Below are positions 1-64,000 of a stretch of DNA of 64,000 nt, in pieces. The notes under the pieces were generated by a model, which was given only the letters and a program-made list of their open reading frames with translations, was not told the DNA's origin and searched no databases. The position numbers were made by a program, and so were the translations under genes. The first letter of the stretch is position 1, and every line of letters starts with the position of its first letter. Origin of the DNA: an uncultured Paracoccaceae bacterium (GTDB lineage Bacteria > Pseudomonadota > Alphaproteobacteria > Rhodobacterales > Rhodobacteraceae). The DNA lies in contig CAKZOU010000066.1 in assembly GCA_937138255.1 (NCBI GenBank), forward strand, positions 1 to 64,000, read 5' to 3'.

Positions 1-206
1 TTCGCAAGATCGGTGAGCCGTGCGATCTGGGCCTCTTCGCGGACCGGATCGGACGGGGGCAGGGCGTGTTCGGCCTTGAGGCGGCCGACCGACTGGGTGT
101 GTTTGAAGCGCTCGGCGAGCGTGAAAACAAGGATCGCATCGAGCCGGTCGATCGACTCGCGGTGCGATTTCAGAAGCTCGGCGGCGCGGGTGGTGGCGTC
201 GGTCAT
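1..206 (-). CDS. Chorismate mutase (AroQ type), 3' end cut by the window
   Basis: The minus strand from the ATG at 206 encodes 68 residues of an all-helical AroQ-type chorismate mutase, which converts chorismate to prephenate for phenylalanine and tyrosine synthesis in the cytoplasm. Family features are visible: a helix with R-x-S-I-D-R-L-D near residues 16-23, an A-E-R triad near 31, S-V-G-R-L-K, and the conserved P-x-D-P-x-R-E segment near 54-60. The C-terminal part lies outside the window. It follows three acetyltransferase genes and ffh on the same strand. From memory, Rhodobacterales often have ffh, chorismate mutase and rpsP close together, so rpsP-rimM-trmD may follow beyond base 1. 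Confidence 0.85.
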   Translation of the reverse strand, partial: MTDATTRAAELLKSHRESIDRLDAILVFTLAERFKHTQSVGRLKAEHALPPSDPVREEAQIARLTDLA

Positions 207-214
207 GGCGGGCC

Positions 215-787
215 TCAGACCTCAAACTCGGGGCGGGGATAGCGATAGGCAACGCTGCCATCGATATCCGACGCGGCATCGCGCTGGGCGCCAAGGCGCT
301 CGACCAGCTTGATTGCGCGGGCGTTCTCGGGGTCGATCCAGCTGACAAGCGTGTCGCGGTTCAGCGCAAAAAAAGCGCTGTTGCGTGCGGCTTCGCCCGC
401 CTCGAAGGCATAGCCCTTGCCCTCGTTCTCGGCGGGGAACAGAAAGCCAAGCTCCATCTCGGGATCGCCGGTCTCGTGGTTGAGAACGACAAAGCCCACC
501 CGCTCGCCAGTGGCCTGCAACTCGACCGTCCAAAGGCCGGCGCCGCGCAGAACCCAGCCCGCAACCATCTGGATGAAATCAAGCCAAGCGGCCTCGGGCG
601 TCAGCGGCCCGCCGATCCAGCGGCCCCGCTCGCCCGTGACGATGGATTCAAAGAGCGGATAGTCGTCGAGATAGGGCGCCCGCAGGATGATACGGCCCCG
701 CGCAATACGCGGCAAAGAGGCGCAAATCCGGTCGACAGCCACAGCGGCCTGACCCTTCATCGGTTTCTGCCAGGGTTTCACTTTCAT
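215..787 (-). CDS. GNAT family N-acetyltransferase (RimJ/RimL type), third of three
   Basis: A 190-residue GNAT enzyme of the RimJ/RimL-like class (Acetyltransf_3), which moves an acetyl group from acetyl-CoA to an unknown amine. The acetyl-CoA loop is ENEGKGYAFEA near residues 119-129, and a second conserved block, WIDPENARAIKLVERLGA, lies near 149-166. I chose the ATG at 787 because it overlaps the stop of the upstream acetyltransferase as ATGA, which implies translational coupling; an in-frame start at 817 would lie inside that gene. The first 30 residues before R-I-I-L-R-A are longer and less conserved than in its two neighbours. The substrate cannot be deduced. Confidence 0.85.
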   Translation of the reverse strand: MKVKPWQKPMKGQAAVAVDRICASLPRIARGRIILRAPYLDDYPLFESIVTGERGRWIGGPLTPEAAWLDFIQMVAGWVLRGAGLWTVELQATGERVGFVVLNHETGDPEMELGFLFPAENEGKGYAFEAGEAARNSAFFALNRDTLVSWIDPENARAIKLVERLGAQRDAASDIDGSVAYRYPRPEFEV

Positions 788-1314
788 GCGCGGGCCTCCG
801 GTCCGGGGTGACGCCAAAGTTCGTCGGTTCCCATGTTGGGGTTGTCATAGGTGCGCTCGTAGACCGCGCCCATCTTGCGGGCGAGCGCCTTGGAGCGATC
901 ATTCGAGGGCAGGATGTTCGAGCTCATCGTCGTCATGCCCAGCACGTCATAGGCATAGTCGCGCACGGCCTTCGCGGCTTCAAAGGCATAGCCCTTGCCC
1001 TCGCCGTTCTCGAACATGACCCAGCCAAGCTCCGGCTCGGGCCAGCCTTCGGGATTCCAGATCCCGACGATCCCGACGATTTCTCCGCCCTTGGTCTCGA
1101 CTGTCCAGAACCCATAGCCATGCAGGCACCAATGCCCGACCGACAGCGCAAACCAGCGCCAGGCATCGTCGCGCTTCAAAGGGCCACCAAAACCGGCCGA
1201 GCGCACGGGATCGGCATAAAAGGCGATCACCGGCTCGATATCCTGCGGCGCTGGCCCGCGCAGGATCAGACGTTCGGTTTTGAGAACGGGCACATTGGGA
1301 AGCATCGTTGCCAT
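784..1314 (-). CDS. GNAT family N-acetyltransferase (RimJ/RimL type), second of three
   Basis: A 176-residue GNAT acetyltransferase. It starts with the typical L-K-T-E-R-L-I-L-R strand, has the W-N-P-E-G-W-P-E-P-E-L-G-W motif near 86-98, the acetyl-CoA loop NGEGKGYAFEA near 102-112, and a late I-L-P-S-N-D-x-S-x-x-L-A block. The stop of the preceding GNAT gene and this ATG (1314) overlap by one base (TGATG); a GTG one codon upstream is also possible. Its own stop overlaps the next start by 4 nt, so all three acetyltransferases form a tightly coupled unit. The substrate is unknown. Confidence 0.87.
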   Translation of the reverse strand: MATMLPNVPVLKTERLILRGPAPQDIEPVIAFYADPVRSAGFGGPLKRDDAWRWFALSVGHWCLHGYGFWTVETKGGEIVGIVGIWNPEGWPEPELGWVMFENGEGKGYAFEAAKAVRDYAYDVLGMTTMSSNILPSNDRSKALARKMGAVYERTYDNPNMGTDELWRHPGPEARA

Positions 1315-1829
1315 CACGCGGCCTCCCCAAAGGGGTGGCGGAAACGGATCACTTCGGCGCCCGACGGATAGGTGTGGCGCCCCTCTTCGGTGCAGCCCAG
1401 GCGCTGGGCGAGGCGAACCGAAGCACTGTTCTCTGGCGCGACCAGCGACATCAAAGGCGCCATGCCTTGCGCCGCCGCCCAGTCGCGAACCGCACGAGCG
1501 CCTTCGGCCGCAAATCCTTTGCCCTCGTAGCCGTCAAACACCATCCAGCTCAGTTCCGGCTCATCCAGCGTGATCGGATGCCAGATCGAAACCCGGCCCG
1601 CCGGTTTGCCCGTCGCGGTCTCGGTCGCAAAAAACGCGCCATAACCCCGCGCCTGCCATTGGCCGAGGTGGATCATGCAGCTATCCCATGCGTCGCGCCG
1701 ATCAGTGGTCGGCCCACCAAGGAACACCGATCGCTCAGTCTCGCAAAACGCCGCGAACGCCTCGAAATGCGCCATCGAAAATCGCCCCAGCGTCAACCGC
1801 GCCGTCCGCAAAACCGGAATCGCCCGCAC
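1314..1829 (-). CDS. GNAT family N-acetyltransferase (RimJ/RimL type), first of three
   Basis: A 171-residue GNAT acetyltransferase beginning V-R-A-I-P-V-L-R-T-A-R-L, with the acetyl-CoA loop YEGKGFAAEGARAVRDWA and a V-A-P-E-N-x-A-S-V-R-L-A-Q-R-L-G-C block. The frame stays open to 1922, but the extra 31 residues would be encoded by the hairpin repeat behind ffh and have no family character, so I place the start at the GTG at 1829. No strong ribosome binding site is visible there, so the exact start is uncertain. It lies between ffh and two paralogues on the same strand. The substrate is unknown. Confidence 0.8.
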   Translation of the reverse strand: MRAIPVLRTARLTLGRFSMAHFEAFAAFCETERSVFLGGPTTDRRDAWDSCMIHLGQWQARGYGAFFATETATGKPAGRVSIWHPITLDEPELSWMVFDGYEGKGFAAEGARAVRDWAAAQGMAPLMSLVAPENSASVRLAQRLGCTEEGRHTYPSGAEVIRFRHPFGEAA

Positions 1830-1840
1830 CTCTCCGAGGC

Positions 1841-1893
1841 CCGGAAATATCCCGGGGGGAGTCCCGCTCGCGGGACGGGGGGCAGCGCCCCCC
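1841..1893 (-). repeat. Degenerate copy of the GC-rich hairpin repeat, downstream of ffh
   Basis: Read on the minus strand just after the ffh stop, this stretch has GGGGGGCGCTGCCCCCC, a perfect GTCCCGC/GCGGGAC hairpin (1861-1876), then CCCCCCGGGATATTTCC. The order of parts matches four better-conserved copies at 21425, 39784, 43912 and 49073. Unlike those, it lies between two genes in the same direction, starts 26 nt after the stop codon, and lacks the final AAAAGAAG block. It may act as a transcript 3' end or processing site for ffh. There is no T-tract typical of an intrinsic terminator. Confidence 0.6.
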
Positions 1894-1918
1894 TCTTGCC
1901 TATGCGCCCGCGCTACGC

Positions 1919-3415
1919 TCACTTCTTCTTGCCAAAGCCTGCAAGGTTGCCCGGAAGCTGCATCCCGCCGCCAAGGCCCGGCAGATTGCCCGGAAGCTTC
2001 GCGCCCATCGCCTTGGCCGCTTCTTCCAGAGCCGCCGGATCGTTGAGGTCGGGCATGCCGCCGCCCTTGCCCATCATCCCCTTCATCATCTGCTTGAGCG
2101 CGCCGCCTTTGCCCATCTTGCCCATTTTCTTCATCATGTCGGCCATCTGCTTCTGCTGCTTCAAGAGACGATTGAGCTCCGACACTTCAAGCCCCGCACC
2201 GGCGGCGACCCGCTTCTTGCGGCTCGCCTGCATCAGGTCGGGATTGGCGCGTTCTTTCTTGGTCATCGAGTTGATGAGGGCGATCTGGCGCTTGAGCATC
2301 GTGTCGTCGAGGCCCGCGGCGCTCATCTGCTTGGAGGCCTTGGCCATGCCCGGAAGCATCCCCATCATGCTCTCCATGCCGCCCATCTTCAGCATCTGCT
2401 CAAGCTGCATCTTCAGATCGTTCATGTTGAATCGGCCCTTCTGGAACCGCTTCATCATCCGCTCGGCCTGTTCGGCCTCGATCGTCGCCTGCGCCTTCTC
2501 GACGAGGGCCACGATATCGCCCATGCCGAGGATCCGGCCGGCGATGCGGCCCGGCTCGAAGGTCTCGATGGCGTCCATCTGCTCGCCGAGGCCGACGAAA
2601 CGGATGGGCTTGCCGGTCACGGCGCGCATCGACAGGGCCGCACCGCCGCGGCCGTCGCCGTCCATTCGGGTGAGGACAACACCGGTCACACCGATCTTGG
2701 CGTCAAACTCGGTGGCGACGTTCACAGCATCCTGACCGGTCAGACCGTCGACCACGAGAAGCGTCTCGCGCGGCTTGACCACATCGCGCACATCGGCGGC
2801 CTGCTGGATCAGCTCGGCGTCGATGTGCAGGCGGCCCGCGGTGTCGAGCATATAGACGTCATAGCCGCCAAGGCTCGCTTGGGTCTTGGCGCGCTTGGCG
2901 ATCTGGACCGGGGTCTCGCCCTTGACGATCGGCAGGGTATCGACGCCGATCTGTGCACCAAGGATCTGCAACTGCTCCATAGCCGCAGGGCGGTTGGTGT
3001 CGAGCGACGCCATGAGCACGCGCTTGCCCTCGCGCTCCTTGAGGCGCTTGGCGAGCTTGGCGGTGGTGGTCGTCTTGCCCGAGCCCTGCAGGCCGACCAT
3101 CAGGATCGGCGCGGGCGGGTTGTCGATCTTGAGCGCGCCCGGATCTTCCGCTCCGGTCAGGACCGAGACCAGCTCGTCATACACGATCTTGACGACCTGC
3201 TGGCCCGGCGTGATCGACTTGGTGACGGCTTGGCCCGTGGCCTTGGCCTGAACCGCGGTCACGAAATCACGGGCGACAGGCAGCGAGACGTCGGCCTCGA
3301 GAAGCGCCACGCGCACTTCGCGCAGGGCGGTCTTCACATCATCTTCCGAAAGAGCGCCTTGCTTGGTCAGCCGGTCGAAGACACCTGACAGGCGTTCGGA
3401 AAGTGATTCAAACAT
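1919..3415 (-). CDS. ffh: Signal recognition particle protein Ffh (SRP54)
   Basis: A 498-residue SRP GTPase that binds 4.5S/6S RNA and hydrophobic signal sequences and delivers ribosomes to FtsY at the inner membrane. It has the N-terminal helical bundle (about 1-95), the GTPase domain with P-loop GLQGSGKTTTTAKLAK (108-121), DTAGRLHID, the TRMDGDGRGG motif and GLGE, and a methionine-rich M domain from about 300 (MMKRF, MLKMGGMESMMGMLPGM). The C-terminus is a Gly/Met/Leu-rich tail ending GKKK, common in alphaproteobacteria. The ATG at 3415 has GGAGA upstream. Length and motifs are normal. Confidence 0.97.
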   Translation of the reverse strand: MFESLSERLSGVFDRLTKQGALSEDDVKTALREVRVALLEADVSLPVARDFVTAVQAKATGQAVTKSITPGQQVVKIVYDELVSVLTGAEDPGALKIDNPPAPILMVGLQGSGKTTTTAKLAKRLKEREGKRVLMASLDTNRPAAMEQLQILGAQIGVDTLPIVKGETPVQIAKRAKTQASLGGYDVYMLDTAGRLHIDAELIQQAADVRDVVKPRETLLVVDGLTGQDAVNVATEFDAKIGVTGVVLTRMDGDGRGGAALSMRAVTGKPIRFVGLGEQMDAIETFEPGRIAGRILGMGDIVALVEKAQATIEAEQAERMMKRFQKGRFNMNDLKMQLEQMLKMGGMESMMGMLPGMAKASKQMSAAGLDDTMLKRQIALINSMTKKERANPDLMQASRKKRVAAGAGLEVSELNRLLKQQKQMADMMKKMGKMGKGGALKQMMKGMMGKGGGMPDLNDPAALEEAAKAMGAKLPGNLPGLGGGMQLPGNLAGFGKKK

Positions 3416-3727
3416 GCCTCGGTCTCCTTCAGACCCGTTTCCACCAGATCCCAGATAGGTCGGGACCGCTCATATCACAAACGCACCGGAATGCGTTCAG
3501 CCGAAAAACGCGCCCAAGGGCCACGTTCCAAACGAATTGCGCGCCCACGGGCGCGACGCGCTGGTGGACGGCGATCCCCGCAATTGGGCGAGGACCGGAA
3601 GACAGACTGCTTCCGGAGATTGGGGGCCGTGTATGCCTGTCGAGGCGAGGAGTCAAGCGCTGCAAGGCGCTCAGCCCTTGCGTTCCCAACAAAGTCCGTG
3701 AATGGAATTGAGGCAAGGAGGCGGGCC
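3416..3727. other. Divergent intergenic region between ffh and the esterase
   Basis: This 312-bp gap is the only one longer than 300 bp in the window. It must hold the promoters of ffh (minus) and of the esterase (plus). I see the esterase ribosome binding site AAGGAGG at 3714-3720 and several short GC-rich inverted repeats (for example around GCGCGCCCACGGGCGCG near 3540), but no convincing -35/-10 pair, small ORF with a good ribosome binding site, or recognisable RNA gene. Confidence 0.5.
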
Positions 3728-4612
3728 ATGAATGATACCTTTTGGGAAGATCTGGCGAATATTCCCACCCTGTCGGAAGCAGAGGCGATCCATCGGCCAG
3801 ACGGCGGGCGGTTCTACCCAAGCCTGATTGCCGCCGAATTCGACGGGTTCCGCCCATTGATGATCGACTTGACGCTGCCGCCGGGATCGGGGCCGCATCC
3901 GGTGGTCCTCTACATTCATGGAGGTGGGTGGGTGATCGGCTCGCCCAAGATCACCAACGCGACCTTGCTGCGGTTCGATCCGTTCGAGCGGATTGTCGGG
4001 GCTGGCTATGCGCTGGCGCGGGTCAGCTACAGGTTGGTCAACGAAGCGCGGTTTCCGGCGCAAATCCATGATGTGCTGGCCTGCATCCGGTATGTGCGCG
4101 CCAAGGCCGATCGGTTCGGCCTTGATGCCGCGCGGTTGGCTGTTCTGGGCGAAAGTGCCGGGGGGTATCTGGCCTTGATGGCCGGCCTCGCGGGAGAGGC
4201 TTTTGGCGTGAAAGGACAATCGAGCGGGGTTCAGGCGGTCGTCAATTGGTATGGCGTGACAGATCTGTTGACGATCGCAGAGCAGGGTCACGCGGATGGC
4301 CGCCCCCAAGATCCGGGGGCTCGGCCTCCGGCAGAGCGGCTGCTTGGTCGCGCGAGCGATCCCGAAATTGTGAGATATGCATCACCAATCAGCCATATCA
4401 GCGCAACCGCTCCGCCTGTCCTGACCCAGCATGGCACTGCCGACCGTCTCGTGCCATTTGCGCAGGCTTTGCAACTGCACAAGGCCATGACCGCGGCAGG
4501 CGCTCGACACCACCTTGATCCGATAGAGGGCGCGGATCATTGCTTCTGGAATGCGCAGGACACGGGTCTGACGAATCGGATGCTGGGTTTTCTTGGAACG
4601 GCCCTGTCCTGA
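3728..4612 (+). CDS. Alpha/beta hydrolase, carboxylesterase of the HSL-like family
   Basis: A 294-residue cytoplasmic esterase/lipase. The oxyanion-hole motif HGGGW is at residues 64-68, the nucleophile elbow GESAGG has Ser143, and the likely acid and base are Asp in GTADRLVPF (about 240) and His in EGADHCFW (about 270). This layout is that of the alpha/beta hydrolase fold-3 and BD-FAE-like families, which act on acyl esters. I chose the ATG at 3728 because AAGGAGG lies 7 nt upstream; the frame is open further upstream but without family character. The gene is followed by a LysR regulator on the same strand after 92 bp. The substrate is unknown. Confidence 0.85.
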   Translation: MNDTFWEDLANIPTLSEAEAIHRPDGGRFYPSLIAAEFDGFRPLMIDLTLPPGSGPHPVVLYIHGGGWVIGSPKITNATLLRFDPFERIVGAGYALARVSYRLVNEARFPAQIHDVLACIRYVRAKADRFGLDAARLAVLGESAGGYLALMAGLAGEAFGVKGQSSGVQAVVNWYGVTDLLTIAEQGHADGRPQDPGARPPAERLLGRASDPEIVRYASPISHISATAPPVLTQHGTADRLVPFAQALQLHKAMTAAGARHHLDPIEGADHCFWNAQDTGLTNRMLGFLGTALS

Positions 4613-4704
4613 GGTCACGCCTATCTGCGATGAGTAACTTGCGTTGGCGAACGCAAAGGGTAGGCTTGGCTTGATGAATGTGAATCTGTGCACAGAGGGC
4701 CGCC

Positions 4705-5583
4705 TTGGAGCACTGGGACGAGATCAGAACCGCCTATCAGGTGGCCAAACAAGGGACCGTAAGCGGCGCGGCTGATGTCTTGGGCGTTCACCACGCAACA
4801 GTTATCCGCCATATAGACGCGCTCGAGGCGCGGCTTGGCGCCAAACTCTTTCAGCGCCACGCGCGCGGCTATACGCCGACCGAGGCGGGGCACGATCTTT
4901 TGCGCGTTGCTGGCGCGACTGATGACCAGTTTCAGCAGCTGGCGGGGAGGATACGCGGGCAGGGCGAGGGCGTGATCGGTGATCTCGTGGTGACCTCGTT
5001 GCCCTTGGTCAGCCACGTTCTGACGCCGATCCTTGTCGGGTTCCAACAGGAAAACCCGGGCCTTCACATCCGCTATCTGACTTCGGATCGCTTGTTCAGG
5101 CTGGAATATGGCGAGGCCCACGTTGCCTTGCGCGCCGGAACAACTCCGCAAGAACCCGACAATGTGGTTCAGCTGTTCGGACAGTTCCGCGCGGCACTTG
5201 TGGCCTCGGATGCCTATGTCGCTCGATATGGTCTGCCAAAGGATGCGGAAGACTTTGCCAACCACTGGTTTGTCGCCAATGACGCTACGGGTGGACGGGC
5301 CCCGTGGAGCGACTGGATCAAATCTCTCGTCAGTGTCGAACGCATCATCTTTCGCACCAGCGACGACAAGGCAATGCGCAGCGCCATCCAGGAAGGTGCG
5401 GGGATCGGCTTTGTCGCCAACTGGGAAGCCGAGAACGATCCAAGCCTCCACCGTGTCTTGCCATGCCGCGAGGAATGGTCGGTCAGGCTTTGGCTTGTGA
5501 CCCACGTCGATCTGCACAGGACACCGAAGGTTCAAGGCTTTCTGCACTATCTCAAGTCGCGCGCCCATGAGGTGACGCTTTGA
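4705..5583 (+). CDS. LysR family transcriptional regulator
   Basis: A 292-residue LysR-type regulator. The N-terminal winged helix-turn-helix (about 1-60) contains GTVSGAADVLGVHHATVIRHIDALEARLG, followed by the type 2 periplasmic-binding-fold effector domain (about 90-285). The start is a TTG at 4705 with AGAGGG just upstream; no ATG fits the family N-terminus. Its TGA overlaps the TTG start of the EamA exporter gene (TTGA), so the two are co-transcribed and translationally coupled, which is unusual since LysR genes are more often divergent from their targets. The exporter is the most likely target. The effector is unknown. Confidence 0.88.
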   Translation: MEHWDEIRTAYQVAKQGTVSGAADVLGVHHATVIRHIDALEARLGAKLFQRHARGYTPTEAGHDLLRVAGATDDQFQQLAGRIRGQGEGVIGDLVVTSLPLVSHVLTPILVGFQQENPGLHIRYLTSDRLFRLEYGEAHVALRAGTTPQEPDNVVQLFGQFRAALVASDAYVARYGLPKDAEDFANHWFVANDATGGRAPWSDWIKSLVSVERIIFRTSDDKAMRSAIQEGAGIGFVANWEAENDPSLHRVLPCREEWSVRLWLVTHVDLHRTPKVQGFLHYLKSRAHEVTL

Positions 5584-6458
5584 TCCCACGCGCCTATCAG
5601 GGGCATCTCGCGATGTTCCTGTTCTCTGCGCTGGTCGCTGGGTCTTTTTCTCTCGGGGCCAAAGCGGCCGACCTGATCTCGCCCGCCGCAATCAATGCCG
5701 TGCGCTTCTGGATCGCCGCAGCCATCATCGCCGGGATCGCCTTGGCGCGGGGCGGAATACCGGCCAAGACCTTCCGCGCCCCGTGGCGATATTTGGTGCT
5801 CGGCGGGCTCTTCTCGATCTATTTCGTGATGATGTTTCAAGGTCTCAAGACGGCGGCGCCGGTCAGTGCCGCAGCTGTCTTTACCCTCACGCCGATCATG
5901 TCCGGTTTCTTCGGCTGGCTCCTCTTGCGGCAGGTGATGACCCCGCGCATCGCCTTCGCTCTCGCTGTCGGCGGCACAGGGGCGATCTGGGTCATCTTCC
6001 GTGGTGACCTCGCGGCGCTCTTGTCGCTCGATGTCGGCAAGGGCGAGCTGATCTATTTCTGGGGTTGCGTCTCGCACGCGATCTATACGCCGATGGTTCG
6101 CAAGCTGAACCGGGGCGAGAGCGCCCTGCACTTCACCTTGGGGATGCTTCTGGCGGGTGGCCTGATCCTGACGACATGGGCCTGGGGCGATATCCGCGCG
6201 ACCGATTGGGCGCATCTGCCCGCCATCGTCTGGATCACGCTCTTCTATACGGCGATCTTCGCCAGCGCCGCGACCTTCGTTCTCTTGCAGTTCGCGACCC
6301 TGCGGCTGCCCTCGTCCAAGGTCATGGCCTATACCTATCTCACGCCAAGCTGGGTGATCCTGTGGCAACTGGCGCTGGGCGAGGCTGCGCCTTCCGCGAT
6401 CGTCCTCATCGGCTTTGCCGCGACGATCGGCGCGCTACTCCTTCTCCTCAAGGAGTGA
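5580..6458 (+). CDS. EamA/DMT family membrane transporter
   Basis: A 292-residue inner-membrane protein with about ten hydrophobic segments arranged as two EamA repeats (about 10-140 and 150-290), the pattern of drug/metabolite transporters such as RhaT and YdcZ relatives. Members export amino acids, metabolites or drugs; the substrate here is not evident. The TTG at 5580 overlaps the LysR stop by 3 nt; an internal ATG 11 codons later (5613) is an alternative. The 3' end overlaps the convergent ArsR-type gene by 24 nt. Confidence 0.87.
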   Translation: MIPRAYQGHLAMFLFSALVAGSFSLGAKAADLISPAAINAVRFWIAAAIIAGIALARGGIPAKTFRAPWRYLVLGGLFSIYFVMMFQGLKTAAPVSAAAVFTLTPIMSGFFGWLLLRQVMTPRIAFALAVGGTGAIWVIFRGDLAALLSLDVGKGELIYFWGCVSHAIYTPMVRKLNRGESALHFTLGMLLAGGLILTTWAWGDIRATDWAHLPAIVWITLFYTAIFASAATFVLLQFATLRLPSSKVMAYTYLTPSWVILWQLALGEAAPSAIVLIGFAATIGALLLLLKE

Positions 6459-6782
6459 AGGATCAGCCAGCTCGGCATCAAGGAACCGCTCAAAGGCATC
6501 AAGATCGAGCCCGTCCATCATGCCAAAGCCCTGCATCCAGACGCTCGCCTCGCGCAGTGCGTCGGGTTCGAGCTTACACCATTTCACCCGCCCGCGCCGT
6601 TCCTGGCTTATGAGGCCCGCGCCCGAGAGGACCGTCAGGTGCTTGGAAATCGCGGCGAGCGACATCTCGAAAGGCTCGGCCACATCCGTCACCGCCATGT
6701 CGTCTTCGAGAAGCATGGCAAGGATCGCCCGACGGGTCGGGTCGGCGAGGGCGGAAAACACGGTGTCGAGGGATGCGGCCAT
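6435..6782 (-). CDS. ArsR family helix-turn-helix repressor
   Basis: A 115-residue winged-helix regulator. FSALADPTRRAILAMLLE and the recognition region AVTDVAEPFEMSLAAISKHLTVLSGAGLI are characteristic of the ArsR/SmtB fold, of the subgroup with no obvious metal-binding cysteines in the alpha-3 helix. The ATG at 6782 was chosen because the family begins there; the frame extends upstream through the operator region. A 7-bp inverted repeat lies 32-47 bp upstream and is probably its own operator. Members with a D-P-T-R-R motif are often paired with SRPBCC/AHSA1 proteins, but none lies next to it here. The 3' end overlaps the EamA gene tail to tail. Confidence 0.85.
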   Translation of the reverse strand: MAASLDTVFSALADPTRRAILAMLLEDDMAVTDVAEPFEMSLAAISKHLTVLSGAGLISQERRGRVKWCKLEPDALREASVWMQGFGMMDGLDLDAFERFLDAELADPSLLEEKE

Positions 6783-6813
6783 GGCGAAGATCAACGTGGG
6801 CAGCCGCGAAATG

Positions 6814-6829
6814 TCAACCAGTTGGTTGA
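6814..6829. promoter_or_regulatory. Inverted repeat upstream of the ArsR-type gene, likely operator
   Basis: TCAACCA-GT-TGGTTGA is a perfect 7-bp inverted repeat with a 2-bp centre, 32 bp upstream of the ArsR-type start codon. ArsR repressors bind such short dyads over their own promoters. Assignment to this protein is an inference from position. Confidence 0.6.
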
Positions 6830-6954
6830 ATATGCGAATTTGCCTCGATTTTGCTGGATCGCGCTCGACAGGGCGCCCGGCCAAACTGTGCGGAGATGTG
6901 AAACGTCATATATATCAGTGTGTTGAGCGCAATGTCGTGGCGCTTTCCCGCCGC

Positions 6955-6983
6955 TTGACTCATAACCTCCCTCGAAATAGCAA
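6955..6983 (+). promoter_or_regulatory. Possible sigma-70 promoter of the F0 ATP synthase operon
   Basis: TTGACT (6955-6960), a 17-bp spacer, and TAGCAA (6978-6983) lie 31 bp before the proposed atpI start. The -35 hexamer and spacing are good; the -10 matches only partly, as is common in alphaproteobacteria. Confidence 0.4.
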
Positions 6984-7013
6984 GGCGCAGGATTCATGAG
7001 GGGGCCCAAGCCC

Positions 7014-7364
7014 GTGTCTGACCCGCATTCGAGCACCGACGCCGACCCGATCAAGGCGCTGGAGGCCCGGATTGCTGCGGCTAGGCTGACGGACGCTGAA
7101 GAGCACCACATGAAGAAGGATTATTCTCAGGCTCAACTGGCCTGGCGAATGGTCATCGAGCTTGTGGCCGGTCTGGGGATCGGTTTTGGCGTCGGATACG
7201 GACTGGATATCCTTTTGGGGACCATGCCGATCTTTCTGGTGCTGTTCATATTTCTGGGCTTTGCCGCCGGCGTGAAGACGATGCTGGCCTCGGCGCAGGA
7301 GATGCAGACGAAACAGCTGGCCAAAGAGGCCGGCAAAGACGAGGACGAAGAACGTGGCGACTGA
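7014..7364 (+). CDS. atpI: ATP synthase protein I (AtpI)
   Basis: A 116-residue membrane protein of the AtpI/AtpZ family (about 122 residues if started at the upstream ATG 6996). After a charged N-terminus ([12 protein letters not shown]) there are two transmembrane helices (about 52-70 and 76-92) separated by a short loop, then a charged tail. AtpI helps F0 assembly, probably c-ring formation, and may take part in Mg2+ handling. I prefer the GTG at 7014 because GAGGGGG lies at a good distance before it and the predicted N-terminus M-S-D-P is typical of this order. First gene of the F0 operon; it overlaps atpB. Confidence 0.85.
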
Positions 7365-8109
7365 AGCGCATGAAGAAGGCACCGGCCTTGTTTTCCACCC
7401 GCTTGATCAGTTCATCGTAAAGCCGCTTTTCGGCGATGGCCCGATCCATTGGTACACTATTACCAATGCGACCCTGTGGATGGCTCTGTCTGTTGTCGCC
7501 ATCGTCGCCCTCTTCGTCCTTGGCAGCCGCGGCCGCGCGATCATTCCGACCCGCACCCAGTCGATCGGCGAGCTGATCTACGGCTTCACATACAAGATGG
7601 TTGAAGACGTTGCCGGCAAGGATGCGATCAAGTTTTTTCCCTATGTCCTGACGCTCTTCATGTTCGTCCTGTTCTCGAATTATCTCGGCCTTCTGCCGAT
7701 GAGCTTTGCGACCACCTCGCACATCGCGGTGACCGCCGTTCTCGCCATGGCCGTGTTCCTGACCGTAACGATCGTTGGATTCGTGAAGAACGGCAGCAAG
7801 TTCCTCGGGCTTTTCTGGGTTTCGTCGGCGCCCTTGGCGCTGCGGCCGATCCTCGCTGTGATCGAGCTCATTTCCTACTTCGTGCGCCCTGTCAGCCATT
7901 CGATCCGTCTTGGCGGCAACATCATGGCCGGCCACGCCGTTATGAAAGTGTTCGCGGGCTTCGCCGCTGTTGCTGTAATCAGCCCGGTTTCGGTCGGAGC
8001 CATCAGCGCGATCTATGGCCTCGAGATGCTGGTTGCCGGCGTTCAGGCCTACGTTTTCACCATCCTGACCTGCGTCTATCTGAAAGACGCGCTCCATCCG
8101 GGGCACTAG
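7354..8109 (+). CDS. atpB: F0 ATP synthase subunit a
   Basis: A 251-residue integral membrane subunit forming the proton half-channels next to the c-ring. The essential arginine is Arg185 in S-I-R-L-G-G-N, preceded by the conserved P-V-S-H. It has at least five hydrophobic helices. It starts with GTG at 7354, overlapping the atpI stop by 11 nt. Downstream, 44 bp separate it from atpE, where the ribosome binding site AAGGAG is strong, fitting the high c-subunit copy number. Confidence 0.97.
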
Positions 8110-8153
8110 GGCCAGGACATCTATCACCGCAATTCCATCGTAAGGAGAAAATC

Positions 8154-8390
8154 ATGGAAGGCGATATCGCTCAACTCGGTCAATTCATTGGTGCTGGTCT
8201 TGCCGGCATCGGCTCCGGCGCCGCCGCTATCGGCGTGGGCCACGTCGCTGGCAACTACCTTGCTGGCGCCCTCCGCAACCCGTCGGCAGCTGCGTCGCAG
8301 ACCGCCACCCTCTTCATCGGCATCGCCTTCGCCGAAGCGCTCGGGATCTTCTCGTTCCTCGTAGCACTTCTGCTGATGTTCGCCGTCTAA
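8154..8390 (+). CDS. atpE: F0 ATP synthase subunit c
   Basis: A 78-residue hairpin proteolipid that forms the rotating c-ring. It has two helices, a glycine-rich first helix ([17 protein letters not shown]), the polar loop R41-N42-P43, and the proton-carrying carboxylate Glu61 in F-A-E-A-L-G. Size and motifs are normal for a proton-type c subunit; there is no sodium-binding signature (no Q32-type residue pattern). The ribosome binding site AAGGAG lies 8 nt before the ATG. Confidence 0.97.
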
Positions 8391-8475
8391 GACCAAAGAC
8401 GTGTCCTTACGGTCGGGGAGCGCGGGCCAGATCCCACGCCCCCGATGACACTTTCAGGTCCGACGGAGAGACGAG

Positions 8476-9033
8476 ATGGCAAGCGGAACGACATCGGTCG
8501 AACATGCAGCTGACGCTGCCGCACATGGGGCTGAAGCCTCGGGTGCAGGCATGCCGCAGCTCGATTTTTCGACCTTCCCCAACCAGATTTTCTGGCTTCT
8601 GGTCACGCTTGTCGTGATCTACTTCGCGCTCTCGCGCATTGCGATCCCGCGCATCAGCGCGGTGCTTGCGGAACGTGCGGGCACGATCACCAACGATATT
8701 GCTGCAGCCGAAGAGCTCAAGCAAAAGGCCGAGGCCGCCGAAGCCGCCTATCAAAAGGCGCTCGTCGATGCCCGTGCCGAAGCCTCGCGCATCGTCGCCG
8801 AGGCCAAGGCCGAGATTCAGGCCGAGCTTGATATCGAGCTGAAAAAGGCGGACGCGGCGATTTCCGCCAAGACCGCCGAGAGCGAGAAGGCGATCGCCGA
8901 AATTCGCGCCGGTGCCGTCAAGAGCGTGACCGCGGTGGCCAAGGATGCCGCCAAGGAAATCGTCTCGGCGATGGGCGGCAAAGCTGACGCCAAAGCTGTC
9001 ACCGCGGCTGTGACCGCCCGGATGAAAGGCTAA
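8476..9033 (+). CDS. atpX: F0 ATP synthase subunit b' (AtpX)
   Basis: A 185-residue stator subunit. An Ala/His-rich N-terminus (about 1-30) is followed by one transmembrane helix near 38-58 ([15 protein letters not shown]), then a long alanine/glutamate-rich coiled coil to the end. Having both b and b' genes is typical of photosynthetic and related alphaproteobacteria. It sits between atpE and atpF, with only 4 bp before atpF. The b' subunit pairs with b as a heterodimer linking F0 to F1 delta. Confidence 0.93.
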
Positions 9034-9037
9034 TCAG

Positions 9038-9598
9038 ATGAAAAAGCTCGCAACCACCGCGCTTCTTTCGCTGGCCGCCTCGCCCGCATTCGCGGCGTCC
9101 GGCCCGTTCCTGTCGCTGCACAACACGAACTTCATCGTTCTTCTGGCCTTCATCGTTTTCGTGGCCGCCCTGATCTATTTCGGGGTTCCCAGTCTGATCG
9201 GCGGGCTTCTTGACAAGCGCGCGGACACGATCCGCGCCGAGCTTGAAGAAGCCAAGGCGCTTCGTGAAGAAGCCCAGACGCTTCTTGCCTCATACGAGCG
9301 CAAGCAGAAGGAAGTTCAGGCTCAGGCCGAGCGGATCGTAGACTCCGCCCGCGACGAGGCCGTGAAGGCCGCCGAGCAGGCCAAGGCGGATATCAAAGCT
9401 TCCGTGGTGCGCCGTCTGGCCGCTGCCGAAGACCAGATCGCCAGCGCCGAGGCCGCTGCCGTTCGCGAAATCCGCGATCGCGCCGTGAACGTGGCCGTGG
9501 GCGCCGCCCGCGATCTTCTGGCCGCGCAGATGACCGCGACCGAAGCCAACAAGCTGATCGACGAGTCGATTGAGACCGTCGAGGCTCGCCTCCATTAG
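9038..9598 (+). CDS. atpF: F0 ATP synthase subunit b
   Basis: A 186-residue stator subunit b. The first 20 residues look like a cleavable or retained signal segment (MKKLATTALLSLAASPAFAA), followed by the membrane helix FIVLLAFIVFVAALIYF and a long charged helix (DKRADTIRAELEEAK...). It pairs with AtpX. It is the last gene of the F0 operon and is followed by an intrinsic terminator 24 bp downstream. The F1 genes (atpHAGDC) must be elsewhere in the genome. Confidence 0.95.
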   Translation: MKKLATTALLSLAASPAFAASGPFLSLHNTNFIVLLAFIVFVAALIYFGVPSLIGGLLDKRADTIRAELEEAKALREEAQTLLASYERKQKEVQAQAERIVDSARDEAVKAAEQAKADIKASVVRRLAAAEDQIASAEAAAVREIRDRAVNVAVGAARDLLAAQMTATEANKLIDESIETVEARLH

Positions 9599-9621
9599 AA
9601 GGCCGGTCAGGCAAACAGAAT

Positions 9622-9656
9622 GGCCCGGCGCCTTGGCGACCGGGCCTTTTCTTTTC
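9622..9656 (+). terminator. Rho-independent terminator of the F0 operon
   Basis: A GGCCCGG/CCGGGCC stem (9622-9628 with 9640-9646) is followed by TTTTCTTTTC. It is a classic intrinsic terminator 24 bp after the atpF stop, in the convergent junction with the FadR-type gene. Confidence 0.9.
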
Positions 9657-9662
9657 AGGATG

Positions 9663-10430
9663 TCAGCGATTCAGCTCATGTTCGAACCGCTTGCGGGCGA
9701 TGGCCTCGTTGCGGTCGGCCTTTTGTTGTTCGAGAAGTGAGCGTTCGACGAAATTGAGATGCGCGGCAACGGCATCGCGTGCGGCCTCGGGGTCGCGGGC
9801 CTGTAGCGCATCGTTGATCACCCGGTGCTGGTCGAGCAGGGTCTGCCGCGTGGTCCGCTGTTTGAACATGACCTGACGGTTGTAGAACACGCCCTCGCGC
9901 AGAAGCTGATACATCGACCGCATCATATGCAGCATGATGACGTTGTGGCTCGCTTCGATGATGGCGAGGTGAAAGTCGGCGTCGAGCGAGGCCTCGTCCG
10001 CTGGATTGCGCTTGGTGTGCGCGGCTTCCATCTTCTTGAAGATCGTGTCGATCACTTTCAGGTCGGTGTCAGACCCGAGCCGCGCGGCTCGTTCGGCCGC
10101 GAGCCCCTCCATGTCGCGCCGGAACGAGATGTAGTCGAAGAGCGCTTCGGGATGGCCGGCAAAAAGTTTGACCAATGCCTCGGAGAAGGCAGAGCCGAGC
10201 ACATCGGCCACGAAGACCCCGGCACCGGCCTTGCTGACAAGCAGGCCGCGATCTTGAAGATCCGAGAGAGCCTCGCGCAAAGACGGGCGAGAAACCCCGA
10301 ATTTTTCGCTTAATTCACGCTCGGAAGGCAGCCGTTCGCCGGGGCGAAGGATACCGCGCAGGATCAACGCTTCGATTTGTCGAACAACGCTGTGCGAGAG
10401 TTTTTCGGGCTGAATCTTCTCAAACGGCAT
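9663..10430 (-). CDS. FadR/GntR family transcriptional regulator (PdhR/LldR-like)
   Basis: A 255-residue regulator. The N-terminal GntR winged helix (about 8-72) contains LRPGERLPSERELSEKFGVSRPSLREAL, and the all-helical FCD effector domain (about 95-235) holds conserved Asp and His residues that usually bind a metal and a carboxylate ligand. FadR-subfamily members sense pyruvate, lactate, glycolate or similar acids; it resembles PdhR most in style, but the ligand is not shown by the sequence. The ATG at 10430 has TAGGAG upstream. A perfect ACCAATTGGT palindrome abuts this ribosome binding site, suggesting autorepression. Confidence 0.87.
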   Translation of the reverse strand: MPFEKIQPEKLSHSVVRQIEALILRGILRPGERLPSERELSEKFGVSRPSLREALSDLQDRGLLVSKAGAGVFVADVLGSAFSEALVKLFAGHPEALFDYISFRRDMEGLAAERAARLGSDTDLKVIDTIFKKMEAAHTKRNPADEASLDADFHLAIIEASHNVIMLHMMRSMYQLLREGVFYNRQVMFKQRTTRQTLLDQHRVINDALQARDPEAARDAVAAHLNFVERSLLEQQKADRNEAIARKRFEHELNR

Positions 10431-10440
10431 GGCGGCTCCT

Positions 10441-10450
10441 ACCAATTGGT
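10441..10450. promoter_or_regulatory. Palindromic operator upstream of the FadR-type gene
   Basis: ACCAATTGGT is a perfect 10-bp palindrome, extended on the right as TTGGTCAAAACA, 10 bp upstream of the start codon. It fits the T-G-G-T/A-C-C-A half-sites of FadR-family operators. A site of very similar sequence lies upstream of deoC at 47375-47392. Confidence 0.6.
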
Positions 10451-10484
10451 CAAAACATAGGACCAGAACCGCAATGGCTCAACA

Positions 10485-10515
10485 GGAAAGGGCCGCGCTG
10501 ATGGCGGCCCTTTCC
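10485..10515 (-). terminator. Hairpin terminator of the OmpA-like lipoprotein gene
   Basis: A perfect 12-bp stem GGAAAGGGCCGC/GCGGCCCTTTCC with a 7-nt loop, about 20 nt after the lipoprotein stop on the minus strand. It has a short T stretch within the stem end only, so strength is uncertain; the stem reads equally in both directions. Confidence 0.65.
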
Positions 10516-10535
10516 CACCGGTTGAAACCGCGTGA

Positions 10536-11177
10536 TCAGCCGTTCGGCGTAATGATGATCTCGACCCGACGGTTTTGGCGGCGGCCCTCGGCGGTCAGGT
10601 TGGTGGCAATCGGCTGATCCTCGCCGCGGCCGAAGGCAACGATCCGATAGGGTGATACACCGCCATCCGTAAGCACCGAAGCCACAGCGCGTGCACGGCG
10701 TTCGCTGAGATCTTGGTTATAGGCGGCGGTGCCAACGTTGTCGGTGTGCCCGACGACGTTGACGGTCGAACCCGGATAGCGGTTGAGGTTGGCGGCGAGC
10801 GCATAGAGATCACTCCGCAGCGAACCGGTCAGCGAGGCCGAGTCGGTCGCAAACAGGATGTCTTGCGGCATCGTCACAATAAGCTGGTTGCCGGTGTTGA
10901 CGATACCAACCTGGCTGCCCATCTGGGCGCGCAGCTCGGCCTCCTGCTTGTCAAGCTGGTTGCCAGCGAAGGCGCCAATCGTGCCGCCGATGATCGCACC
11001 TTTGATTGCCCCGTCCTTGCCGCCGCTCGAGTTGCCGATAATCGCCCCCATGCCGGCACCGATCAAGGCGGCCTGCTGGGCATTGCGGTTGGGGTTGTTT
11101 GGGTCGGTCATTGTGCAGGCGGTCGCGGCGAGAAGCGCCGAGAAGGCGAGTGCAGCAGATGTTTTTCCGTAGGTCAT
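10536..11177 (-). CDS. OmpA-family lipoprotein with glycine-zipper region
   Basis: A 213-residue envelope lipoprotein. The signal peptide ends in a lipobox L-A-A-T-A-C with lipidated Cys21. Residues about 36-75 form a glycine zipper (IGAGMGAIIGNSSGG, GAIIGGTIGAFAGN), likely membrane-associating, and residues about 100-213 form the OmpA C-terminal peptidoglycan-binding domain (VVGHTDNVG, L-S-E-R-R-A-x-A-V, G-R-x-Q-N-R-R-V-E-I). The architecture matches YiaD-like proteins. It probably anchors the outer membrane to peptidoglycan. The ATG at 11177 follows a weak purine-rich site. Confidence 0.92.
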   Translation of the reverse strand: MTYGKTSAALAFSALLAATACTMTDPNNPNRNAQQAALIGAGMGAIIGNSSGGKDGAIKGAIIGGTIGAFAGNQLDKQEAELRAQMGSQVGIVNTGNQLIVTMPQDILFATDSASLTGSLRSDLYALAANLNRYPGSTVNVVGHTDNVGTAAYNQDLSERRARAVASVLTDGGVSPYRIVAFGRGEDQPIATNLTAEGRRQNRRVEIIITPNG

Positions 11178-11296
11178 GGGGCAAATCCTTGAATGCTAAG
11201 CCACGGGCAGGGAGCACCCGGAGCTTTGAGCCATAGTTGGCGCAACTCGGGCCGCTATCCAATATCAGGAGCCGCCTTTCGGCTTGTTCTCGCCTA

Positions 11297-12133
11297 TCAA
11301 GCCTCTAGGCGGGCGCTCTCATAGGCGAGGATGGCGCGCTTGACCGGCAGCCCCCAGTGATAGCCGCCGAGGCCGCCCGATTTGCGAAGCGCGCGGTGAC
11401 AGGGGATGAGAAGGCTGATCGGGTTGCGACCCACCGCCGTGCCGACCGCGCGAACGGCCTTGGGATGGCCGATGGCGCCGGCGATGTCCGAATAGGTGGT
11501 CACATGGCCCGAGGGAATGGCGAGGAGCGCCTCCCAGACCTTGATCTGGAACGGAGCGCCGATCAGGTGGAGCGGCGTGGTCTCATTGCTTGCGCCAAAG
11601 GCGGCCTCGACCCACGGGCGCAGGCGCTCGGTGTTCTCGGCAAACGCGGCCTTGGGCCAGCGGCCCCGAAGGTCCGCCATCGCCTCGGCCTCACCGGATT
11701 CCGACGAAAAGCCGATGCCGCAGATGCCCTTGTCGGTCCCCATGACCAGCGCAGGGCCAAAGGGGCTGTCGAACCAACCCCAGCAAACCGTCAGCCCCTC
11801 GCCGCCTTTGGCATAGTCGCCGGGGCTCATCGCCTCCCAGCGCAGGAAAAGGTCATGCAGCCGACCTCCACCGCTCAGGCCCACGGCATCGGCGGTGGCG
11901 AGGGTCGTGTGCCGATCCCGCAAGAGGTCTTTCGCCTGATCCAGCGCAAGGTATTGCTGATAGCGCTTGGGCGAGACGCCGACCCATTGGGAAAAGAGCC
12001 GCTGGAAATGCGCGGCGCTGAGGTTCATCTCGGCCGCGAGCGCCTCGAGCGAGCGGGCGGTCTCGGGCTGGGCGTCGATCAGGTCGATCGCGCGGCGCAT
12101 GATCTGATAGTGATAGCTGCGGTTCTGTTCCAT
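11297..12133 (-). CDS. AraC-type regulator/O6-methylguanine-DNA methyltransferase fusion (Ada without its N-terminal domain)
   Basis: A 278-residue protein combining an AraC helix-turn-helix (about 10-105, with L-S-A-A-H-F-Q-R-L-F) and a methylated-DNA-protein cysteine methyltransferase domain (about 115-270). The acceptor site PCHR is intact in L-L-I-P-C-H-R-A-L, and the helical PSGHVTTYSDIA block is present. It repairs O6-alkylguanine by irreversible transfer to the cysteine. The zinc/Cys38 phosphotriester domain that switches E. coli Ada into an activator is absent, so the trigger of the AraC half is unclear. The ATG at 12133 starts the family similarity. It diverges from nth. Confidence 0.92.
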   Translation of the reverse strand: MEQNRSYHYQIMRRAIDLIDAQPETARSLEALAAEMNLSAAHFQRLFSQWVGVSPKRYQQYLALDQAKDLLRDRHTTLATADAVGLSGGGRLHDLFLRWEAMSPGDYAKGGEGLTVCWGWFDSPFGPALVMGTDKGICGIGFSSESGEAEAMADLRGRWPKAAFAENTERLRPWVEAAFGASNETTPLHLIGAPFQIKVWEALLAIPSGHVTTYSDIAGAIGHPKAVRAVGTAVGRNPISLLIPCHRALRKSGGLGGYHWGLPVKRAILAYESARLEA

Positions 12134-12228
12134 GCGCCAAACATAGGCCGCCGCCGCCCGCCGGGCGACCCGATTCCTGCGCCAAAGAGGTGCTTGCCTG
12201 AGGCTGGTGGGGCGGGCATACCGGAGGC

Positions 12229-12873
12229 ATGGCAAAGCAGCTTTCCTATCACCGGATGCGCGAGATCTTCGCGCGGTTTCAGGCCTCCGAGCCCGAGCCC
12301 AAGGGCGAGCTTGAGCACGTCAACGCCTTTACCCTTCTGGTGGCCGTCGCCCTTTCGGCGCAGGCCACGGATGCGGGCGTCAACAAGGCCACGCGCACGC
12401 TCTTCCAGATCGCCGATACGCCGCGGAAGATGCTCGACCTCGGCGAAGAGGGGCTGACCGAGCATATCAAGACCATCGGCCTCTTCCGCCAGAAGGCGAA
12501 GAACGTGATGAAGCTGAGCCGGATCCTCGTTGAGGACTATGACGGCCAAGTGCCCAATTCCCGCGCCGCCCTGCAATCGCTTCCTGGCGTGGGGCGCAAG
12601 ACGGCCAATGTCGTTTTGAACATGTGGTGGCATTTTCCGGCGCAGGCGGTCGATACGCATATCTTTCGCGTCGGCAACCGCTCCGGCATCGCCGCCGGCA
12701 AGGATGTGGCGGCGGTCGAACGGGCCATCGAAGATAACGTGCCGGTGGATTTCCAGCAGCACGCGCACCACTGGCTCATCCTGCATGGGCGGTATATCTG
12801 CGTTGCGCGAAAGCCCAAGTGCGGCGCCTGCCATATCCGCGATCTCTGCGATTACGAGGACAAGACCCTATGA
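12229..12873 (+). CDS. nth: Endonuclease III
   Basis: A 214-residue base-excision repair glycosylase/AP lyase acting on oxidised pyrimidines. The helix-hairpin-helix with the catalytic lysine is LPGVGRKTANVVLN (about 118-131), the catalytic Asp is in A-V-D-T-H-I-F-R-V, and the C-terminal [4Fe-4S] ligands have the C-x6-C-x2-C-x5-C pattern (residues about 191-207). The ribosome binding site GGAGG precedes the ATG. Its TGA overlaps the kinase ATG (ATGA). It diverges from another DNA repair gene, the Ada-like methyltransferase. Confidence 0.96.
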   Translation: MAKQLSYHRMREIFARFQASEPEPKGELEHVNAFTLLVAVALSAQATDAGVNKATRTLFQIADTPRKMLDLGEEGLTEHIKTIGLFRQKAKNVMKLSRILVEDYDGQVPNSRAALQSLPGVGRKTANVVLNMWWHFPAQAVDTHIFRVGNRSGIAAGKDVAAVERAIEDNVPVDFQQHAHHWLILHGRYICVARKPKCGACHIRDLCDYEDKTL

Positions 12874-13862
12874 AGAAGTTCCAGATTGTCGGCATCGGCA
12901 ATGCTATGGTCGATGTGCTGACCCGGGGCGACGAGCTCTTTCTCGCGGAGGCGGGGATCGAAAAGGGCATCATGCAGCTCATAGATATGGATCGCGCCGT
13001 GTCGCTTTATGGGGCGATCGGTCCCGCGAAAGAGATCAGCGGCGGCTCTGCGGCCAACACCATTGCCGGCATCGCCCACCTCGGCGGGCGCACCGCCTAT
13101 GTCGGCAAGGTGAAGGACGACCAGCTTGGCGCGATCTTTGCCCATGACCTGCGCGCGCAGGGGGCTGTCTACGAAACCTCGCTCGCTCCGAAATCCGCCG
13201 AGCAGGAAACCGGCCGCTGCATCGTGATCGTCACCCCCGATGGCGAGCGGTCAATGAACACCTATCTCGGTGTGACCGAGTTTCTCGAACCGTCCGATAT
13301 TGATCCCGCGATGATGGCTGATGCCGAGTGGATCTATCTCGAGGGTTACCGCTTCGACGGCCCCGACAGCCACGCCGCCTTCGCCAAGGCGATCAACGCC
13401 TGCAAGGGCCACGGCGGGCGCGTCTCGCTGACCCTGTCAGACCCGTTCTGCGTCGAGCGGCACCGCGATGCCTTCCGCATGATGATCCGCGAGGATGTCG
13501 ATCTTCTCTTTTGCAACCGCGCCGAGATCCTGTCGATGTATCGCACCGACGATTTCGAGGCGGCGCTGGCGGCGGCGGCGCTCGAGGTCGAGATCGTCGC
13601 CTGCACCGATAGCGAGAGGGGCGCACATATCCTTTCGCGCGGCAAGCGCTGGGATGTGCCGGCGATCCCGACCGATATCGTCGATGCCACCGGCGCGGGA
13701 GATCTTTTCGCGGGCGCCTTCCTTTGGGGGCTGACCAACGGCCACGACCTCGAGACCTGCGGCCGCATGGGCTGCGTCGCGGCCTCCGAGGTCATCAGCC
13801 ACATCGGCGCGCGCCCCGAGGCGAACCTCAAGGCGCTATTCGCCAAACACGGCCTGCTTTAG
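12870..13862 (+). CDS. PfkB family carbohydrate kinase, adenosine-kinase-like
   Basis: A 330-residue ribokinase-fold sugar/nucleoside kinase. N-terminal G-I-G-N-A-M-V-D-V and G-G-S-A-A-N-T bind the substrate, and the C-terminal D-A-T-G-A-G-D-L-F-A-G-A-F motif holds the catalytic Asp and anion hole. Annotation as adenosine kinase (adenosine plus ATP to AMP) is common for such proteins in this order, but a sugar substrate cannot be excluded from the sequence. The ATG overlaps the nth stop. Its 3' end overlaps the HIT gene by 4 nt tail to tail; HIT enzymes also act on nucleoside phosphates. Confidence 0.88.
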   Translation: MKKFQIVGIGNAMVDVLTRGDELFLAEAGIEKGIMQLIDMDRAVSLYGAIGPAKEISGGSAANTIAGIAHLGGRTAYVGKVKDDQLGAIFAHDLRAQGAVYETSLAPKSAEQETGRCIVIVTPDGERSMNTYLGVTEFLEPSDIDPAMMADAEWIYLEGYRFDGPDSHAAFAKAINACKGHGGRVSLTLSDPFCVERHRDAFRMMIREDVDLLFCNRAEILSMYRTDDFEAALAAAALEVEIVACTDSERGAHILSRGKRWDVPAIPTDIVDATGAGDLFAGAFLWGLTNGHDLETCGRMGCVAASEVISHIGARPEANLKALFAKHGLL

Positions 13863-14227
13863 CCCGCGTCGTCGAGCATCAGGCCAAGCTGACGCCCGCC
13901 GAGGATATGCAGGTGGTAATGCGGCACATCCTGCCGCCCGTGCGCGCGTGTGTTGGAAATGGCCCGGAACCCGGCATCGACGCCGGCGATCCGGCACACC
14001 TCGGCCACGGCCTGCATGAAGCCGAAATGTTCATCGGCCGAGGCATCGCGGGCAAAGTGATCAAGGCTCACATAGGCGCCCTTGGGGATCACCAGAACAT
14101 GGATAGGCGCCTGCGGGGCGATATCGTGAAACGCCAGCGCGTGATCGTTCTCAAAGACGGTCTTGTTGGGGATCTCGCCGCGCAGGATGCGGGCAAAGAT
14201 GTTTTGCGGGTCGTAGGTAAAATCCAT
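13859..14227 (-). CDS. HIT family protein (histidine triad nucleotide-binding)
   Basis: A 122-residue HIT protein with the triad H-Y-H-L-H-I-L-G-G near residues 101-109 and N-terminal I-F-A-R-I-L-R-G-E-I-P, typical of the HINT branch, which hydrolyses purine phosphoramidates or AMP-lysine. It is translated in the same direction as the DUF5928 glycosyltransferase 8 bp upstream and is probably co-transcribed with it. Confidence 0.93.
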   Translation of the reverse strand: MDFTYDPQNIFARILRGEIPNKTVFENDHALAFHDIAPQAPIHVLVIPKGAYVSLDHFARDASADEHFGFMQAVAEVCRIAGVDAGFRAISNTRAHGRQDVPHYHLHILGGRQLGLMLDDAG

Positions 14228-14235
14228 CTGGGTCC

Positions 14236-15813
14236 TCAGTCGTCGAAAAGGTGATCTGTCTGGGCAATTTTGCGGGCCGTGACTGGCGAGACCGACAGGA
14301 ATGCGCCAAGTGCGTCGGAGTTTTCCTCAAGCGAGGCAGTTTGCCGAAGGCGTCGATAATTGGCGAAACCTGCATCACGGATGCGTTCGGATTCGAAGAC
14401 AACGTCATATCTGATCGTCGGCAAGAGCCGCGCGAGCGTCTCGGGTGTGGTCTCGTCACCGGCAAGGCCCACGCGGCGAGCGTGGCCACTGAGATAGTCA
14501 TCCGAGAATTCGCATTCGATTTCCAGAAGGCGTGTCTTGGAGCGATCCGTGAAGAAATCCTGAATGAGGTCGATCGAGGAAGTGTCGAGGCAGATCACCA
14601 GACGGTCGGTCGCATAATAGTCGAACAGCATCCGCATCAGCGCACGGCGATGGCGGGTGCGTTTGCCAAGCGAGGTTTGAATGCCGCCCAAATCAGGAAG
14701 CGGGGTGGCTTCCTCGTTGAAGAGATAGGCAATTCCCTGGAGCCCTGTGGCTGTCTGGATCGCTTCCAATAGCCGCTTGCCAACGTGCCATTTCTTTGAG
14801 GCGATGATCAGAAGCTCGCGGTCACGCCCAAGACTGCCTTCCGATTCCCAAAACCGTGCGGCAAAGCGCCGCCCGATCCGACCGCGACCGGTGAGAAACG
14901 AGAAGAGGCTGCGGCCCTCGTCGGAGATCCGAAAATCCGTCCGTCCAGAGGCGTAAAGTCGGCCGAGCCGCTTTTTGAGCTCTTTGGCCTCGGGGCTGAT
15001 CTTGCGCGCAAAAAGCGCATCCTGCCCCAGCAAGAGATCATAGTGATCGTTGCAGAAAACAACCGGCATTCCATAGTCGGTAAACATCAAGAACGTCAGC
15101 GTTCTGGTGCGGATTTCGGCATCGGGGACTAGGTGTCGGACCAGTGTCTGAAAGAAGGTCTCGTCAGGAATCCAAGTCGTTCGGAAAAACCGCATCACGT
15201 CGGGCCGCTTGCGGGTGAACTCTACGATCCGCTCTACCGTCAGGCGCCGCAGGCACCACCACTGGCTGCCGATCTGGACCTCGATGTCCTTCGGGATCGC
15301 CCGCTTCAGTCCAAGCCGTCGCTGAGCCCAGAATGACCAATAGAACAGCTGCTTGTGCTTTCTTTCATTGAACCAATGGCGATAGATCAGGCGGTCTTCT
15401 TTCATCCCGGTCTTGATCCAATCGCTAGTGAAGAAATCGAAACTTTCGATAAAGTCCGCCTCTTCTGAATCAAGAAATGTATGGGCATATTCGGCGGACT
15501 TGATCGCCAAACAGTCGCCCGACAGCATATAAAAATGGGTCGCCCTCGGAAATGCATCAAGCGCGGTCTCAACAGCGCTGAGCGTTGCTTCCACAAGGCT
15601 CCACTCGCCCCAGCCACATTTCACCCGCTTCTTGGCAAAAGCGACGTTGGGATTGTTGGCAAGCCCTCGTTCGATCTTCCCAAAATCGCTTTCGCTCGAA
15701 TTCGCGTCGAAGTGGATAGATATGTAATCGCCAACAGCCGAGAGCATCTCGGCCTGCTGGATAACCGCCTCGGGATCCTTGTGGCAGAGGAGGATGAAGG
15801 CGATCTTTGCCAT
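14236..15813 (-). CDS. GT14-type beta-1,6-N-acetylglucosaminyltransferase with a C-terminal DUF5928 domain
   Basis: A 525-residue glycosyltransferase. Residues about 1-280 resemble the core-2/I-branching (GT14) family: A-F-I-L-L-C-H-K-D, S-I-H-F-D-A-N, Y-M-L-S-G-D-C-L, and Q-W-W-C-L-R-R followed by W-I-P-D-E-T-F-F-Q-T. Residues about 290-525 match what I recall as the DUF5928 extension seen in Rhodobacterales. It has no membrane segment, so it acts at the cytoplasmic face on a surface glycan. It diverges (151 bp) from a sulfotransferase gene, so both may modify the same polysaccharide. Confidence 0.82.
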   Translation of the reverse strand: MAKIAFILLCHKDPEAVIQQAEMLSAVGDYISIHFDANSSESDFGKIERGLANNPNVAFAKKRVKCGWGEWSLVEATLSAVETALDAFPRATHFYMLSGDCLAIKSAEYAHTFLDSEEADFIESFDFFTSDWIKTGMKEDRLIYRHWFNERKHKQLFYWSFWAQRRLGLKRAIPKDIEVQIGSQWWCLRRLTVERIVEFTRKRPDVMRFFRTTWIPDETFFQTLVRHLVPDAEIRTRTLTFLMFTDYGMPVVFCNDHYDLLLGQDALFARKISPEAKELKKRLGRLYASGRTDFRISDEGRSLFSFLTGRGRIGRRFAARFWESEGSLGRDRELLIIASKKWHVGKRLLEAIQTATGLQGIAYLFNEEATPLPDLGGIQTSLGKRTRHRRALMRMLFDYYATDRLVICLDTSSIDLIQDFFTDRSKTRLLEIECEFSDDYLSGHARRVGLAGDETTPETLARLLPTIRYDVVFESERIRDAGFANYRRLRQTASLEENSDALGAFLSVSPVTARKIAQTDHLFDD

Positions 15814-15964
15814 ATAAGAAACAATTACCCGCTTGCGGCCCGTTCAGTTTCTTCTTGATAGACCGAACAAACGTTGAATAAACACCCTTAGTTTGTTCTG
15901 TTAGGTAAAGATAATTCGGAAAGTGCCGCAGCAACAGTCTGATCGGCAACGGAGTTTGAGGTAG

Positions 15965-16783
15965 ATGGGATTTCCAGGTACCTGGATGACCGAAAGCGAA
16001 AGCATGGTCTATCGGGTTGTTCCAAAGTGTGCGTGTTCAACGATCGGCCAGATCATGTTCTATTCGGATCACGGCCGCTTTTTCGATGGGGATATCCACG
16101 ACTCGACCGAAGGCCTGCACAAGTGGGCACAAGAGGCGAGCCAGCCGCTGATCGAGGCCAACGTCAAATCCCACAAATCGCAGACCTTCACCTGCGTCAG
16201 AAACCCCTACACGCGGATCCTGTCGTCCTTCTTCGACAAGATCTGCGGCATCCAGCGCAACGGCAAACGCTATCGCGGCAACCTTGTGCCGATGCTGATC
16301 CAGAAATACGGGATCGAGGTCGGAAGCCCCGAGGACGGGTTCGAGTTTGACCAGATCAAGAGCTTTCGCCGCTTCCTTCTCTTCACCCGCGACACCATCC
16401 GCTGGCGCCGCCCGATGGAGCCCGACATCCACTGGTCGGCCATGTCGGGCCATGTCTCGACCTTCATCGTCAACGGCGGCCGCTATGACCAGATCTTCTG
16501 GACCGAGGATTTCAATCCCGGGATGCAGAAGGTGCTCGATGCGGTGGAAACGCCGCACAAGGTCGATCTGAAGAAGATCCCCCGCTTCAACGAGAGCGAG
16601 GGCCACGGGCCGAAGCGTGCACATCCGGTCGAGGAGTATTTCGACGATCTGTCGATGCACCTGATGTTCGAGATCTACAAAAAAGACTTTCAGCTTTTCC
16701 GCTATGATTTCGAAAACCCGGCCAACAAGATGCCGACGGGCGAACTCGACCTTCAGGAAATCCATGCCAAGCTGGGCGACTAG
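15965..16783 (+). CDS. Sulfotransferase family 2 protein (carbohydrate sulfotransferase)
   Basis: A 272-residue PAPS-dependent sulfotransferase. The 5'-phosphosulfate loop is V-P-K-C-A-C-S-T-I-G (about 19-28), and the 3'-phosphate site is T-C-V-R-N-P-Y-T-R-I-L-S-S-F-F (about 76-90), matching the Sulfotransfer_2 family that sulfates glycan chains. The ATG at 15965 is preceded by GAGG at short spacing; a second ATG seven codons on (15986) is possible. It diverges from a GT14/DUF5928 glycosyltransferase, suggesting sulfation of an exported polysaccharide. The stop overlaps that of the convergent ABC gene (CTAG). Confidence 0.87.
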   Translation: MGFPGTWMTESESMVYRVVPKCACSTIGQIMFYSDHGRFFDGDIHDSTEGLHKWAQEASQPLIEANVKSHKSQTFTCVRNPYTRILSSFFDKICGIQRNGKRYRGNLVPMLIQKYGIEVGSPEDGFEFDQIKSFRRFLLFTRDTIRWRRPMEPDIHWSAMSGHVSTFIVNGGRYDQIFWTEDFNPGMQKVLDAVETPHKVDLKKIPRFNESEGHGPKRAHPVEEYFDDLSMHLMFEIYKKDFQLFRYDFENPANKMPTGELDLQEIHAKLGD

Positions 16784-17721
16784 CCCCGCCCGTGCGCTCC
16801 GGCGGTCAGCGAGAGGAACACATCCTCGAGGTTGGCTTCCTGCGTTTTCACATCGCGAATGGCGATCCCCGCATTGCGGACAGCCGCCAAGACGGCTTCG
16901 GCCGGAACCTGCGTTGTCCGATAGGTGAACTCGAGCGCACCATCGTCGCGGAGCCGGCCCTCGACCCCTTCGGGCAGGCCGGGCAGGGCGGCGGGCGCTT
17001 CGGGCACGATCACCATCGTCTTGGCGTCGATCCGGCCGATCAGGTTGGCGGTGGTGTCGCGGGTGACAAGCGTGCCGTGGTTGATGATGGCGATCTCGTC
17101 ACACATCGCCTCGGCCTCTTCGAGGTAGTGGGTCGTGAGGATGATCGTCATGCCTTGCTCGTTGAGCTTGCGGACATTGGCCCAGAGCATATTGCGCAGT
17201 TCGATATCGACGCCTGCCGTGGGTTCGTCCAACACGAGGATTTGCGGCGTATGCACCAAGGCCTTGCCCAAAAGGAGCCGCCGCCGCATCCCGCCCGAAA
17301 GGGTGCGGGCGTAGGCGCCGGCCTTGTCGGTGAGGCCGATAAGGTCGAGGATCTCGTCGGTCTTGCGCTGGGCGGCCGGCACGCCGTAAAGGCCGGCCTG
17401 CACCTCGAGGCTCTGGCGCGGGGTGAAGAAGGGGTCGAGGTTCGGTTCCTGCGGCATCACGCCGATCGACGCCCGCGATTGGCGCGGGTTCACGTCCTGA
17501 TCAAAGCCCCAGATTCGCACCTGCCCCGAGGTCTTGTTCACAAGGCCCGCGAGGATATTGATGATCGTCGATTTACCGGCTCCGTTCGGCCCCAGAAGAC
17601 CAAAGATCATGCCGCGCGGGATCGTCAGGTCGATGCCCTTGAGCGCCTCTTTCGGCCCCGATTTCGCCGAACCGCGATAGGTCTTGCGAAGGCCGGTGAT
17701 TTCGATGGCGTTCTCGGTCAT
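16780..17721 (-). CDS. ABC transporter ATP-binding protein of the ABC-2 (NodI/CcmA) type
   Basis: A 313-residue nucleotide-binding subunit. Walker A GPNGAGKST (44-52), Q-loop in G-V-M-P-Q-E-P, signature L-S-G-G-M, Walker B I-L-V-L-D-E-P-T-A-G-V-D and H-loop T-T-H-Y are intact. The C-terminal 70 residues resemble the extension of drug/polysaccharide exporter ATPases. No ABC-2 permease gene lies next to it, so its membrane partner must be encoded elsewhere. It reads in the opposite direction to the zinc-finger protein gene from a shared 96-bp promoter region. Confidence 0.9.
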   Translation of the reverse strand: MTENAIEITGLRKTYRGSAKSGPKEALKGIDLTIPRGMIFGLLGPNGAGKSTIINILAGLVNKTSGQVRIWGFDQDVNPRQSRASIGVMPQEPNLDPFFTPRQSLEVQAGLYGVPAAQRKTDEILDLIGLTDKAGAYARTLSGGMRRRLLLGKALVHTPQILVLDEPTAGVDIELRNMLWANVRKLNEQGMTIILTTHYLEEAEAMCDEIAIINHGTLVTRDTTANLIGRIDAKTMVIVPEAPAALPGLPEGVEGRLRDDGALEFTYRTTQVPAEAVLAAVRNAGIAIRDVKTQEANLEDVFLSLTAGAHGRG

Positions 17722-17738
17722 TGAGGGGCTTTCCAGTC

Positions 17739-17766
17739 TTGCCGGTGCGGCTCGTTGTTATACACT
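17739..17766 (+). promoter_or_regulatory. Possible promoter of the zinc-finger protein gene
   Basis: TTGCCG (17739-17744) and TACACT (17761-17766) are separated by 16 bp and lie about 50 bp before the zf-CHCC start codon. Good hexamers for an alphaproteobacterial housekeeping promoter, but not proven. Confidence 0.4.
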
Positions 17767-17817
17767 AGCCTGATCTATGCGGGCCAGCGCCCGGCGGCAA
17801 CAGATGAAGGCATTGCA

Positions 17818-18009
17818 ATGACCATTCCCGCCCCTGAAACCAAGATCGTCGAAACCTGGCGTGTGGCCTGTGACGGTGGCGAAGGGGCTTTGGGCCATCC
17901 GCGCGTCTGGCTGACGATCCCGCACGACAAGGGCTGGGTCGAATGCCCCTATTGCGACTGCCGCTTCGTTCACGGAACTCCGGTCGATGCAAAGGACAGC
18001 GCCGCTTAA
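17818..18009 (+). CDS. Small zinc-finger protein (zf-CHCC, NDUFS6-like)
   Basis: A 63-residue protein with Cys and His followed by the C-P-Y-C pair ([10 protein letters not shown]), the layout of the zf-CHCC domain found in the complex I accessory subunit NDUFS6/13 kDa and its alphaproteobacterial relatives. It is likely an accessory or assembly factor of NADH dehydrogenase. I chose the ATG at 17818 with GAAGG upstream; the longer frame lacks similarity. The stop overlaps that of the convergent cupin gene (TTAA). Confidence 0.85.
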
Positions 18010-18470
18010 AGAGGCGGCCCGACAACCTGCATCCCGTGCATTGCGAATAGCTTGGCGAATTCAGGCGGGCTCATCTGCCCGCCCGTGCTTCCGGCTGCGA
18101 AAAACTCTTCCATCGTCCCGGCAGGTAGGAACGTCACCATGATGCGGCCTGTCTGGGTGGTGTTGCGAAAGCTGTGCGGAATGCCCTTGGGTGCAAGAAC
18201 CGAGTCGCCCGGCTTCAGAGCGAATAGGCTATCGCCCACTCGAATATCGAATTGCCCTTCTGTTACGAGGAACCATTCGTCCTGATCGTGGTGAACATGC
18301 AGGGGCGGGCCGCCCGGCGTATGGCGGATCGTGTCAAAGACGGTTGCCCTGCCACCTGTATCGGCAGAGGACACCTTGAGATGAAACTCGCCATTGAGAA
18401 ATGCAAAGGGGTTTGCGTTGCGGTCCTGGTTGTGGGGAACAAGCGTCGGGATGGGCGCGGCTTTGGTCAT
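18006..18470 (-). CDS. Cupin domain protein
   Basis: A 154-residue single-domain cupin. Motif 1 is [15 protein letters not shown]-x-E-G and motif 2 is [15 protein letters not shown], giving the usual His/His/Glu/His metal site. It resembles quercetin-dioxygenase-like small cupins. The substrate or role cannot be deduced; it stands alone, divergent from polA and convergent with the zinc-finger gene. Confidence 0.85.
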
Positions 18471-18616
18471 CTGGAAAGCCTCTTGCAGGGGATCTGCCTC
18501 CCGACCCTAGCACGGCATAGATGCAAAGGCGCGTGCAATCGGGCCGCCCTCGGGGCTGGAAGCAGGTCCGCAAAGGTGGCATGACTGTCGAACGCAAGAT
18601 TACGGGGGAGCGCGCG

Positions 18617-21424
18617 ATGACCTTTGGCAAAGGCTGCCACCTGCACCTGATCGACGGCTCGGCCTTCATCTTCCGCGCCTATCACGCGCTGCCGCCGCTC
18701 ACGCGCAAGTCCGACGGCCTGCCGGTGGGTGCGGTGTCGGGCTTTGTGACCATGCTCCAGCGCTATGTCGAGAACAACTCGGGCAGCGATGCCGCGACCC
18801 ATGTGGCGGTGATCTTCGACTATTCGGGGCGCTCCTTCCGCAATGACCTCTATGACAAATACAAGGCCAACCGGCCGCCCGCGCCCGAAGACCTGATCCC
18901 GCAGTTTCCGCTGACCCGCCGCGCCACCGAGGCCTTCAACATCGCCTGCAAGGAAATCGAAGGCTACGAGGCCGACGATATCATCGCCACGCTCGCCCAT
19001 AAGGCGCGGGATGCGGGCGGGCGGGTGACGATCATCAGTTCCGACAAGGACCTGATGCAGCTTGTGGGCAATGGGGTCGAGATGTTCGATCCAATGAAGA
19101 ACAAGCGGATCGACCGCGAGGGCGTGATCGAGAAGTTCGGCGTCGGCCCCGAGCGGGTGATCGATGTGCAGGCGCTGGCGGGCGACAGCGTCGATAACGT
19201 TCCCGGCGCGCCGGGCATCGGCATCAAGACGGCGGCGCTTCTCATCAACGAGTTTGGCGATCTCGAAAGCCTTCTGAACCGCGCCGAGGAAATTCCCCAG
19301 CCCAAGCGCCGCGAGACCCTGATCGTCAACCGCGAGCAGATCGAGCTTTCCAAGCGGCTCGTTTCGCTCGATTGCGAGACGCCCCTCGATTTCACCCTCG
19401 ACGATCTTGAAGTGCGTGATCCCGAGCCCGATGCCCTCTTTGGCTTTCTCGCCGAGATGGAATTCCGCACCATCCTCAAGCGCGTGGCCGACAAGCTCGG
19501 CGTCGAGCCGCCGGCGGTGATGGATACGACCCCGCAAGGGGCCGATCCGATCTCAGAGCCCGAGGCGCCCAAGGCGCTTCCTTTTGAGCCCGACACCTAT
19601 GAATGCGTGGCCGATGCCGCGGCCCTTCAGGTCTGGATCGACCGGATCCGCGGGCGCGGCTATGTCGCTGTCGATACCGAGACCACGAGCCTTGACGAGA
19701 TGCGCGCCGAGCTTGTCGGCATCTCGCTCTGCGTCGAGCCGGGGCAGGCCTGTTATATCCCGCTGACGCATAAGGCCTCGGCCGCTGACGATCTCTTCGG
19801 GGGCGTAGCACTGGCCGATGGGCAGATGGGGCTGAACGAATGCCTCGATATGCTGGGGCCCGTGCTCGAGGACGAGACCATCCTCAAGATCGGGCAGAAC
19901 ATCAAGTACGACGCCAAGATTTTTGCCCGCAATGGCATCACCGTCGCGCCGATCGACGATACGATGCTCATGTCCTATGCGATGAACGCAGGCCTGCATA
20001 ATCACGGGATGGACCTTCTGAGCGAGCAGTATCTCGGCCATATCCCGATCGAGATCAAAACCCTTCTGGGCTCGGGCAAATCGGCGATCACCTTTGATCG
20101 CGTGCCCGTGGCCGATGCCGTGCGCTATGCCGCTGAGGATGCGGACGTGACCCTGCGGCTGTGGGAGACCTTCAAGCCGCAGCTGCACCGCAAGCGCGTC
20201 ACCACCGTTTATGAGACGCTTGAGCGGCCGCTCGTGCCGGTTCTGGCGCGGATGGAGATGGCGGGGATCAAGGTTGACCGCGATACGCTGAGCCGGATGT
20301 CCAACGCATTTGCCCAGTCGATGGCGGGGCTTGAGGATGAGATTCAGAAACTCGCGGGACGCCCCTTCAACGTGGGCAGCCCCAAGCAGCTGGGCGAGAT
20401 CCTGTTCGACGAGATGGCCCTTCCGGGCGGCGTGAAGGGCAAAACCGGGGCCTATGGGACCGGTGCGGATGTGCTTGAGGATTTGGCGACCGAGCATGAG
20501 TTGCCCGGCAAGGTGCTCGACTGGCGGCAGTTGGCGAAGCTGAAATCGACCTATACGGACGCTTTGCAGGATCATATCAATCCCGAGACGGGGCGGGTCC
20601 ATACCTCCTATTCCATCGCAGGCGCCAACACCGGCCGCCTCGCCTCGACCGATCCCAACCTGCAGAATATTCCGGTCAGGACCGAAGAGGGCCGCCGCAT
20701 CCGCGAAGCTTTCGTGGCGGAGAAGGGCAAGGTTCTGGTCAGCCTCGATTATAGCCAGATCGAGCTTCGCATTCTTGCCCATGTGGCGGGGATCGACGCG
20801 CTGAAGATGGCGTTCCGCGAGGGGCATGATATTCACGCGATGACGGCATCCGAGATGTTTGACGTGCCGCTTGATCAGATGACGCCGGATATCCGGCGGC
20901 AGGCCAAGGCCATCAACTTTGGCGTGATCTATGGGATTTCGGGCTTCGGCCTTGCCCGCAACCTGCGCATCCCGCGGGATCAGGCGCAGGGGTTTATCGA
21001 CCGCTATTTCGAGCGCTTCCCCGGCATCCGCGCCTATATGGACAACACCGTGGCCTTCGCCAAGGAGAACGGCTTTGTGCAGACCCTCTTTGGCCGCAAG
21101 ATCCACACGCCCGAGATTGGCGCCAAAGGGCCGGGCGCCGGCTTTGCCCGCCGCGCGGCGATCAACGCGCCGATCCAAGGCACGGCAGCGGATGTGATTA
21201 GGCGGGCGATGATCCGGATGGATGGGGCGATTGCGCATTTGCCTGCCAAGATGCTCTTGCAGGTGCATGACGAGCTTTTGTTCGAAGTCGACGAGGCGGC
21301 TGCGGATGATCTTATCGGTGTCGCGCGCGAGATCATGGAAGGGGCAGCAGCCCCTGCCGTGAAGATGGATGTGGCGCTTTCGGTCGATGCCGGGCGCGGA
21401 TCGAACTGGGCCGAGGCGCATTAG
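18617..21424 (+). CDS. polA: DNA polymerase I
   Basis: A 935-residue repair and Okazaki-fragment polymerase with all three domains: 5'-3' exonuclease (about 1-290; H-L-I-D-G-S-A-F-I-F-R, Y-E-A-D-D-I, G-D-S-V-D-N-V-P-G), 3'-5' proofreading exonuclease (about 335-520; intact D-T-E-T-T and Y-A-A-E-D-A-D-V), and family A polymerase (about 560-935; L-D-Y-S-Q-I-E-L-R, R-R-Q-A-K-A-I-N-F-G-V-I-Y-G, L-Q-V-H-D-E-L-L-F). The start at 18617 has GGGGGAG at good spacing; earlier in-frame ATGs at 18521 and 18581 add residues with no family match. A hairpin repeat begins at its TAG stop. Confidence 0.97.
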   Translation: MTFGKGCHLHLIDGSAFIFRAYHALPPLTRKSDGLPVGAVSGFVTMLQRYVENNSGSDAATHVAVIFDYSGRSFRNDLYDKYKANRPPAPEDLIPQFPLTRRATEAFNIACKEIEGYEADDIIATLAHKARDAGGRVTIISSDKDLMQLVGNGVEMFDPMKNKRIDREGVIEKFGVGPERVIDVQALAGDSVDNVPGAPGIGIKTAALLINEFGDLESLLNRAEEIPQPKRRETLIVNREQIELSKRLVSLDCETPLDFTLDDLEVRDPEPDALFGFLAEMEFRTILKRVADKLGVEPPAVMDTTPQGADPISEPEAPKALPFEPDTYECVADAAALQVWIDRIRGRGYVAVDTETTSLDEMRAELVGISLCVEPGQACYIPLTHKASAADDLFGGVALADGQMGLNECLDMLGPVLEDETILKIGQNIKYDAKIFARNGITVAPIDDTMLMSYAMNAGLHNHGMDLLSEQYLGHIPIEIKTLLGSGKSAITFDRVPVADAVRYAAEDADVTLRLWETFKPQLHRKRVTTVYETLERPLVPVLARMEMAGIKVDRDTLSRMSNAFAQSMAGLEDEIQKLAGRPFNVGSPKQLGEILFDEMALPGGVKGKTGAYGTGADVLEDLATEHELPGKVLDWRQLAKLKSTYTDALQDHINPETGRVHTSYSIAGANTGRLASTDPNLQNIPVRTEEGRRIREAFVAEKGKVLVSLDYSQIELRILAHVAGIDALKMAFREGHDIHAMTASEMFDVPLDQMTPDIRRQAKAINFGVIYGISGFGLARNLRIPRDQAQGFIDRYFERFPGIRAYMDNTVAFAKENGFVQTLFGRKIHTPEIGAKGPGAGFARRAAINAPIQGTAADVIRRAMIRMDGAIAHLPAKMLLQVHDELLFEVDEAAADDLIGVAREIMEGAAAPAVKMDVALSVDAGRGSNWAEAH

Positions 21425-21488
21425 GGGGAGGGGCGCTGCCCCTCTGCCCTTCGGGCATTCACCCCGGAGTATTTTCGGCCAAAAGAAG
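21425..21488 (+). repeat. Stop-to-stop GC-rich hairpin repeat, copy between polA and the phosphatase gene
   Basis: Order of parts: GAGGGGCGCTGCCCCTC, a TGCCC-TTC-GGGCA hairpin, ACCCCGGAGTATTTT, then CGGCCAAAAGAAG. It fills the whole gap between the TAG of polA and the TAA of the convergent gene. The same arrangement recurs at 39784, 43912 and 49073. Confidence 0.85.
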
Positions 21489-21490
21489 CC

Positions 21491-22324
21491 TTACGAGAGG
21501 AACGGCTTGGCGGTCATCGTAGCGGGGATCGGCACACCCATGCGCTTGAGGATCGTCGGGGCGAGCTGGAGCTGGTCGAGCAGGGCGTCGGGCGCGGGGC
21601 CTTTGGCCGGGCCGAAATAGTAGAGCGCAAAATCTTGCTGATCGCTGCCCGTGCCGCCGTGGTGGCCACGAATTGATTGGCCGTGATCGGCGGTGACGAT
21701 CACCTCGTAGCCAGCATCGCGCCAGCGCTTGAGGAAGGGTTGCAGCATCACGTCGACCGCCTCGCAGGCGTTGTCCATCGGCGTGTTGTCGTGGCCGAAA
21801 CGGTGGCCCATGCTGTCAAGCGTGCAGGTATGCAGCATCCCGTAGTCTATCCCCTTCTTTTCGCACAGCATGGTGAGCGTTGCGAAAAGATCGACGTCGG
21901 AAGGGGTCATCTGGTTGTTGTGGCCGTAGCCGGTCATCGTGTGAAATCGGCCATGACTGATCGGGCTTTGACCCGGCTCGTCGTATTCGATGTCGTTGAC
22001 GAAATCGAAGGGGTGGCGATTGAAGAATTCGGACCAGAAGCTATGCGCCACGGCGCCAGTCAGGCCGCCCGCGCGGGTTACTTCGGAGAACACGTCCGGC
22101 ACATCGAGGCGGCGCACGAATTCGTTGCCATAGACATGGTGGACCTGCGGCGAGATGCCGGTGTGGATCGAGGCATAACAGGTCGCCGAGATCGACGGCA
22201 GCACCGAGCGCATCCGCCAGACCTGGGCCTCGCCGGCCTGCACCCAGCCTTCGAGGTTGCCGAAGAGGCGGCGCCAATTGTCGTAGGGAACACCATCAAG
22301 GATGATGAGCAGGAGTTTGTTCAT
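21491..22324 (-). CDS. Alkaline-phosphatase-superfamily phosphodiesterase/nucleotide pyrophosphatase-like enzyme
   Basis: A 277-residue enzyme of the alkaline phosphatase superfamily (type I phosphodiesterase/NPP branch). Metal-binding residues are visible: Asp10 in I-I-L-D-G-V-P, Asp in T-L-D-S-M-G-H-R-F-G-H, and Asp-His in V-T-A-D-H-G-Q; the nucleophile is probably Ser or Thr in S-I-S-A-T-C-Y-A-S-I-H-T-G. No signal peptide is seen, so it is likely cytoplasmic. It is the last gene of the oligopeptide-type transporter operon, 32 bp after the ATPase gene, and may act on the imported compound. The substrate is unknown. Confidence 0.85.
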   Translation of the reverse strand: MNKLLLIILDGVPYDNWRRLFGNLEGWVQAGEAQVWRMRSVLPSISATCYASIHTGISPQVHHVYGNEFVRRLDVPDVFSEVTRAGGLTGAVAHSFWSEFFNRHPFDFVNDIEYDEPGQSPISHGRFHTMTGYGHNNQMTPSDVDLFATLTMLCEKKGIDYGMLHTCTLDSMGHRFGHDNTPMDNACEAVDVMLQPFLKRWRDAGYEVIVTADHGQSIRGHHGGTGSDQQDFALYYFGPAKGPAPDALLDQLQLAPTILKRMGVPIPATMTAKPFLS

Positions 22325-22356
22325 GAGGGGCAGCCTTCGGGTTCGGGAGGGCCGGA

Positions 22357-23991
22357 TCAGTTGCCGGCGCTCTCCATCTTGCGGGTTTCGATGACGTGTT
22401 CAAGCCAGCCGAGGCGCATTTCCGGGACCGACGACAGAAGAAGATCGGTGTAGTCGTCGAAGGGCGGGGTCAGCACCTGTGTCTTTGGTCCATAGCGGAC
22501 GACCTTGCCGCGATACATCACGGCGATGCTGTCGGCGATGGCTTTGACCGTAGCAAGATCGTGGGTGATGAAAAGATAGGCCACGCCTTCCTGCGCCTGA
22601 AGTTCGAGGAGGAGCTTGAGGATACCGTCTGCCACCAGCGGGTCGAGGGCCGAGGTGACCTCGTCGCAGATGATGAGCTTGGGCTTGGCCGCCAATGCGC
22701 GGGCGATGCAGACGCGCTGTTTCTGTCCACCCGAAAGCTCGGCCGGGTAGCGGTCGATGAAGCCTTTGCCCATCTCGATCTGATCGAGAAGCTCTTGCAC
22801 GCGCTTATGCTTTTCCTCGCCCCTGAGGCCAAAGTAGAATTCGAGCGGGCGGCCGATGATGGTGCCGACGGTCTGGCGCGGGTTCATCGCAACATCGGCC
22901 ATTTGATAGATCATCTGCAATTCGCGCAGGTCGTCTTTGCTGCGGGTCTTTAGATCAGGGGTCAGCGTGCGGCCCGCAAATGTGATCCGCCCTGCCGAAG
23001 GCGGCAAAAGGCCGGTGATCGCGCGGGCGAGGGTCGATTTGCCCGAGCCACTTTCGCCGACGATGGCGAGGGTCTGGCCGGGGGCGACGTCGACGCTCAC
23101 ATTCGACAGCACGTCGAAGTTTGTTCCCTTATAGCGGGCGGTGACGTTGTCGACGCGCAGCACGGGCTCGGCGGGCTTCTTCTCCTCGTGGTCGATCGAG
23201 CGGACGGAGACGAGCGCGCGGGTATAGTCCTCGTGCGGGTCTTCGATGATCTGCTTGACGGGGCCGTATTCGACCTTGTTGCCATTGCGCAGAACGAGGA
23301 TGTGATCCGAGACCTGCGCCACGACGGCAAGATCGTGGGTGATATAGAGCGCTGCAACGCCGGTATCGCGGATCGCCTCTTTGATCGCCGCCAAGACGTC
23401 GATCTGGGTTGTCACGTCAAGCGCGGTGGTGGGTTCGTCAAAGATCACGAGGCTCGGCTCGGGGCAGAGGGCCATGGCCGTCATCACCCGCTGCAGCTGG
23501 CCGCCCGAGACCTGGTGGGGATAGCGGTTGCCGATGGTTTCAGGGTTGGGCAGGCCGAGCTTGCGGAAGAGCTTGACGGCGCGAGCTTCGGCCTCAGAGC
23601 GGCCGCAAAGGCCGTGTTTGAGCGTGGCCTCGATCACCTGTTCCATGAGCCGCTTGGCCGGGTTGAACGAGGCGGCAGCGGATTGCGCCACATAGGTCAC
23701 TTCCCGACCGCGCAGGCCGCGCAGGCCCTTGGGGCCGAGCTTGAGGATATCGCGGCCGTTGAGCGTGACCTCGCCGCCGGTGATCCGCACGCCGCCGCGG
23801 CCATAGGCCATCGCCGACAGGCCGATGGTCGACTTTCCAGCGCCGGATTCGCCGATGAGGCCAAGCACTTTGCCGCCTTCGAGGCCGACCGACACGCCCT
23901 CGACGATGGTGATGTCGTGCGGGTCTTCGCCCGGCGGATAGACGGTGGCTTCGATCTTGAGGTTCTTGATGTCGAGCAGGGTCTCAGGCAC
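22357..23991 (-). CDS. Oligopeptide-type ABC transporter, fused double ATP-binding protein (DppD-DppF type)
   Basis: A 544-residue protein with two complete ABC ATPase halves (about 1-255 and 275-535). Walker A is GESGAGKST in the first and GESGSGKST in the second; signatures are [10 protein letters not shown] and L-S-G-G-Q-K-Q-R-V. Each half ends with the oligopeptide-transporter C-terminal extension. It powers the permeases encoded just upstream, and its start overlaps the DppC-type gene by 8 nt. Fused DppD/DppF ATPases are common in this uptake family. Confidence 0.93.
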
Positions 23992-24805
23992 CGCGGCCTC
24001 CTTTCAGGCTGGTCGTGCGGTTGAGAACCCAGTCGGCAACGAGGTTGACCGAGATCGCGAGGGCGGCGATGGCCACCGCAGGCACGAGGGCCGCGGGGAT
24101 GCCGTAGACGAGGCCTTCCTTGTTCTCCTTCACGATGCCGCCCCAGTCGGCCAGAGGCGGCTGAACGCCGAGGCCGAGGAAGGAAAGCGTCGAGATGAAA
24201 AGCACTGCAAAGATGAAGCGCAAGCCCAACTCGGCCACCAAGGGCGAGAGGGCGTTGGGAAGGATTTCGCGGAAGACGATCCAGCGGGTGCCCTCGCCGC
24301 GCAGGCGGGCGGCCTCGACATAGTCCATCACAGTGATGTCGACGGCGACAGCACGGCTCAGGCGGAAGACGCGGGTTGAATCGAGCAGGCCCATAACAAG
24401 GATCAGGATAGTCGTCGAAACCGGCATGACCGAAAGAACGACCAGCGCGAGGATGAGCGAAGGCACAGACATGACCAGATCGACAAGGCGCGAGAGGGCC
24501 TGGTCAATCCAGCCGCCAAGTGTTGCTGCGGTGAACCCAAGGACCGAGCCGAGAGTGAAGCTCAGGATCGTCGCCAGTGTCGCGATATAGATCGTGGTCT
24601 GGCCGCCATAGATCATTCGGCTGAGCATGTCCCGGCCAAGCGCGTCGGTGCCCAGAAGGTGATCGCGCGACATGGGATCCCAGATGGAATTGGAAACGAC
24701 CTCGGCCATGCCGTAGGGGGCGATGAAATCGGCAAAGATCGCGCTTAGAAAGAACAGGGCTGTGAAAAACAGGCCGATAAGGGCGGAGATTGGGATCCGT
24801 CTCAT
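23984..24805 (-). CDS. Oligopeptide-type ABC transporter permease (DppC type)
   Basis: A 273-residue inner-membrane permease with a short N-terminal anchor, the conserved H-L-L-G-T-D-A-L-G-R-D motif (about 49-59), five further helices and the E-A-A-x-x-x-G EAA loop (Y-V-E-A-A-R-L-R-G-E-G). It forms the translocation pore with the DppB-type subunit; the start overlaps that gene's stop by 4 nt. Confidence 0.93.
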   Translation of the reverse strand: MRRIPISALIGLFFTALFFLSAIFADFIAPYGMAEVVSNSIWDPMSRDHLLGTDALGRDMLSRMIYGGQTTIYIATLATILSFTLGSVLGFTAATLGGWIDQALSRLVDLVMSVPSLILALVVLSVMPVSTTILILVMGLLDSTRVFRLSRAVAVDITVMDYVEAARLRGEGTRWIVFREILPNALSPLVAELGLRFIFAVLFISTLSFLGLGVQPPLADWGGIVKENKEGLVYGIPAALVPAVAIAALAISVNLVADWVLNRTTSLKGGRGA

Positions 24806-25758
24806 TTCGGGTGCCTCAGTCGGGGATTGGTCAGAATAGAGATCACATCGGCCAGGATATTCAGGCCAATATAGACGGCCGCGAAGACAAGGCCGCAGGC
24901 CTGAACCACCGGCACGTCGCGCTTGGAGACGTGGTCAACGAGATACTGGCCGATGCCCGGATAGACGAACACCACCTCGACAACGACAACACCGACTACG
25001 AGATAGGCGAGGTTGAGCATCACCACGTTCACCACCGGCGCAATCGCATTGGGGAAGGCGTGGCGCGAGATGATCGTCGCGGGACGCAGGCCCTTGAGTT
25101 CGGCCGTCTCGACATAGGGCGATTGCATCACGTTGAGGATCGCGGCCCGCGTCATCCGCATCATATGCGCAAGGACCACGAGCACCAGAACGATCACCGG
25201 CAGGGCAATGGCGTTCAGCTTTTCCCAAAGGGTCATGCTGTCGTAGATGACCGACGTAGACGGAAACAGCCGGTAATTCACAGCGAAGATATACATCACG
25301 ATATAGCCGACGACGAATTCCGGCAGGGAGATCGTGGCGAGCGTGACGCCCGAGATGAGCTTGTCCGGCCAGCGCCCCGCGTATCGCGCGGCAACGAGGC
25401 CGAGGACAAGCGCAAGCGGGACAGCGATGATCGCGGCCCAGAATGCGAGAAATAGGGTATTGCCAAGCCGGCCGGTCATCGAGGAGGCAATGTCTTTGCC
25501 ATTGGTCAGCGCGGTGCCGAGATCGCCGTGCAGCGCGCCCAGGAGCCAGTCGAAATAGCGGGTCAGGGCAGGTTCGTTGAGCCCGAGCTCTTCTCGCAGG
25601 TTGGCGAGGGCTTCAGGGGTCGCGGACTGCCCTAGAATGGACTGTGCCACGTCGCCGGGAAGGATCTGGGTTCCTGCAAAGATCAGGGCCGATGTGGCAA
25701 GGATCAGGAGGAGTCCCAGCGCGATGCGCTGGGACAGGAGTTTTACAATCGGGTGCAT
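24802..25758 (-). CDS. Oligopeptide-type ABC transporter permease (DppB type)
   Basis: A 318-residue inner-membrane permease with six hydrophobic helices and the EAA loop Y-V-E-T-A-x-L-K-G. The start is taken at the ATG at 25758 (M-H-P-I-V-K-L-L-S-Q-R), which matches the family; the frame runs further upstream into the binding-protein gene. It lies 13 bp after the binding-protein stop, in the order SBP-DppB-DppC-ATPase. Confidence 0.92.
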   Translation of the reverse strand: MHPIVKLLSQRIALGLLLILATSALIFAGTQILPGDVAQSILGQSATPEALANLREELGLNEPALTRYFDWLLGALHGDLGTALTNGKDIASSMTGRLGNTLFLAFWAAIIAVPLALVLGLVAARYAGRWPDKLISGVTLATISLPEFVVGYIVMYIFAVNYRLFPSTSVIYDSMTLWEKLNAIALPVIVLVLVVLAHMMRMTRAAILNVMQSPYVETAELKGLRPATIISRHAFPNAIAPVVNVVMLNLAYLVVGVVVVEVVFVYPGIGQYLVDHVSKRDVPVVQACGLVFAAVYIGLNILADVISILTNPRLRHPK

Positions 25759-25771
25759 ACCTTTCACCCGG

Positions 25772-27358
25772 TTAGGCCAACCAACATACCTGGCTGGCAC
25801 GGCCACCCATGAGTTCGCCGGTGCCGTCTTTTTCCCAACCTTGGATCTTGTCTGACAGTCCATCGACATAGTCGTTGAACATCGGGCAGATCAGGCCGCC
25901 TTCGTCACGCATGATATGGGCCATCTCGCTGTAGATGCCCTTGCGCTTGCCGAGATCCAGTTCGGCACGGGCCGACAGCAGAAGCTCGTCGAAATGCGGG
26001 TCGTTGAAGCGGGTGTCGTTCCAGTCTGCGGTCGACAGATAGGCCGTCGAATACATCTGGTCCTGCACCGGCCGGCCACCCCAGTAGGAGGCGCAGAACG
26101 GCTGGACGTTCCAGACATCCGACCAGTAGCCATCGTTGGGCTCGCGCTTGATCTCAAGCGGGATACCAGCGGCAGCGGCCGACTGCTGATAGAGCTGGGC
26201 GGCTTCAACAGCGCCCGGGAAGGCACCGTCTGCGACGCGCAGCACGATCGGCGAACCATCATGGCCCGACTTCTTGTAGTATTCGGCGGCCGCTGCGGGA
26301 TCGTATTCGCGCTGCGGGATCGTCTCGTCAAAGAGCGGATAGGCCGCGTTGATCGGGAAATCGTTGCCGACCGTGCCATAGCCGTTGAGGATCTTGTCGA
26401 CCATCTCCTGACGGTTGATCGCCAGTTTCAGCGCCATCCGCAGGTCATTGTTGGCAAAGGGCTCGGTGTCACAGTGCATGATGAACACATAGTGGCCCGG
26501 ACCGCCCACGTTGACGACCTGCACGCCCGGCGAGCGGCCGAGAAGCTGGGCCACCTTGGGGTCGACGCGGTTGACGATATGGACCTGACCCGACTGAAGC
26601 GCCGCCATACGGGCGGTTGCATCGTTGATGACGAGGATCTCGACCTCGTCGACATGGCCGCGGCTGTCGTCCCAGTAGTTGGGGTTCTTCTTCCAGAGGT
26701 GCCGTGCGCCGGGCTCGTTGGCCTCGAGCATATAGGCGCCAGCGCCAATGCCCGCGCCCGGATCGTCAAAGCCGCCATCCGGCTGGATCTGCAGGTGATA
26801 GTCGGCCAAGAGGTAGGGAAGGTCGGCATTGGGGGTCGACAGGGTGACGGAGAACACGTCGCCGTCAACTTTCATCGACTCGATGCCGCGCATGATGCCA
26901 AGGGCGCCCGACTGTGCGTCGTCGTTCGAATGACGCTCCATCGTGCGCATCGCGTCTTCGGCGGTCACGGTCTTGCCGTTGTGGAATTCGACGCCGCTGC
27001 GCATCTTGAACATCCACGTCTTCGCGTCGGGGGTGGATTCAACCGACTCGGCAAGGCGGTAGCCGATGCTGCCGTCGGCCTTCACTTCGACCAGCGTTTC
27101 ACCGAACTGGTGCAGGTTGTGATAGGGAACCTGGCTTGCGGCGAGTGCCGGATCGAGGCTGTTGGTGCTTTCCCCGCCGACAGAGCCGATCCGCAGGGTG
27201 CCGCCCTTGACAGCGCCCTGAGCGGACACGGCCGAGGCCAGCATATTGCCGGCCATACCGGCACTGATGCCGAGTGCAGCAGCGCGGCCCATGAAGGCAC
27301 GGCGGCTGACCCGGCCCTGGGCGGCCCGCCCAGCGAGGTATTTGAGTTCGTCGTTCAT
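25772..27358 (-). CDS. Extracellular solute-binding protein of the oligopeptide/dipeptide type, Tat exported
   Basis: A 528-residue family 5 solute-binding protein, the periplasmic receptor of the adjacent transporter. The N-terminus carries a twin-arginine signal (V-S-R-R-A-F-M-G-R at about 17-25 followed by a hydrophobic stretch and A-S-A-V-S-A-Q), implying folded export. Core motifs such as W-M-F-K-M-R-S-G-V-E-F-H-N-G-K are present. The start at 27358 is the only ATG that places the Tat motif properly. A 7-bp inverted repeat (27380-27397) lies 22 bp upstream. The ligand could be a peptide or another solute of this large family. Confidence 0.93.
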   Translation of the reverse strand: MNDELKYLAGRAAQGRVSRRAFMGRAAALGISAGMAGNMLASAVSAQGAVKGGTLRIGSVGGESTNSLDPALAASQVPYHNLHQFGETLVEVKADGSIGYRLAESVESTPDAKTWMFKMRSGVEFHNGKTVTAEDAMRTMERHSNDDAQSGALGIMRGIESMKVDGDVFSVTLSTPNADLPYLLADYHLQIQPDGGFDDPGAGIGAGAYMLEANEPGARHLWKKNPNYWDDSRGHVDEVEILVINDATARMAALQSGQVHIVNRVDPKVAQLLGRSPGVQVVNVGGPGHYVFIMHCDTEPFANNDLRMALKLAINRQEMVDKILNGYGTVGNDFPINAAYPLFDETIPQREYDPAAAAEYYKKSGHDGSPIVLRVADGAFPGAVEAAQLYQQSAAAAGIPLEIKREPNDGYWSDVWNVQPFCASYWGGRPVQDQMYSTAYLSTADWNDTRFNDPHFDELLLSARAELDLGKRKGIYSEMAHIMRDEGGLICPMFNDYVDGLSDKIQGWEKDGTGELMGGRASQVCWLA

Positions 27359-27379
27359 GTTAGTCTCCCTGATAGTTTT

Positions 27380-27397
27380 ATTGATTGACCAATCAAT
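27380..27397. promoter_or_regulatory. Inverted repeat upstream of the solute-binding protein gene
   Basis: ATTGATT-GACC-AATCAAT is a perfect 7-bp inverted repeat with a 4-bp spacer in the 86-bp gap before the transporter operon. It is a likely operator for an unlinked regulator; its core TTGGTCAA (minus strand) is also present in the FadR-type and deoC sites. Confidence 0.5.
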
Positions 27398-27444
27398 AAC
27401 CGCGATTCTCTCGACGCGGCAACAATCTTTCATGATTGTGGCCC

Positions 27445-29445
27445 CTAGAGGTGGTCTCTGGCTACTGAATCCTTGAATTCCCTTGCGAAAACTTCGTGAC
27501 CACCCTCCTTGGCGATGATCTTCGCCTGCATATGCAACATCTCTTTGTCGGCCCACATCGAAGCCGAAGCCTCGGTGGCGACGCGCCACGCACCGCGACA
27601 AAGCTCCTGATTCCAGACAATATCGACCCGCGCTGAAAGTGGGTCATCACTTTGGATTGACCAGACCTCGTGACTGGACTCAGCGGTGCAAAGCCCGTGA
27701 TCAAGGTTTTCGGTGGCGCCCTCGTCGTTGGCGACGATCAGACGGTGGATTCCCGTGATCAAGTCATGGTCGATCGAGCGAGAGGACGCGCCCTCGCGAA
27801 GCGTCAGAAGGTTGGCAGGGCGCGCCGCCTCTGCCGGCGGGAATGCCCATTCGTCGATCTCCGCGCCGGGGTGAACGGGCAAAGTCAGCTGGCCCGACAA
27901 AAGAGCAAGCGTCGCAGCCTCGGCCGAAGGCCAGACGAACGGCCAGTAGGTCGTCGAAAGGGCGAGCCTCAGACGATGACCTGCGGCAAGGCGATAGCCG
28001 GTCTGGTCGAGGGTGAGGCGGATCGCCAGCGGTTCGCCGGGGGCTGGGTCGGAGGGATGCTCCATGCTGTCGCGGTGCGACAGGTTGAGAATACCGTGGC
28101 AGATGCGAACCGAAGAGCCGTCGGGCGCTACGTCGCACAGGCGGGCCGCAATGAAGGCGCGGGGGCTGTCGGTTGTCAGGACGAGCTCGATCACCGGCGC
28201 GCCGAGCAGAGCAAGTGGTGCTCCAAGCGGAGCGGTGTCGAAACAGACCGAAAGCGCATCGTCGGGCCGCTGGTCGCCGGGCATCTCGGCATTGCGGCCC
28301 ATGGGGAAAAACTCGCCCGTGTGCATTCCCAGATGTTGGGGCGTCGAGACCGTTTTCGACAACGCTCCTGCCTCGAGGGCGAGGCCGCCATCGGTCAGGT
28401 GCAGTGTCGCTTCGCTCGTCCGCGCACTTGGCCAGTCCTGCTCGGCCAGCCAGACGCCGGGCCGGTCGCCCGCGTTGGCATCGGGCGGGGCGCTGTCGAG
28501 AAGGTAGGCCCGATAGGCCGGGTCATCTTCGGCCCCGTTCGGAATGTCCTTCAGCCACCGATCCCACCAGCGCAGCGCCTCTTGCAGAAAGCCGATCTGC
28601 GGGCCGGGCACGGCGGTGTGTGGATACTGGTGCACCCATGGGCCGACGATCCCCTTGGCCGGAACCGAGAGGTTCGAGACCAGATGCGAGACCGTGTTCA
28701 TATAGTTGTCGGCCCAGCCGCCGATCGACAGAACCGGCGCCTCGATCGCGCTGTAATCCTCGCAGACCGACCCGTGCTTCCAATACCCATCGCGCGACTG
28801 GTGGCTGGCCCAAAGGGGCGACAGGAACGGCTCGTTCTCGAGCCGCCGCATCCAGTCGTCGCGCCAGTCGTTGCGCAGCATCGGATCGGGCGGGCGTGAG
28901 GAGAAGGAAAGCATGACCGCGCCCCAGCCGAGGTTTTCGCCCAGAAGGCAGCCGCCCTTGAAATGTATGTCGTCGGCAAAGCGGTCGGTGGTTGAGCAAA
29001 CTGTCACCACGGCCTTCAGCGCCGGAGGGCGCAGCGCCGCTGTCTGCAGGCAATTGAACCCACCCCAGCTCTTTCCCATCATGCCGACCTTGCCCGAGCA
29101 CCACGGCTGCGCGGCAAGCCACGCAATCACCTCGCAGGCATCCGACAATTCCTGTTCGGTGTATTCGTCGGCCATCAGCCCTTCGCTGTCGCCATTGCCG
29201 CGCATATCCACCCGCACGGCGGCATAGCCGTGTCCGGCGAAATAGGGATGCATCAGCTCGTCGCGCGGCAGGGTTCCGTCGCGCTTGCGGTAGGGGATGT
29301 ATTCAAGAACCGCCGGAACAGGATCAAGAGGGGCATCCTTCGGCAGCCAGATCCGCGCCGACAGCCGGCACCCATCACTTAGAATGATCCCCTGATCGGG
29401 AATCTCCATGACTTCGCGCGGTAAATCGGTGACGTGGCGCATCAT
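27445..29445 (-). CDS. CocE/NonD family hydrolase (X-Pro dipeptidyl-peptidase S15-like)
   Basis: A 666-residue serine hydrolase. The N-terminal alpha/beta hydrolase domain (about 12-330) has the nucleophile Ser126 in G-K-S-W-G-G, an Asp in G-G-W-A-D-N-Y and His in G-P-W-V-H-Q-Y; the C-terminal jelly-roll domain (about 350-560) is the X-Pro dipeptidyl-peptidase C-terminal domain. The family includes cocaine esterase, glutaryl-7-ACA acylase and X-Pro peptidases. No signal peptide is seen. Lying just upstream of an oligopeptide-type importer on the same strand, it may hydrolyse imported peptides or esters. The last 100 residues extend beyond the usual domain end. Confidence 0.88.
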   Translation of the reverse strand: MMRHVTDLPREVMEIPDQGIILSDGCRLSARIWLPKDAPLDPVPAVLEYIPYRKRDGTLPRDELMHPYFAGHGYAAVRVDMRGNGDSEGLMADEYTEQELSDACEVIAWLAAQPWCSGKVGMMGKSWGGFNCLQTAALRPPALKAVVTVCSTTDRFADDIHFKGGCLLGENLGWGAVMLSFSSRPPDPMLRNDWRDDWMRRLENEPFLSPLWASHQSRDGYWKHGSVCEDYSAIEAPVLSIGGWADNYMNTVSHLVSNLSVPAKGIVGPWVHQYPHTAVPGPQIGFLQEALRWWDRWLKDIPNGAEDDPAYRAYLLDSAPPDANAGDRPGVWLAEQDWPSARTSEATLHLTDGGLALEAGALSKTVSTPQHLGMHTGEFFPMGRNAEMPGDQRPDDALSVCFDTAPLGAPLALLGAPVIELVLTTDSPRAFIAARLCDVAPDGSSVRICHGILNLSHRDSMEHPSDPAPGEPLAIRLTLDQTGYRLAAGHRLRLALSTTYWPFVWPSAEAATLALLSGQLTLPVHPGAEIDEWAFPPAEAARPANLLTLREGASSRSIDHDLITGIHRLIVANDEGATENLDHGLCTAESSHEVWSIQSDDPLSARVDIVWNQELCRGAWRVATEASASMWADKEMLHMQAKIIAKEGGHEVFAREFKDSVARDHL

Positions 29446-29522
29446 GATCCATATTCTTGTGCGGCTCGATCAGACTAGGGGGGCAAATCCAATCCTGCCA
29501 AGTCTTCAGAGTGGCACTTGCA

Positions 29523-29553
29523 CAAAAAAAACGCGGGCTGAGAGCCCGCGTTT
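29523..29553 (-). terminator. Rho-independent terminator of the small heat-shock gene
   Basis: Minus strand: a 9-bp stem ACGCGGGCT/AGCCCGCGT with a 3-nt loop, followed by eight T residues. It is 22 bp after the hsp20 stop and a canonical intrinsic terminator. Confidence 0.92.
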
Positions 29554-29575
29554 GTCGTCCGTTCAACTTATTGGA

Positions 29576-30043
29576 TTAGTTAACGGCCTTGGCATCCACT
29601 AAATCGCGCTCGACCGGCGAGGCGCCAGCAATTTCAATTCGGCGCGGCTTGAGGGCCTCGGGCACTTCGCGCTGCAGGTCGATGTTGAGCATCCCGTTCT
29701 CGTGGCTCGCGCCTTTCACATGCACATGGTCGGCAAGGTGGAAGCGGCGCTCGAAGGCGCGGGTCGCAATGCCGCGATGCAGGAACACGCGGGCTTCGTC
29801 TTCGGCGGACTTGCGGCCCGAGACGAAGAGGGTGTTCTCGCGGACCTCGACGGCGAGGTCTTCGTCGGCAAAGCCGGCAACGGCGATCGAGATGCGCCAG
29901 CCGTCTTCGGCGGTCTTCTCGATGTTATAGGGGGGGTAGCTCTGGCCAGGGGTTTCGCTGGCGAAAACGCGGTCCATCAGGTCGGCGATTTGGTCGAATC
30001 CGACAGTGGAACGGTAAAGGGGCGTGAGATCAAATGTGCGCAT
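29576..30043 (-). CDS. Small heat-shock protein Hsp20 (IbpA/HspA-like)
   Basis: A 155-residue alpha-crystallin-type chaperone that holds unfolding proteins for refolding by DnaK/ClpB. The N-terminus (R-T-F-D-L-T-P-L-Y-R-S-T-V-G-F-D) is that of the IbpA-like class A proteins of rhizobia and relatives; the alpha-crystallin domain spans about 36-130, with the A-x-x-x-N-G-x-L motif seen as S-H-E-N-G-M-L-N-I-D-L. The C-terminal I-x-I anchor is R-I-E-I. It has its own sigma-32-type promoter and a ROSE-like leader (see those entries), so both transcription and translation appear heat-controlled. Confidence 0.95.
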   Translation of the reverse strand: MRTFDLTPLYRSTVGFDQIADLMDRVFASETPGQSYPPYNIEKTAEDGWRISIAVAGFADEDLAVEVRENTLFVSGRKSAEDEARVFLHRGIATRAFERRFHLADHVHVKGASHENGMLNIDLQREVPEALKPRRIEIAGASPVERDLVDAKAVN

Positions 30044-30122
30044 GGGTTATCCTCCAGTGAGCGACAACGTTGGGCCTTCCCGAAGGGACAGGCAGTGATC
30101 CGAGGCCCGATTGGCACCTCGG
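30044..30122 (-). promoter_or_regulatory. ROSE-like RNA thermometer in the hsp20 5' leader
   Basis: In the hsp20 leader the last hairpin (30046-30068) pairs GTTGTC-G-CTC with GAGGATAAC around a 4-nt loop: nine pairs, one of them G-U, with a single bulged G inside TCGCT. The SD GGAGG (30051-30055) lies mostly within the stem, 7 nt from the ATG. ROSE thermometers, common before hsp20 genes of alphaproteobacteria, have exactly this anti-SD U-(U/C)-G-C-U with an unpaired or G-G-paired guanine. Two more hairpins are upstream: CCTTC-GG-GAAGG (near 30077-30088) and CCGAGG/CCTCGG (30100-30122). Confidence 0.75.
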
Positions 30123-30130
30123 TCCTCATG

Positions 30131-30159
30131 ATTTGGGGGCGGCTTCGGACCCTTTCAAG
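30131..30159 (-). promoter_or_regulatory. Sigma-32 (RpoH) type promoter of hsp20
   Basis: Minus strand: CTTGAAA (30153-30159), a 13-bp spacer, then CCCCCAAAT (30131-30139). It matches the RpoH pattern CTTGAAA-N(11-16)-CCCCATnT closely. It lies 88 bp before the start codon and starts only 4 bp from the stop of the upstream protease gene. Confidence 0.75.
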
Positions 30160-30162
30160 AGC

Positions 30163-30969
30163 CTAGGGCTGGACGAATTTCGCGCCCGTGTCGGTGCGCT
30201 CGCCGGGGGTGATGACCCTCTGGCCGCCACTCGACCAAACGGGGGCGGATTCGGTGAAGTGGGTCATCAGGTCTTCGAACGCCGCGCCAAGGTCGGGGCC
30301 GATGCTGACAGGCTGATCTTCGAGCATGGCCATGGCCGAGATGATAGAAACCACCTGCGCCACGCCACCCCGAACCGCAAACACCGGCGCGCCGCTTGCG
30401 CCGAAATCGGCATCGCAATCCATGATCACGATCCCGTCCTGAACGGCGATCACGCCGCAGAGGTCTTGCAGCGATGAGGCCGTGTCGCGGTCACGGGCGT
30501 AGGACACAACGGCAAGTTCGTCGGCGCTTTCCACATCGCCGGAAATCGGAAAAGGCGCGACCTTCGAGGTGCGGATAGGCTGGCTCAACTCAAGAAGGGC
30601 CAGATCGAATGGAACGGCCTCGGTGCTTTTGCGTCCGGTGCGGAGGACGTAGGCAGGGTGCGCCACCGCCCGCCGCACATCGCGATAGGCTTCGGCGCGG
30701 CCCGTGCGCAGGCCTGCGAGAAAATGGAAGCGGTTGGCCGCGATCTGTGTGCCGTCTTTGTCGATAAGACAGTGGGCTGCCGTCAGGACGAGGTCTTCCG
30801 AAATAAGCGCTCCGCTGCAAAAGCCCTTGCCGTCGATGTCGACGCGCCCGACACCTTCCCAACCGCGCCCGGCCTGACCCGTTTGCAGGGACACCAAGCC
30901 AGAACCTTGCGCCGCCACGCCGGAAGCGAGGCAGAGCCAAAATGTAAGCGAGCGAATGAGAGGGATCAT
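30163..30969 (-). CDS. Secreted trypsin-like serine protease (S1 family)
   Basis: A 268-residue protease with an N-terminal signal peptide (hydrophobic to about residue 20, A-A-Q cleavage). The triad is complete: His66 in L-T-A-A-H-C, Asp122 in P-F-D-L-A-L-L, and Ser192 in F-G-A-S-G-A-P-V-F. Cysteines near 51/67 and others could form disulfides in the periplasm. It is a short chymotrypsin-fold enzyme without PDZ domain, unlike DegP. It lies 53 bp downstream of glcF on the same strand, perhaps by chance; a CCCCG/CGGGG hairpin lies between them. The target is unknown. Confidence 0.9.
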   Translation of the reverse strand: MIPLIRSLTFWLCLASGVAAQGSGLVSLQTGQAGRGWEGVGRVDIDGKGFCSGALISEDLVLTAAHCLIDKDGTQIAANRFHFLAGLRTGRAEAYRDVRRAVAHPAYVLRTGRKSTEAVPFDLALLELSQPIRTSKVAPFPISGDVESADELAVVSYARDRDTASSLQDLCGVIAVQDGIVIMDCDADFGASGAPVFAVRGGVAQVVSIISAMAMLEDQPVSIGPDLGAAFEDLMTHFTESAPVWSSGGQRVITPGERTDTGAKFVQP

Positions 30970-31022
30970 CCTGTCGTCCTCGACGCCCCGTCTTGCTGCG
31001 GGGCCGAGGCCAGCTTACGCCA

Positions 31023-32348
31023 TCAGCGCAGAATTGGAATATCCGACTTGGGCCGCCCGTGCTCGCCCATCGTCGGCGGGATCGGCCCGCCGGTGACCCA
31101 ATCCAGAAGCTCGACCGTGTGGACCACCGGAACACCGGTGCCCGAACCGATCTGCATCATGCAGCCGATGTTGCCGGCTGCGATGACATCGGGGGTAAGC
31201 GCCTCGAGCGTGCGGACCTTGCGGGCCTTCAGCTGGCCGGAGATCTCGGGCTGCATCAGGTTATAGGTGCCGGCAGAGCCGCAGCAGAGGTGCGGGTCGG
31301 CAGGTTCGAGAACCGTGAAACCGGCCTTTTTCAAAAGGTCTTTCGGCAGGGTCTTGATCTTCTGCCCGTGCTGGAGCGAACAGGCCGCGTGATAGGCCAC
31401 GCGCATTTCCTGTGCGGCTGGCGAGGCGGGGAAATCGAGCCTGGAGAGAACTTCGCTCACATCCATCGCGATCTTCGAGACCCGCGCCGCATCGGCCGCG
31501 AGCGGCTCGTTGCGGAACATATGCCCATAGTCCTTGACCGTGGTGCCGCAGCCTGAGGTGTTGATGACGATGGCATCAAGCCCGTCGCCATCCATCTCGG
31601 CCGCCCATGCGCGGATGTTCTTCGCCGCGGTCGCGTGGCTTTCGTCTTCCTTTCCCATGTGATGGGTCAGCGCCCCGCAACAGCCCGCGCCCTCGGCGAT
31701 CACCACTTCGCAGCCAAGGCGTGTGAGGAGCCGGATCGTCGCGTCGTTGATATCTGTGTTGAGCGCCTTCTGCGCGCAGCCCGTCATCAGCGCCACACGC
31801 ATCTTGCGGGGGGCGATGGGCGCGAAACTTTGCGGATCGTCGTTGCGGCTCACTGGCGGGATGCGCTTCGGCGCCATGGCGATCATCGCCCGCAGGCGCG
31901 GATCGGGCAGGAGGCGGGCGAAGGGCCGGCCGATCTTGGCCGCGAGAAGGGCGAGGCGGAACCGCCCGGGATAGGGCAGGATCCGTGCCAAGACCCAGCG
32001 CAGGGCGCGATCGGTCAGCGGACGTTTGTAGTGGTTTTCCACATAGGCGCGGGCGTGGTCGATCAGGTGCATATAGTGCACGCCCGAGGGGCAGGTGCTC
32101 ATGCAGGCAAGGCACGAGAGGCAGCGGTCGATATGGCCGACCGTCTTGGCATCGGGGATACGCTCGTTCTCGAGCATATCCTTGATGAGATAGATACGGC
32201 CACGCGGGCTATCGAGCTCGTCGCCCAAGACCTGATAGGTCGGGCAGGTGGCTGTGCAAAAGCCGCAATGCACGCAGGCGCGCAGGATCTCGTTGGCGCG
32301 CTGGATGCCCGGATCGGTAAGCTGTTCGGGGGTAAAGGTCGTCTGCAT
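31023..32348 (-). CDS. glcF: Glycolate oxidase iron-sulfur subunit GlcF
   Basis: A 441-residue subunit that passes electrons from GlcD flavin. Two [4Fe-4S] clusters are bound by C-V-H-C-G-F-C-T-A-T-C-P (about 31-42) and C-L-S-C-L-A-C-M-S-T-C-P (about 82-93), and two CCG domains follow (G-C-C-G-A-L-T-H-H, L-C-C-G-S-A-G-T-Y). It starts 2 bp after glcE and completes the glcDEF operon, which converts glycolate to glyoxylate. Confidence 0.95.
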   Translation of the reverse strand: MQTTFTPEQLTDPGIQRANEILRACVHCGFCTATCPTYQVLGDELDSPRGRIYLIKDMLENERIPDAKTVGHIDRCLSCLACMSTCPSGVHYMHLIDHARAYVENHYKRPLTDRALRWVLARILPYPGRFRLALLAAKIGRPFARLLPDPRLRAMIAMAPKRIPPVSRNDDPQSFAPIAPRKMRVALMTGCAQKALNTDINDATIRLLTRLGCEVVIAEGAGCCGALTHHMGKEDESHATAAKNIRAWAAEMDGDGLDAIVINTSGCGTTVKDYGHMFRNEPLAADAARVSKIAMDVSEVLSRLDFPASPAAQEMRVAYHAACSLQHGQKIKTLPKDLLKKAGFTVLEPADPHLCCGSAGTYNLMQPEISGQLKARKVRTLEALTPDVIAAGNIGCMMQIGSGTGVPVVHTVELLDWVTGGPIPPTMGEHGRPKSDIPILR

Positions 32349-32350
32349 CG

Positions 32351-33469
32351 TCAGCCCATCATGCCGGGATTAAGGATCCCGCGGGGATCGAACTGGGCGC
32401 GAAGGCCAGCGGAGAGCCGCGCCAGCGGCGCAGGCTCAGGCTGGAAAACGCCAAGGCGCGCGCGGGTTTCGGCGCTGGCGCGGATCAGGGTCGCGTGGCC
32501 CGCGAATGCGCCGAGGCTGGCGCGCAGGTCGGTGTCGGCTTCGGCCCGAAGCCAGACCAGACCGCCGCCCCAATCGTAGAGCGCCTGCTTGGCACCGGCA
32601 CGCGCCACGAGCGCGGGCGCATCGCTCGGCTTGACCGAAAGCCGCCAGACATCGCCGTCTTTCCCGGCAAAAGCGGTCACATCGCGGATCGCGGCCCAAA
32701 GCTTGGCAACGGCATCGGGGTTGGCCTCGATCCGCGGTGGGGCGAAGGGTTTGAGCAACTCTGCCAGCCGCTCAGAGCGATAGCGCACCGACTCTGCAAA
32801 GCCCTCTAGGCGCAGAAGGGTCTCGCCAGTGCCGGGATTGTGCGATGCGCCACTCACCTCGAAGGGCGAGCCAAGGCCCGCCGCCATCGCGGCAACGGCC
32901 TGCGCGTCGGAAAGCCCCTTGAGCACGACGGTCGCGCTTGCGGCGACCTTCGGCAGCACCTTGAGGCTCACCTCGGTGAGGATGCCAAGCGTGCCATAGC
33001 TTCCCGAAAGGAGCTTCACGAGGTCATAGCCCGTCACGTTCTTCATCACCCGCCCGCCATTGCGGATCACGGTGCCGCGCCCGTCTACGAAGCGCAGACC
33101 AAGCACATAGTCCCTCGCCGCGCCAACCATCACGCGGCGAGGGCCGGAGACGTTTGCGGCAACGACACCACCGATGGTCGGCTCGCCCGTGGTCCCCAGA
33201 AGCGCGCGATGGTCCATCGGCTCGAACGGCAGGCGCTGGTTGTCCTTGGCAAGCCGCTCGCGGATCTCTTCAACGGGCGTTCCGGCGCGGGCGACAAGCG
33301 TCAAGGCGCCGGGTTCATAAAGGGTGATACCCGTGATCGCGGCGGACGTCAGGCGCTCGCCGGTGGCATTGTCGGCAAAGCCGCGTGTGCCGCCGCCCTG
33401 AATGCTCAAGGCCCTTTTGGCGCCAGCAACGATGCCGGCCAGTTCTTCTTCCGAATTCGGCCTGATCAT
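32351..33469 (-). CDS. glcE: Glycolate oxidase FAD-binding subunit GlcE
   Basis: A 372-residue FAD-linked subunit of glycolate oxidase. The PCMH-type FAD domain includes S-I-Q-G-G-G-T-R-G-F, T-G-E-P-T-I-G-G-V-V-A-A-N-V-S-G-P and V-M-K-N-V-T-G-Y-D-L-V-K-L. The ATG at 33469 overlaps the glcD stop (ATGA), so translation is coupled; the open frame runs further upstream inside glcD. Confidence 0.94.
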   Translation of the reverse strand: MIRPNSEEELAGIVAGAKRALSIQGGGTRGFADNATGERLTSAAITGITLYEPGALTLVARAGTPVEEIRERLAKDNQRLPFEPMDHRALLGTTGEPTIGGVVAANVSGPRRVMVGAARDYVLGLRFVDGRGTVIRNGGRVMKNVTGYDLVKLLSGSYGTLGILTEVSLKVLPKVAASATVVLKGLSDAQAVAAMAAGLGSPFEVSGASHNPGTGETLLRLEGFAESVRYRSERLAELLKPFAPPRIEANPDAVAKLWAAIRDVTAFAGKDGDVWRLSVKPSDAPALVARAGAKQALYDWGGGLVWLRAEADTDLRASLGAFAGHATLIRASAETRARLGVFQPEPAPLARLSAGLRAQFDPRGILNPGMMG

Positions 33470-34914
33470 GCGGCTTCCCCGCTCTGGGCGCGACGCGCCT
33501 CGCTTGAGGCCAGCGGAAAGACCTTGGCGGGATTGAGAAGCCATTCTGGATCGAACACGTCCTTCACCCGCATCTGCGCCTCGAGGTCTTCGGGCGAAAA
33601 TTGAACCGTCATCAGATCGCGTTTCTCGATGCCGACGCCATGCTCGCCCGTCAGGCAGCCGCCGACCTCGACACAAAGCTTGAGGATATCGGCGCCAAAG
33701 GCCTCGCAAAGCTCGAGATCGCCGGGCTTGTTGGCATCGTAAAGGATCAGAGGGTGCATATTGCCATCGCCCGCGTGGAAGACGTTGCCGACGCCGAGGC
33801 CATATTCCTTGCTCATCTCGCCAATGCGGCGCAGGACGTAGGGCAATTCGGAGACGGGGATCGTCCCGTCAAGACACATATAGTCGTTGATCTGGCCCAT
33901 CGCGCCGAAGGCGGATTTCCGGCCCAGCCAGATGCGGGCCGCCTCGTCGGCATCCTGCGCCTCGCGCAGTTCGACCGGGTTGTGGCGGCGGGCGATCTCT
34001 TTGATCACGGCCAGCTGTTCGTCGATCTCGGCAGGGCTGCCTTCAACCTCGATGATCAGAAGCGCCTCGCACATCGGATAGCCGGCCTTGGCGAAAGCTT
34101 CGGTCGCTTCGATACACGGGCGATCCATGAATTCGATGGCCACAGGCAGCACGCCCGCCTTGATGATGTCGGAGACGCATGTCCCCGCAACCTCGTTGCT
34201 GTCATAGCCGATCAGCACAGGCCGCGCGCCTTCGGGCTTGGGCAGGATCCGTAAGGTTGCCTCGGTGACAACGCCAAGCTGCCCTTCCGAGCCGCAGATC
34301 ACCCCCAAGAGGTCGAGCCCGCCCGCATCCATATGCGCGCCGCCCACCTCGATGATGGTTCCGTCCATCATCACCATGGTGACGCCGAGGAGGTTGTTGG
34401 TCGTGACGCCATACTTGAGGCAATGCGCCCCGCCCGAGTTCATGCCGATGTTGCCTGCAATGGCGCAGGCCAACTGCGAGGAGGGGTCGGGGGCATAGAA
34501 GAAGCCGTCGGTCTCGACCGCACCGGTAACTGAGAGATTCGTCCGCCCTGATTGCACACGGATGAAGCGGTTGGGGTAATCGGTCTCCAGCACCGCATTG
34601 AGCCGCGCCACGCCAAGGATCACCGCATCCGCCGTAGGCAGGGCACCCCCCGCAAGCGATGTGCCCGAGCCACGCGGGACCACGGGCACGCCTTCCTCGT
34701 GGCAGATCTTCAGAATGGCCGAAACCTCTTCGGTCGAGCTCGGCAGGACGGCGCAAAGCGGCGGACAGCGGTAGGCCGAGAGCGCATCGCACTCATATGC
34801 GCGCGTTTCGGACTCGTCGTGAATCACCGCGCCGTTTTGGAGCGCATCTTGCAAGCGACTGACAATCCTGTCCTTTTTCGACAGAACATCAGGATTGGGC
34901 TTTGGCATTTCCAT
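33466..34914 (-). CDS. glcD: Glycolate oxidase subunit GlcD
   Basis: A 482-residue FAD-dependent catalytic subunit. FAD motifs P-R-G-S-G-T-S-L-A-G-G-A, D-P-S-S-Q-L-A-C-A-I-A-G-N-I-G-M-N-S-G-G and the C-terminal H-A-G-D-G-N-M-H-P and G-E-H-G-V-G-I are conserved. First gene of glcDEF. The ATG at 34914 has GAGGTG upstream. An ATTGGT/ACCAAT inverted repeat lies 15-37 bp before the start, a probable operator for a GlcC-like FadR-family regulator. Confidence 0.95.
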   Translation of the reverse strand: MEMPKPNPDVLSKKDRIVSRLQDALQNGAVIHDESETRAYECDALSAYRCPPLCAVLPSSTEEVSAILKICHEEGVPVVPRGSGTSLAGGALPTADAVILGVARLNAVLETDYPNRFIRVQSGRTNLSVTGAVETDGFFYAPDPSSQLACAIAGNIGMNSGGAHCLKYGVTTNNLLGVTMVMMDGTIIEVGGAHMDAGGLDLLGVICGSEGQLGVVTEATLRILPKPEGARPVLIGYDSNEVAGTCVSDIIKAGVLPVAIEFMDRPCIEATEAFAKAGYPMCEALLIIEVEGSPAEIDEQLAVIKEIARRHNPVELREAQDADEAARIWLGRKSAFGAMGQINDYMCLDGTIPVSELPYVLRRIGEMSKEYGLGVGNVFHAGDGNMHPLILYDANKPGDLELCEAFGADILKLCVEVGGCLTGEHGVGIEKRDLMTVQFSPEDLEAQMRVKDVFDPEWLLNPAKVFPLASSEARRAQSGEAA

Positions 34915-34928
34915 TGGCGCACCTCGCT

Positions 34929-34951
34929 ATTGGTAAAGAAATATAACCAAT
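34929..34951. promoter_or_regulatory. Inverted repeat upstream of glcD, likely FadR-type operator
   Basis: ATTGGT (34929-34934) and ACCAAT (34946-34951) are separated by 11 bp, close to one helical turn, 15 bp upstream of the glcD start. The half-sites fit FadR-family regulators such as GlcC; the spacing is wider than usual for one dimer. Confidence 0.45.
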
Positions 34952-35054
34952 TGCACGTTGAGGCAAGCAAAGGTGGGGGATGCTCGGATTTGACAGAGGG
35001 GCGACATTGCCCAAAGCCGAGAACGCAGGCTAGGCTAGGCCGGGATAGGGACGC

Positions 35055-35642
35055 ATGAACAGTATGAGCAAGACAGACCAACCACAAGCCACCCCCGAAG
35101 GGATCGCCGCCGCCGCCCGCAGCGCCCGCAAGAAAGGTCCGCCGCCGGTTCACCTATGGAACCCGCCCTTCTGCGGCGATCTCGACATGCGGATCGCGCG
35201 GGACGGGACGTGGTTCTATTTGGGGACGCCGATTGGGCGGCACGAGTTGGTCAAGCTCTTCTCCTCGATCATCCGCAAGGATGGCGACGATTATTTCCTT
35301 GTCACACCGGTCGAGAAGGTCGGTATCAAGGTCGATGACGCGCCTTTCGTGGCGGTGGATTTCGACCCCGTCGAGGGCGGGCTCGAGTTTCTCACCAACG
35401 TGGGCGACAAGGCCATCGCAGGATCTGAACATCCGATCCGCGTGGTGCGCGATCCGGCGACCGGCGAGCCTTCACCCTACGTCCTGATCCGCCGCAACCT
35501 CGAGGCGCTGATCGACCGCAAGTCGTTTTACAGGCTGGTCGAATTGGGCGAGTCTCAGGCGGTCGAGGGCGAGGACTGGTTCGGCATCCGCTCGGGCGGC
35601 GAATTCTTCCCGATCATTCCGGCAGCCGAACTTTTAGCCTAG
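35055..35642 (+). CDS. DUF1285 family protein
   Basis: A 195-residue cytoplasmic protein of the DUF1285 family, recognised by [26 protein letters not shown] at its N-terminal third and the [16 protein letters not shown] segment. It has no membrane segment or known catalytic motif; I cannot assign a function. The ATG at 35055 follows AGGGA; a second ATG at 35064 is possible. The stop overlaps that of the convergent EamA gene (CTAG). Confidence 0.82.
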
Positions 35643-36544
35643 CGCTGGGCGATCAGAACGCCAAGGCCAACGACCGCCGCACCGAGAAATTGGGGCCAGC
35701 TCCACGCGGCACCAAGGGCGAAGAGGATCACCATCACATAGAAGGGCGATATGTTGATGTGGAACGCGGCGACCGCGACCCCCATCCGCCCGACCGACAT
35801 GATCCACAGAAGCTGCGAGATCGCCATGCCGAAGACGGCATAGACCAGAAGCGCCTCGACATCCGCCGCTTTGGCGAGCGGCGCGGGCGCATCGGTGATG
35901 CCAAGCGCGATGCCACCCAAAAGGCTCACCGCCAGAACGATCAAACCGCCCGAGAGGGTGACGCTGGTTCGGCCCAAGGGGCTGAGATCGGGCAGGAAGC
36001 GCACCGTCGCCCAGCTTCCCCAGGCAAAAAGGAAGCACGAGACGACGGCGACTGCGGCGCCGAGGCCAAGCTGGGCATGGGGCGCGGAGCCGGTGGCGAT
36101 GATCCCTCCGACGATCGACGCGGCAAGGCCGAACACGAAGGGCAGGCGCAGCCGCCGCTTCTCCCAGACCATTTCGATCAGGGTCGCGGCGATCGGGCTC
36201 GAGGCGGCGATGATGGCGACGGTCACGGCATCGGTGAGTGCCTGCGCCAGCAAGAGAAGATAGGCGCCAAGACCAAAGGCCAGCCCGCCGATCAGTGCCC
36301 CCTTGCCCCAGCGCGCGTGAAGCAGGCGGCGCGGGCCGTCGATCATGGCCCAAAGCGGGATCAGGATGCACAATGCGACGAGAAACCGGGCGGTCGCGGC
36401 GGCAAGGGGATCCCAGATCGTCAGCAGGTGCTCGGCCGCAGGGAAACCGGCCGCCCAGGAAATCATCGACACCATACAGACCGCATTGGCGGCGATCATG
36501 CCGCCTGCGGGCTTGGGGGCAATGGGGGAAAGGGTATCGGCCAT
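35639..36544 (-). CDS. EamA/DMT family membrane transporter
   Basis: A 301-residue inner-membrane protein with about ten hydrophobic helices in two EamA repeats (about 20-150 and 165-300). It is a putative metabolite exporter with unknown substrate and a different subgroup from the one at 5580. It diverges from hyi across a 115-bp gap. Confidence 0.88.
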
Positions 36545-36659
36545 CTGAAATCGCGAAATCTATTTGCGCCGTGATGATCCGTCTGGCGAGTTTGGTCTTG
36601 CTCATTTCCGACCGTTTGCCACAAACACCAGTGTCGCTATCGGACCCGATGAGAGCCAA

Positions 36660-37412
36660 ATGCCCAAACCTTGCGCCAACCTGACCCTTCTCTTCACCGA
36701 GTTGCCCATGCCCGAACGCTTCGGTGCGGCGCGGAAGGCCGGGTTTGACACCGTGGAGATCCTCTTTCCCTACGATATGCCCGCGCCCGAAACCCGGCGG
36801 CTTCTCGAGATCAACGACCTGACGCTCGCGCTCATCAACTGCCCGCCGCCCAACTATGCCGATGGCCCGCGCGGCTTTGCCGCCGTGCCGGGGGGTGAAG
36901 AGAGGTTCCGCAAGGATTTCCGCCGCACCCTGCGCTATGCCGAGGCGCTGGGGGCAAAGTTCATTCACCTGATGGCTGGCGTGGCCGATGGCCCCGAGGC
37001 CGAGGCGACAATGACCGAAAACCTGCGCTGGGCCGCCGCCGAGGCACCGGGTCAGGCGCTTACCATCGAGCCGATCAACCGTTTCGATATGCCCGGCTAT
37101 TTCTTGGCCAACTACGATCTGGCTGCCCGCATCCTAGATGCCGTGGCCGCGCCAAATCTTGGCCTTCAGTTCGACGCCTATCACGCGCACCGGATCACCG
37201 GCGATGTGATGGGCGCATGGGAGAAGATGGCCCCCCGCGTGACCCATGTTCAGGTGGGCGGCTTTCCGGGCCGGCACGAACCCGTGGCTTGCGACATCGA
37301 CTATCCGGCCTTCTTCGCCCGGCTCGACCGGGACGGATATCAGGGCTGGGTCAGTGGGGAATATCATCCCGCCGGACGGACCGAAGAGGGCCTCGGCTGG
37401 ATCAGGTTCTAG
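36660..37412 (+). CDS. hyi: Hydroxypyruvate isomerase family protein
   Basis: A 250-residue TIM-barrel isomerase of the AP-endonuclease-2/xylose-isomerase-like fold, interconverting hydroxypyruvate and tartronate semialdehyde. Typical segments: N-L-T-L-L-F-T-E-L-P near the start, F-D-T-V-E-I-L-F-P-Y, L-T-I-E-P-I-N-R-F-D-M-P-G-Y-F, Q-F-D-A-Y-H and the metal-binding Glu in S-G-E-Y-H-P. Related sugar isomerases (OtnI-like) cannot be fully excluded. The start at 36660 begins the similarity. Glycolate oxidase genes lie 2 kb away, which fits glyoxylate metabolism. Confidence 0.87.
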   Translation: MPKPCANLTLLFTELPMPERFGAARKAGFDTVEILFPYDMPAPETRRLLEINDLTLALINCPPPNYADGPRGFAAVPGGEERFRKDFRRTLRYAEALGAKFIHLMAGVADGPEAEATMTENLRWAAAEAPGQALTIEPINRFDMPGYFLANYDLAARILDAVAAPNLGLQFDAYHAHRITGDVMGAWEKMAPRVTHVQVGGFPGRHEPVACDIDYPAFFARLDRDGYQGWVSGEYHPAGRTEEGLGWIRF

Positions 37413-37439
37413 GCCGGAGCACCACAGGGCGCTCCGGCC
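37412..37439. terminator. Hairpin between hyi and gabD, possible bidirectional terminator
   Basis: A perfect 9-bp stem GGCCGGAGC/GCTCCGGCC with a 10-nt loop in the 36-bp convergent gap. There is no T-tract on either side, so termination may be weak or factor-dependent. Confidence 0.5.
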
Positions 37440-37448
37440 AAGCCATCC

Positions 37449-38927
37449 TTAGACGGACAGGCAGATGTATTTCATCTCGAGATAGTCTTCGATGCCGTGG
37501 TGGCTGCCTTCGCGGCCAAGGCCCGATTGCTTGACGCCGCCGAACGGGGCGACCTCGGTCGAGATGATGCCGGTGTTAATGCCGACGATCCCGTATTCCA
37601 GCGCCTCGGCGACCTTGGTCACGCGGCTCACGTCCTTGGCGTAGAAATAGGAGGCAAGGCCAAAGATCGTGTCGTTGGCCTGTTCGATCACATCGTCCTC
37701 GTCTTCAAACATGAAGAGCGGGGCAAAGGGGCCGAAGGTTTCGTCATTGGCGACGACCATGTCTTTGGTGGCATGAGTGACGATTGTCGGCTGGAAGAAG
37801 TTGCCGCCAAGCTCGTGCTCTTTGCCGCCGGTGAGAACCTGACCGCCCTTGGCGAGCGCGTCCTTGAGGTGCTCGCGCACCTTGTCGACGGCCGAGGCCT
37901 CGATCAGCGGCCCGAGCGCGGTGCCAGCGGTGAGGCCGTCGCCCACCGGGAGCGCCTCGACGGCGATCTTCAGCTTGGCGGCGAACTCGTCATAGACGCC
38001 CTTCTGGACATAGATGCGGTTGGCGCAAACACAGGTCTGGCCGTTGTTGCGGAATTTGCAGGCGATGGCGCCGGCCACGGCTTCGTCGATGTCGGCGTCG
38101 TCAAAGACGATGAAGGGGGCGTTGCCGCCAAGCTCCATCGAGCATTTCATCACCTGATCGGCGGCTTGGCGCAGCAGGATGCGGCCAACTTCGGTCGAGC
38201 CGGTGAAGGTCAGTTTGCGAACCTTGTGGTTCTCGCAGAATTCCTTGCCGATATCCGAAGCGCGGCTCGAGGTGACGATCGACAAAACGCCTTTCGGGAC
38301 GCCCGCCTCTTCGGCGAGGACCGCGAGGGCGAGGGCCGAAAGCGGCGTCTGGGAAGCGGGGCGCAGGACGAAGGAACAGCCGGCGGCGAGCGCCGGCGCG
38401 GCCTTGCGGGTGATCATCGCCGAGGGGAAGTTCCACGGTGTGATGCCGGCGGCGACGCCGATCGGCTGCTTGATCACGGTGATGCGCTTGTCGGCCATGT
38501 GGCCGGGGATCGTTTCGCCATAGATGCGCTTGGCTTCCTCGCCGAACCATTCGACGAAAGAGGCGGCATAGGCGATCTCGCCCTTGGCCTCGGCCACGGG
38601 CTTGCCCTGCTCGGCGGTCATGATGATGGCAAGGTCGTCCTGATTGGCCATCATCAGGTCGAACCATTTACGCATGATATTGGCGCGGGCCTTGCCGGTG
38701 AGCTTGGCCCACTCTTTCTGGGCCTTGTAGGCGACCTCGATGGCCTTGGCGACGTCGGCGCGGCTCAGATCCGCAACCTTGGCGATGACATCGCCGCGTG
38801 CGGGGTTATAAACGTCGAAGGTGGCGCCGCCCGCGCCGCCGACCCATTCACCCGCGAGGAAGGCGTCTTCGCGCAGGAGCGAGGGGTTCTTGAGGAGCGA
38901 TTTGAGATTGGTGGTATGATCGAGCAT
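37449..38927 (-). CDS. gabD: NAD(P)-dependent succinate-semialdehyde dehydrogenase
   Basis: A 492-residue aldehyde dehydrogenase. It shows the nucleotide-binding T-G-S-T-E-V-G, the catalytic Glu in M-E-L-G-G-N-A-P and Cys in N-N-G-Q-T-C-V-C-A-N-R. The C-x-C pair next to the catalytic cysteine and the N-terminal L-L-R-E-D-A-F-L-A-G-E-W are typical of GabD. It oxidises succinate semialdehyde to succinate, ending the GABA shunt; glutarate semialdehyde is an alternative substrate in this family. No gabT lies adjacent. Confidence 0.9.
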   Translation of the reverse strand: MLDHTTNLKSLLKNPSLLREDAFLAGEWVGGAGGATFDVYNPARGDVIAKVADLSRADVAKAIEVAYKAQKEWAKLTGKARANIMRKWFDLMMANQDDLAIIMTAEQGKPVAEAKGEIAYAASFVEWFGEEAKRIYGETIPGHMADKRITVIKQPIGVAAGITPWNFPSAMITRKAAPALAAGCSFVLRPASQTPLSALALAVLAEEAGVPKGVLSIVTSSRASDIGKEFCENHKVRKLTFTGSTEVGRILLRQAADQVMKCSMELGGNAPFIVFDDADIDEAVAGAIACKFRNNGQTCVCANRIYVQKGVYDEFAAKLKIAVEALPVGDGLTAGTALGPLIEASAVDKVREHLKDALAKGGQVLTGGKEHELGGNFFQPTIVTHATKDMVVANDETFGPFAPLFMFEDEDDVIEQANDTIFGLASYFYAKDVSRVTKVAEALEYGIVGINTGIISTEVAPFGGVKQSGLGREGSHHGIEDYLEMKYICLSV

Positions 38928-39006
38928 GACTCTCTCCCGGAAATTTGATCATATCTAAATCACGGGACGTATCGGAGGTCCAGCGGATTCGGGGAAGACG
39001 TATAGC

Positions 39007-39783
39007 ATGAACCTGGATGAAGCCTATTCGAATGCCGCCTATATTCCGGGGGGCGCGGAGTACCCGGCCCGCTGGGAGGCAGCGGCGCGGGCTTTTCGCG
39101 AGGAGGCGACCTGCGAGCTTGATCTGCGCTATGGCGAGGGGCCTCGGATGGCCTTTGACCTGTTTCATCCGGACCGGTTGGCTAAGGGGCTCGTGGTCTT
39201 TGTCCATGGCGGCTATTGGATGGAGGGCGACAAGTCCTATTGGTCGCATCTGGCGGCCGGGCCCGTCTCCCAGGGCTGGGCCGTTGCAATTCCGAGCTAT
39301 GATCTTTGCCCTGATATACGGATTTCAGGGATCACCCTACAGGTGGAGGCGGCGATCGCCGCGGCGGCCGCGCGGATCCCCGGGCCGATCCGGCTGGTTG
39401 GCCATTCTGCAGGCGGGCAACTGGTGGCGCGCATGGCTTGCGCCGATCTCGCACCGCCGTGGCGCAGCCGCGTCGAGCAGATCGTGCCGATCTCGCCGGT
39501 GGCTGAGCTTGGGCCTTTGATACAGACGACGATGAACCAGACCCTGCGTATTTCGCGCGAGGAAGCCATGTTTGAAAGCCCCCTGCGTCTCGACAGCGTC
39601 GGCTTGCCGGTGACGGTCTGGGTTGGCGCCGAGGAGCGGCCCGTTTTTCTGGATCAGGCGCGTTGGCTGGCCGATGCCTGGGGGGTGCAGCGGGTCGTCG
39701 TTCTGGGCCGGCATCATTTCGATGTGATCGAGGATCTGACCGATCCCGAAAGCTCTTTGGTTGCGACTCTGTTGGGGCATTAG
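39007..39783 (+). CDS. Alpha/beta hydrolase (esterase/kynurenine-formamidase-like)
   Basis: A 258-residue hydrolase. The oxyanion motif H-G-G-Y-W (about 66-70), nucleophile elbow G-H-S-A-G-G and a late His in R-H-H-F-D-V-I-E are those of the BD-FAE/kynurenine formamidase-like group. N-formylkynurenine hydrolysis is possible but no tryptophan catabolism gene lies nearby. The ATG at 39007 is poorly supported by a ribosome binding site (GGGGAAG about 14 nt upstream). The TAG stop is fused to a hairpin repeat. Confidence 0.82.
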   Translation: MNLDEAYSNAAYIPGGAEYPARWEAAARAFREEATCELDLRYGEGPRMAFDLFHPDRLAKGLVVFVHGGYWMEGDKSYWSHLAAGPVSQGWAVAIPSYDLCPDIRISGITLQVEAAIAAAAARIPGPIRLVGHSAGGQLVARMACADLAPPWRSRVEQIVPISPVAELGPLIQTTMNQTLRISREEAMFESPLRLDSVGLPVTVWVGAEERPVFLDQARWLADAWGVQRVVVLGRHHFDVIEDLTDPESSLVATLLGH

Positions 39784-39844
39784 GGGCGCTGCCCCTCTGG
39801 GCCTGCGGCCCATTCACCCCGGAGTATTTCAGAGCCAAAAGAAG
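39784..39844 (+). repeat. Stop-to-stop GC-rich hairpin repeat, copy between hydrolase and P1 peptidase
   Basis: TAGGGGCGCTGCCCC starts at the hydrolase stop, followed by a GGGCC-TGC-GGCCC hairpin, CACCCCGGAGTATTTC, and GAGCCAAAAGAAG. It ends one base before the stop codon of the convergent peptidase gene. Compare 21425, 43912 and 49073. Confidence 0.85.
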
Positions 39845-39845
39845 A

Positions 39846-40823
39846 TCAGCCGTATTTGGTCGACCATGTGGGCAGGAGATCACCCGGCTCCTCAGAGGCG
39901 AGATAGACACCGCGGGCGATAGCACGGGCGAGGCAGGTGGCGGCGGCGTGCCCGAGGAGGATCGGGTCGGCGGTGGCGCTGGATCTGCCTGTCGAAAGGG
40001 CGAAGACGAGGTCGCCGTCGAAGGGGGTGTGGCTGGGCACAAGAGCGCGGGCCATGCCGTCGTGGGCGGCAATGGCGAGGCGGGTGCACTCGGCCTTGGT
40101 GAGCGGGGCATCTGTGGCGACGATGGCGATTGTGGTGTTCTGCGCGGGGCCGCGTTTGGTGGTGGGCGGGCCCATCGGGTAGGTCGTGGCGGCGCCGAGG
40201 CCTCCGAATTCGCCTATCTCCTCCCAAGGGGCGGCCCAGAAATGCGGGCCATCGCCGACCGTGGCCGAGCCGAGCGCGTTGACGGCGGCGAGGGCGGCGA
40301 CGGTGATGCCGCTTTCAAGACGGATCGAGGCTGAACCGAGGCCGCCTTTGAGGGTTGCGGTGGTGGCGCCGGCGCCTGCACCGGCGGTGCCAAGGGCGAA
40401 ATCGGTCGAGGCGGCGCTGAGGGCCTGTTCGCCGAGGGCGCGGTAGGGATTTTGGGGCCAGTCCTTGTCGCCGCCGTTCAGGAGATCGAAGAGGATGGCC
40501 GCCGGAACGATGGGCACGCGCGCCGGGCCAACGGCAAAGCCGCGGCCCTGAAGGCGAAGGGCATCAGCCACGCCTGAGGCGGCGTCGAGGCCAAATGCAG
40601 AGCCACCGGAGAGAACGATGGCGTCCACCTCGCTCACCAGCCTGTCGGGGGCCAGAAGCTCTGTCTCGCGGGTTCCGGGGGCGCCGCCCATGACATGGAC
40701 GCCAGCGGTCACGGGCTTCTCGCCGAGGACGACCGTCACGCCGGATTTGAGGCGGGGATCGCTGGCGTTGCCGACCAGTAGGCCGGGCACATCCGTCAGA
40801 AGGTTGCGGGGCCCGGGCGTCAT
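39846..40823 (-). CDS. P1 family peptidase (DmpA/BapA-like, S58)
   Basis: A 325-residue N-terminal-nucleophile aminopeptidase, which self-cleaves into two chains. Conserved blocks are V-P-G-L-L-V-G-N, L-S-G-G-S-A-F-G-L-D-A-A-x-G-V, and the cleavage/nucleophile region Q-N-T-T-I-A-I-V-A-T-D-A-P-L. Family members cleave beta-amino peptides or N-terminal D-residues. I chose the ATG at 40823 because it overlaps the SDR stop (4 nt), implying coupling. The first gene of this pair is the SDR upstream. Confidence 0.9.
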   Translation of the reverse strand: MTPGPRNLLTDVPGLLVGNASDPRLKSGVTVVLGEKPVTAGVHVMGGAPGTRETELLAPDRLVSEVDAIVLSGGSAFGLDAASGVADALRLQGRGFAVGPARVPIVPAAILFDLLNGGDKDWPQNPYRALGEQALSAASTDFALGTAGAGAGATTATLKGGLGSASIRLESGITVAALAAVNALGSATVGDGPHFWAAPWEEIGEFGGLGAATTYPMGPPTTKRGPAQNTTIAIVATDAPLTKAECTRLAIAAHDGMARALVPSHTPFDGDLVFALSTGRSSATADPILLGHAAATCLARAIARGVYLASEEPGDLLPTWSTKYG

Positions 40824-41560
40824 ATGCAGCGCCCGCCGTCGACCTCGAGCGCGACGCCGGTGATCATCGAGGCTTCGTCCGAGCAAAGGAATGCGGCGGC
40901 GTTGCCGATGTCTTCGGGGGTCGAGAAGCGGCCCAGGGGAATGGTTGAGAGAAACCGCGCTCGGTTTTCGGGCGTGTCGCCGCCCATGAAAGAGGAAAGG
41001 AGGGGTGTTTCTCCGGCGACGGGGTTGAGGGCGTTGACGCGGATACCGTGGGGGGCAAGCTCGACCGCCATCGTTTGCGTGGCGGTGATCATCCAGCCTT
41101 TCGAGGCATTATACCAGTTGAGGTTGGGGCGGGGGCTGCGACCGGCGGTCGAGGCGATGTTGAGGATTGCGCCCGAGCGGCGCGCCTTCATGGCGGGAAC
41201 GAAGTGGCGGGCTGTCAGGTAGACCGATTTGGCGTTGACGGCGAGGACCCGGTCGAAATCGGCTTCGCTCACCTCTTCCATCGGCTGCGGCAGGTGGGTG
41301 ATTCCGGCGTTGTTGACGAGGATATCAATGTCGCCCAGCGCGTCCGCGGCTTCATAGGCGAGGGCCGCGACCGAGGCGTTGTCGGAGACATCGACCATGA
41401 CGGCGATGCCGCCTATTTCAGCCGCGACTGAACGGGCGGCGTCGGGGTTGATATCGGCCACCACAACGCGGGCGCCCTCGGCCGAAAACTTGCGGGCGAT
41501 ACCGGCCCCGAAGCCCGATCCGCCGCCGGTCACCAGTGCTGTTTTTCCGTCCAGTCGCAT
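40820..41560 (-). CDS. Short-chain dehydrogenase/reductase
   Basis: A 246-residue classical SDR (Rossmann fold). The cofactor motif T-G-G-G-S-G-F-G-A-G, N-N-A-G, the Ser in I-A-S-T-A-G and Y-N-A-S-K are all present; Asp in V-V-A-D-I-N after beta-2 suggests NAD preference. The pattern resembles 3-oxoacyl/glucose-type dehydrogenases; the substrate is unknown. The ATG at 41560 has GGGGAG upstream. It is translationally coupled to the P1 peptidase gene. Confidence 0.92.
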   Translation of the reverse strand: MRLDGKTALVTGGGSGFGAGIARKFSAEGARVVVADINPDAARSVAAEIGGIAVMVDVSDNASVAALAYEAADALGDIDILVNNAGITHLPQPMEEVSEADFDRVLAVNAKSVYLTARHFVPAMKARRSGAILNIASTAGRSPRPNLNWYNASKGWMITATQTMAVELAPHGIRVNALNPVAGETPLLSSFMGGDTPENRARFLSTIPLGRFSTPEDIGNAAAFLCSDEASMITGVALEVDGGRCI

Positions 41561-41648
41561 CCGGTTCTCCCCGTTTGCAACCAGTCTGGCGCTTTGACAG
41601 CGGCCTGTCACCCGCTCATCGCAATCGTGTGAACCTGTCTCCCAGTGG

Positions 41649-41676
41649 TTGCGTGAAGGCGGCAAAATGCTATCAC
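41649..41676 (+). promoter_or_regulatory. Possible promoter of the L,D-transpeptidase gene
   Basis: TTGCGT (41649-41654) and TATCAC (41671-41676) are separated by 16 bp, 29 bp upstream of the start codon. Plausible but unproven. Confidence 0.35.
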
Positions 41677-41704
41677 TCCCCGAACCTTGGGGGACGAACC
41701 AGAT

Positions 41705-42508
41705 ATGATAGCGACGATTCTTGGCGGTAGGGGCCTTGTGCGCCTTGCGATGGGCTTTGCGCTGGCAAGCAGCCTTGCCGCCTGCGTTCAGGAGCCGCTT
41801 GAAGAGTTGCCTCCTCCCGAGCCGGTATTTCTAGAGGGATATGGCCCGCTCGAGGACGACGGCTATCACCTGCCCGGCATTCCGACAGAATATCTCGAGG
41901 GTGCCAACCACAAGGTCTTGATCCTGTATCCGGGCGATGAAGGGCCGGGGACAATCGAGATCGATCCTTTCGCCAAGTTCCTCTACTACGTTCTCGAGGA
42001 TGGAACCGCCCTGCGCTATCCCATCGCCGTCGGGCGCGAGGGCAAGGGCCTGCGCGGCACGACCGTGATCCGGCGCAAGGCCGAATGGCCGGGTTGGACG
42101 CCGACGGCCAATATGCTGAGGACCGAGCCAGAAGTGTATGGACCCTTCGCGGGCGGTATTCCCGGCGGCCTTGCCAGCCCCTTGGGCGCGCGGGCGCTCT
42201 ATCTCTATCGCGGCGGCAAGGACACCTATTTCCGCATCCACGGCACCAATGATCTGGGCTCGATCGGCAATTCCGGCTCTGCCGGGTGTATCCGCCTCTT
42301 TAATCAGGACATCATCGATCTCTTCGACCGGATCGAGATGGGCACGAAGGTTGTCATCCGCACCTATGAGGATTCGGTGCGGATCGAAGGCGAAGAGCTG
42401 GCCTACCGCGGAGTTGAGCTGCCGCCGTATATTGCTGACCCCGATGCGATTAACGAGGCGGTCGCCGCAGATCCGGGGCCGGATCTGGGCGAGAGCGCGG
42501 AAGGCTAG
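41705..42508 (+). CDS. L,D-transpeptidase lipoprotein (YkuD family)
   Basis: A 267-residue envelope enzyme. The signal peptide ends in L-A-A-C (Cys27), a lipobox. The YkuD domain (about 70-215) has the catalytic His in R-I-H-G-T-N-D and Cys in N-S-G-S-A-G-C-I-R-L-F. Such enzymes form 3-3 peptidoglycan cross-links or attach lipoproteins to peptidoglycan. A Glu/Pro-rich linker (E-E-L-P-P-P-E-P) follows the lipidation site, and a Glu/Asp-rich tail ends the protein. The ATG at 41705 has GGGGGA about 10 nt upstream. Confidence 0.93.
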   Translation: MIATILGGRGLVRLAMGFALASSLAACVQEPLEELPPPEPVFLEGYGPLEDDGYHLPGIPTEYLEGANHKVLILYPGDEGPGTIEIDPFAKFLYYVLEDGTALRYPIAVGREGKGLRGTTVIRRKAEWPGWTPTANMLRTEPEVYGPFAGGIPGGLASPLGARALYLYRGGKDTYFRIHGTNDLGSIGNSGSAGCIRLFNQDIIDLFDRIEMGTKVVIRTYEDSVRIEGEELAYRGVELPPYIADPDAINEAVAADPGPDLGESAEG

Positions 42509-42849
42509 AGGCGGATCACGTAGTCTTTGGTGGTGGTCTCGACCACTTCCCAAGTGCCTGTGAAGCCGGGGCGTAGGATAAAGCTGTCGCCCGCCTTGAC
42601 GTGGCGAGGCGCGCCACCGTCTTCGGTCAGGATCGAATGGCCTTCGAGGATGTGGCAATATTCCCATTCGTCGTAGACAATCCGCCACTTGCCCGGCGTC
42701 GAGCGCCAAATGCCGCAATAAAGGCCGTCGCGCTCTTCGACGTTCCATGTGGTGAATTCTGGATTTCCAGAAATCAGCCGGTCGGGCGCGGGGGCGCCGG
42801 TTTCGGCGGGGGCGGCTTCAGGGGTGAGGCGGAGGAAGGTTTCGGGCAT
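42505..42849 (-). CDS. Small cupin (DUF861, ureidoglycine-aminohydrolase-like fold)
   Basis: A 114-residue DUF861-type cupin. It has W-R-I-V-Y-D-E-W-E-Y-C-H-I-L-E-G and A-G-D-S-F-I-L-R-P-G-F-x-G-T-W, the typical shortened cupin motifs in which the first lacks the H-x-H pair. The family includes (S)-ureidoglycine aminohydrolase domains, but small members mostly have unknown roles. The start at 42849 (M-P-E-T-F) matches the conserved part. Its stop overlaps that of the L,D-transpeptidase gene (CTAG). Confidence 0.82.
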   Translation of the reverse strand: MPETFLRLTPEAAPAETGAPAPDRLISGNPEFTTWNVEERDGLYCGIWRSTPGKWRIVYDEWEYCHILEGHSILTEDGGAPRHVKAGDSFILRPGFTGTWEVVETTTKDYVIRL

Positions 42850-42936
42850 TATCGGGTCCGGATTTTGGGTATGGGTCTTTGTATTCTGACTGAACGTGCC
42901 TAAATCTTGAAGTGTCCATCCGGACGGGAGGCAGAG

Positions 42937-43212
42937 ATGGCTTTTCTCAAGCTGATTATCTTTGGATATGGGGCGCTGACGGTCGTCTACTTGAGCCTGT
43001 CGGTCTATTTCCGCTCGGTGCATCGCGAGAGCCTTGAGAAGCGATGGGACAAGGAGACCTCCGAAGGCGAGGATTTGGGTGGCCGGGCCGAATATGTCGA
43101 GGAGGGGATGTTAGAGTATCAGCAAGGCTTTGGCAGGCGGCTGATCCTTCTGGTCTATATCGTGCCGACCGTTGCGGTTCCGGTGATCCTGTATTTGACG
43201 AATGCGAATTGA
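42937..43212 (+). CDS. Small two-helix membrane protein of unknown function
   Basis: A 91-residue protein with a transmembrane helix at about 4-24 (L-K-L-I-I-F-G-Y-G-A-L), a charged central part (R-E-S-L-E-K-R-W-D-K-E and Y-V-E-E-G-M-L-E-Y-Q), and a second helix at about 68-86 ending T-N-A-N. I recall similar short proteins in Rhodobacterales, sometimes labelled as efflux-pump related without support. GGGAGG precedes the ATG. It lies 21 bp upstream of the DUF1523 gene and is probably co-transcribed with it. Confidence 0.78.
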   Translation: MAFLKLIIFGYGALTVVYLSLSVYFRSVHRESLEKRWDKETSEGEDLGGRAEYVEEGMLEYQQGFGRRLILLVYIVPTVAVPVILYLTNAN

Positions 43213-43233
43213 TGTGAAGGGGTGAGGGCAGAA

Positions 43234-43911
43234 ATGAGATATGTGAAGATCACCTTCCGGGTGCTGGTTGTGCTCCTCGTTGGTTCGTTTCTGCACTACG
43301 TTTTGCCACAGCATGATCTGGCTAGGATCACCTCGACCGAGGTGATCCGGACCGATCTTTCCGGTTGGAACCGGATTTTCTATGCACAGGCCGACAGCGG
43401 TGGTGCCGATCTTGCGACACGCGATCTGCGTCTCATCAATACCCAGCGGCAGAAAGCCTGGCTCTTTGGGTTCGTGCCGCGCGAAGCCGAGGGGGTGATG
43501 GTCTATCGCAACGAGGATTCGGGCTGGATCTGGCCACCCTATTTCAAGTTTGACAGCTCCGACCTGCAGGCCGAGGCGGCGGCAAGTATCTCGCCTCCGG
43601 GGCAGGAGAACTGGGTGGTGATCACCCACTACGGCTGGCGCAACCGGTTCCTGTCGATCTATCCCAACGCGGTCGGGATCCGGCCCGTGGAGGGGCCGGA
43701 TGTGCGGATCATTCCGTGGTTCAACATCTTCTTTTTCGTCTTCCTCGGTCTTGCGCTTTTGTTCTTGCGGGCGGCGTGGATGCAGTTCCGCGAGCGGATG
43801 ATGGATCCCGCGCTTGAAAAGGCAGGGGATCGCTGGGACGAGATCGAGGCGGGTGCGGCGGAGAAACGCTCGCGGCTCAGGCGCTGGTTTGCGCGGCTCG
43901 GGGGCAAGTAG
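43234..43911 (+). CDS. DUF1523 family membrane protein
   Basis: A 225-residue protein matching what I recall of DUF1523: a short N-terminal membrane anchor (F-R-V-L-V-V-L-L-V-G-S-F-L-H-Y), L-P-Q-H-D, a soluble domain with V-Y-R-N-E-D-S-G-W-x-W-P-P-Y-F-K-F-D, I-T-H-Y-G-W-R-N, then a second helix (P-W-F-N-I-F-F-F-V-F-L-G-L-A-L-L) and a charged cytoplasmic tail. The soluble part should be periplasmic. The function is unknown. The ATG at 43234 follows GTGAGG. Its TAG is fused to a hairpin repeat. Confidence 0.85.
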   Translation: MRYVKITFRVLVVLLVGSFLHYVLPQHDLARITSTEVIRTDLSGWNRIFYAQADSGGADLATRDLRLINTQRQKAWLFGFVPREAEGVMVYRNEDSGWIWPPYFKFDSSDLQAEAAASISPPGQENWVVITHYGWRNRFLSIYPNAVGIRPVEGPDVRIIPWFNIFFFVFLGLALLFLRAAWMQFRERMMDPALEKAGDRWDEIEAGAAEKRSRLRRWFARLGGK

Positions 43912-43972
43912 GGGGCGCTGCCCCCTCGGCCCGTTCGGGCCTCACCCCCGGAGTATTTCAGGCCAAAAGAAG
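43912..43972 (+). repeat. Stop-to-stop GC-rich hairpin repeat, copy between DUF1523 and aldehyde dehydrogenase
   Basis: TAG-GGGGCGCTGCCCCC, a GGCCCG-TT-CGGGCC hairpin, CACCCCCGGAGTATTTC, AGGCCAAAAGAAGC. The whole 62-bp gap between the two stop codons is one copy. Compare 21425, 39784 and 49073. Confidence 0.87.
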
Positions 43973-43973
43973 C

Positions 43974-46310
43974 CTATTCGCCGTAGGGCACCCAGATGTT
44001 TTTCACCTCGGTGGCGGCGTCGAGGAAGGCTTTGGCGTCTTCGGCATACCAGTCGCGCGCGCGGGCGTTGTTGACCCAGGTGCGTTTGAGGTTGCCTGCC
44101 GATTTCTTCTCGATCGCGCCGGAGAGGTCGGTCGAGGAGAAGGACCAGACCGCGTCGATGTCGAGGTGGCTGGCGAGGGTTGGGGCAAGCTCGGCGTGGG
44201 AGCCGGTAAGGATGTTGACCACGCCGCCGGGAACGTCGGAGGTTTCGAGGATCTGATAAAAATCAGTCGCGGCGAGCGGGAAGGCCTCGGAGGCCACGGC
44301 CACGGTGCGGTTGCCCATGGCGATGGCGGGGGCGACTGTGGAGATGAGGCCGAGGAGCGGGGCCTCGTTGGGGCAGAGGATGCCGATGGTGCCCACTGCT
44401 TCCTTCATGGCGAGCGCCACGCCGCGGATCGGCACGCTATGGGCCTGGCCGTCGAATTTGTCGGCCCAGGCGGCATAGGTGAAGAGGCGGCGGATGGAGG
44501 CGTCGACCTCTTTGGCGCCGGTTTTGCCGCCCACCATCTCGTCGATCCGGTGGGCGAATTCGCCGGCGCGGGCCGAGAGGTTTTCGGCGATGTAGTAGAG
44601 GATTTGCGCCCGCAGGTGGCCAGTGGTTTTGGCCCAGCCTCTGGCCGCATTGGCGGCTTCGACCGCGTTGCGGAGATCCTTGCGATTGGCGAGGCTCGCG
44701 TGGCCCAAGAGGGCGCCGCGCGGGCCATAGACAGGGCGGGAATAGCCGCCGTCGGGGCGGGCCTGCTTGCCGCCGACATAGAGCTTGGCGGTACGGTCGA
44801 GGGGGTCGACTGGGTTGCCTTCGCCGGTGAAGGCGGTGACAGGCCCGAGGGCCTTGGCTTTGGTTTTCGGGCGGGTATAGGCGGAAAGCCCTTCCCAGCC
44901 GCCTTCGCGGCCAAAGCCGCTTTCGCGCACGCCGCCGAATCCGGCGGCCGCATCGAAGAGGTTGGTGGCGTTGACCCAGACGACCCCGGAGACGAGCTTG
45001 GGGGCGATGTCGAGGGCGAGGTTGATGTTCTCCGTCCAGACGGTGGCGGCAAGGCCGTAGCGGGTGTTGTTGGCGATCTCGACGGCTTCCGAAGGCGTGC
45101 GGAAGGTGGTCGAGACGAGGACGGGGCCGAAGATCTCTTCCTGCATCAGGGTCGCGGCGGGGGAGAGGCCGGTGATGAGCGTGGGCGGGTAGAAACAGCC
45201 GCCTTCGGGCAGGGCACCAGGCGCGCGGAAGATCTCGCCCTCGTTGCAGCCATCGACCAAGCGGGTGATCGCCTCGAGTTGCACCGGATCGACGATGGCG
45301 CCCACGTCGATGCATTTGTCGAGCGGGTTGCCGACCCGCAGGGTCGCCATGCGGGCCTTGAGTTTGCCGAGGAAACGGTCGGCGACGCCCTCCTGCACGA
45401 GAAGGCGGGAACCGGCGCAGCAGACTTGGCCCTGATTGAACCAGATCGCATCGACGAGGCCTTCGACCGCGCTATCGAGGTCGGCGTCGTCGAAGACGAT
45501 GTAGGGCGACTTGCCGCCCAGTTCGAGCGTCAGGCCCTTGCCCGAGCCAGCGGTGGCCTCGCGGATGCGGCGGCCGACGCCGGTCGAGCCGGTGAAGGCG
45601 ATCTTGTCGATATCCTCATGGGCGGTGATCATCTCGCCCACCGCGCCATCGCCGGTGACGATGTTGACGACGCCCTTGGGCAGCCCCGCCTGACGGCAGA
45701 TATCGGCGAAGAGAAGGGCGGTCAGCGAGGTATATTCGGCGGGTTTGAGAACCACCGTATTGCCCATGGCAAGCGCGGGCGCGACCTTCCACGCCAGCAT
45801 CAAAAGCGGGAAATTCCACGGGATGATCTGGCCGCAAACGCCGAGCGCCTCGCGGCCCGGAAGCTCGGCATCCATCAGCTGGGCCATGCCGGCGTGATAG
45901 TAGAAATGGCGCTGGGCGAGGGGGATGTCGATATCGCGGCTCTCGCGGATCGGCTTGCCGTTGTCGAGGGTTTCGAGCACCGCGAACAGGCGCGAATGCT
46001 TTTGCAGAAGGCGGGCAATGGCATAGAGGGCGCGGGCGCGGGCATGGGCATCTTTGGCCCATTTGGCTTGTGCCTTGCGGGCGGCGCGCACGGCGGCATC
46101 CACGTCGGCTTGGGTGGCCTGAGAAATATGCGCCAAGACCTCGCCTGTGGCGGGGTTTTTCGAGGCGAAGGTCTCGCCGGGGGCGGTGAATTTGCCGTCG
46201 ATGAAATGGCCGAACCGGTCGCCCATATCGACAAGCCACGCCAGCGCCTCGGCGGCGCTTTCGGGGGCGGGGCCATAGTCCATCGTGTCGAAAATGTCCT
46301 TGACGGTCAT
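43974..46310 (-). CDS. Two-domain aldehyde dehydrogenase (ALDH16 type)
   Basis: A 778-residue protein with an N-terminal complete ALDH domain (about 20-480) and a second, degenerate ALDH domain (about 500-775). The first holds the catalytic Glu in L-E-L-G-G-K-S-P and Cys in [11 protein letters not shown]. The second has no equivalent catalytic cysteine segment. This is the layout of bacterial ALDH16, in which, from structures of other members, the second domain is structural. It starts 4 bp after deoC, so it probably oxidises the acetaldehyde released by DeoC. Confidence 0.92.
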
Positions 46311-46314
46311 GCGC

Positions 46315-47319
46315 TTATCCCATCGCGTGGCGCCACTGGGCGGAATAGGCGCCGGTGACGTAATGTTCGAGTTGCCGTTCGATATCGCCCAGAAGGCTCG
46401 AGGCGCCGAAGCGGAAAAGATCGGGCTGGAGCCAGCGGTTGCCGAGCTCGTCTTTCATCATCGAGAGATAGACGAGCGAGTCCTTGGCCTTGGAGATTCC
46501 ACCTGCGGGCTTGTAGCCGATCTTGAAGCCGGTGCGGGTCTCGTAATCGCGGATCGCGCGGATCATGGTGAGCGAGACGGGCAGGGTCGCGTTGATCGGT
46601 TCCTTGCCAGTCGAGGTCTTGATGAAATCGGCCCCGGCCATCATGCAGATGAGGCTCGCACGGGCCACGTTGCGCAGGGTGCCCAACTCGCCCGTGGCGA
46701 GAATCGCCTTCACATGGGCATCGCCGCAGGCCTCGCGCATCTCGCGCATCTCGTCGTAAAGCGCCTGCCAGTTCTGTGTCAGGACATGGCGGCGCGAGAT
46801 GACGATGTCGATCTCCTTGGCGCCGGCGGCGACGCTTTCGCGGATTTCCTGAATGCGCAGGTGATAGGGCGAGAGGCCGGCCGGAAAGCCTGTCGAGACA
46901 GCGGCGACGGGGATATTCGTGCCCTCAAGGGCGCGCAAGGCGGCGGGGACCATGTCGTGATAGACGCAGACAGCGCCAACGGTCAGGCCGCTCATGCCAA
47001 GTTTGCTCAGAAGTGCGGGGGCAACCGGCTGGCGGGCCTTGGCGCAGAGGCGGTTGACGCGGCCCTCGGTATCGTCGCCCGACAGGGTGGTCAGGTCGAT
47101 CAGGCTGATCGCCTTCAAAAGCCACGCGGCTTGATATTCCTTTTTGACCGACCGGCGGCCCGGGAGGGTCGCGGCGCGGCGTTCGATGGCCGAGGTATTG
47201 GCCTGAACCGAGGCGACCCAGTCGAGATCAAGCTCCATGCCCTCGTTGCGGGGCAGGTGAAGCTGGGGCAAATGCGCCGTCGTGGTGACGGCGGAGGGGC
47301 TAATCGCTTTGGTTTCCAA
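46315..47319 (-). CDS. deoC: Deoxyribose-phosphate aldolase
   Basis: A 334-residue class I aldolase that cleaves 2-deoxyribose 5-phosphate to glyceraldehyde 3-phosphate and acetaldehyde. The Schiff-base lysine is in A-D-F-I-K-T-S-T-G, and the second lysine in G-Y-K-P-A-G-G-I-S. It is of the long type, as in eukaryotes and many alphaproteobacteria, compared with about 260 residues in E. coli. The start is a TTG at 47319 with GGGAGG at ideal spacing; the frame extends upstream through the operator and the AraC gene. It is followed after 4 bp by the ALDH16-type gene. Confidence 0.93.
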   Translation of the reverse strand: METKAISPSAVTTTAHLPQLHLPRNEGMELDLDWVASVQANTSAIERRAATLPGRRSVKKEYQAAWLLKAISLIDLTTLSGDDTEGRVNRLCAKARQPVAPALLSKLGMSGLTVGAVCVYHDMVPAALRALEGTNIPVAAVSTGFPAGLSPYHLRIQEIRESVAAGAKEIDIVISRRHVLTQNWQALYDEMREMREACGDAHVKAILATGELGTLRNVARASLICMMAGADFIKTSTGKEPINATLPVSLTMIRAIRDYETRTGFKIGYKPAGGISKAKDSLVYLSMMKDELGNRWLQPDLFRFGASSLLGDIERQLEHYVTGAYSAQWRHAMG

Positions 47320-47374
47320 TTCGGCCTCCCGCAGGGTGGGGCTAGCGTTGCATGAGGCAAGGCTATTGGCAAGG

Positions 47375-47392
47375 TTTGACCACTTGGTCAAA
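47375..47392. promoter_or_regulatory. Palindromic operator upstream of deoC
   Basis: TTTGACCA-CT-TGGTCAAA is a perfect 8-bp inverted repeat with a 2-bp centre in the 77-bp gap between the AraC-type gene and deoC. It matches 15 of 17 bases (ACCA-x-TTGGTCAAA-x-CA) at the site upstream of the FadR-type gene (10441). AraC-type regulators normally bind direct repeats, so a FadR-type repressor is the more likely ligand. Confidence 0.65.
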
Positions 47393-47396
47393 TCAA

Positions 47397-48248
47397 TTAT
47401 GCGGGCTGGACAAGATTGCGCTGAAACCGCTTGCGGAACTGGTGCGGGGTCTCGCCGTGATGAGCGCGGAAGAGCTTGTGAAAGTGGCTCAGATTGGGAA
47501 TGCCGCAATCCGCCGCGATCTCGGGGAGGGGGTCTTCGGTGCCGCTCAGGCGGCGGGCGGCGAAATCCATTCGCAGGGCGTTGATGAACTCCGAAGGGCT
47601 TTGGCCCAGATAGCGCCGCGCGGTGCGGCTCACATGCGGGTGGGCGCGCCCCGTGAGGCGCACAAAGCCCGCAGCACCTTGGCGGAAGACGGCAGGATCC
47701 TGCGCGGCGAGGCAAGCCTCGGCAAGCCATGCCGGCGGCGTCTCCGAGGGCGCTTGCGGGAGCACATCCTGAGTCAATTCGGCCAGGAGCGGCAGAAGGA
47801 AAGCCTCCGCTTCCAGCGCGGTCCGCGGCGCACGCTCAAGCCTGAGCGCGGCACGGTTGAGTTCGGCAAATTTGCGAATGTCACGTTTGACGATGACCGG
47901 CTCTGAGGCTTCTGACCAGAAGAGCTGCCCTGAGAGTTCGGGATGGCGCAGGCCAAGGCCCGCGACGATATCGGGGTGAAGCGTGACGCTGACAACCATC
48001 GCCTCCTCGCCGACACCTTGCAGGGCATGGGCATGGTCGGGCCGGACAAACAAGAGATCGCCTTCGGTCAGAGTGATCTTCTTGTCGGCCAAGACCTGGC
48101 GGACCTTGCCGTTCTGGACCCAGAGCAACTCCGGAAAATCGTGGTCGTGCAGCGCCTTGGGGCGGGCGTTGGTAAGGTTGGCGCGGGCAACATGATAGGC
48201 GGCGCCGTCTTTCAGGATATCGCGGTGGCACAAGGTGATCTGCAACAT
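47397..48248 (-). CDS. AraC family transcriptional regulator with N-terminal cupin
   Basis: A 283-residue regulator. The N-terminal cupin-like effector domain (about 15-100; [18 protein letters not shown]) is followed by two AraC helix-turn-helix units (about 190-280; [23 protein letters not shown] at the second). It lies upstream of deoC and the aldehyde dehydrogenase gene on the same strand and is a candidate regulator of that operon; the effector may be a deoxyribose derivative, an inference from context. Confidence 0.88.
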
Positions 48249-48382
48249 GGGTTTCCCCTAGCATATGGGACCGTGAGGTCGCTTGGCCAACTTGCCGCAG
48301 GGCCCGTTTTCAGTCGATGTCGGAGGTGACCTCGTGCGATTTTCGGGCTAGAGGAACAGAAACGCCCATGCAAGGAGCTGCC

Positions 48383-49072
48383 ATGACATTCGATCGCCGC
48401 ATCAAGATCGCCCCCTCGATCCTCTCGGCCGATTTCGCCAATTTCGGCGCCGAGATCCGCGCTATCGAAGCCGAGGGCGCCGATTGGGTCCATGTCGACG
48501 TGATGGACGGGCATTTCGTGCCGAACCTGACCTTCGGCCCTCCCGCGGTCAAAGCCTTTCGCCCGCACGTTTCGACCTTCATGGACGTGCACCTGATGAT
48601 TGCGCCCGTCGATCCCTATATCGAGGCCTATGCCGAGGCGGGCGCTGACATGATCACCGCCCATATCGAGGCAGGCCCGCATATCCACCGGACCATTCAG
48701 GCGATCAAGGCCACCGGCAAGATGGCGGGGGTTTCGCTCAATCCCGGCACGCCGGCGGAGAGCATTGAGCACCTTCTCGACCTTGTGGACATGGTTCTGG
48801 TGATGAGCGTGAACCCCGGCTTCGGCGGGCAGAAGTTTATCCCCTCGGCCGTGGAAAAGGTCAGCAAGGTGCGCGAGATGATCGGCGATCGCGAGATCAT
48901 GATTCAGGTGGATGGCGGGGTGGATCCCGTGACCGTTGGCCCGCTGGTGGCGGCAGGGGCCGATTGCTTTGTGGCGGGATCGGCGGTGTTCAAGGGCGGA
49001 TCGGTGTCGAATCCGTCAGTCTATGGGCAGAACATCCGCGCGATCCGCGCCGCCGCGGAAGCGGCGCGGTAG
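48383..49072 (+). CDS. rpe: Ribulose-phosphate 3-epimerase
   Basis: A 229-residue TIM-barrel enzyme of the pentose phosphate and Calvin pathways, converting ribulose 5-phosphate to xylulose 5-phosphate. [32 protein letters not shown] and Q-V-D-G-G-V are intact. The ATG at 48383 has AAGGAG at good spacing; an upstream frame to 48317 has no family match. Its TAG stop is fused to a hairpin repeat. Confidence 0.96.
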
Positions 49073-49130
49073 GGGGCGCTGCCCCCGCGCCTATCGGCGC
49101 TCCCCCGGAGTATTTTAGGCCAAAAGAAGC
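49073..49130 (+). repeat. Stop-to-stop GC-rich hairpin repeat, copy between rpe and the uronate-dehydrogenase-like gene
   Basis: TAG-GGGGCGCTGCCCCC, a short GCGCC-TATC-GGCGC hairpin, CCCCCGGAGTATTTT, AGGCCAAAAGAAGC. It fills the convergent gap to within 3 bases of the stop of the minus-strand gene. Confidence 0.87.
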
Positions 49131-49133
49131 GGA

Positions 49134-49976
49134 TCAGGCTTTCTTGCCGGCGGTCATCGCCTGAATGCCGGCGATGCCGCTTTCGCCGAGCTTGACGGAG
49201 GCGAAGGGGCCGCCGAGGCGGGATTGGGCGAGGTCTTGCGGGTTGGGCTCGATCGCTTTGGCGAAGAGGGCTTCGGCCCAGTCTTCGGCGTTGTCCTGCG
49301 GTTTGTAGCCGAGGAAGCCGACCTTGTGGTTGGAGACCGGTGCGCGGGTGTTGCCGGAGACGCCATAGGCGACGGTAAAGCCGGTGACGGGCGTTTCGAT
49401 CGAGCGCACCACGAGTTGCACCATGTCGCGGTAGCTGAGCCATGTGCCGAGGGCGCGGACGTTTTGCGGCTCCGGCGTGCAGGAGAGGATGCGCAGGCAG
49501 ACGGATTCGATCCCGCGCTTTTCCCAATACATCTTGCCCAAGTCTTCGGCGAAGCATTTGGCGAGGCCGTAGAAGGTATCGGGGCGGTGCGGCTCGTCGG
49601 TGTCGATGCCGCGGTTCGTCTCGCACAGGCCCACGGCGTGGATCGAGGAGGCATAGACGACGCGGCGCACGCCGTGGCGGTGGGCCGCTTCCCAGACGTT
49701 ATAGGCGCCGATGTAGTTGGGGCCGAGGAGGTCCTCGAAGGGCTTTTCATCGACGATGGCGCCAAAGTGGATCACCATGTCGGCGCCTTTGAGAAGCGGC
49801 TCGACAGCGGCGAAATCGGCGATGTCGGCCTGAACATAGGTCTCGTTCGGGGCGAGGCTTTCGGGGGCCTCGCGGATATCGGTGCTGACAAGCTCGCGGG
49901 TCATCTTGGCAAGCGCGGGGCGCAGCTCGTTGCCGAGGTTGCCGCGCGCGCCGGTGAGGACGAGTTTGTTGAACAT
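49134..49976 (-). CDS. NAD-dependent epimerase/dehydratase family protein, uronate-dehydrogenase-like
   Basis: A 280-residue extended-SDR enzyme. T-G-A-R-G-N-L-G binds NAD, with catalytic Tyr/Lys in F-Y-G-L-A-K-C-F-A-E-D. The segments E-K-P-F-E, S-C-T-P-E-P-x-N and G-F-L-G-Y-K-P-Q-D-N-A-E closely follow what I remember of Agrobacterium-type uronate dehydrogenase (Udh), which oxidises glucuronate or galacturonate to the aldarolactone. It ends the operon hyuA-hyuB-DAO, 12 bp after the oxidase, which has no obvious link to uronate, so the true substrate is open. Confidence 0.82.
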   Translation of the reverse strand: MFNKLVLTGARGNLGNELRPALAKMTRELVSTDIREAPESLAPNETYVQADIADFAAVEPLLKGADMVIHFGAIVDEKPFEDLLGPNYIGAYNVWEAAHRHGVRRVVYASSIHAVGLCETNRGIDTDEPHRPDTFYGLAKCFAEDLGKMYWEKRGIESVCLRILSCTPEPQNVRALGTWLSYRDMVQLVVRSIETPVTGFTVAYGVSGNTRAPVSNHKVGFLGYKPQDNAEDWAEALFAKAIEPNPQDLAQSRLGGPFASVKLGESGIAGIQAMTAGKKA

Positions 49977-49988
49977 CGCTGTTCTCCT

Positions 49989-51185
49989 TCAGATCACGGC
50001 CCGCTCGAGAAGCGGGCGATTGGCAAGGATCCGGTCGTAGCCGAGATCCGTGAGGTCAAGCGTCTGGTAGGCGCCGTGCAGGATCAATTCGCTGATGCCG
50101 CGGCCCATCGCCGGCGACTGTTGCAGGCCATGGCCCGAGAATCCATTGCAAAAGAGGAAGTTCGGAACCTCGGGGTGGGCGCCGATCACGGCGTTCTGGT
50201 CGAGCGTGTTATAGGCATAGTGACCGACCCAGTGGTTGATCACCTTCACCTTCTCGAAGGCAGGCACACGGGTGGCGATGGCCGGCCAGACCTTGGTCTC
50301 CCAGATGTGGTGGTCCATCGAGAAATCGTCGAAAGGGGCGGCGGGATCCTCGTCAGGCGGGCAGCCGCACATATAGTATTTGCCGTCGGTTCGCATATGC
50401 ACGCCCGAGGGGTCGATGGTCAGCGGCAGGTCTTTGGGCAATGGGTCGGCCGCCTGAAAGATCCAGGTGAAGCGGCGGCGCGGCTCGACCGGAATGGCAA
50501 GGCCCGCCATTTGCGCGGTGAGGTTGGCGCGGGGGCCGGAGGCGTTGACGATTGTGCCTGCGCCGATGGTCTCGCCCGAGGCGAGCGTTACGGCGGTGAC
50601 ACGGCCGCCCTCGCGGGTGATGCCGGTGACGGTGTTGTGGATGTATTCCACGCCGCGCGCCTTGGCCTTGCGGCGGAACCAGTCGAAGATCGTGCCGCCG
50701 TCGAAGTAGCCTTCGTCGACCGGGTTGTGGCTGCCGCAGAGGATGCCGTCGAGATCGTAGAAGGGCCACCGGGCGGCGATTTCGTCGGGGGTCAGGATGC
50801 GGGTGGCGGCGCCGAGGCGGTTCTGCATGGCGGCGTTGTCGCGCAGGACTTCGGCGAAGGCGGGGGTATCGGCGAGGTAGAGGTAGCCGAAGGAATGGAG
50901 GAGGATATCGGGGGCTGCCTCGTCCTCCATATAGGCTTTGAAATTGTGGACGAACTCGGCGCCGAAGCGGCTGATGAGGACGTTCACTTCCGAGCCGAAC
51001 TGTTGGCGGATGCAGGAATTGGTGTGCGAGGTCGAGGCGAACTCGTATTTGGGATCGCGCTCGACCACGAGGACGCGGCCCTGAAAGGCAGGATTGCGGG
51101 TGAGCCAGAAGGCGGCGGAAGAGCCGATCATCGCGCCGCCGATGATGACGACGTCATAGCTCTTGTGGGCAGGGGTTGGGTTCAC
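49989..51185 (-). CDS. FAD-dependent amine/amino-acid oxidoreductase (DAO family)
   Basis: A 398-residue flavoprotein. The N-terminal Rossmann motif is V-V-I-I-G-G-A-M-I-G-S-S-A-A-F-W-L-T, with V-V-E-R-D at the beta-2 end; a late G-F-S-G-H-G-L-Q-Q-S-P-A-M-G-R is the FAD-contacting block of the glycine/D-amino acid oxidase (DAO) family, FOXRED1/sarcosine-oxidase-like. The substrate is an unknown secondary amine or amino acid. It starts with GTG at 51185, overlapping the hyuB stop by 4 nt. Membership of the hydantoinase-type operon suggests it handles the amino acid the ATP-dependent hydrolase releases. Confidence 0.88.
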   Translation of the reverse strand: MNPTPAHKSYDVVIIGGAMIGSSAAFWLTRNPAFQGRVLVVERDPKYEFASTSHTNSCIRQQFGSEVNVLISRFGAEFVHNFKAYMEDEAAPDILLHSFGYLYLADTPAFAEVLRDNAAMQNRLGAATRILTPDEIAARWPFYDLDGILCGSHNPVDEGYFDGGTIFDWFRRKAKARGVEYIHNTVTGITREGGRVTAVTLASGETIGAGTIVNASGPRANLTAQMAGLAIPVEPRRRFTWIFQAADPLPKDLPLTIDPSGVHMRTDGKYYMCGCPPDEDPAAPFDDFSMDHHIWETKVWPAIATRVPAFEKVKVINHWVGHYAYNTLDQNAVIGAHPEVPNFLFCNGFSGHGLQQSPAMGRGISELILHGAYQTLDLTDLGYDRILANRPLLERAVI

Positions 51186-52837
51186 CGCAGCGCCTCCGCA
51201 ATCTCGGATGGGGTCAGGCCATAGTCGGCCTCTGCCCGTTCCGCCGAGATATAACCGAGGCGCAGGTCGTTGAGCACGGCTTTTCGATCCCGTTTTTGCG
51301 GATCGCCATAGCCGCCACCACCGGGGAAGGCGAGGAGAACGCGGGTGCCTTCCTCGACCTTGAACTTGCCCTTGCCGCGCCTCTTCTCGCCGGTCGAAAG
51401 GCGGACCTCGGTGGCCGCGCCATCTGCCGCGCCGTGGCGGCCGCGGGCGGGGTGATCGACGCGGTCGAACATGGCGGAGAAATCAAACTCGTGGCCCGCG
51501 CGGGCGCCCACTTCCATATATTGCCCAAGGCCGCCGCGATGCTCGCCCGCGCCGCCGGAATCGGGGCGCAGCTCTTTGCGCCAGATGATCACGGGGCCGG
51601 CGTGTTCGGTGGCCTCGACCGGCATGGTCATGACGCCCGAGGGGAAGGCAGTGGCATTCAGGCCGTCAAGGCCGGGCCGTGCGCCCGCGCCACCGGAGTT
51701 GAAGGTGAGCACCTCCGAGCGCCGCCCGCCGGGGCGGGTGGGCCGAAGCGAGACCTGAAAGTTGCACAAGGCGCCCGCGCCTTCGGCGGGGACGGTGGCG
51801 GGCAGGATCTGGTCGAGCGCGCCGAAGACGGTATCGGGGATCAGGTGGCCGATTACATGGCGCAGGGCCACTGGCGCGGGGCGGGTGGCGTTGACGATGG
51901 TGCCCTCGGGGGCGGTGATCTCGAAGGGCTCGAGGCTTGCGGAATTGTTCGGGATATCCGGGGCGATGGCGCATTTGAGGGCATAGCAGGCATAGGCCTT
52001 GGTGTAGACCATCGGCACGTTGATGCCCTTGGGGTCCATCCCGCTGGTGCCGGCCCAGTCGCAGGTGATCCGGCCCTCCTCGACGGTGACTTCGCAGACG
52101 AGGTCAATGGGCTTTGCATAGCCATCAATCTGCATTGCGGCTTTCGCGGTGGCGCGGGGCAGGGCGGCGATGCGCTCGAGCGTGGCGTGGCGCGAGGCGG
52201 TGAGGATGAAAGCGCTGATCTCGCCAAGGTCGGGGGTCTCGTATTCCGACAGCATTTCCGAAAGCCGCCGTTGGCCGATCTCGTTGCAGGCGGCCAGCGC
52301 ATAGATATCGCCGATGAGCTGGTCGGGCTCGCGGGTGTTGATCCTGAGGAGCCGGACCAGCGTCATATCCACCTCGCCTTGATCGGCAAAGCGCATGATC
52401 GGGATCTGGAAACCCTCTTCGTAAAGCGAATTGCCATCCGCACCGAAACCGCGCCCGCCGATATCGACGACATGGGCGGTGCAGGCGAAAAAGCCGACCC
52501 GCTGGCCTTTGTGGAAGGCGGGGGTCACCACGGTGATATCGTGCAGGTGGCCGGTGCCCATCCACGGATCGTTGGTGATATAGACATCGCCCTCGCGCAT
52601 CGTCTCGACACCGATCTCGCGCATGAAATGCGGCACGGCATCGGCCATGGCGTTGACGTGGCCGGGGGTTCCGGTGACAGCTTGGGCGAGCATCTTGCCC
52701 TCGGCGTCATAGACGCCAGCGGACAGATCGCCCGCCTCGCGCACCGAGGTCGAGAATGCGGTGCGGACGAGCGCCTGCGCCTGTTCCTCAACAATGGAAA
52801 TAAGGCGGTTCCACATGATTTGCTTGGCAACGCTCAT
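51182..52837 (-). CDS. Hydantoinase B/5-oxoprolinase family protein (HyuB)
   Basis: A 551-residue subunit. Typical motifs include S-V-R-E-A-G-D-L-S-A-G-V-Y-D, T-N-D-P-W-M-G-T-G-H-L-H-D, A-H-V-V-D-I-G-G-R-G and G-G-G-G-Y-G-D-P near the C-terminus. With HyuA it forms an ATP-dependent amidohydrolase of the hydantoinase/oxoprolinase/acetone carboxylase superfamily. Overlap of 4 nt with hyuA on one side and with the oxidase gene on the other shows a coupled operon. The ring substrate is unknown. Confidence 0.92.
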   Translation of the reverse strand: MSVAKQIMWNRLISIVEEQAQALVRTAFSTSVREAGDLSAGVYDAEGKMLAQAVTGTPGHVNAMADAVPHFMREIGVETMREGDVYITNDPWMGTGHLHDITVVTPAFHKGQRVGFFACTAHVVDIGGRGFGADGNSLYEEGFQIPIMRFADQGEVDMTLVRLLRINTREPDQLIGDIYALAACNEIGQRRLSEMLSEYETPDLGEISAFILTASRHATLERIAALPRATAKAAMQIDGYAKPIDLVCEVTVEEGRITCDWAGTSGMDPKGINVPMVYTKAYACYALKCAIAPDIPNNSASLEPFEITAPEGTIVNATRPAPVALRHVIGHLIPDTVFGALDQILPATVPAEGAGALCNFQVSLRPTRPGGRRSEVLTFNSGGAGARPGLDGLNATAFPSGVMTMPVEATEHAGPVIIWRKELRPDSGGAGEHRGGLGQYMEVGARAGHEFDFSAMFDRVDHPARGRHGAADGAATEVRLSTGEKRRGKGKFKVEEGTRVLLAFPGGGGYGDPQKRDRKAVLNDLRLGYISAERAEADYGLTPSEIAEALR

Positions 52838-54906
52838 GACAGCTTCTCCACGTCGATGCAGCCGTCGGCGCGGCCGGTGGCGGCATAGCCTGCCGGAATG
52901 ATGATGGTGGTCTCCGCCTCGGTGACGATGGCGGGGCCGGTGACGCGCAGGCCATCCGACAGCGCCGCCCGGGCGACGACAGGCGCCTCGACCACGGCGT
53001 TTTGCGAGGGGCTGAAGAGGCGGCGGCGGCCGTCCTGCATGGCGGGCGCGTGGCGGGCGGCGGCGGCGGTCAAGGTCACCTCGGCCTGCGGCGTGGTGGC
53101 GTTCACCGCCCAGACGGTGATCTCGATGGTCAGGCCCGCGACCGTCCGGCCAAAGAGGCTCGCGTATTCCGCCTCGAAGAGCGCCTTGAGGGTCCCGGCG
53201 GTGGGGTGGGCGGCCTCGTCTGCGGTCAGGGCCACGGGGATTTCCCAGCCCTGCCCGACATAGCGCATATAGAGCTTGTGATCGGCCAGAACGGTCGCGC
53301 CTAAGTCGCAATTGAGGACAAACCCACGCGCCTCGTCGCGCAAGGCGGCGAAGATGTCCCGCGCGGCAGCCTCATCGTAGCGATCAAGCCGCATATAGAC
53401 GGATCGGGTCGCCTCGAAGGAATAGGGCGCGCGCAGGAAGCCGATGGCGCTGCCGACGCCCGCTCCGGGCGGGACGATCAGGCGGTTGATGCCAAGCTTT
53501 TCGCAAAGCCGCCCCGCGTGCAGAGGCGCCGCGCCGCCGAAGGCGATCATCGTGTAATCGGCAAGGTCTTCGCCGTTCTCGACCGCATGAACGCGGGCCG
53601 CGTTGGCCATGTTTTCATCGACCACTTCGCTGACGCCAAATGCGGCGGTGGTCACGTCGAAATCCTCGCGCGCGGCCACGAGGGCTTCGAGCGCTCCGGC
53701 CGAAAGCGCGGGATCAAGGGCAATCGAGCCGCCCGCGAAATTCGCGGGATCAAGGCGGCCGAGGATCAGATCGGCATCCGTCACCGCAGGCCGTTCGCCG
53801 CCGCGCATATAGCAGGCGGGGCCGGGTTCCGAGCCCGCGCTTTCCGGGCCCACACGGATTTGCCCGAGGCTGTCGATATGGGCGAGCGATCCGCCGCCTG
53901 CGCCGATCTCGACCATGTCGATCACGGGGATGGAAATCGGCATCCCCGAGCCCTTCTTGAAGCGGTAGGAACGGGCGACCTCGAAGACCCGCGCCGTCTT
54001 GGGCGCGCCATCGCGGATCAGGCAAATCTTGGCGGTGGTGCCGCCCATGTCAAAGCTCAGGACGCGCGAAAGCCCGTGCCGCCGCGCCACATCGGCGGCA
54101 TAGATTGCCCCGCCCGCAGGCCCGCTTTCGACAAGGCGCACGGGGAATTGCGCGGCATTCTCGAGGCTCATGATCCCGCCGCCCGAATGCATCAGGAAAA
54201 TCGGGCAGGGCGCGCCAGCATCCGCCAGCCTGTCGCGCAGCCGGCCCAGATAAGCCTCCATCATCGGTTTGACATAGGCATTGGCGCAGGTCGTGTTGAA
54301 CCGCTCGTATTCCCGCATCTGCGGCGAGACATCGGAGGAAAGCGAAATGGAAACGCCGGGCATCGCCGCCTCAAGCCGGTCGCGCACCAGCCGCTCGTGG
54401 GCGGGGTTGAGATAGCTGTGCAGGAAACCAACGGCGATCGAGTCGAACCCGCGCAGCTTCTCGACCAGCGCGTCGATCTCCGCCCCGTCCAGTGCAATCA
54501 GGATATTGCCGCCGGCATCGACGCGCTCTTTCAACGTGAAGCGCCGGTCGCGCGGGATGAGGGGCAGGGGCAGGACGAGGTTCAAATCGTATTGCTCGAA
54601 CCGGCTCTCGGTCCGCATCTCGATCACATCGCGGAAGCCCTCGGTCGTGATGAAAGCCGTCTTCGCCCCGCGCCGTTCGATCAAGGCGTTGGTGGCGAGC
54701 GTCGTGCCGTGGATCAATTGCCCGATGTCGGCCATGGCGATACCCGCCTTGGCGCAGACCTGCCGGAGCCCGTCGATGATCGCGTCCTCGGGGGCGGAAT
54801 AGGTCGTCAGAACCTTGGTGGAATAAGTCGCCTCGCCCACCTCGAGCACAACATCGGTGAAGGTGCCGCCGATATCGGCCCCGGCGCGGATCGTCTTGGA
54901 TGCCAT
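52834..54906 (-). CDS. Hydantoinase A/5-oxoprolinase family protein (HyuA)
   Basis: A 690-residue ATP-binding subunit. The actin-like fold signature G-A-D-I-G-G-T-F-T-D-V-V lies near residues 8-19; H-G-T-T-L-A-T-N-A-L-I-E-R and S-F-D-M-G-G-T-T-A-K complete the two phosphate-binding segments, and the Hydant_A C-terminal domain ends the protein. The ATG at 54906 was chosen by similarity; the frame is open to 55107. It is the first gene of the operon, 76 bp downstream of a LysR-type gene on the same strand. Confidence 0.94.
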   Translation of the reverse strand: MASKTIRAGADIGGTFTDVVLEVGEATYSTKVLTTYSAPEDAIIDGLRQVCAKAGIAMADIGQLIHGTTLATNALIERRGAKTAFITTEGFRDVIEMRTESRFEQYDLNLVLPLPLIPRDRRFTLKERVDAGGNILIALDGAEIDALVEKLRGFDSIAVGFLHSYLNPAHERLVRDRLEAAMPGVSISLSSDVSPQMREYERFNTTCANAYVKPMMEAYLGRLRDRLADAGAPCPIFLMHSGGGIMSLENAAQFPVRLVESGPAGGAIYAADVARRHGLSRVLSFDMGGTTAKICLIRDGAPKTARVFEVARSYRFKKGSGMPISIPVIDMVEIGAGGGSLAHIDSLGQIRVGPESAGSEPGPACYMRGGERPAVTDADLILGRLDPANFAGGSIALDPALSAGALEALVAAREDFDVTTAAFGVSEVVDENMANAARVHAVENGEDLADYTMIAFGGAAPLHAGRLCEKLGINRLIVPPGAGVGSAIGFLRAPYSFEATRSVYMRLDRYDEAAARDIFAALRDEARGFVLNCDLGATVLADHKLYMRYVGQGWEIPVALTADEAAHPTAGTLKALFEAEYASLFGRTVAGLTIEITVWAVNATTPQAEVTLTAAAARHAPAMQDGRRRLFSPSQNAVVEAPVVARAALSDGLRVTGPAIVTEAETTIIIPAGYAATGRADGCIDVEKLS

Positions 54907-54982
54907 GGGTCTCTCCCTGAATTCGGGGCGACTATAGCGGGGCGATTGAATAAGGAAAAATCGCTTTCTTGTATCTATAAGA

Positions 54983-55879
54983 TCAAGGTTTGCGATCCTG
55001 TGGCGGCGACAGCCGCTGCGCGATTTTCGCGGCCTCGGCGACAAAGGGCGGCAGGGGATCAAGGTCGCATCGGGCTTCGAAGTAGAGCGCATCGGGCCGC
55101 CAGCCATAGTCGACCCCGCGCAGTCTGTCTGCGCCGAGGTGCTCTTCGATCATCGGCCTTGGCAGGCAGGCGATGCCGAGCCCGTCGAGCGTCATTTGCA
55201 GGCAGACGGCGTTGTTGGTCGCGGGCACGATCCGAACCTTTGCGTTCGCGCTGCGGAAATGATCATCCAACTGGCGATGGGGAACCGTGCCGCGCGGATG
55301 GGCGAGGATCGGGTGGTGTGAGAGATCGTCGGCCGAGGCCCTGCCGGACGGAAGCCCGAGCGCAGGAGAGGCAACCCACGCATAGGGCGCTTGCCCGAGT
55401 TGCGCGGAAAAGCGGGTCTTGCGATCAAAAGGCCCGCTCTGGAATGTCAGATCAAGATCATGCGCGGCGAGGGCCTTGGAGAGATTGGCCGAGAGATCGA
55501 CGGTCAGTTCGACGTCGATGTTGGGAAACCGCGCCCGCATCTCGATGAGGAACGGCGGGAGCCAGGTGTGGGCGACAAGCTCGCTGACGCCGAGCCGGAG
55601 GACGCCGCTATAGAGCGTATCGTCGTCGGCCGCCGCAACGAAGGCCTCGTTTGCGGCAAGGATCGCGCGGGCGGGGGCGAGAAGGCTCTGCCCGCGCGGG
55701 GTCAGGCGGACCGAGCCTGCATCGCGCTCCATCAGGCGAAAGCCGAGCTGTTCCTCAAGCTGGGCGATCCGGCCCGAGATGTTTGGCTGGGTCGTATTGA
55801 GCCGCTCCGCCGCGCGGCGAAAGGTGCCAAGGTCGGCGACCGCGACGAAGGCCTGAATATGCTTGAGGTTGGGCGTCAT
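54983..55879 (-). CDS. LysR family transcriptional regulator
   Basis: A 298-residue LysR regulator. The helix-turn-helix is L-G-T-F-R-R-A-A-E-R-L-N-T-T-Q-P-N-I-S-G-R-I-A-Q-L-E (split over residues about 17-42), followed by the effector-binding domain (about 90-290). It lies directly upstream of hyuA on the same strand and is its likely regulator. The ATG at 55879 starts the family; the frame continues upstream into the malG terminator. Confidence 0.9.
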   Translation of the reverse strand: MTPNLKHIQAFVAVADLGTFRRAAERLNTTQPNISGRIAQLEEQLGFRLMERDAGSVRLTPRGQSLLAPARAILAANEAFVAAADDDTLYSGVLRLGVSELVAHTWLPPFLIEMRARFPNIDVELTVDLSANLSKALAAHDLDLTFQSGPFDRKTRFSAQLGQAPYAWVASPALGLPSGRASADDLSHHPILAHPRGTVPHRQLDDHFRSANAKVRIVPATNNAVCLQMTLDGLGIACLPRPMIEEHLGADRLRGVDYGWRPDALYFEARCDLDPLPPFVAEAAKIAQRLSPPQDRKP

Positions 55880-55905
55880 GGCGCGAGAGTGGCGCGGTGC
55901 CCGGG

Positions 55906-55936
55906 AAAAGAAAAGGGCGGGCGGCTCGGGCCCGCC
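55906..55936 (-). terminator. Rho-independent terminator of the malEFG operon
   Basis: On the minus strand a GGCGGGC/GCCCGCC stem with a 7-nt loop is followed by TTTTCTTTTC, 6 bp after the malG stop. Confidence 0.88.
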
Positions 55937-55941
55937 GCAAA

Positions 55942-56832
55942 TCATCCTTTGACCGCGCCATCCCCGAGGCCCGAAACAAGGTATTTCTGGGCGATCAGGA
56001 AGACGATGGTAATCGGCACGCCCGAGAGGATCGCCGCGGCGGCGAAATCGCCCCAGAGATATTTGAACTCGTTGAGATAGAGCCGCGATCCGACCGCCAG
56101 CGTCAGGTTATCCTCCGAGCGCAACAGAACACTCGCCACAGGATAATCGTTGATCGCGCCGATGAAGACGAGAACGAAGATCACCGCCATCATCGGCACG
56201 GCAAGCGGCAGGAACACAAGGCGGAAGGTCTGCCAAGGGGTCGCCCCGTCGATCGCCGCGGCCTTGTCGAGCGCGGTGTCGATCCCGTCGAAATAGCCCT
56301 TGAGCGTCCAGATATGCAGGACGACGCCCGACCAGTAGACCATCACCACCGATAGGTGGCTGTCGATCCCGAGGAATGGACTAACCTCGCCGAGCGAATC
56401 GAAAATAGCGTAGAGCGCGATGAGCGCGAGAGTCGTGGGAAACATCTGGATGATGAAAAGGCCATCCAGAAGCGCCGCCCGCCCGCGGAATTTGATGCGG
56501 CTGAAGGCATAGGCCGACACGGTCGAGATGACGAGAACGCCAAACCCCGCCATCAGCCCGAGCTTGATGGAATTCCACATCCACAGCATGACCGGATAGG
56601 GCGGCTCGATCACGGTTCCGTCGGGCCGGACGTAGTCAAGACCAAAGGCCAGATACCAATGCTCCAGCGTGGGATTGCGCGGCAAGATATCGCCAATCGT
56701 AAAGTTGCCCTCGCGGAAGGAGATCGAAATCACCATCAGGAAAGGAAACATGATGAAGGCCAGAAAGACGATCAGGAACCCGTGGGCAAAGACCTTCTTG
56801 ATCCTGAGGTCGCGGGGGCGTTCGACGATCAT
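55942..56832 (-). CDS. malG: Maltose/alpha-glucoside ABC transporter permease MalG
   Basis: A 296-residue inner-membrane permease, the size of E. coli MalG. It has six helices, a periplasmic loop after the first helix, and the EAA loop D-K-A-A-A-I-D-G-A-T-P-W-Q-T-F (about 205-219) that contacts the ATPase. The start overlaps the malF stop by 4 nt. With MalF it forms the pore for alpha-glucosides such as maltose. Confidence 0.92.
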   Translation of the reverse strand: MIVERPRDLRIKKVFAHGFLIVFLAFIMFPFLMVISISFREGNFTIGDILPRNPTLEHWYLAFGLDYVRPDGTVIEPPYPVMLWMWNSIKLGLMAGFGVLVISTVSAYAFSRIKFRGRAALLDGLFIIQMFPTTLALIALYAIFDSLGEVSPFLGIDSHLSVVMVYWSGVVLHIWTLKGYFDGIDTALDKAAAIDGATPWQTFRLVFLPLAVPMMAVIFVLVFIGAINDYPVASVLLRSEDNLTLAVGSRLYLNEFKYLWGDFAAAAILSGVPITIVFLIAQKYLVSGLGDGAVKG

Positions 56833-58364
56833 CGCGCGTTCCTCTTTTGGGTGCCGCGCCGCATGGCGACGAAGTTGACGTAAGAGATCACCGACACCAG
56901 CACAAAGATCAGAAGAGTGATCGCGCCGGCGAGGCCAAACTCGGTCGAAGAGAAGCCAAAGGCGATGCGATAGGTGAAGGAGGCAAGAATATCGGTCTGG
57001 CCGGCAGGGACTGTCGTGCCGACGATATCGGGCAGGCCGCGCGTCAGGAGTAGCACCAGAACCATGTTGTTGAAGTTGAACGCAAAGCTCGCGATGAGAA
57101 GTGGCATGAACGGCGGCAGGATCTGCGGCAGGGTAATCTTGAAAAACACCCGCGAGGCAGAGGCGCCTTCAAGCGCGGCGGCCTTTTTGTGATCCTGCGG
57201 CACACCTTGCAGAAAGCCCATCGCCAGAAGCATCATGTAGGGATAACCGAGCCATGTATTGACGATCAGGATCATAGTCCGCGCAAGGTTGGCGTCGGTG
57301 AACCATTCGGGTCTGACGCCAAATAGCGCCTCTAGGATCAGGTTTATCTCACCGAAATTCTGATTGAACAGGCCACGGAAGACGAGGATCGAGATGAACG
57401 ACGGCACCGCATAGGGCAGGATCAGAAGGATCCGGTAGATCGCCTTTCCGCGCAGATGTTCCCATTGGAGAACGACGCCCAGCGCCAGCCCCACCGTAAA
57501 TGTCAGAGCCACCGAGGCGGTCGCGAAAACCACCGTCCAGATGAAAATGCCGATCATCGGCTCGCGGATGCCGGCGTTGTTGAAGATGCGGTCGAAATTG
57601 TCCCAGCCGATATTGACGTGCCAGCCCGGAGCGATCTTTTCGCCGTGGTCGGCAAAGTAGAAGCCTTGAGTGTGGTCCGGCGTAAGGACGACGCCATCGG
57701 CGATGCGTTCCAGCCGTCCCCCTTCTATCTCGCGATAGTCCGGCATCAGGCTGGCAAAGGTTCGCAGGCCCGAGTTCTGTAGGGCGATCCCGTCGGGGGT
57801 ATGCAAAGTCAGCGCCTGAAGACCCGAACGCAGCTTGATAGCGTCTTTGGCCGCCAAAAGTGCCGGTGGTTCGGTTGCAGGCTCGACCTCGGCCTCCTCG
57901 ATATCACCCGACAATGTTACCGGCCCCGAAAGAAGGCTCGAATCGGGAAGCCAGATCTGAAAGCGCCCATCGCCCAAATCTGCCACGGCAAAGGCCTGTT
58001 CCGTCGATTTGTCGACCGAACCACGCGACATCAGAACCGATTTGGCGCGTTCAAAGGTCAGAAGGTTGAACGAGGAATAATTGGTGAATCCGATCCAGAT
58101 CGTATAGCCGATCGGCAGCGCCACGAAGAGCATGACGGCGGCCACACCCGGAAAGATGAAGCGCGCGTTGTAGTATTTCTGACGGCTGTAGATCAGCCCG
58201 AACAGAACTCCGACCGTCAAAAGCGCGACTGCAAACAGCGGCTGGGCGATCAGATAAAGGTGAAAGGCGGCATACAGCAGGCCGAGCGTCACAAGCGCGA
58301 CGATAGCCAGCCGCAAGTATTGCGGCTGCTCGGTCTGGGGAATGGCGTCTGCGGGTGCACTCAT
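56829..58364 (-). CDS. malF: Maltose/alpha-glucoside ABC transporter permease MalF
   Basis: A 511-residue permease. Unlike most sugar permeases of about 300 residues, it has the two extra N-terminal helices and the large periplasmic P2-like domain (about 110-265) known from E. coli MalF (514 residues), which touches the binding protein. Seven or eight hydrophobic helices follow, with the EAA loop K-A-A-A-L-E-G-A-S-A-S-R-V-F-F near 400. It lies downstream of malE after a hairpin and overlaps malG. Confidence 0.93.
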   Translation of the reverse strand: MSAPADAIPQTEQPQYLRLAIVALVTLGLLYAAFHLYLIAQPLFAVALLTVGVLFGLIYSRQKYYNARFIFPGVAAVMLFVALPIGYTIWIGFTNYSSFNLLTFERAKSVLMSRGSVDKSTEQAFAVADLGDGRFQIWLPDSSLLSGPVTLSGDIEEAEVEPATEPPALLAAKDAIKLRSGLQALTLHTPDGIALQNSGLRTFASLMPDYREIEGGRLERIADGVVLTPDHTQGFYFADHGEKIAPGWHVNIGWDNFDRIFNNAGIREPMIGIFIWTVVFATASVALTFTVGLALGVVLQWEHLRGKAIYRILLILPYAVPSFISILVFRGLFNQNFGEINLILEALFGVRPEWFTDANLARTMILIVNTWLGYPYMMLLAMGFLQGVPQDHKKAAALEGASASRVFFKITLPQILPPFMPLLIASFAFNFNNMVLVLLLTRGLPDIVGTTVPAGQTDILASFTYRIAFGFSSTEFGLAGAITLLIFVLVSVISYVNFVAMRRGTQKRNAR

Positions 58365-58385
58365 CGTGACCTCGTATGTTGGATC

Positions 58386-58409
58386 GGGCGGCGGATCGCT
58401 CCGCCGCCC
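58386..58409 (-). terminator. Perfect hairpin between malE and malF, partial terminator or mRNA stabiliser
   Basis: A 10-bp perfect stem GGGCGGCGGA/TCCGCCGCCC with a TCGC tetraloop in the 63-bp gap. No T-tract follows. Binding-protein genes often carry such a hairpin downstream, which protects or ends most transcripts so that the receptor exceeds the permease. Confidence 0.7.
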
Positions 58410-58427
58410 TAAGGATGTCAGGCGGGA

Positions 58428-59594
58428 TTATTCGCCGAGGATACGCTTGGCGGCGTCGTTCAGAGCCTCTTCCGGCGACTGGACAGCAGTGGTGATGTTC
58501 GTCAGAGCCGGGCCCATCGCGCCCCAGAACGCACCCATTTCCGGGTTCGACGGCATCGGGATGCCGTTGGCGGCGTTGGCGATGGTCGCCTTCACGAGCG
58601 GATCTTCCTGGGCCTGACCGGCCGAGATATCAGCCAGAGCGCCGAGGTTGCCGTTGGCATTCCAGTGGGCGAGGCCCTCGTCGGTCAGGATGTAGTTCTC
58701 GAGAAGCTCGATCACGAGATCCTTGTTCGGGGTCGCGGCGTTGACCGCGAAGGCCGGCACGCCGAGGAACGGCGGAGAGACCTGACCGTTGACGGTCGGC
58801 AGCGGGGCAACACCGATATTGATGCCGGCGCCCTTGTAGCCGGCCCACGACCACGGCCCGTTGATGACCATCGCGGTCTCGCCCTTGGCCATCGCGCCGT
58901 CCATGACGCCATAATCGACGCCAGCCGGCATCACGCCATCGTCAAAGAGCGACTTGAGCACATTGGCACCCATCATCGCGCCGTCGTTGTTCACGCCGGT
59001 GTTCTTGCCGTCAAACACGCCGTCGACCTTCTGGAAGGCAAAGCCGCCATTGGCCATCAGCATCGGCATGGTGAAGTAGGTGTTGTTATAGTCCCAAAGG
59101 ATCGCGCGGACGCCTTCCGGCATGGCGAGGTCCTTGATTTCTTCGAAGGTTGCCGGCGGGGTGTCGATCAGGTCTTTGTTGTAGACAAGGCCGATGGCCT
59201 CGACGTTGACCGGATAGCCCCAGACCTTGCCGCCGAAGGAAACCGCGTCCCAGGCCGAGGCGAGGATGCCGTCGGTCATTTCCTGCGAGGGATCGACCGG
59301 CTGGATCAGGCCGCCAGCGGCCCATTCGCCAAAGCGGTCATGCGCCCAAAGAACGATATCGGGGCCGTCGCCGGTGGCAGCGGCTTGCTGGAATTTGTCG
59401 GTCAGCGGGTCAGCGACCTCGACCACAACTTCCACGCCGAGATCGGCAGTGAATTGCGCGACGACTTCCTGAAGAAGCGCATCGCCTTTGTCGCCGCCCA
59501 TCCAGATCAACAGCTTGCCCTCTTCGAGGGCGAGAGCCGGCGACGCGGTGGTCAGCAGAAGAGCCGCTAGGCCCAGTTTCTTGGTCAGTTTCAT
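58428..59594 (-). CDS. malE: Maltose/alpha-glucoside periplasmic binding protein MalE
   Basis: A 388-residue family 1 sugar-binding protein with a Sec signal peptide (M-K-L-T-K-K-L-G-L-A-A-L-L-L and cleavage near A-L-A-L). Typical elements: L-L-I-W-M-G-G-D-K-G, D-I-V-L-W-A-H-D-R-F-G-E-W-A and N-G-P-W-S-W near the C-terminal lobe, as in MalE. It delivers maltose or related alpha-glucosides to MalFG. It follows the glucosidase gene after 34 bp. Confidence 0.93.
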   Translation of the reverse strand: MKLTKKLGLAALLLTTASPALALEEGKLLIWMGGDKGDALLQEVVAQFTADLGVEVVVEVADPLTDKFQQAAATGDGPDIVLWAHDRFGEWAAGGLIQPVDPSQEMTDGILASAWDAVSFGGKVWGYPVNVEAIGLVYNKDLIDTPPATFEEIKDLAMPEGVRAILWDYNNTYFTMPMLMANGGFAFQKVDGVFDGKNTGVNNDGAMMGANVLKSLFDDGVMPAGVDYGVMDGAMAKGETAMVINGPWSWAGYKGAGINIGVAPLPTVNGQVSPPFLGVPAFAVNAATPNKDLVIELLENYILTDEGLAHWNANGNLGALADISAGQAQEDPLVKATIANAANGIPMPSNPEMGAFWGAMGPALTNITTAVQSPEEALNDAAKRILGE

Positions 59595-59628
59595 GGTGTC
59601 CTCCCTTGGGTGCCATGGTGCCCCGGCA

Positions 59629-61260
59629 TTAGGCCAGAGCGGTTACCTTTGAAGGCGCAAAATTCACCGCGCCTTCCTCTTCCAAATAGATAAAGCCGTT
59701 CGGAGGCAGCTCGAGCTTGCCTCCGGCCAGATGTGCGGCCATCGGACCGACAGCTTGGGCCTTGCCCTCGACTGACAGGCCAATGGCCCGATCCGACAGG
59801 TTGAAAACCCCTGTCAGAACCTTTCCTCCATAGCTGCGCCGGATCGCCAGAAGCGGTTCGGGCAGGACGGGGAACTCGGTCGCGCCGAGCCGAAGCTCGT
59901 CGCGCGATGTGCGGAAGGAAAGCGTGGCGCGATAGGCGTTCAGAACGCTCGCGGCATCTGCCTCTTGAAGATCGACCGCGCGTGCGGCCTGCGGCGCCTT
60001 GACCGGCAACCACGGCGCGCCGGTGGTAAAGCCCGCGTGGTGGGCGTGGGCCTCCCAGACCATCGGAGTCCGGCAACCGTCGCGGCCTTTGTGATCGGGC
60101 CAGAAATCAATATAGCCAAGATCGGTCAGCTCATGGAATTCGATGTCGGTCTCGGTCTGGCCGAGTTCCTCGCCCTGATAGATGCCCAAGGTGCCGGGGA
60201 AGCTGCACAGAAGCGCGATCGACTGGCGCGCCACCGCATCCACATCGCCGCCCGGCCTGGTCCAGCGCGTCGCATGGCGGCGCACATCGTGGTTGGAGAA
60301 CGACCAGCAGGGCCAGCCGTCAGGTGCTTTCTTGAGGAAGTTGGTGATCCGCGTGCGGAAATGTTCGGCCGTATGGGCATCCCCCAGAAACTCGAAGGAA
60401 TAGGCCATGTGCAGCCGGTCATCGCCCGAGGTGTACTCGGCCATCACCTCGATCGGCCGGATCGATTCGCCCACCTCGCCGACCAGCATCCGCGCGTCAT
60501 ACTCGTCGGTCAGCGCGCGGATGCGGCGCAGGACGGCGATGTTTTCAGGCTGGGTCTTGGAATAGACGTGATCCTGCGCCTCGTAAGGATTGCCGGGAAA
60601 CTCGATCCAGCCCGAGGGCGGGTTGTCGCGCAAGAGCTTGTCGTGGACATAGAAATTCACGGTATCGAGGCGGAAGCCATCAACGCCGCGCTCCAGCCAG
60701 AAGCGCATCGTTTCCAGAAGCGCATCGACGACATCGGGGTTGTGAAAGTTGAGGTCGGGCTGCTCGGTCAGGAAGTTGTGGAGGTAATACTGCCGGCGCC
60801 GCGCCTCGAACATCCAGGCCGACCCGCCAAACACCGATGGCCAGTTGTTGGGAGGCGTGCCATCGGGTTGGGGATCGGCCCAGACGTACCAGTCGGCCTT
60901 GGGGCTGGTCTTGCTCTGGCGGCTTTCCTGAAACCAGGGGTGCTGATCGCTGGTGTGGCTGATCACCTGGTCGATGATGACCTTGAGGCCCAGCGCGTGC
61001 GCCCGCGCGACCAGCGCATCAAAGTCCGCGAGCGTGCCGAAGACAGGATTGACGCCGGTGTAATCCGAGACGTCATAACCCATGTCCTTGTCGGGCGAGG
61101 TAAAGAACGGCGAGAGCCAGATCGCATCGACGCCGAGAGAGGCAACGTGACCCAAGCGGCGAGTGATGCCCGGCAGATCGCCGATCCCGTCGCCGTTGTC
61201 GTCCTGAAACGAGCGCGGATAGATCTGGTAGATCACCGCATCCCGCCACCATTCCCGCAT
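59629..61260 (-). CDS. GH13 alpha-glucosidase/oligo-1,6-glucosidase
   Basis: A 543-residue glycoside hydrolase of family 13. The catalytic Asp is in G-F-R-L-D-T-V-N-F (about 200-208), the acid/base Glu in L-V-G-E-V-G-E, and the third Asp in F-S-N-H-D-V-R-R. I start at 61260 (M-R-E-W-W-R-D-A-V-I-Y-Q-I-Y-P-R-S-F) as the canonical N-terminus. It lacks a signal peptide, so it hydrolyses alpha-glucosides in the cytoplasm after import. It is the first gene of the minus-strand operon and diverges from the LacI-type gene. Confidence 0.94.
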   Translation of the reverse strand: MREWWRDAVIYQIYPRSFQDDNGDGIGDLPGITRRLGHVASLGVDAIWLSPFFTSPDKDMGYDVSDYTGVNPVFGTLADFDALVARAHALGLKVIIDQVISHTSDQHPWFQESRQSKTSPKADWYVWADPQPDGTPPNNWPSVFGGSAWMFEARRRQYYLHNFLTEQPDLNFHNPDVVDALLETMRFWLERGVDGFRLDTVNFYVHDKLLRDNPPSGWIEFPGNPYEAQDHVYSKTQPENIAVLRRIRALTDEYDARMLVGEVGESIRPIEVMAEYTSGDDRLHMAYSFEFLGDAHTAEHFRTRITNFLKKAPDGWPCWSFSNHDVRRHATRWTRPGGDVDAVARQSIALLCSFPGTLGIYQGEELGQTETDIEFHELTDLGYIDFWPDHKGRDGCRTPMVWEAHAHHAGFTTGAPWLPVKAPQAARAVDLQEADAASVLNAYRATLSFRTSRDELRLGATEFPVLPEPLLAIRRSYGGKVLTGVFNLSDRAIGLSVEGKAQAVGPMAAHLAGGKLELPPNGFIYLEEEGAVNFAPSKVTALA

Positions 61261-61333
61261 TGCCACATCCCCGATTCGCCGCTGGTGCGGCTCTTGATTC
61301 GGGGCCAAGGCTAACAATATTTCCGAAAAACTC

Positions 61334-61343
61334 AAAACGTTTT
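61334..61343. promoter_or_regulatory. LacI-type operator upstream of the glucosidase-malEFG operon
   Basis: AAAACGTTTT is a perfect palindrome around the central CG typical of LacI-family sites. It lies 74 bp before the glucosidase start in the divergent promoter region, and is the likely operator for the adjacent repressor. Confidence 0.65.
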
Positions 61344-61385
61344 AAATACCGATATATTTCGCATATGCAGCATTTTCACTTTTTA

Positions 61386-61414
61386 TTGTCATGTCGGTTT
61401 CGAATCGCTAGGTT
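61386..61414 (+). promoter_or_regulatory. Possible promoter of the lacI-malK unit
   Basis: TTGTCA (61386-61391), a 17-bp spacer, and TAGGTT (61409-61414). The -35 matches five of six consensus bases. A LacI-type site lies directly downstream at 61422-61434. Confidence 0.45.
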
Positions 61415-61421
61415 CAGTTTC

Positions 61422-61434
61422 TGAAACGGTTTGA
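61422..61434. promoter_or_regulatory. Second LacI-type operator, before the regulator gene
   Basis: TGAAACGGTTTGA is an imperfect palindrome with the AAACG core, located over the expected transcription start region and 10 bp before the LacI-type start codon. It suggests autorepression. Confidence 0.5.
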
Positions 61435-61444
61435 ATGGCGGCGA

Positions 61445-62494
61445 ATGGCGACCCTCAAGGATATCAGCGCAGAGCTTGGCCTCTCGGTGGCGACAGTCAG
61501 CCGGGCGCTCAACGGCTTTCCTGAGGTCAGCGCCCGCACCCGTGCGCGCGTTCAGGACGTGGCCGACCGTATCGGCTATAAACCCAACCGCATCGCCCAA
61601 CGGCTTGTCACCGGGCGGTCGGGCATGGTGGGGTTCATCGCCAAGCTCAACGCCGACATGACCGCCGACCAGACCTTCTTGGAGATTCTGACGGGCCTGA
61701 CGGCGGCGCTGGCTGAACGCGATGTCGATCTCGTCCTGTCGGTTGATCAGCACGATGATCCGGTCACGGTCTATGAGCGGATGCTCGAGCGCGGCATCCT
61801 CGATGGCTTCATCCTCAACGCCCCGGTGCCAAACGATCCGCGCGTCGCCTTCCTGCAATCGCGCGGCATTCCCTTCGTGATGCACGGCCAGTCAGAGCAG
61901 GTGGTGGATTATCCCTTCTACGGGATCGACAACCGCGCCGTGAGCCGCGATGCCGTGAGCCTTCTCGCAACGCTCGGCCACCGCCGGATCGCGCTTTTGA
62001 ACGGCGATATTCGTTTCTCCTTCGCTATCGACCGCGAGCAGGGATTTCGCGAGGCGATCGCCGAGGAGGGGCTCAACACCCCCGAGGCCTTCATCGGCCA
62101 TGAAACCCCTTCGGAAAGTTACGGCTACACCGAGGCGCTCGCCATGCTTTCTGGCCGTCGCGGCACGAAGCCAACAGCCATCATCTGCGGTTCGACACTG
62201 ATCGCAGCCGGCGTCATGCGTGCCGCCAAAGATCTCGGGCTTTCGGTTCCTTCGGATCTGTCGCTGATCGCCCATGACGATGCCTTGCCCCAATTCCGCG
62301 CTGTGAATTTCGATCCGCCCCTAACGGTCACCCGCTCGCCGCTGCGTGATGCCTGTAGCCCGCTCGCCAATCACCTGATTGATCACATCTCTGGCGGCGA
62401 CGCCGAAACCCTTCAATCCCAGATCCGCGCCGAGCTTATCGTGCGCGAAAGCACCGGACCCGTCCCCAAAGGAGGCACCGATCCATGGCCCTAG
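61445..62494 (+). CDS. LacI family transcriptional repressor of the alpha-glucoside locus
   Basis: A 349-residue LacI-type repressor. The helix-turn-helix T-L-K-D-I-S-A-E-L-G-L-S-V-A-T-V-S-R-A-L-N-G (split across residues about 3-24) with the hinge R-I-A-Q-R-L is followed by a periplasmic-binding-fold effector domain. It lies between the glucosidase and malK genes; two LacI-type sites flank its promoter. The gene ends overlapping the malK start by 10 nt, so repressor and ATPase are translated from one message. Effector probably an alpha-glucoside such as maltose or trehalose. Confidence 0.92.
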   Translation: MATLKDISAELGLSVATVSRALNGFPEVSARTRARVQDVADRIGYKPNRIAQRLVTGRSGMVGFIAKLNADMTADQTFLEILTGLTAALAERDVDLVLSVDQHDDPVTVYERMLERGILDGFILNAPVPNDPRVAFLQSRGIPFVMHGQSEQVVDYPFYGIDNRAVSRDAVSLLATLGHRRIALLNGDIRFSFAIDREQGFREAIAEEGLNTPEAFIGHETPSESYGYTEALAMLSGRRGTKPTAIICGSTLIAAGVMRAAKDLGLSVPSDLSLIAHDDALPQFRAVNFDPPLTVTRSPLRDACSPLANHLIDHISGGDAETLQSQIRAELIVRESTGPVPKGGTDPWP

Positions 62495-63573
62495 ACCAGT
62501 CAACCACCGCGGCCGCGCTTGAAATCAATGCGCTGAAGAAAAGCTATGGCGCGGTCGAAGTTTTGAAAGACGTCAACGTTTCGATGGCTCCGGGCGAGTT
62601 TCTTGTGCTGGTCGGTCCGTCGGGCTGCGGCAAGTCAACGCTTCTCAACTGCATCGCCGGGCTGGAAGAGATCACGTCGGGTGAACTGAAGATCGGTGGG
62701 CGCGATGTGACGAACGAACCGCCGAAAGACCGCGACATCGCGATGGTGTTTCAGTCCTACGCGCTTTATCCGACGATGACCGTGGCCGAAAACATCGGCT
62801 TTGGCATGAAGATCCGCAAGGTGCCGGCCGAAAAGGCCAAGGCCAAGATCGACGAGGTTGCCAAGCTCTTGCAGATCGACCACCTGCTCGACCGCCAGCC
62901 AAGCCAGCTTTCCGGCGGCCAGCGCCAGAGGGTCGCCATGGGCCGTGCGCTGGTGCGTGAACCCAAGCTGTTCCTTTTCGACGAGCCGCTCTCTAACCTC
63001 GACGCCAAACTGCGCGTCGAGATGCGCGCCGAGATCAAGCGCCTGCACAAGACGACCGGCGCTTCGATCGTTTATGTCACTCACGACCAGATCGAAGCGA
63101 TGACGCTGGCGACCCGGATTGTCGTTCTGAAAGGTGGGATCGTTCAGCAGATCGGAACCCCGCACGAAATCTATGACCGGCCGACCAATACATTCGTCGC
63201 CGATTTCATGGGAACGCCGCCGATGAACCTGATGCCGGCCACCGTGACCAAGAAGGGCCTTCTGCTCGGCGATCAGGAAGTCGATATGGGCAAGGGATGG
63301 GGCGACCGAAAGTTGCCCGAGCAGGTGATCGCCGGCATCCGGCCCGAACACGTCTTTGTGGCAAGCGACAAGGCCGATCTGCGGCTTCGTCCGGAGATGG
63401 TCGAACATACCGGAGCCGAGAGCTTTGTCCTGTTCCGTCTGGCGGGCAAACCGTTCCTTGCCAAGCTTCCGGGCCGGTTTGACGAGGATGCGCCGGGCGA
63501 GCTTGAGCTCGAGATCGACCGTGCCGCTGTCAACCTCTTTGACGCCACGACCGGGATGCGCATCGATTCCTGA
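62485..63573 (+). CDS. malK: Sugar ABC transporter ATP-binding protein (MalK/UgpC type)
   Basis: A 362-residue ATPase of the CUT1 sugar transporters. Walker A G-P-S-G-C-G-K-S-T, signature L-S-G-G-Q-R-Q-R-V-A-M-G-R, Walker B L-F-L-F-D-E-P-L-S-N-L-D and H-loop T-H-D are intact; the C-terminal TOBE/MalK domain (about 245-362) contains the G-I-R-P-E-H motif. AAGGAGG precedes the ATG, which overlaps the repressor gene. It powers MalFG encoded on the other strand. Confidence 0.94.
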   Translation: MALDQSTTAAALEINALKKSYGAVEVLKDVNVSMAPGEFLVLVGPSGCGKSTLLNCIAGLEEITSGELKIGGRDVTNEPPKDRDIAMVFQSYALYPTMTVAENIGFGMKIRKVPAEKAKAKIDEVAKLLQIDHLLDRQPSQLSGGQRQRVAMGRALVREPKLFLFDEPLSNLDAKLRVEMRAEIKRLHKTTGASIVYVTHDQIEAMTLATRIVVLKGGIVQQIGTPHEIYDRPTNTFVADFMGTPPMNLMPATVTKKGLLLGDQEVDMGKGWGDRKLPEQVIAGIRPEHVFVASDKADLRLRPEMVEHTGAESFVLFRLAGKPFLAKLPGRFDEDAPGELELEIDRAAVNLFDATTGMRIDS

Positions 63574-63660
63574 TCGGCAATAGTCCGTTCACCGATTATT
63601 CCTTTCCTGTTTACCCAACTTCGTTAGTCTGGGGAAAATGAAGTGAGGCAAATCGGAACG

Positions 63661-64000
63661 ATGCAGCGACCCCTGACCCGTGCAGGTCTGGCCCTAGCGT
63701 GCCTTGCGCCCGCCCTTTCGGCCTGCGGACCTACGGCGGCGCCCATTCCTGAGGAGAGTGGGTATTTCGACGTCTTCTACGATGTCTACTTCGTGGAAAG
63801 TTTTGCCCCCTACGCCGAGGCCGCATCAAACCTCGTCACCAACGACGCGCGATACCTTTTCGAAAAGTCGTTTGGCTGGTTCTTCTCGGATGCTCCCACT
63901 GTAACCTACAACAGCTACCCACTTGAATCATCGCGCGTTCAGTTCGCCCATGCCGCAGGGCTGACGGGGCAGGGTCAGATCATAGGATTCCTCGACTCTG
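63661..64000 (+). CDS. Subtilisin-like (S8) serine protease lipoprotein, 3' part beyond the window
   Basis: The frame is open from the ATG at 63661 to the window edge (113 residues). The N-terminus is a lipoprotein signal with L-S-A-C as lipobox (Cys near residue 22). Residues about 95-113 read F-A-H-A-A-G-L-T-G-Q-G-Q-I-I-G-F-L-D-S, the start of a subtilase catalytic domain, whose Asp is the first member of the Asp-His-Ser triad. The 70-residue linker between (Tyr/Phe-rich) is not a recognised domain. Probably a surface or periplasmic protease; the rest is outside the window, so the activity cannot be confirmed. Confidence 0.72.
   Translation, partial: MQRPLTRAGLALACLAPALSACGPTAAPIPEESGYFDVFYDVYFVESFAPYAEAASNLVTNDARYLFEKSFGWFFSDAPTVTYNSYPLESSRVQFAHAAGLTGQGQIIGFLDS

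Follow-up and report, generated by a model that had tools for sequence, protein, structure and literature searches.

The leader of the hsp20 gene at 29576-30043 (minus strand) is, with a probability that we put at about 0.9, a three-hairpin ROSE-type RNA thermometer in which RpoH-driven hsp20 mRNA would have its Shine-Dalgarno (SD) sequence freed on heating. The gene lies in a stretch of 64,000 nucleotides, here called the window, from the 2.85-Mb genome assembly of a marine bacterium of the Rhodobacterales whose nearest named relatives are Marivivens. In the mechanism that we propose, RpoH (sigma-32) would transcribe hsp20 upon heat shock as an RNA that begins just 5' of hairpin I. While the cell grows at its normal temperature, pairing of the SD with a UCGCU anti-SD in hairpin III would block 30S binding. 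A bulged G would weaken the helix of hairpin III enough for it to open on heating, so that the SD is freed, and hairpins I and II would remain folded, holding hairpin III in register.

The hsp20 gene, its putative promoter and the fold of its leader

The gene encodes an ibpA-type small heat-shock protein of 155 amino acids that matches Pfam HSP20 (6e-19) and whose closest NCBIfam models are IbpA and IbpB, both scoring under their cut-offs. About 120 intergenic bases separate hsp20 from the end of the gene of a trypsin-like serine protease (30163-30969, minus strand) that lies upstream; 3 bases past the end of the protease gene, the predicted -35 box of hsp20 starts. At 31023-34914 (minus strand) three adjoining open reading frames resemble a glycolate oxidase set, with two putative FAD-linked subunits and one putative iron-sulphur subunit.

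A predicted promoter of the sigma-32 (RpoH) type lies directly 5' of the leader, with the -35 box CTTGAAA at 30153-30159 and the -10 box CCCCAAAT, placed by consensus match only, at 30131-30138 (both minus strand). The arrangement CTTGAAA-14 nt-CCCCAAAT appears to fit the sigma-32 pattern of CTTGAAA and CCCCATnT-type boxes 13-14 nt apart, and rpoH is present in the same genome. In all 82 orthologue leaders examined, [CG]TTGAA is found at a like distance 5' of hsp20, with a box resembling the -10 downstream of it; a search for a sigma-70 promoter found none. With this promoter directly upstream, transcription should start at about 30123-30125, just 5' of hairpin I. The predicted promoter lies within no hairpin, and the start is thus expected before the hairpins and not inside or downstream of the SD hairpin, a point on which the original prediction had depended. 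A candidate intrinsic terminator with an 11-bp stem and a T-run (29529-29553, minus strand) is located just past the stop codon, suggesting a single-gene transcript; the search that found it returned 1 terminator against 0.8 expected by shuffle.

Folding of the leader (30122-30041, minus strand, read 5' to 3', as are all leader features below) gave three hairpins with a minimum free energy of -33.1 kcal/mol. As a single sequence the leader is only moderately low in energy compared with shuffles, 5 of 200 of which fold equally well (z -2.2). Hairpin I (30122-30100) carries a bulged G in Y-G-CC...GG, and hairpin II (30093-30074) has the form GCCU-G-UCCC...GGGA-AGGC. Hairpin III (30068-30046), which sequesters the SD and is the putative thermometer hairpin, consists of GUUGUC-G-CUC/ACUG/GAG-GAUAAC, that is, nine pairs around one bulged G (30062), and ends 2 nt 5' of the AUG start codon (30043-30041). 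This bulged G sits within the anti-SD UCGCU (30064-30060) and faces the SD GGAGG (30055-30051), which is placed 8-12 nt before the AUG. One bulged G inside TCGCT and two further hairpins upstream had been foreseen, and the fold contains both, the upstream hairpins being recovered by RNAalifold as well. The nine pairs said to hide GGAGG were also found, but the first G of the motif falls in the loop of hairpin III, leaving four of the five SD bases paired. The SD strand of hairpin III has no bulge. The leader hence combines a place in the 5' UTR immediately ahead of a small heat-shock gene, three hairpins with the SD hairpin last, a bulged G in the anti-SD strand, and an SD paired with U(U/C)GCU, the pairing by which ROSE-like thermometers are defined (PMC3669281). 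Three to four hairpins have been reported for classical ROSE elements (PMC3669281).

Conservation in Rhodobacterales and relation to the ROSE families

We compared the window with 80 Rhodobacterales hsp20 loci. RNAalifold, applied to 44 leaders that had simply been aligned with MAFFT and on which no structure was imposed, recovered all three hairpins and left the bulged G unpaired. In the 81 distinct leaders aligned to a covariance model (alignment A2, which is model-fitted and hence biased towards the structure), 94.3% of cells were paired and 17 of 26 pairs had changed on both sides. Over the whole structure, cells with a double change numbered 253; shuffling of columns gave 73, and sliding of partner columns against each other gave no more than 60. 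The core of the SD hairpin was kept in all 81 leaders. An SD base of hairpin III and its partner covary (C-G in 59, U-A in 20 and U-G in 2 leaders); on the protein tree this pair changed only about five times in all, so the 20 U-A cases are not 20 independent events, and a tree-based sign test of covariation could not reach significance because too few independent pairs were available. We judge the comparative evidence from these sequences decisive for the predicted structure.

The bulged G is conserved in 82 of 82 leaders in hairpin III, likewise in 82 of 82 in hairpin I, and in 77 of 80 in hairpin II; the three occupy columns 10, 50 and 136 of alignment A2 (hairpins I, II and III, respectively), each on the 5' strand. 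Within the UYGCU of Rhodobacterales, U, G, C and U are invariant (82/82) and Y is C in 80 leaders and U in 2; UYGCU also precedes the SD in all 26 loci from outside the order. The hairpin layout varies in a few relatives: in two Maritimibacter loci (L070 2893-3012 and L071 2894-3012) hairpin II is followed by an additional inverted repeat, GTCAGYGCATGCTGAC, inserted ahead of hairpin III, which makes a four-hairpin leader, and in two Roseobacter loci (L047 2902-3012 and L052 2900-3012) hairpin II is replaced or rearranged (GGCGGACGTCCATCCGGAGCCGCTGGC in L047) with hairpins I and III retained.

At gathering cut-offs Rfam gave no match to the leader. Searched without cut-offs, ROSE_2 (RF01832, E 0.0029) and ROSE (RF00435, E 0.081) were the best two of 4227 families, each at 24.8 bits and so below its gathering cut-off of 65 and 45 bits, respectively. 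Both alignments end in register with the AUG, and the leader is the sole match of either family in its own genome. The Rfam run proposed with the original prediction was therefore divided in outcome, with nothing at gathering level and the two ROSE families, in register, at the head of the ranking. The RF01832 cut-off was passed in none of 150 Rhodobacterales genomes and the RF00435 cut-off in 1 of 289 genomes sampled from the whole class. One RF01832 match in a relative (L096), which lacked a neighbouring Hsp20, was put down to chance. The sole gathering-level Rfam match of the window is an ffh sRNA (RF01793, 53.1 bits) at 3534-3585 (minus strand), and in Salipiger bermudensis (L072 4328-4477, plus strand) a Cis2_sRNA (RF02645, 106 bits) is situated about 850 bases downstream of hsp20.

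A covariance model built solely from the 44 Rhodobacterales leaders, R1, matched all 82 hsp20 loci once each and had one match in the genome of the window. Within the order, 149 of 150 genomes had a match, G089 being the only one without, and so did 86 of the 289 genomes of the class-wide sample; there was typically one match per genome, 5' of hsp20 wherever checked. All 39 loci retrieved by R1 encode Hsp20 and have a start codon at the AUG position of the model (in one of them, L108, the local Hsp20 alignment starts at residue 3). Conservation of the hairpin in relatives, which the original prediction needed, is accordingly very strong.

Searching outside the order, we found that R1 recognizes the leader of E. 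coli ibpA with 49.2 bits and all three hairpins aligned, that of E. coli ibpB with 27.5 bits and loci of the rhizobial RF00435 type with 31-43 bits. RF00435 has 47 matches across the class (E up to 0.1), and 24 of them coincide with sites matched by R1. Most of these share the register, and in most the two ends are shifted by 3 and 5 bases. Recognition of both E. coli and rhizobial elements by one model made from Rhodobacterales argues that RF01832 and RF00435 form one family, and together with UYGCU and its bulged G it upholds the assignment to the ROSE type. Judged by these comparisons, the leader is homologous to characterised ROSE elements, which is more than mere resemblance, and its status as an uncatalogued addition to the known ROSE class is well supported. 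Hairpin III is thus seen in the fold, the Rfam alignments, RNAalifold, R1 and the covariation, and hairpin I in the fold, RNAalifold and the covariation.

Self-repression, thermal opening and static repression

It is possible, though we would not expect it, that the leader serves chiefly to bind Hsp20 for translational self-repression, a function that may act alongside a thermometer; heat would then act by drawing the protein to aggregates and not by melting the RNA. The model is E. coli IbpA, which represses its translation by binding to the 5' UTR of its mRNA. R93, R97 and K98 are needed for this, as is an aromatic residue in position 34 (PMC10474464); such control has been shown only in γ-proteobacteria. 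All 80 Rhodobacterales orthologues keep R93, R97 and Y34, and so does the window protein, which has R at position 98, but R93 belongs to the chaperone domain and its conservation could have other reasons. Hairpins I and II conserve letters beyond what pairing requires, as well as the bulged G in each, and these letters together with the conserved residues make self-repression by Hsp20 via the leader plausible. The U-Y-G-C-U that faces the SD is nonetheless the signature of a thermometer, whatever else binds. With a like probability, the ROSE leaders of α- and γ-proteobacteria may be one homologous three-hairpin element whose hairpins I and II bind the small heat-shock protein, in which case the α-proteobacterial leaders would respond to free chaperone as well as to temperature. 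Hairpins I and II, through their conserved letters and bulged Gs, and the conserved RNA-binding arginine offer a testable handle on chaperone self-repression in α-proteobacteria.

As to thermal opening, which the ROSE-type reading entails, hairpin III is the weakest of the three hairpins, with a predicted stability at 37°C of -7.7 kcal/mol compared with -9.5 and -12.9 kcal/mol for the others. This value is within the range of RF00435-type SD hairpins (-5.9 to -8.6 kcal/mol), and the E. coli ibpA hairpin is less stable (-4.6 kcal/mol). Deletion of the bulged G is predicted to bring hairpin III from -7.7 to -11.5 kcal/mol at 37°C, a gain of 3.8 kcal/mol. The mean unpaired fraction of the SD at 37°C was 0.24 in these leaders versus 0.38 in 94 control genes neighbouring the loci (p 3e-7). 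Nearest-neighbour folding from 20 to 50°C, a check proposed at the outset, went against the expectation in that it gave a flat curve in which the SD hairpin did not open. The control, the E. coli ibpA leader, for which thermal induction has been reported (PMC3669281), was likewise not predicted to open up to 50°C, indicating that this kind of folding does not discriminate for melting. We therefore infer thermal action of the leader from its family membership and homology.

The same flat curve, together with the sigma-32-type promoter 5' of the leader and the presence of rpoH, is what would be seen if hairpin III were static and non-thermal and simply kept hsp20 translation low, with heat induction wholly transcriptional via RpoH. 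We consider this quite improbable, given that the leader is homologous to those of E. coli ibpA and rhizobial ROSE, for which thermal opening is proven, and has a destabilising bulge that is invariant in 82 of 82 leaders and that a mere repressor does not need. A structure that GC-rich DNA forms by chance, or that merely follows from promoter and coding sequence, would agree with the moderate gain of the single-sequence energy over shuffles but was rejected as next to impossible, since the covariation far exceeds the shuffled and slid controls and R1 usually finds a single site per genome, before hsp20 wherever checked.

The leader among known ROSE systems

ROSE thermometers have been described for α- and γ-proteobacteria, more than 40 of them by 2005 according to a citing passage in PMC4166951. 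The original prediction knew of no characterised ROSE element in this lineage. This stands as far as characterised elements go, none having been found for Rhodobacterales in a literature search for which subscription journals were mostly out of reach; mention of such motifs does exist, as the main text of the 2011 genome paper on Nautella sp. R11, a member of the Roseobacter group, notes ROSE-like motifs upstream of ibpA and hspD (PMC3230580). That case is alike in bacterial group, in the kind of gene and in having two hsp genes with motifs, and differs in being a brief prediction, with no alignment or test in the relevant passages. New here are the distribution across the order, the lack of coverage by Rfam and a model that brings RF00435 and RF01832 together. 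A known thermometer family is thereby extended to practically the whole of the Rhodobacterales, where the ROSE cut-offs of Rfam report nothing.

The genome carries a second hsp20 (G000:C41, L002), 50% identical and with a shorter leader. RNAalifold of 28 aligned leaders of this second type gave two hairpins (L002 1410-1470 in this genome), the first YGCC...GG with a bulged G and the next GUC-G-CUU...AAG-GAC, ahead of the start codon; among the 28 leaders, A-U replaces G-C five times at the foot of the SD helix. R1 finds this leader weakly in relatives (8.7-11.2 bits). With its two hairpins it is similar to thermometers of Pseudomonas ibpA (PMC3669281). The leader of the window hsp20 shares with these short ROSE-like elements the U(U/C)GCU that faces the SD, and a stable 5' hairpin followed by a thermolabile SD hairpin is the layout to which we liken it, but it has three hairpins where Pseudomonas has two (PMC3669281). 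Like ROSE-G, it has a bulged G in the anti-SD; ROSE-G differs in its CUGCU, in a second bulged G in the SD strand and in its occurrence before ABC transporter genes (PMC12857270), and was rejected as an assignment since the leader has UCGCU and an SD strand with no opposed bulge.

The closest counterparts are the two Rfam families. With ROSE (RF00435) the leader has in common the GCC...GG of hairpin I, an SD hairpin with U-Y-G-C-U and bulged G, and the association with small heat-shock genes, and RF00435 and R1 recognize the same genomic sites; the sequence of the middle part is different. Compared with ROSE_2 (RF01832), hairpin III has a longer lower stem and the SD hairpin is spaced closer to the AUG, but hairpin II agrees almost letter for letter (GCCUGUCC...GGAAGGC with the bulged G), and both have a UCGCU anti-SD with a bulged G and an AUG in register, 5' of ibpA.
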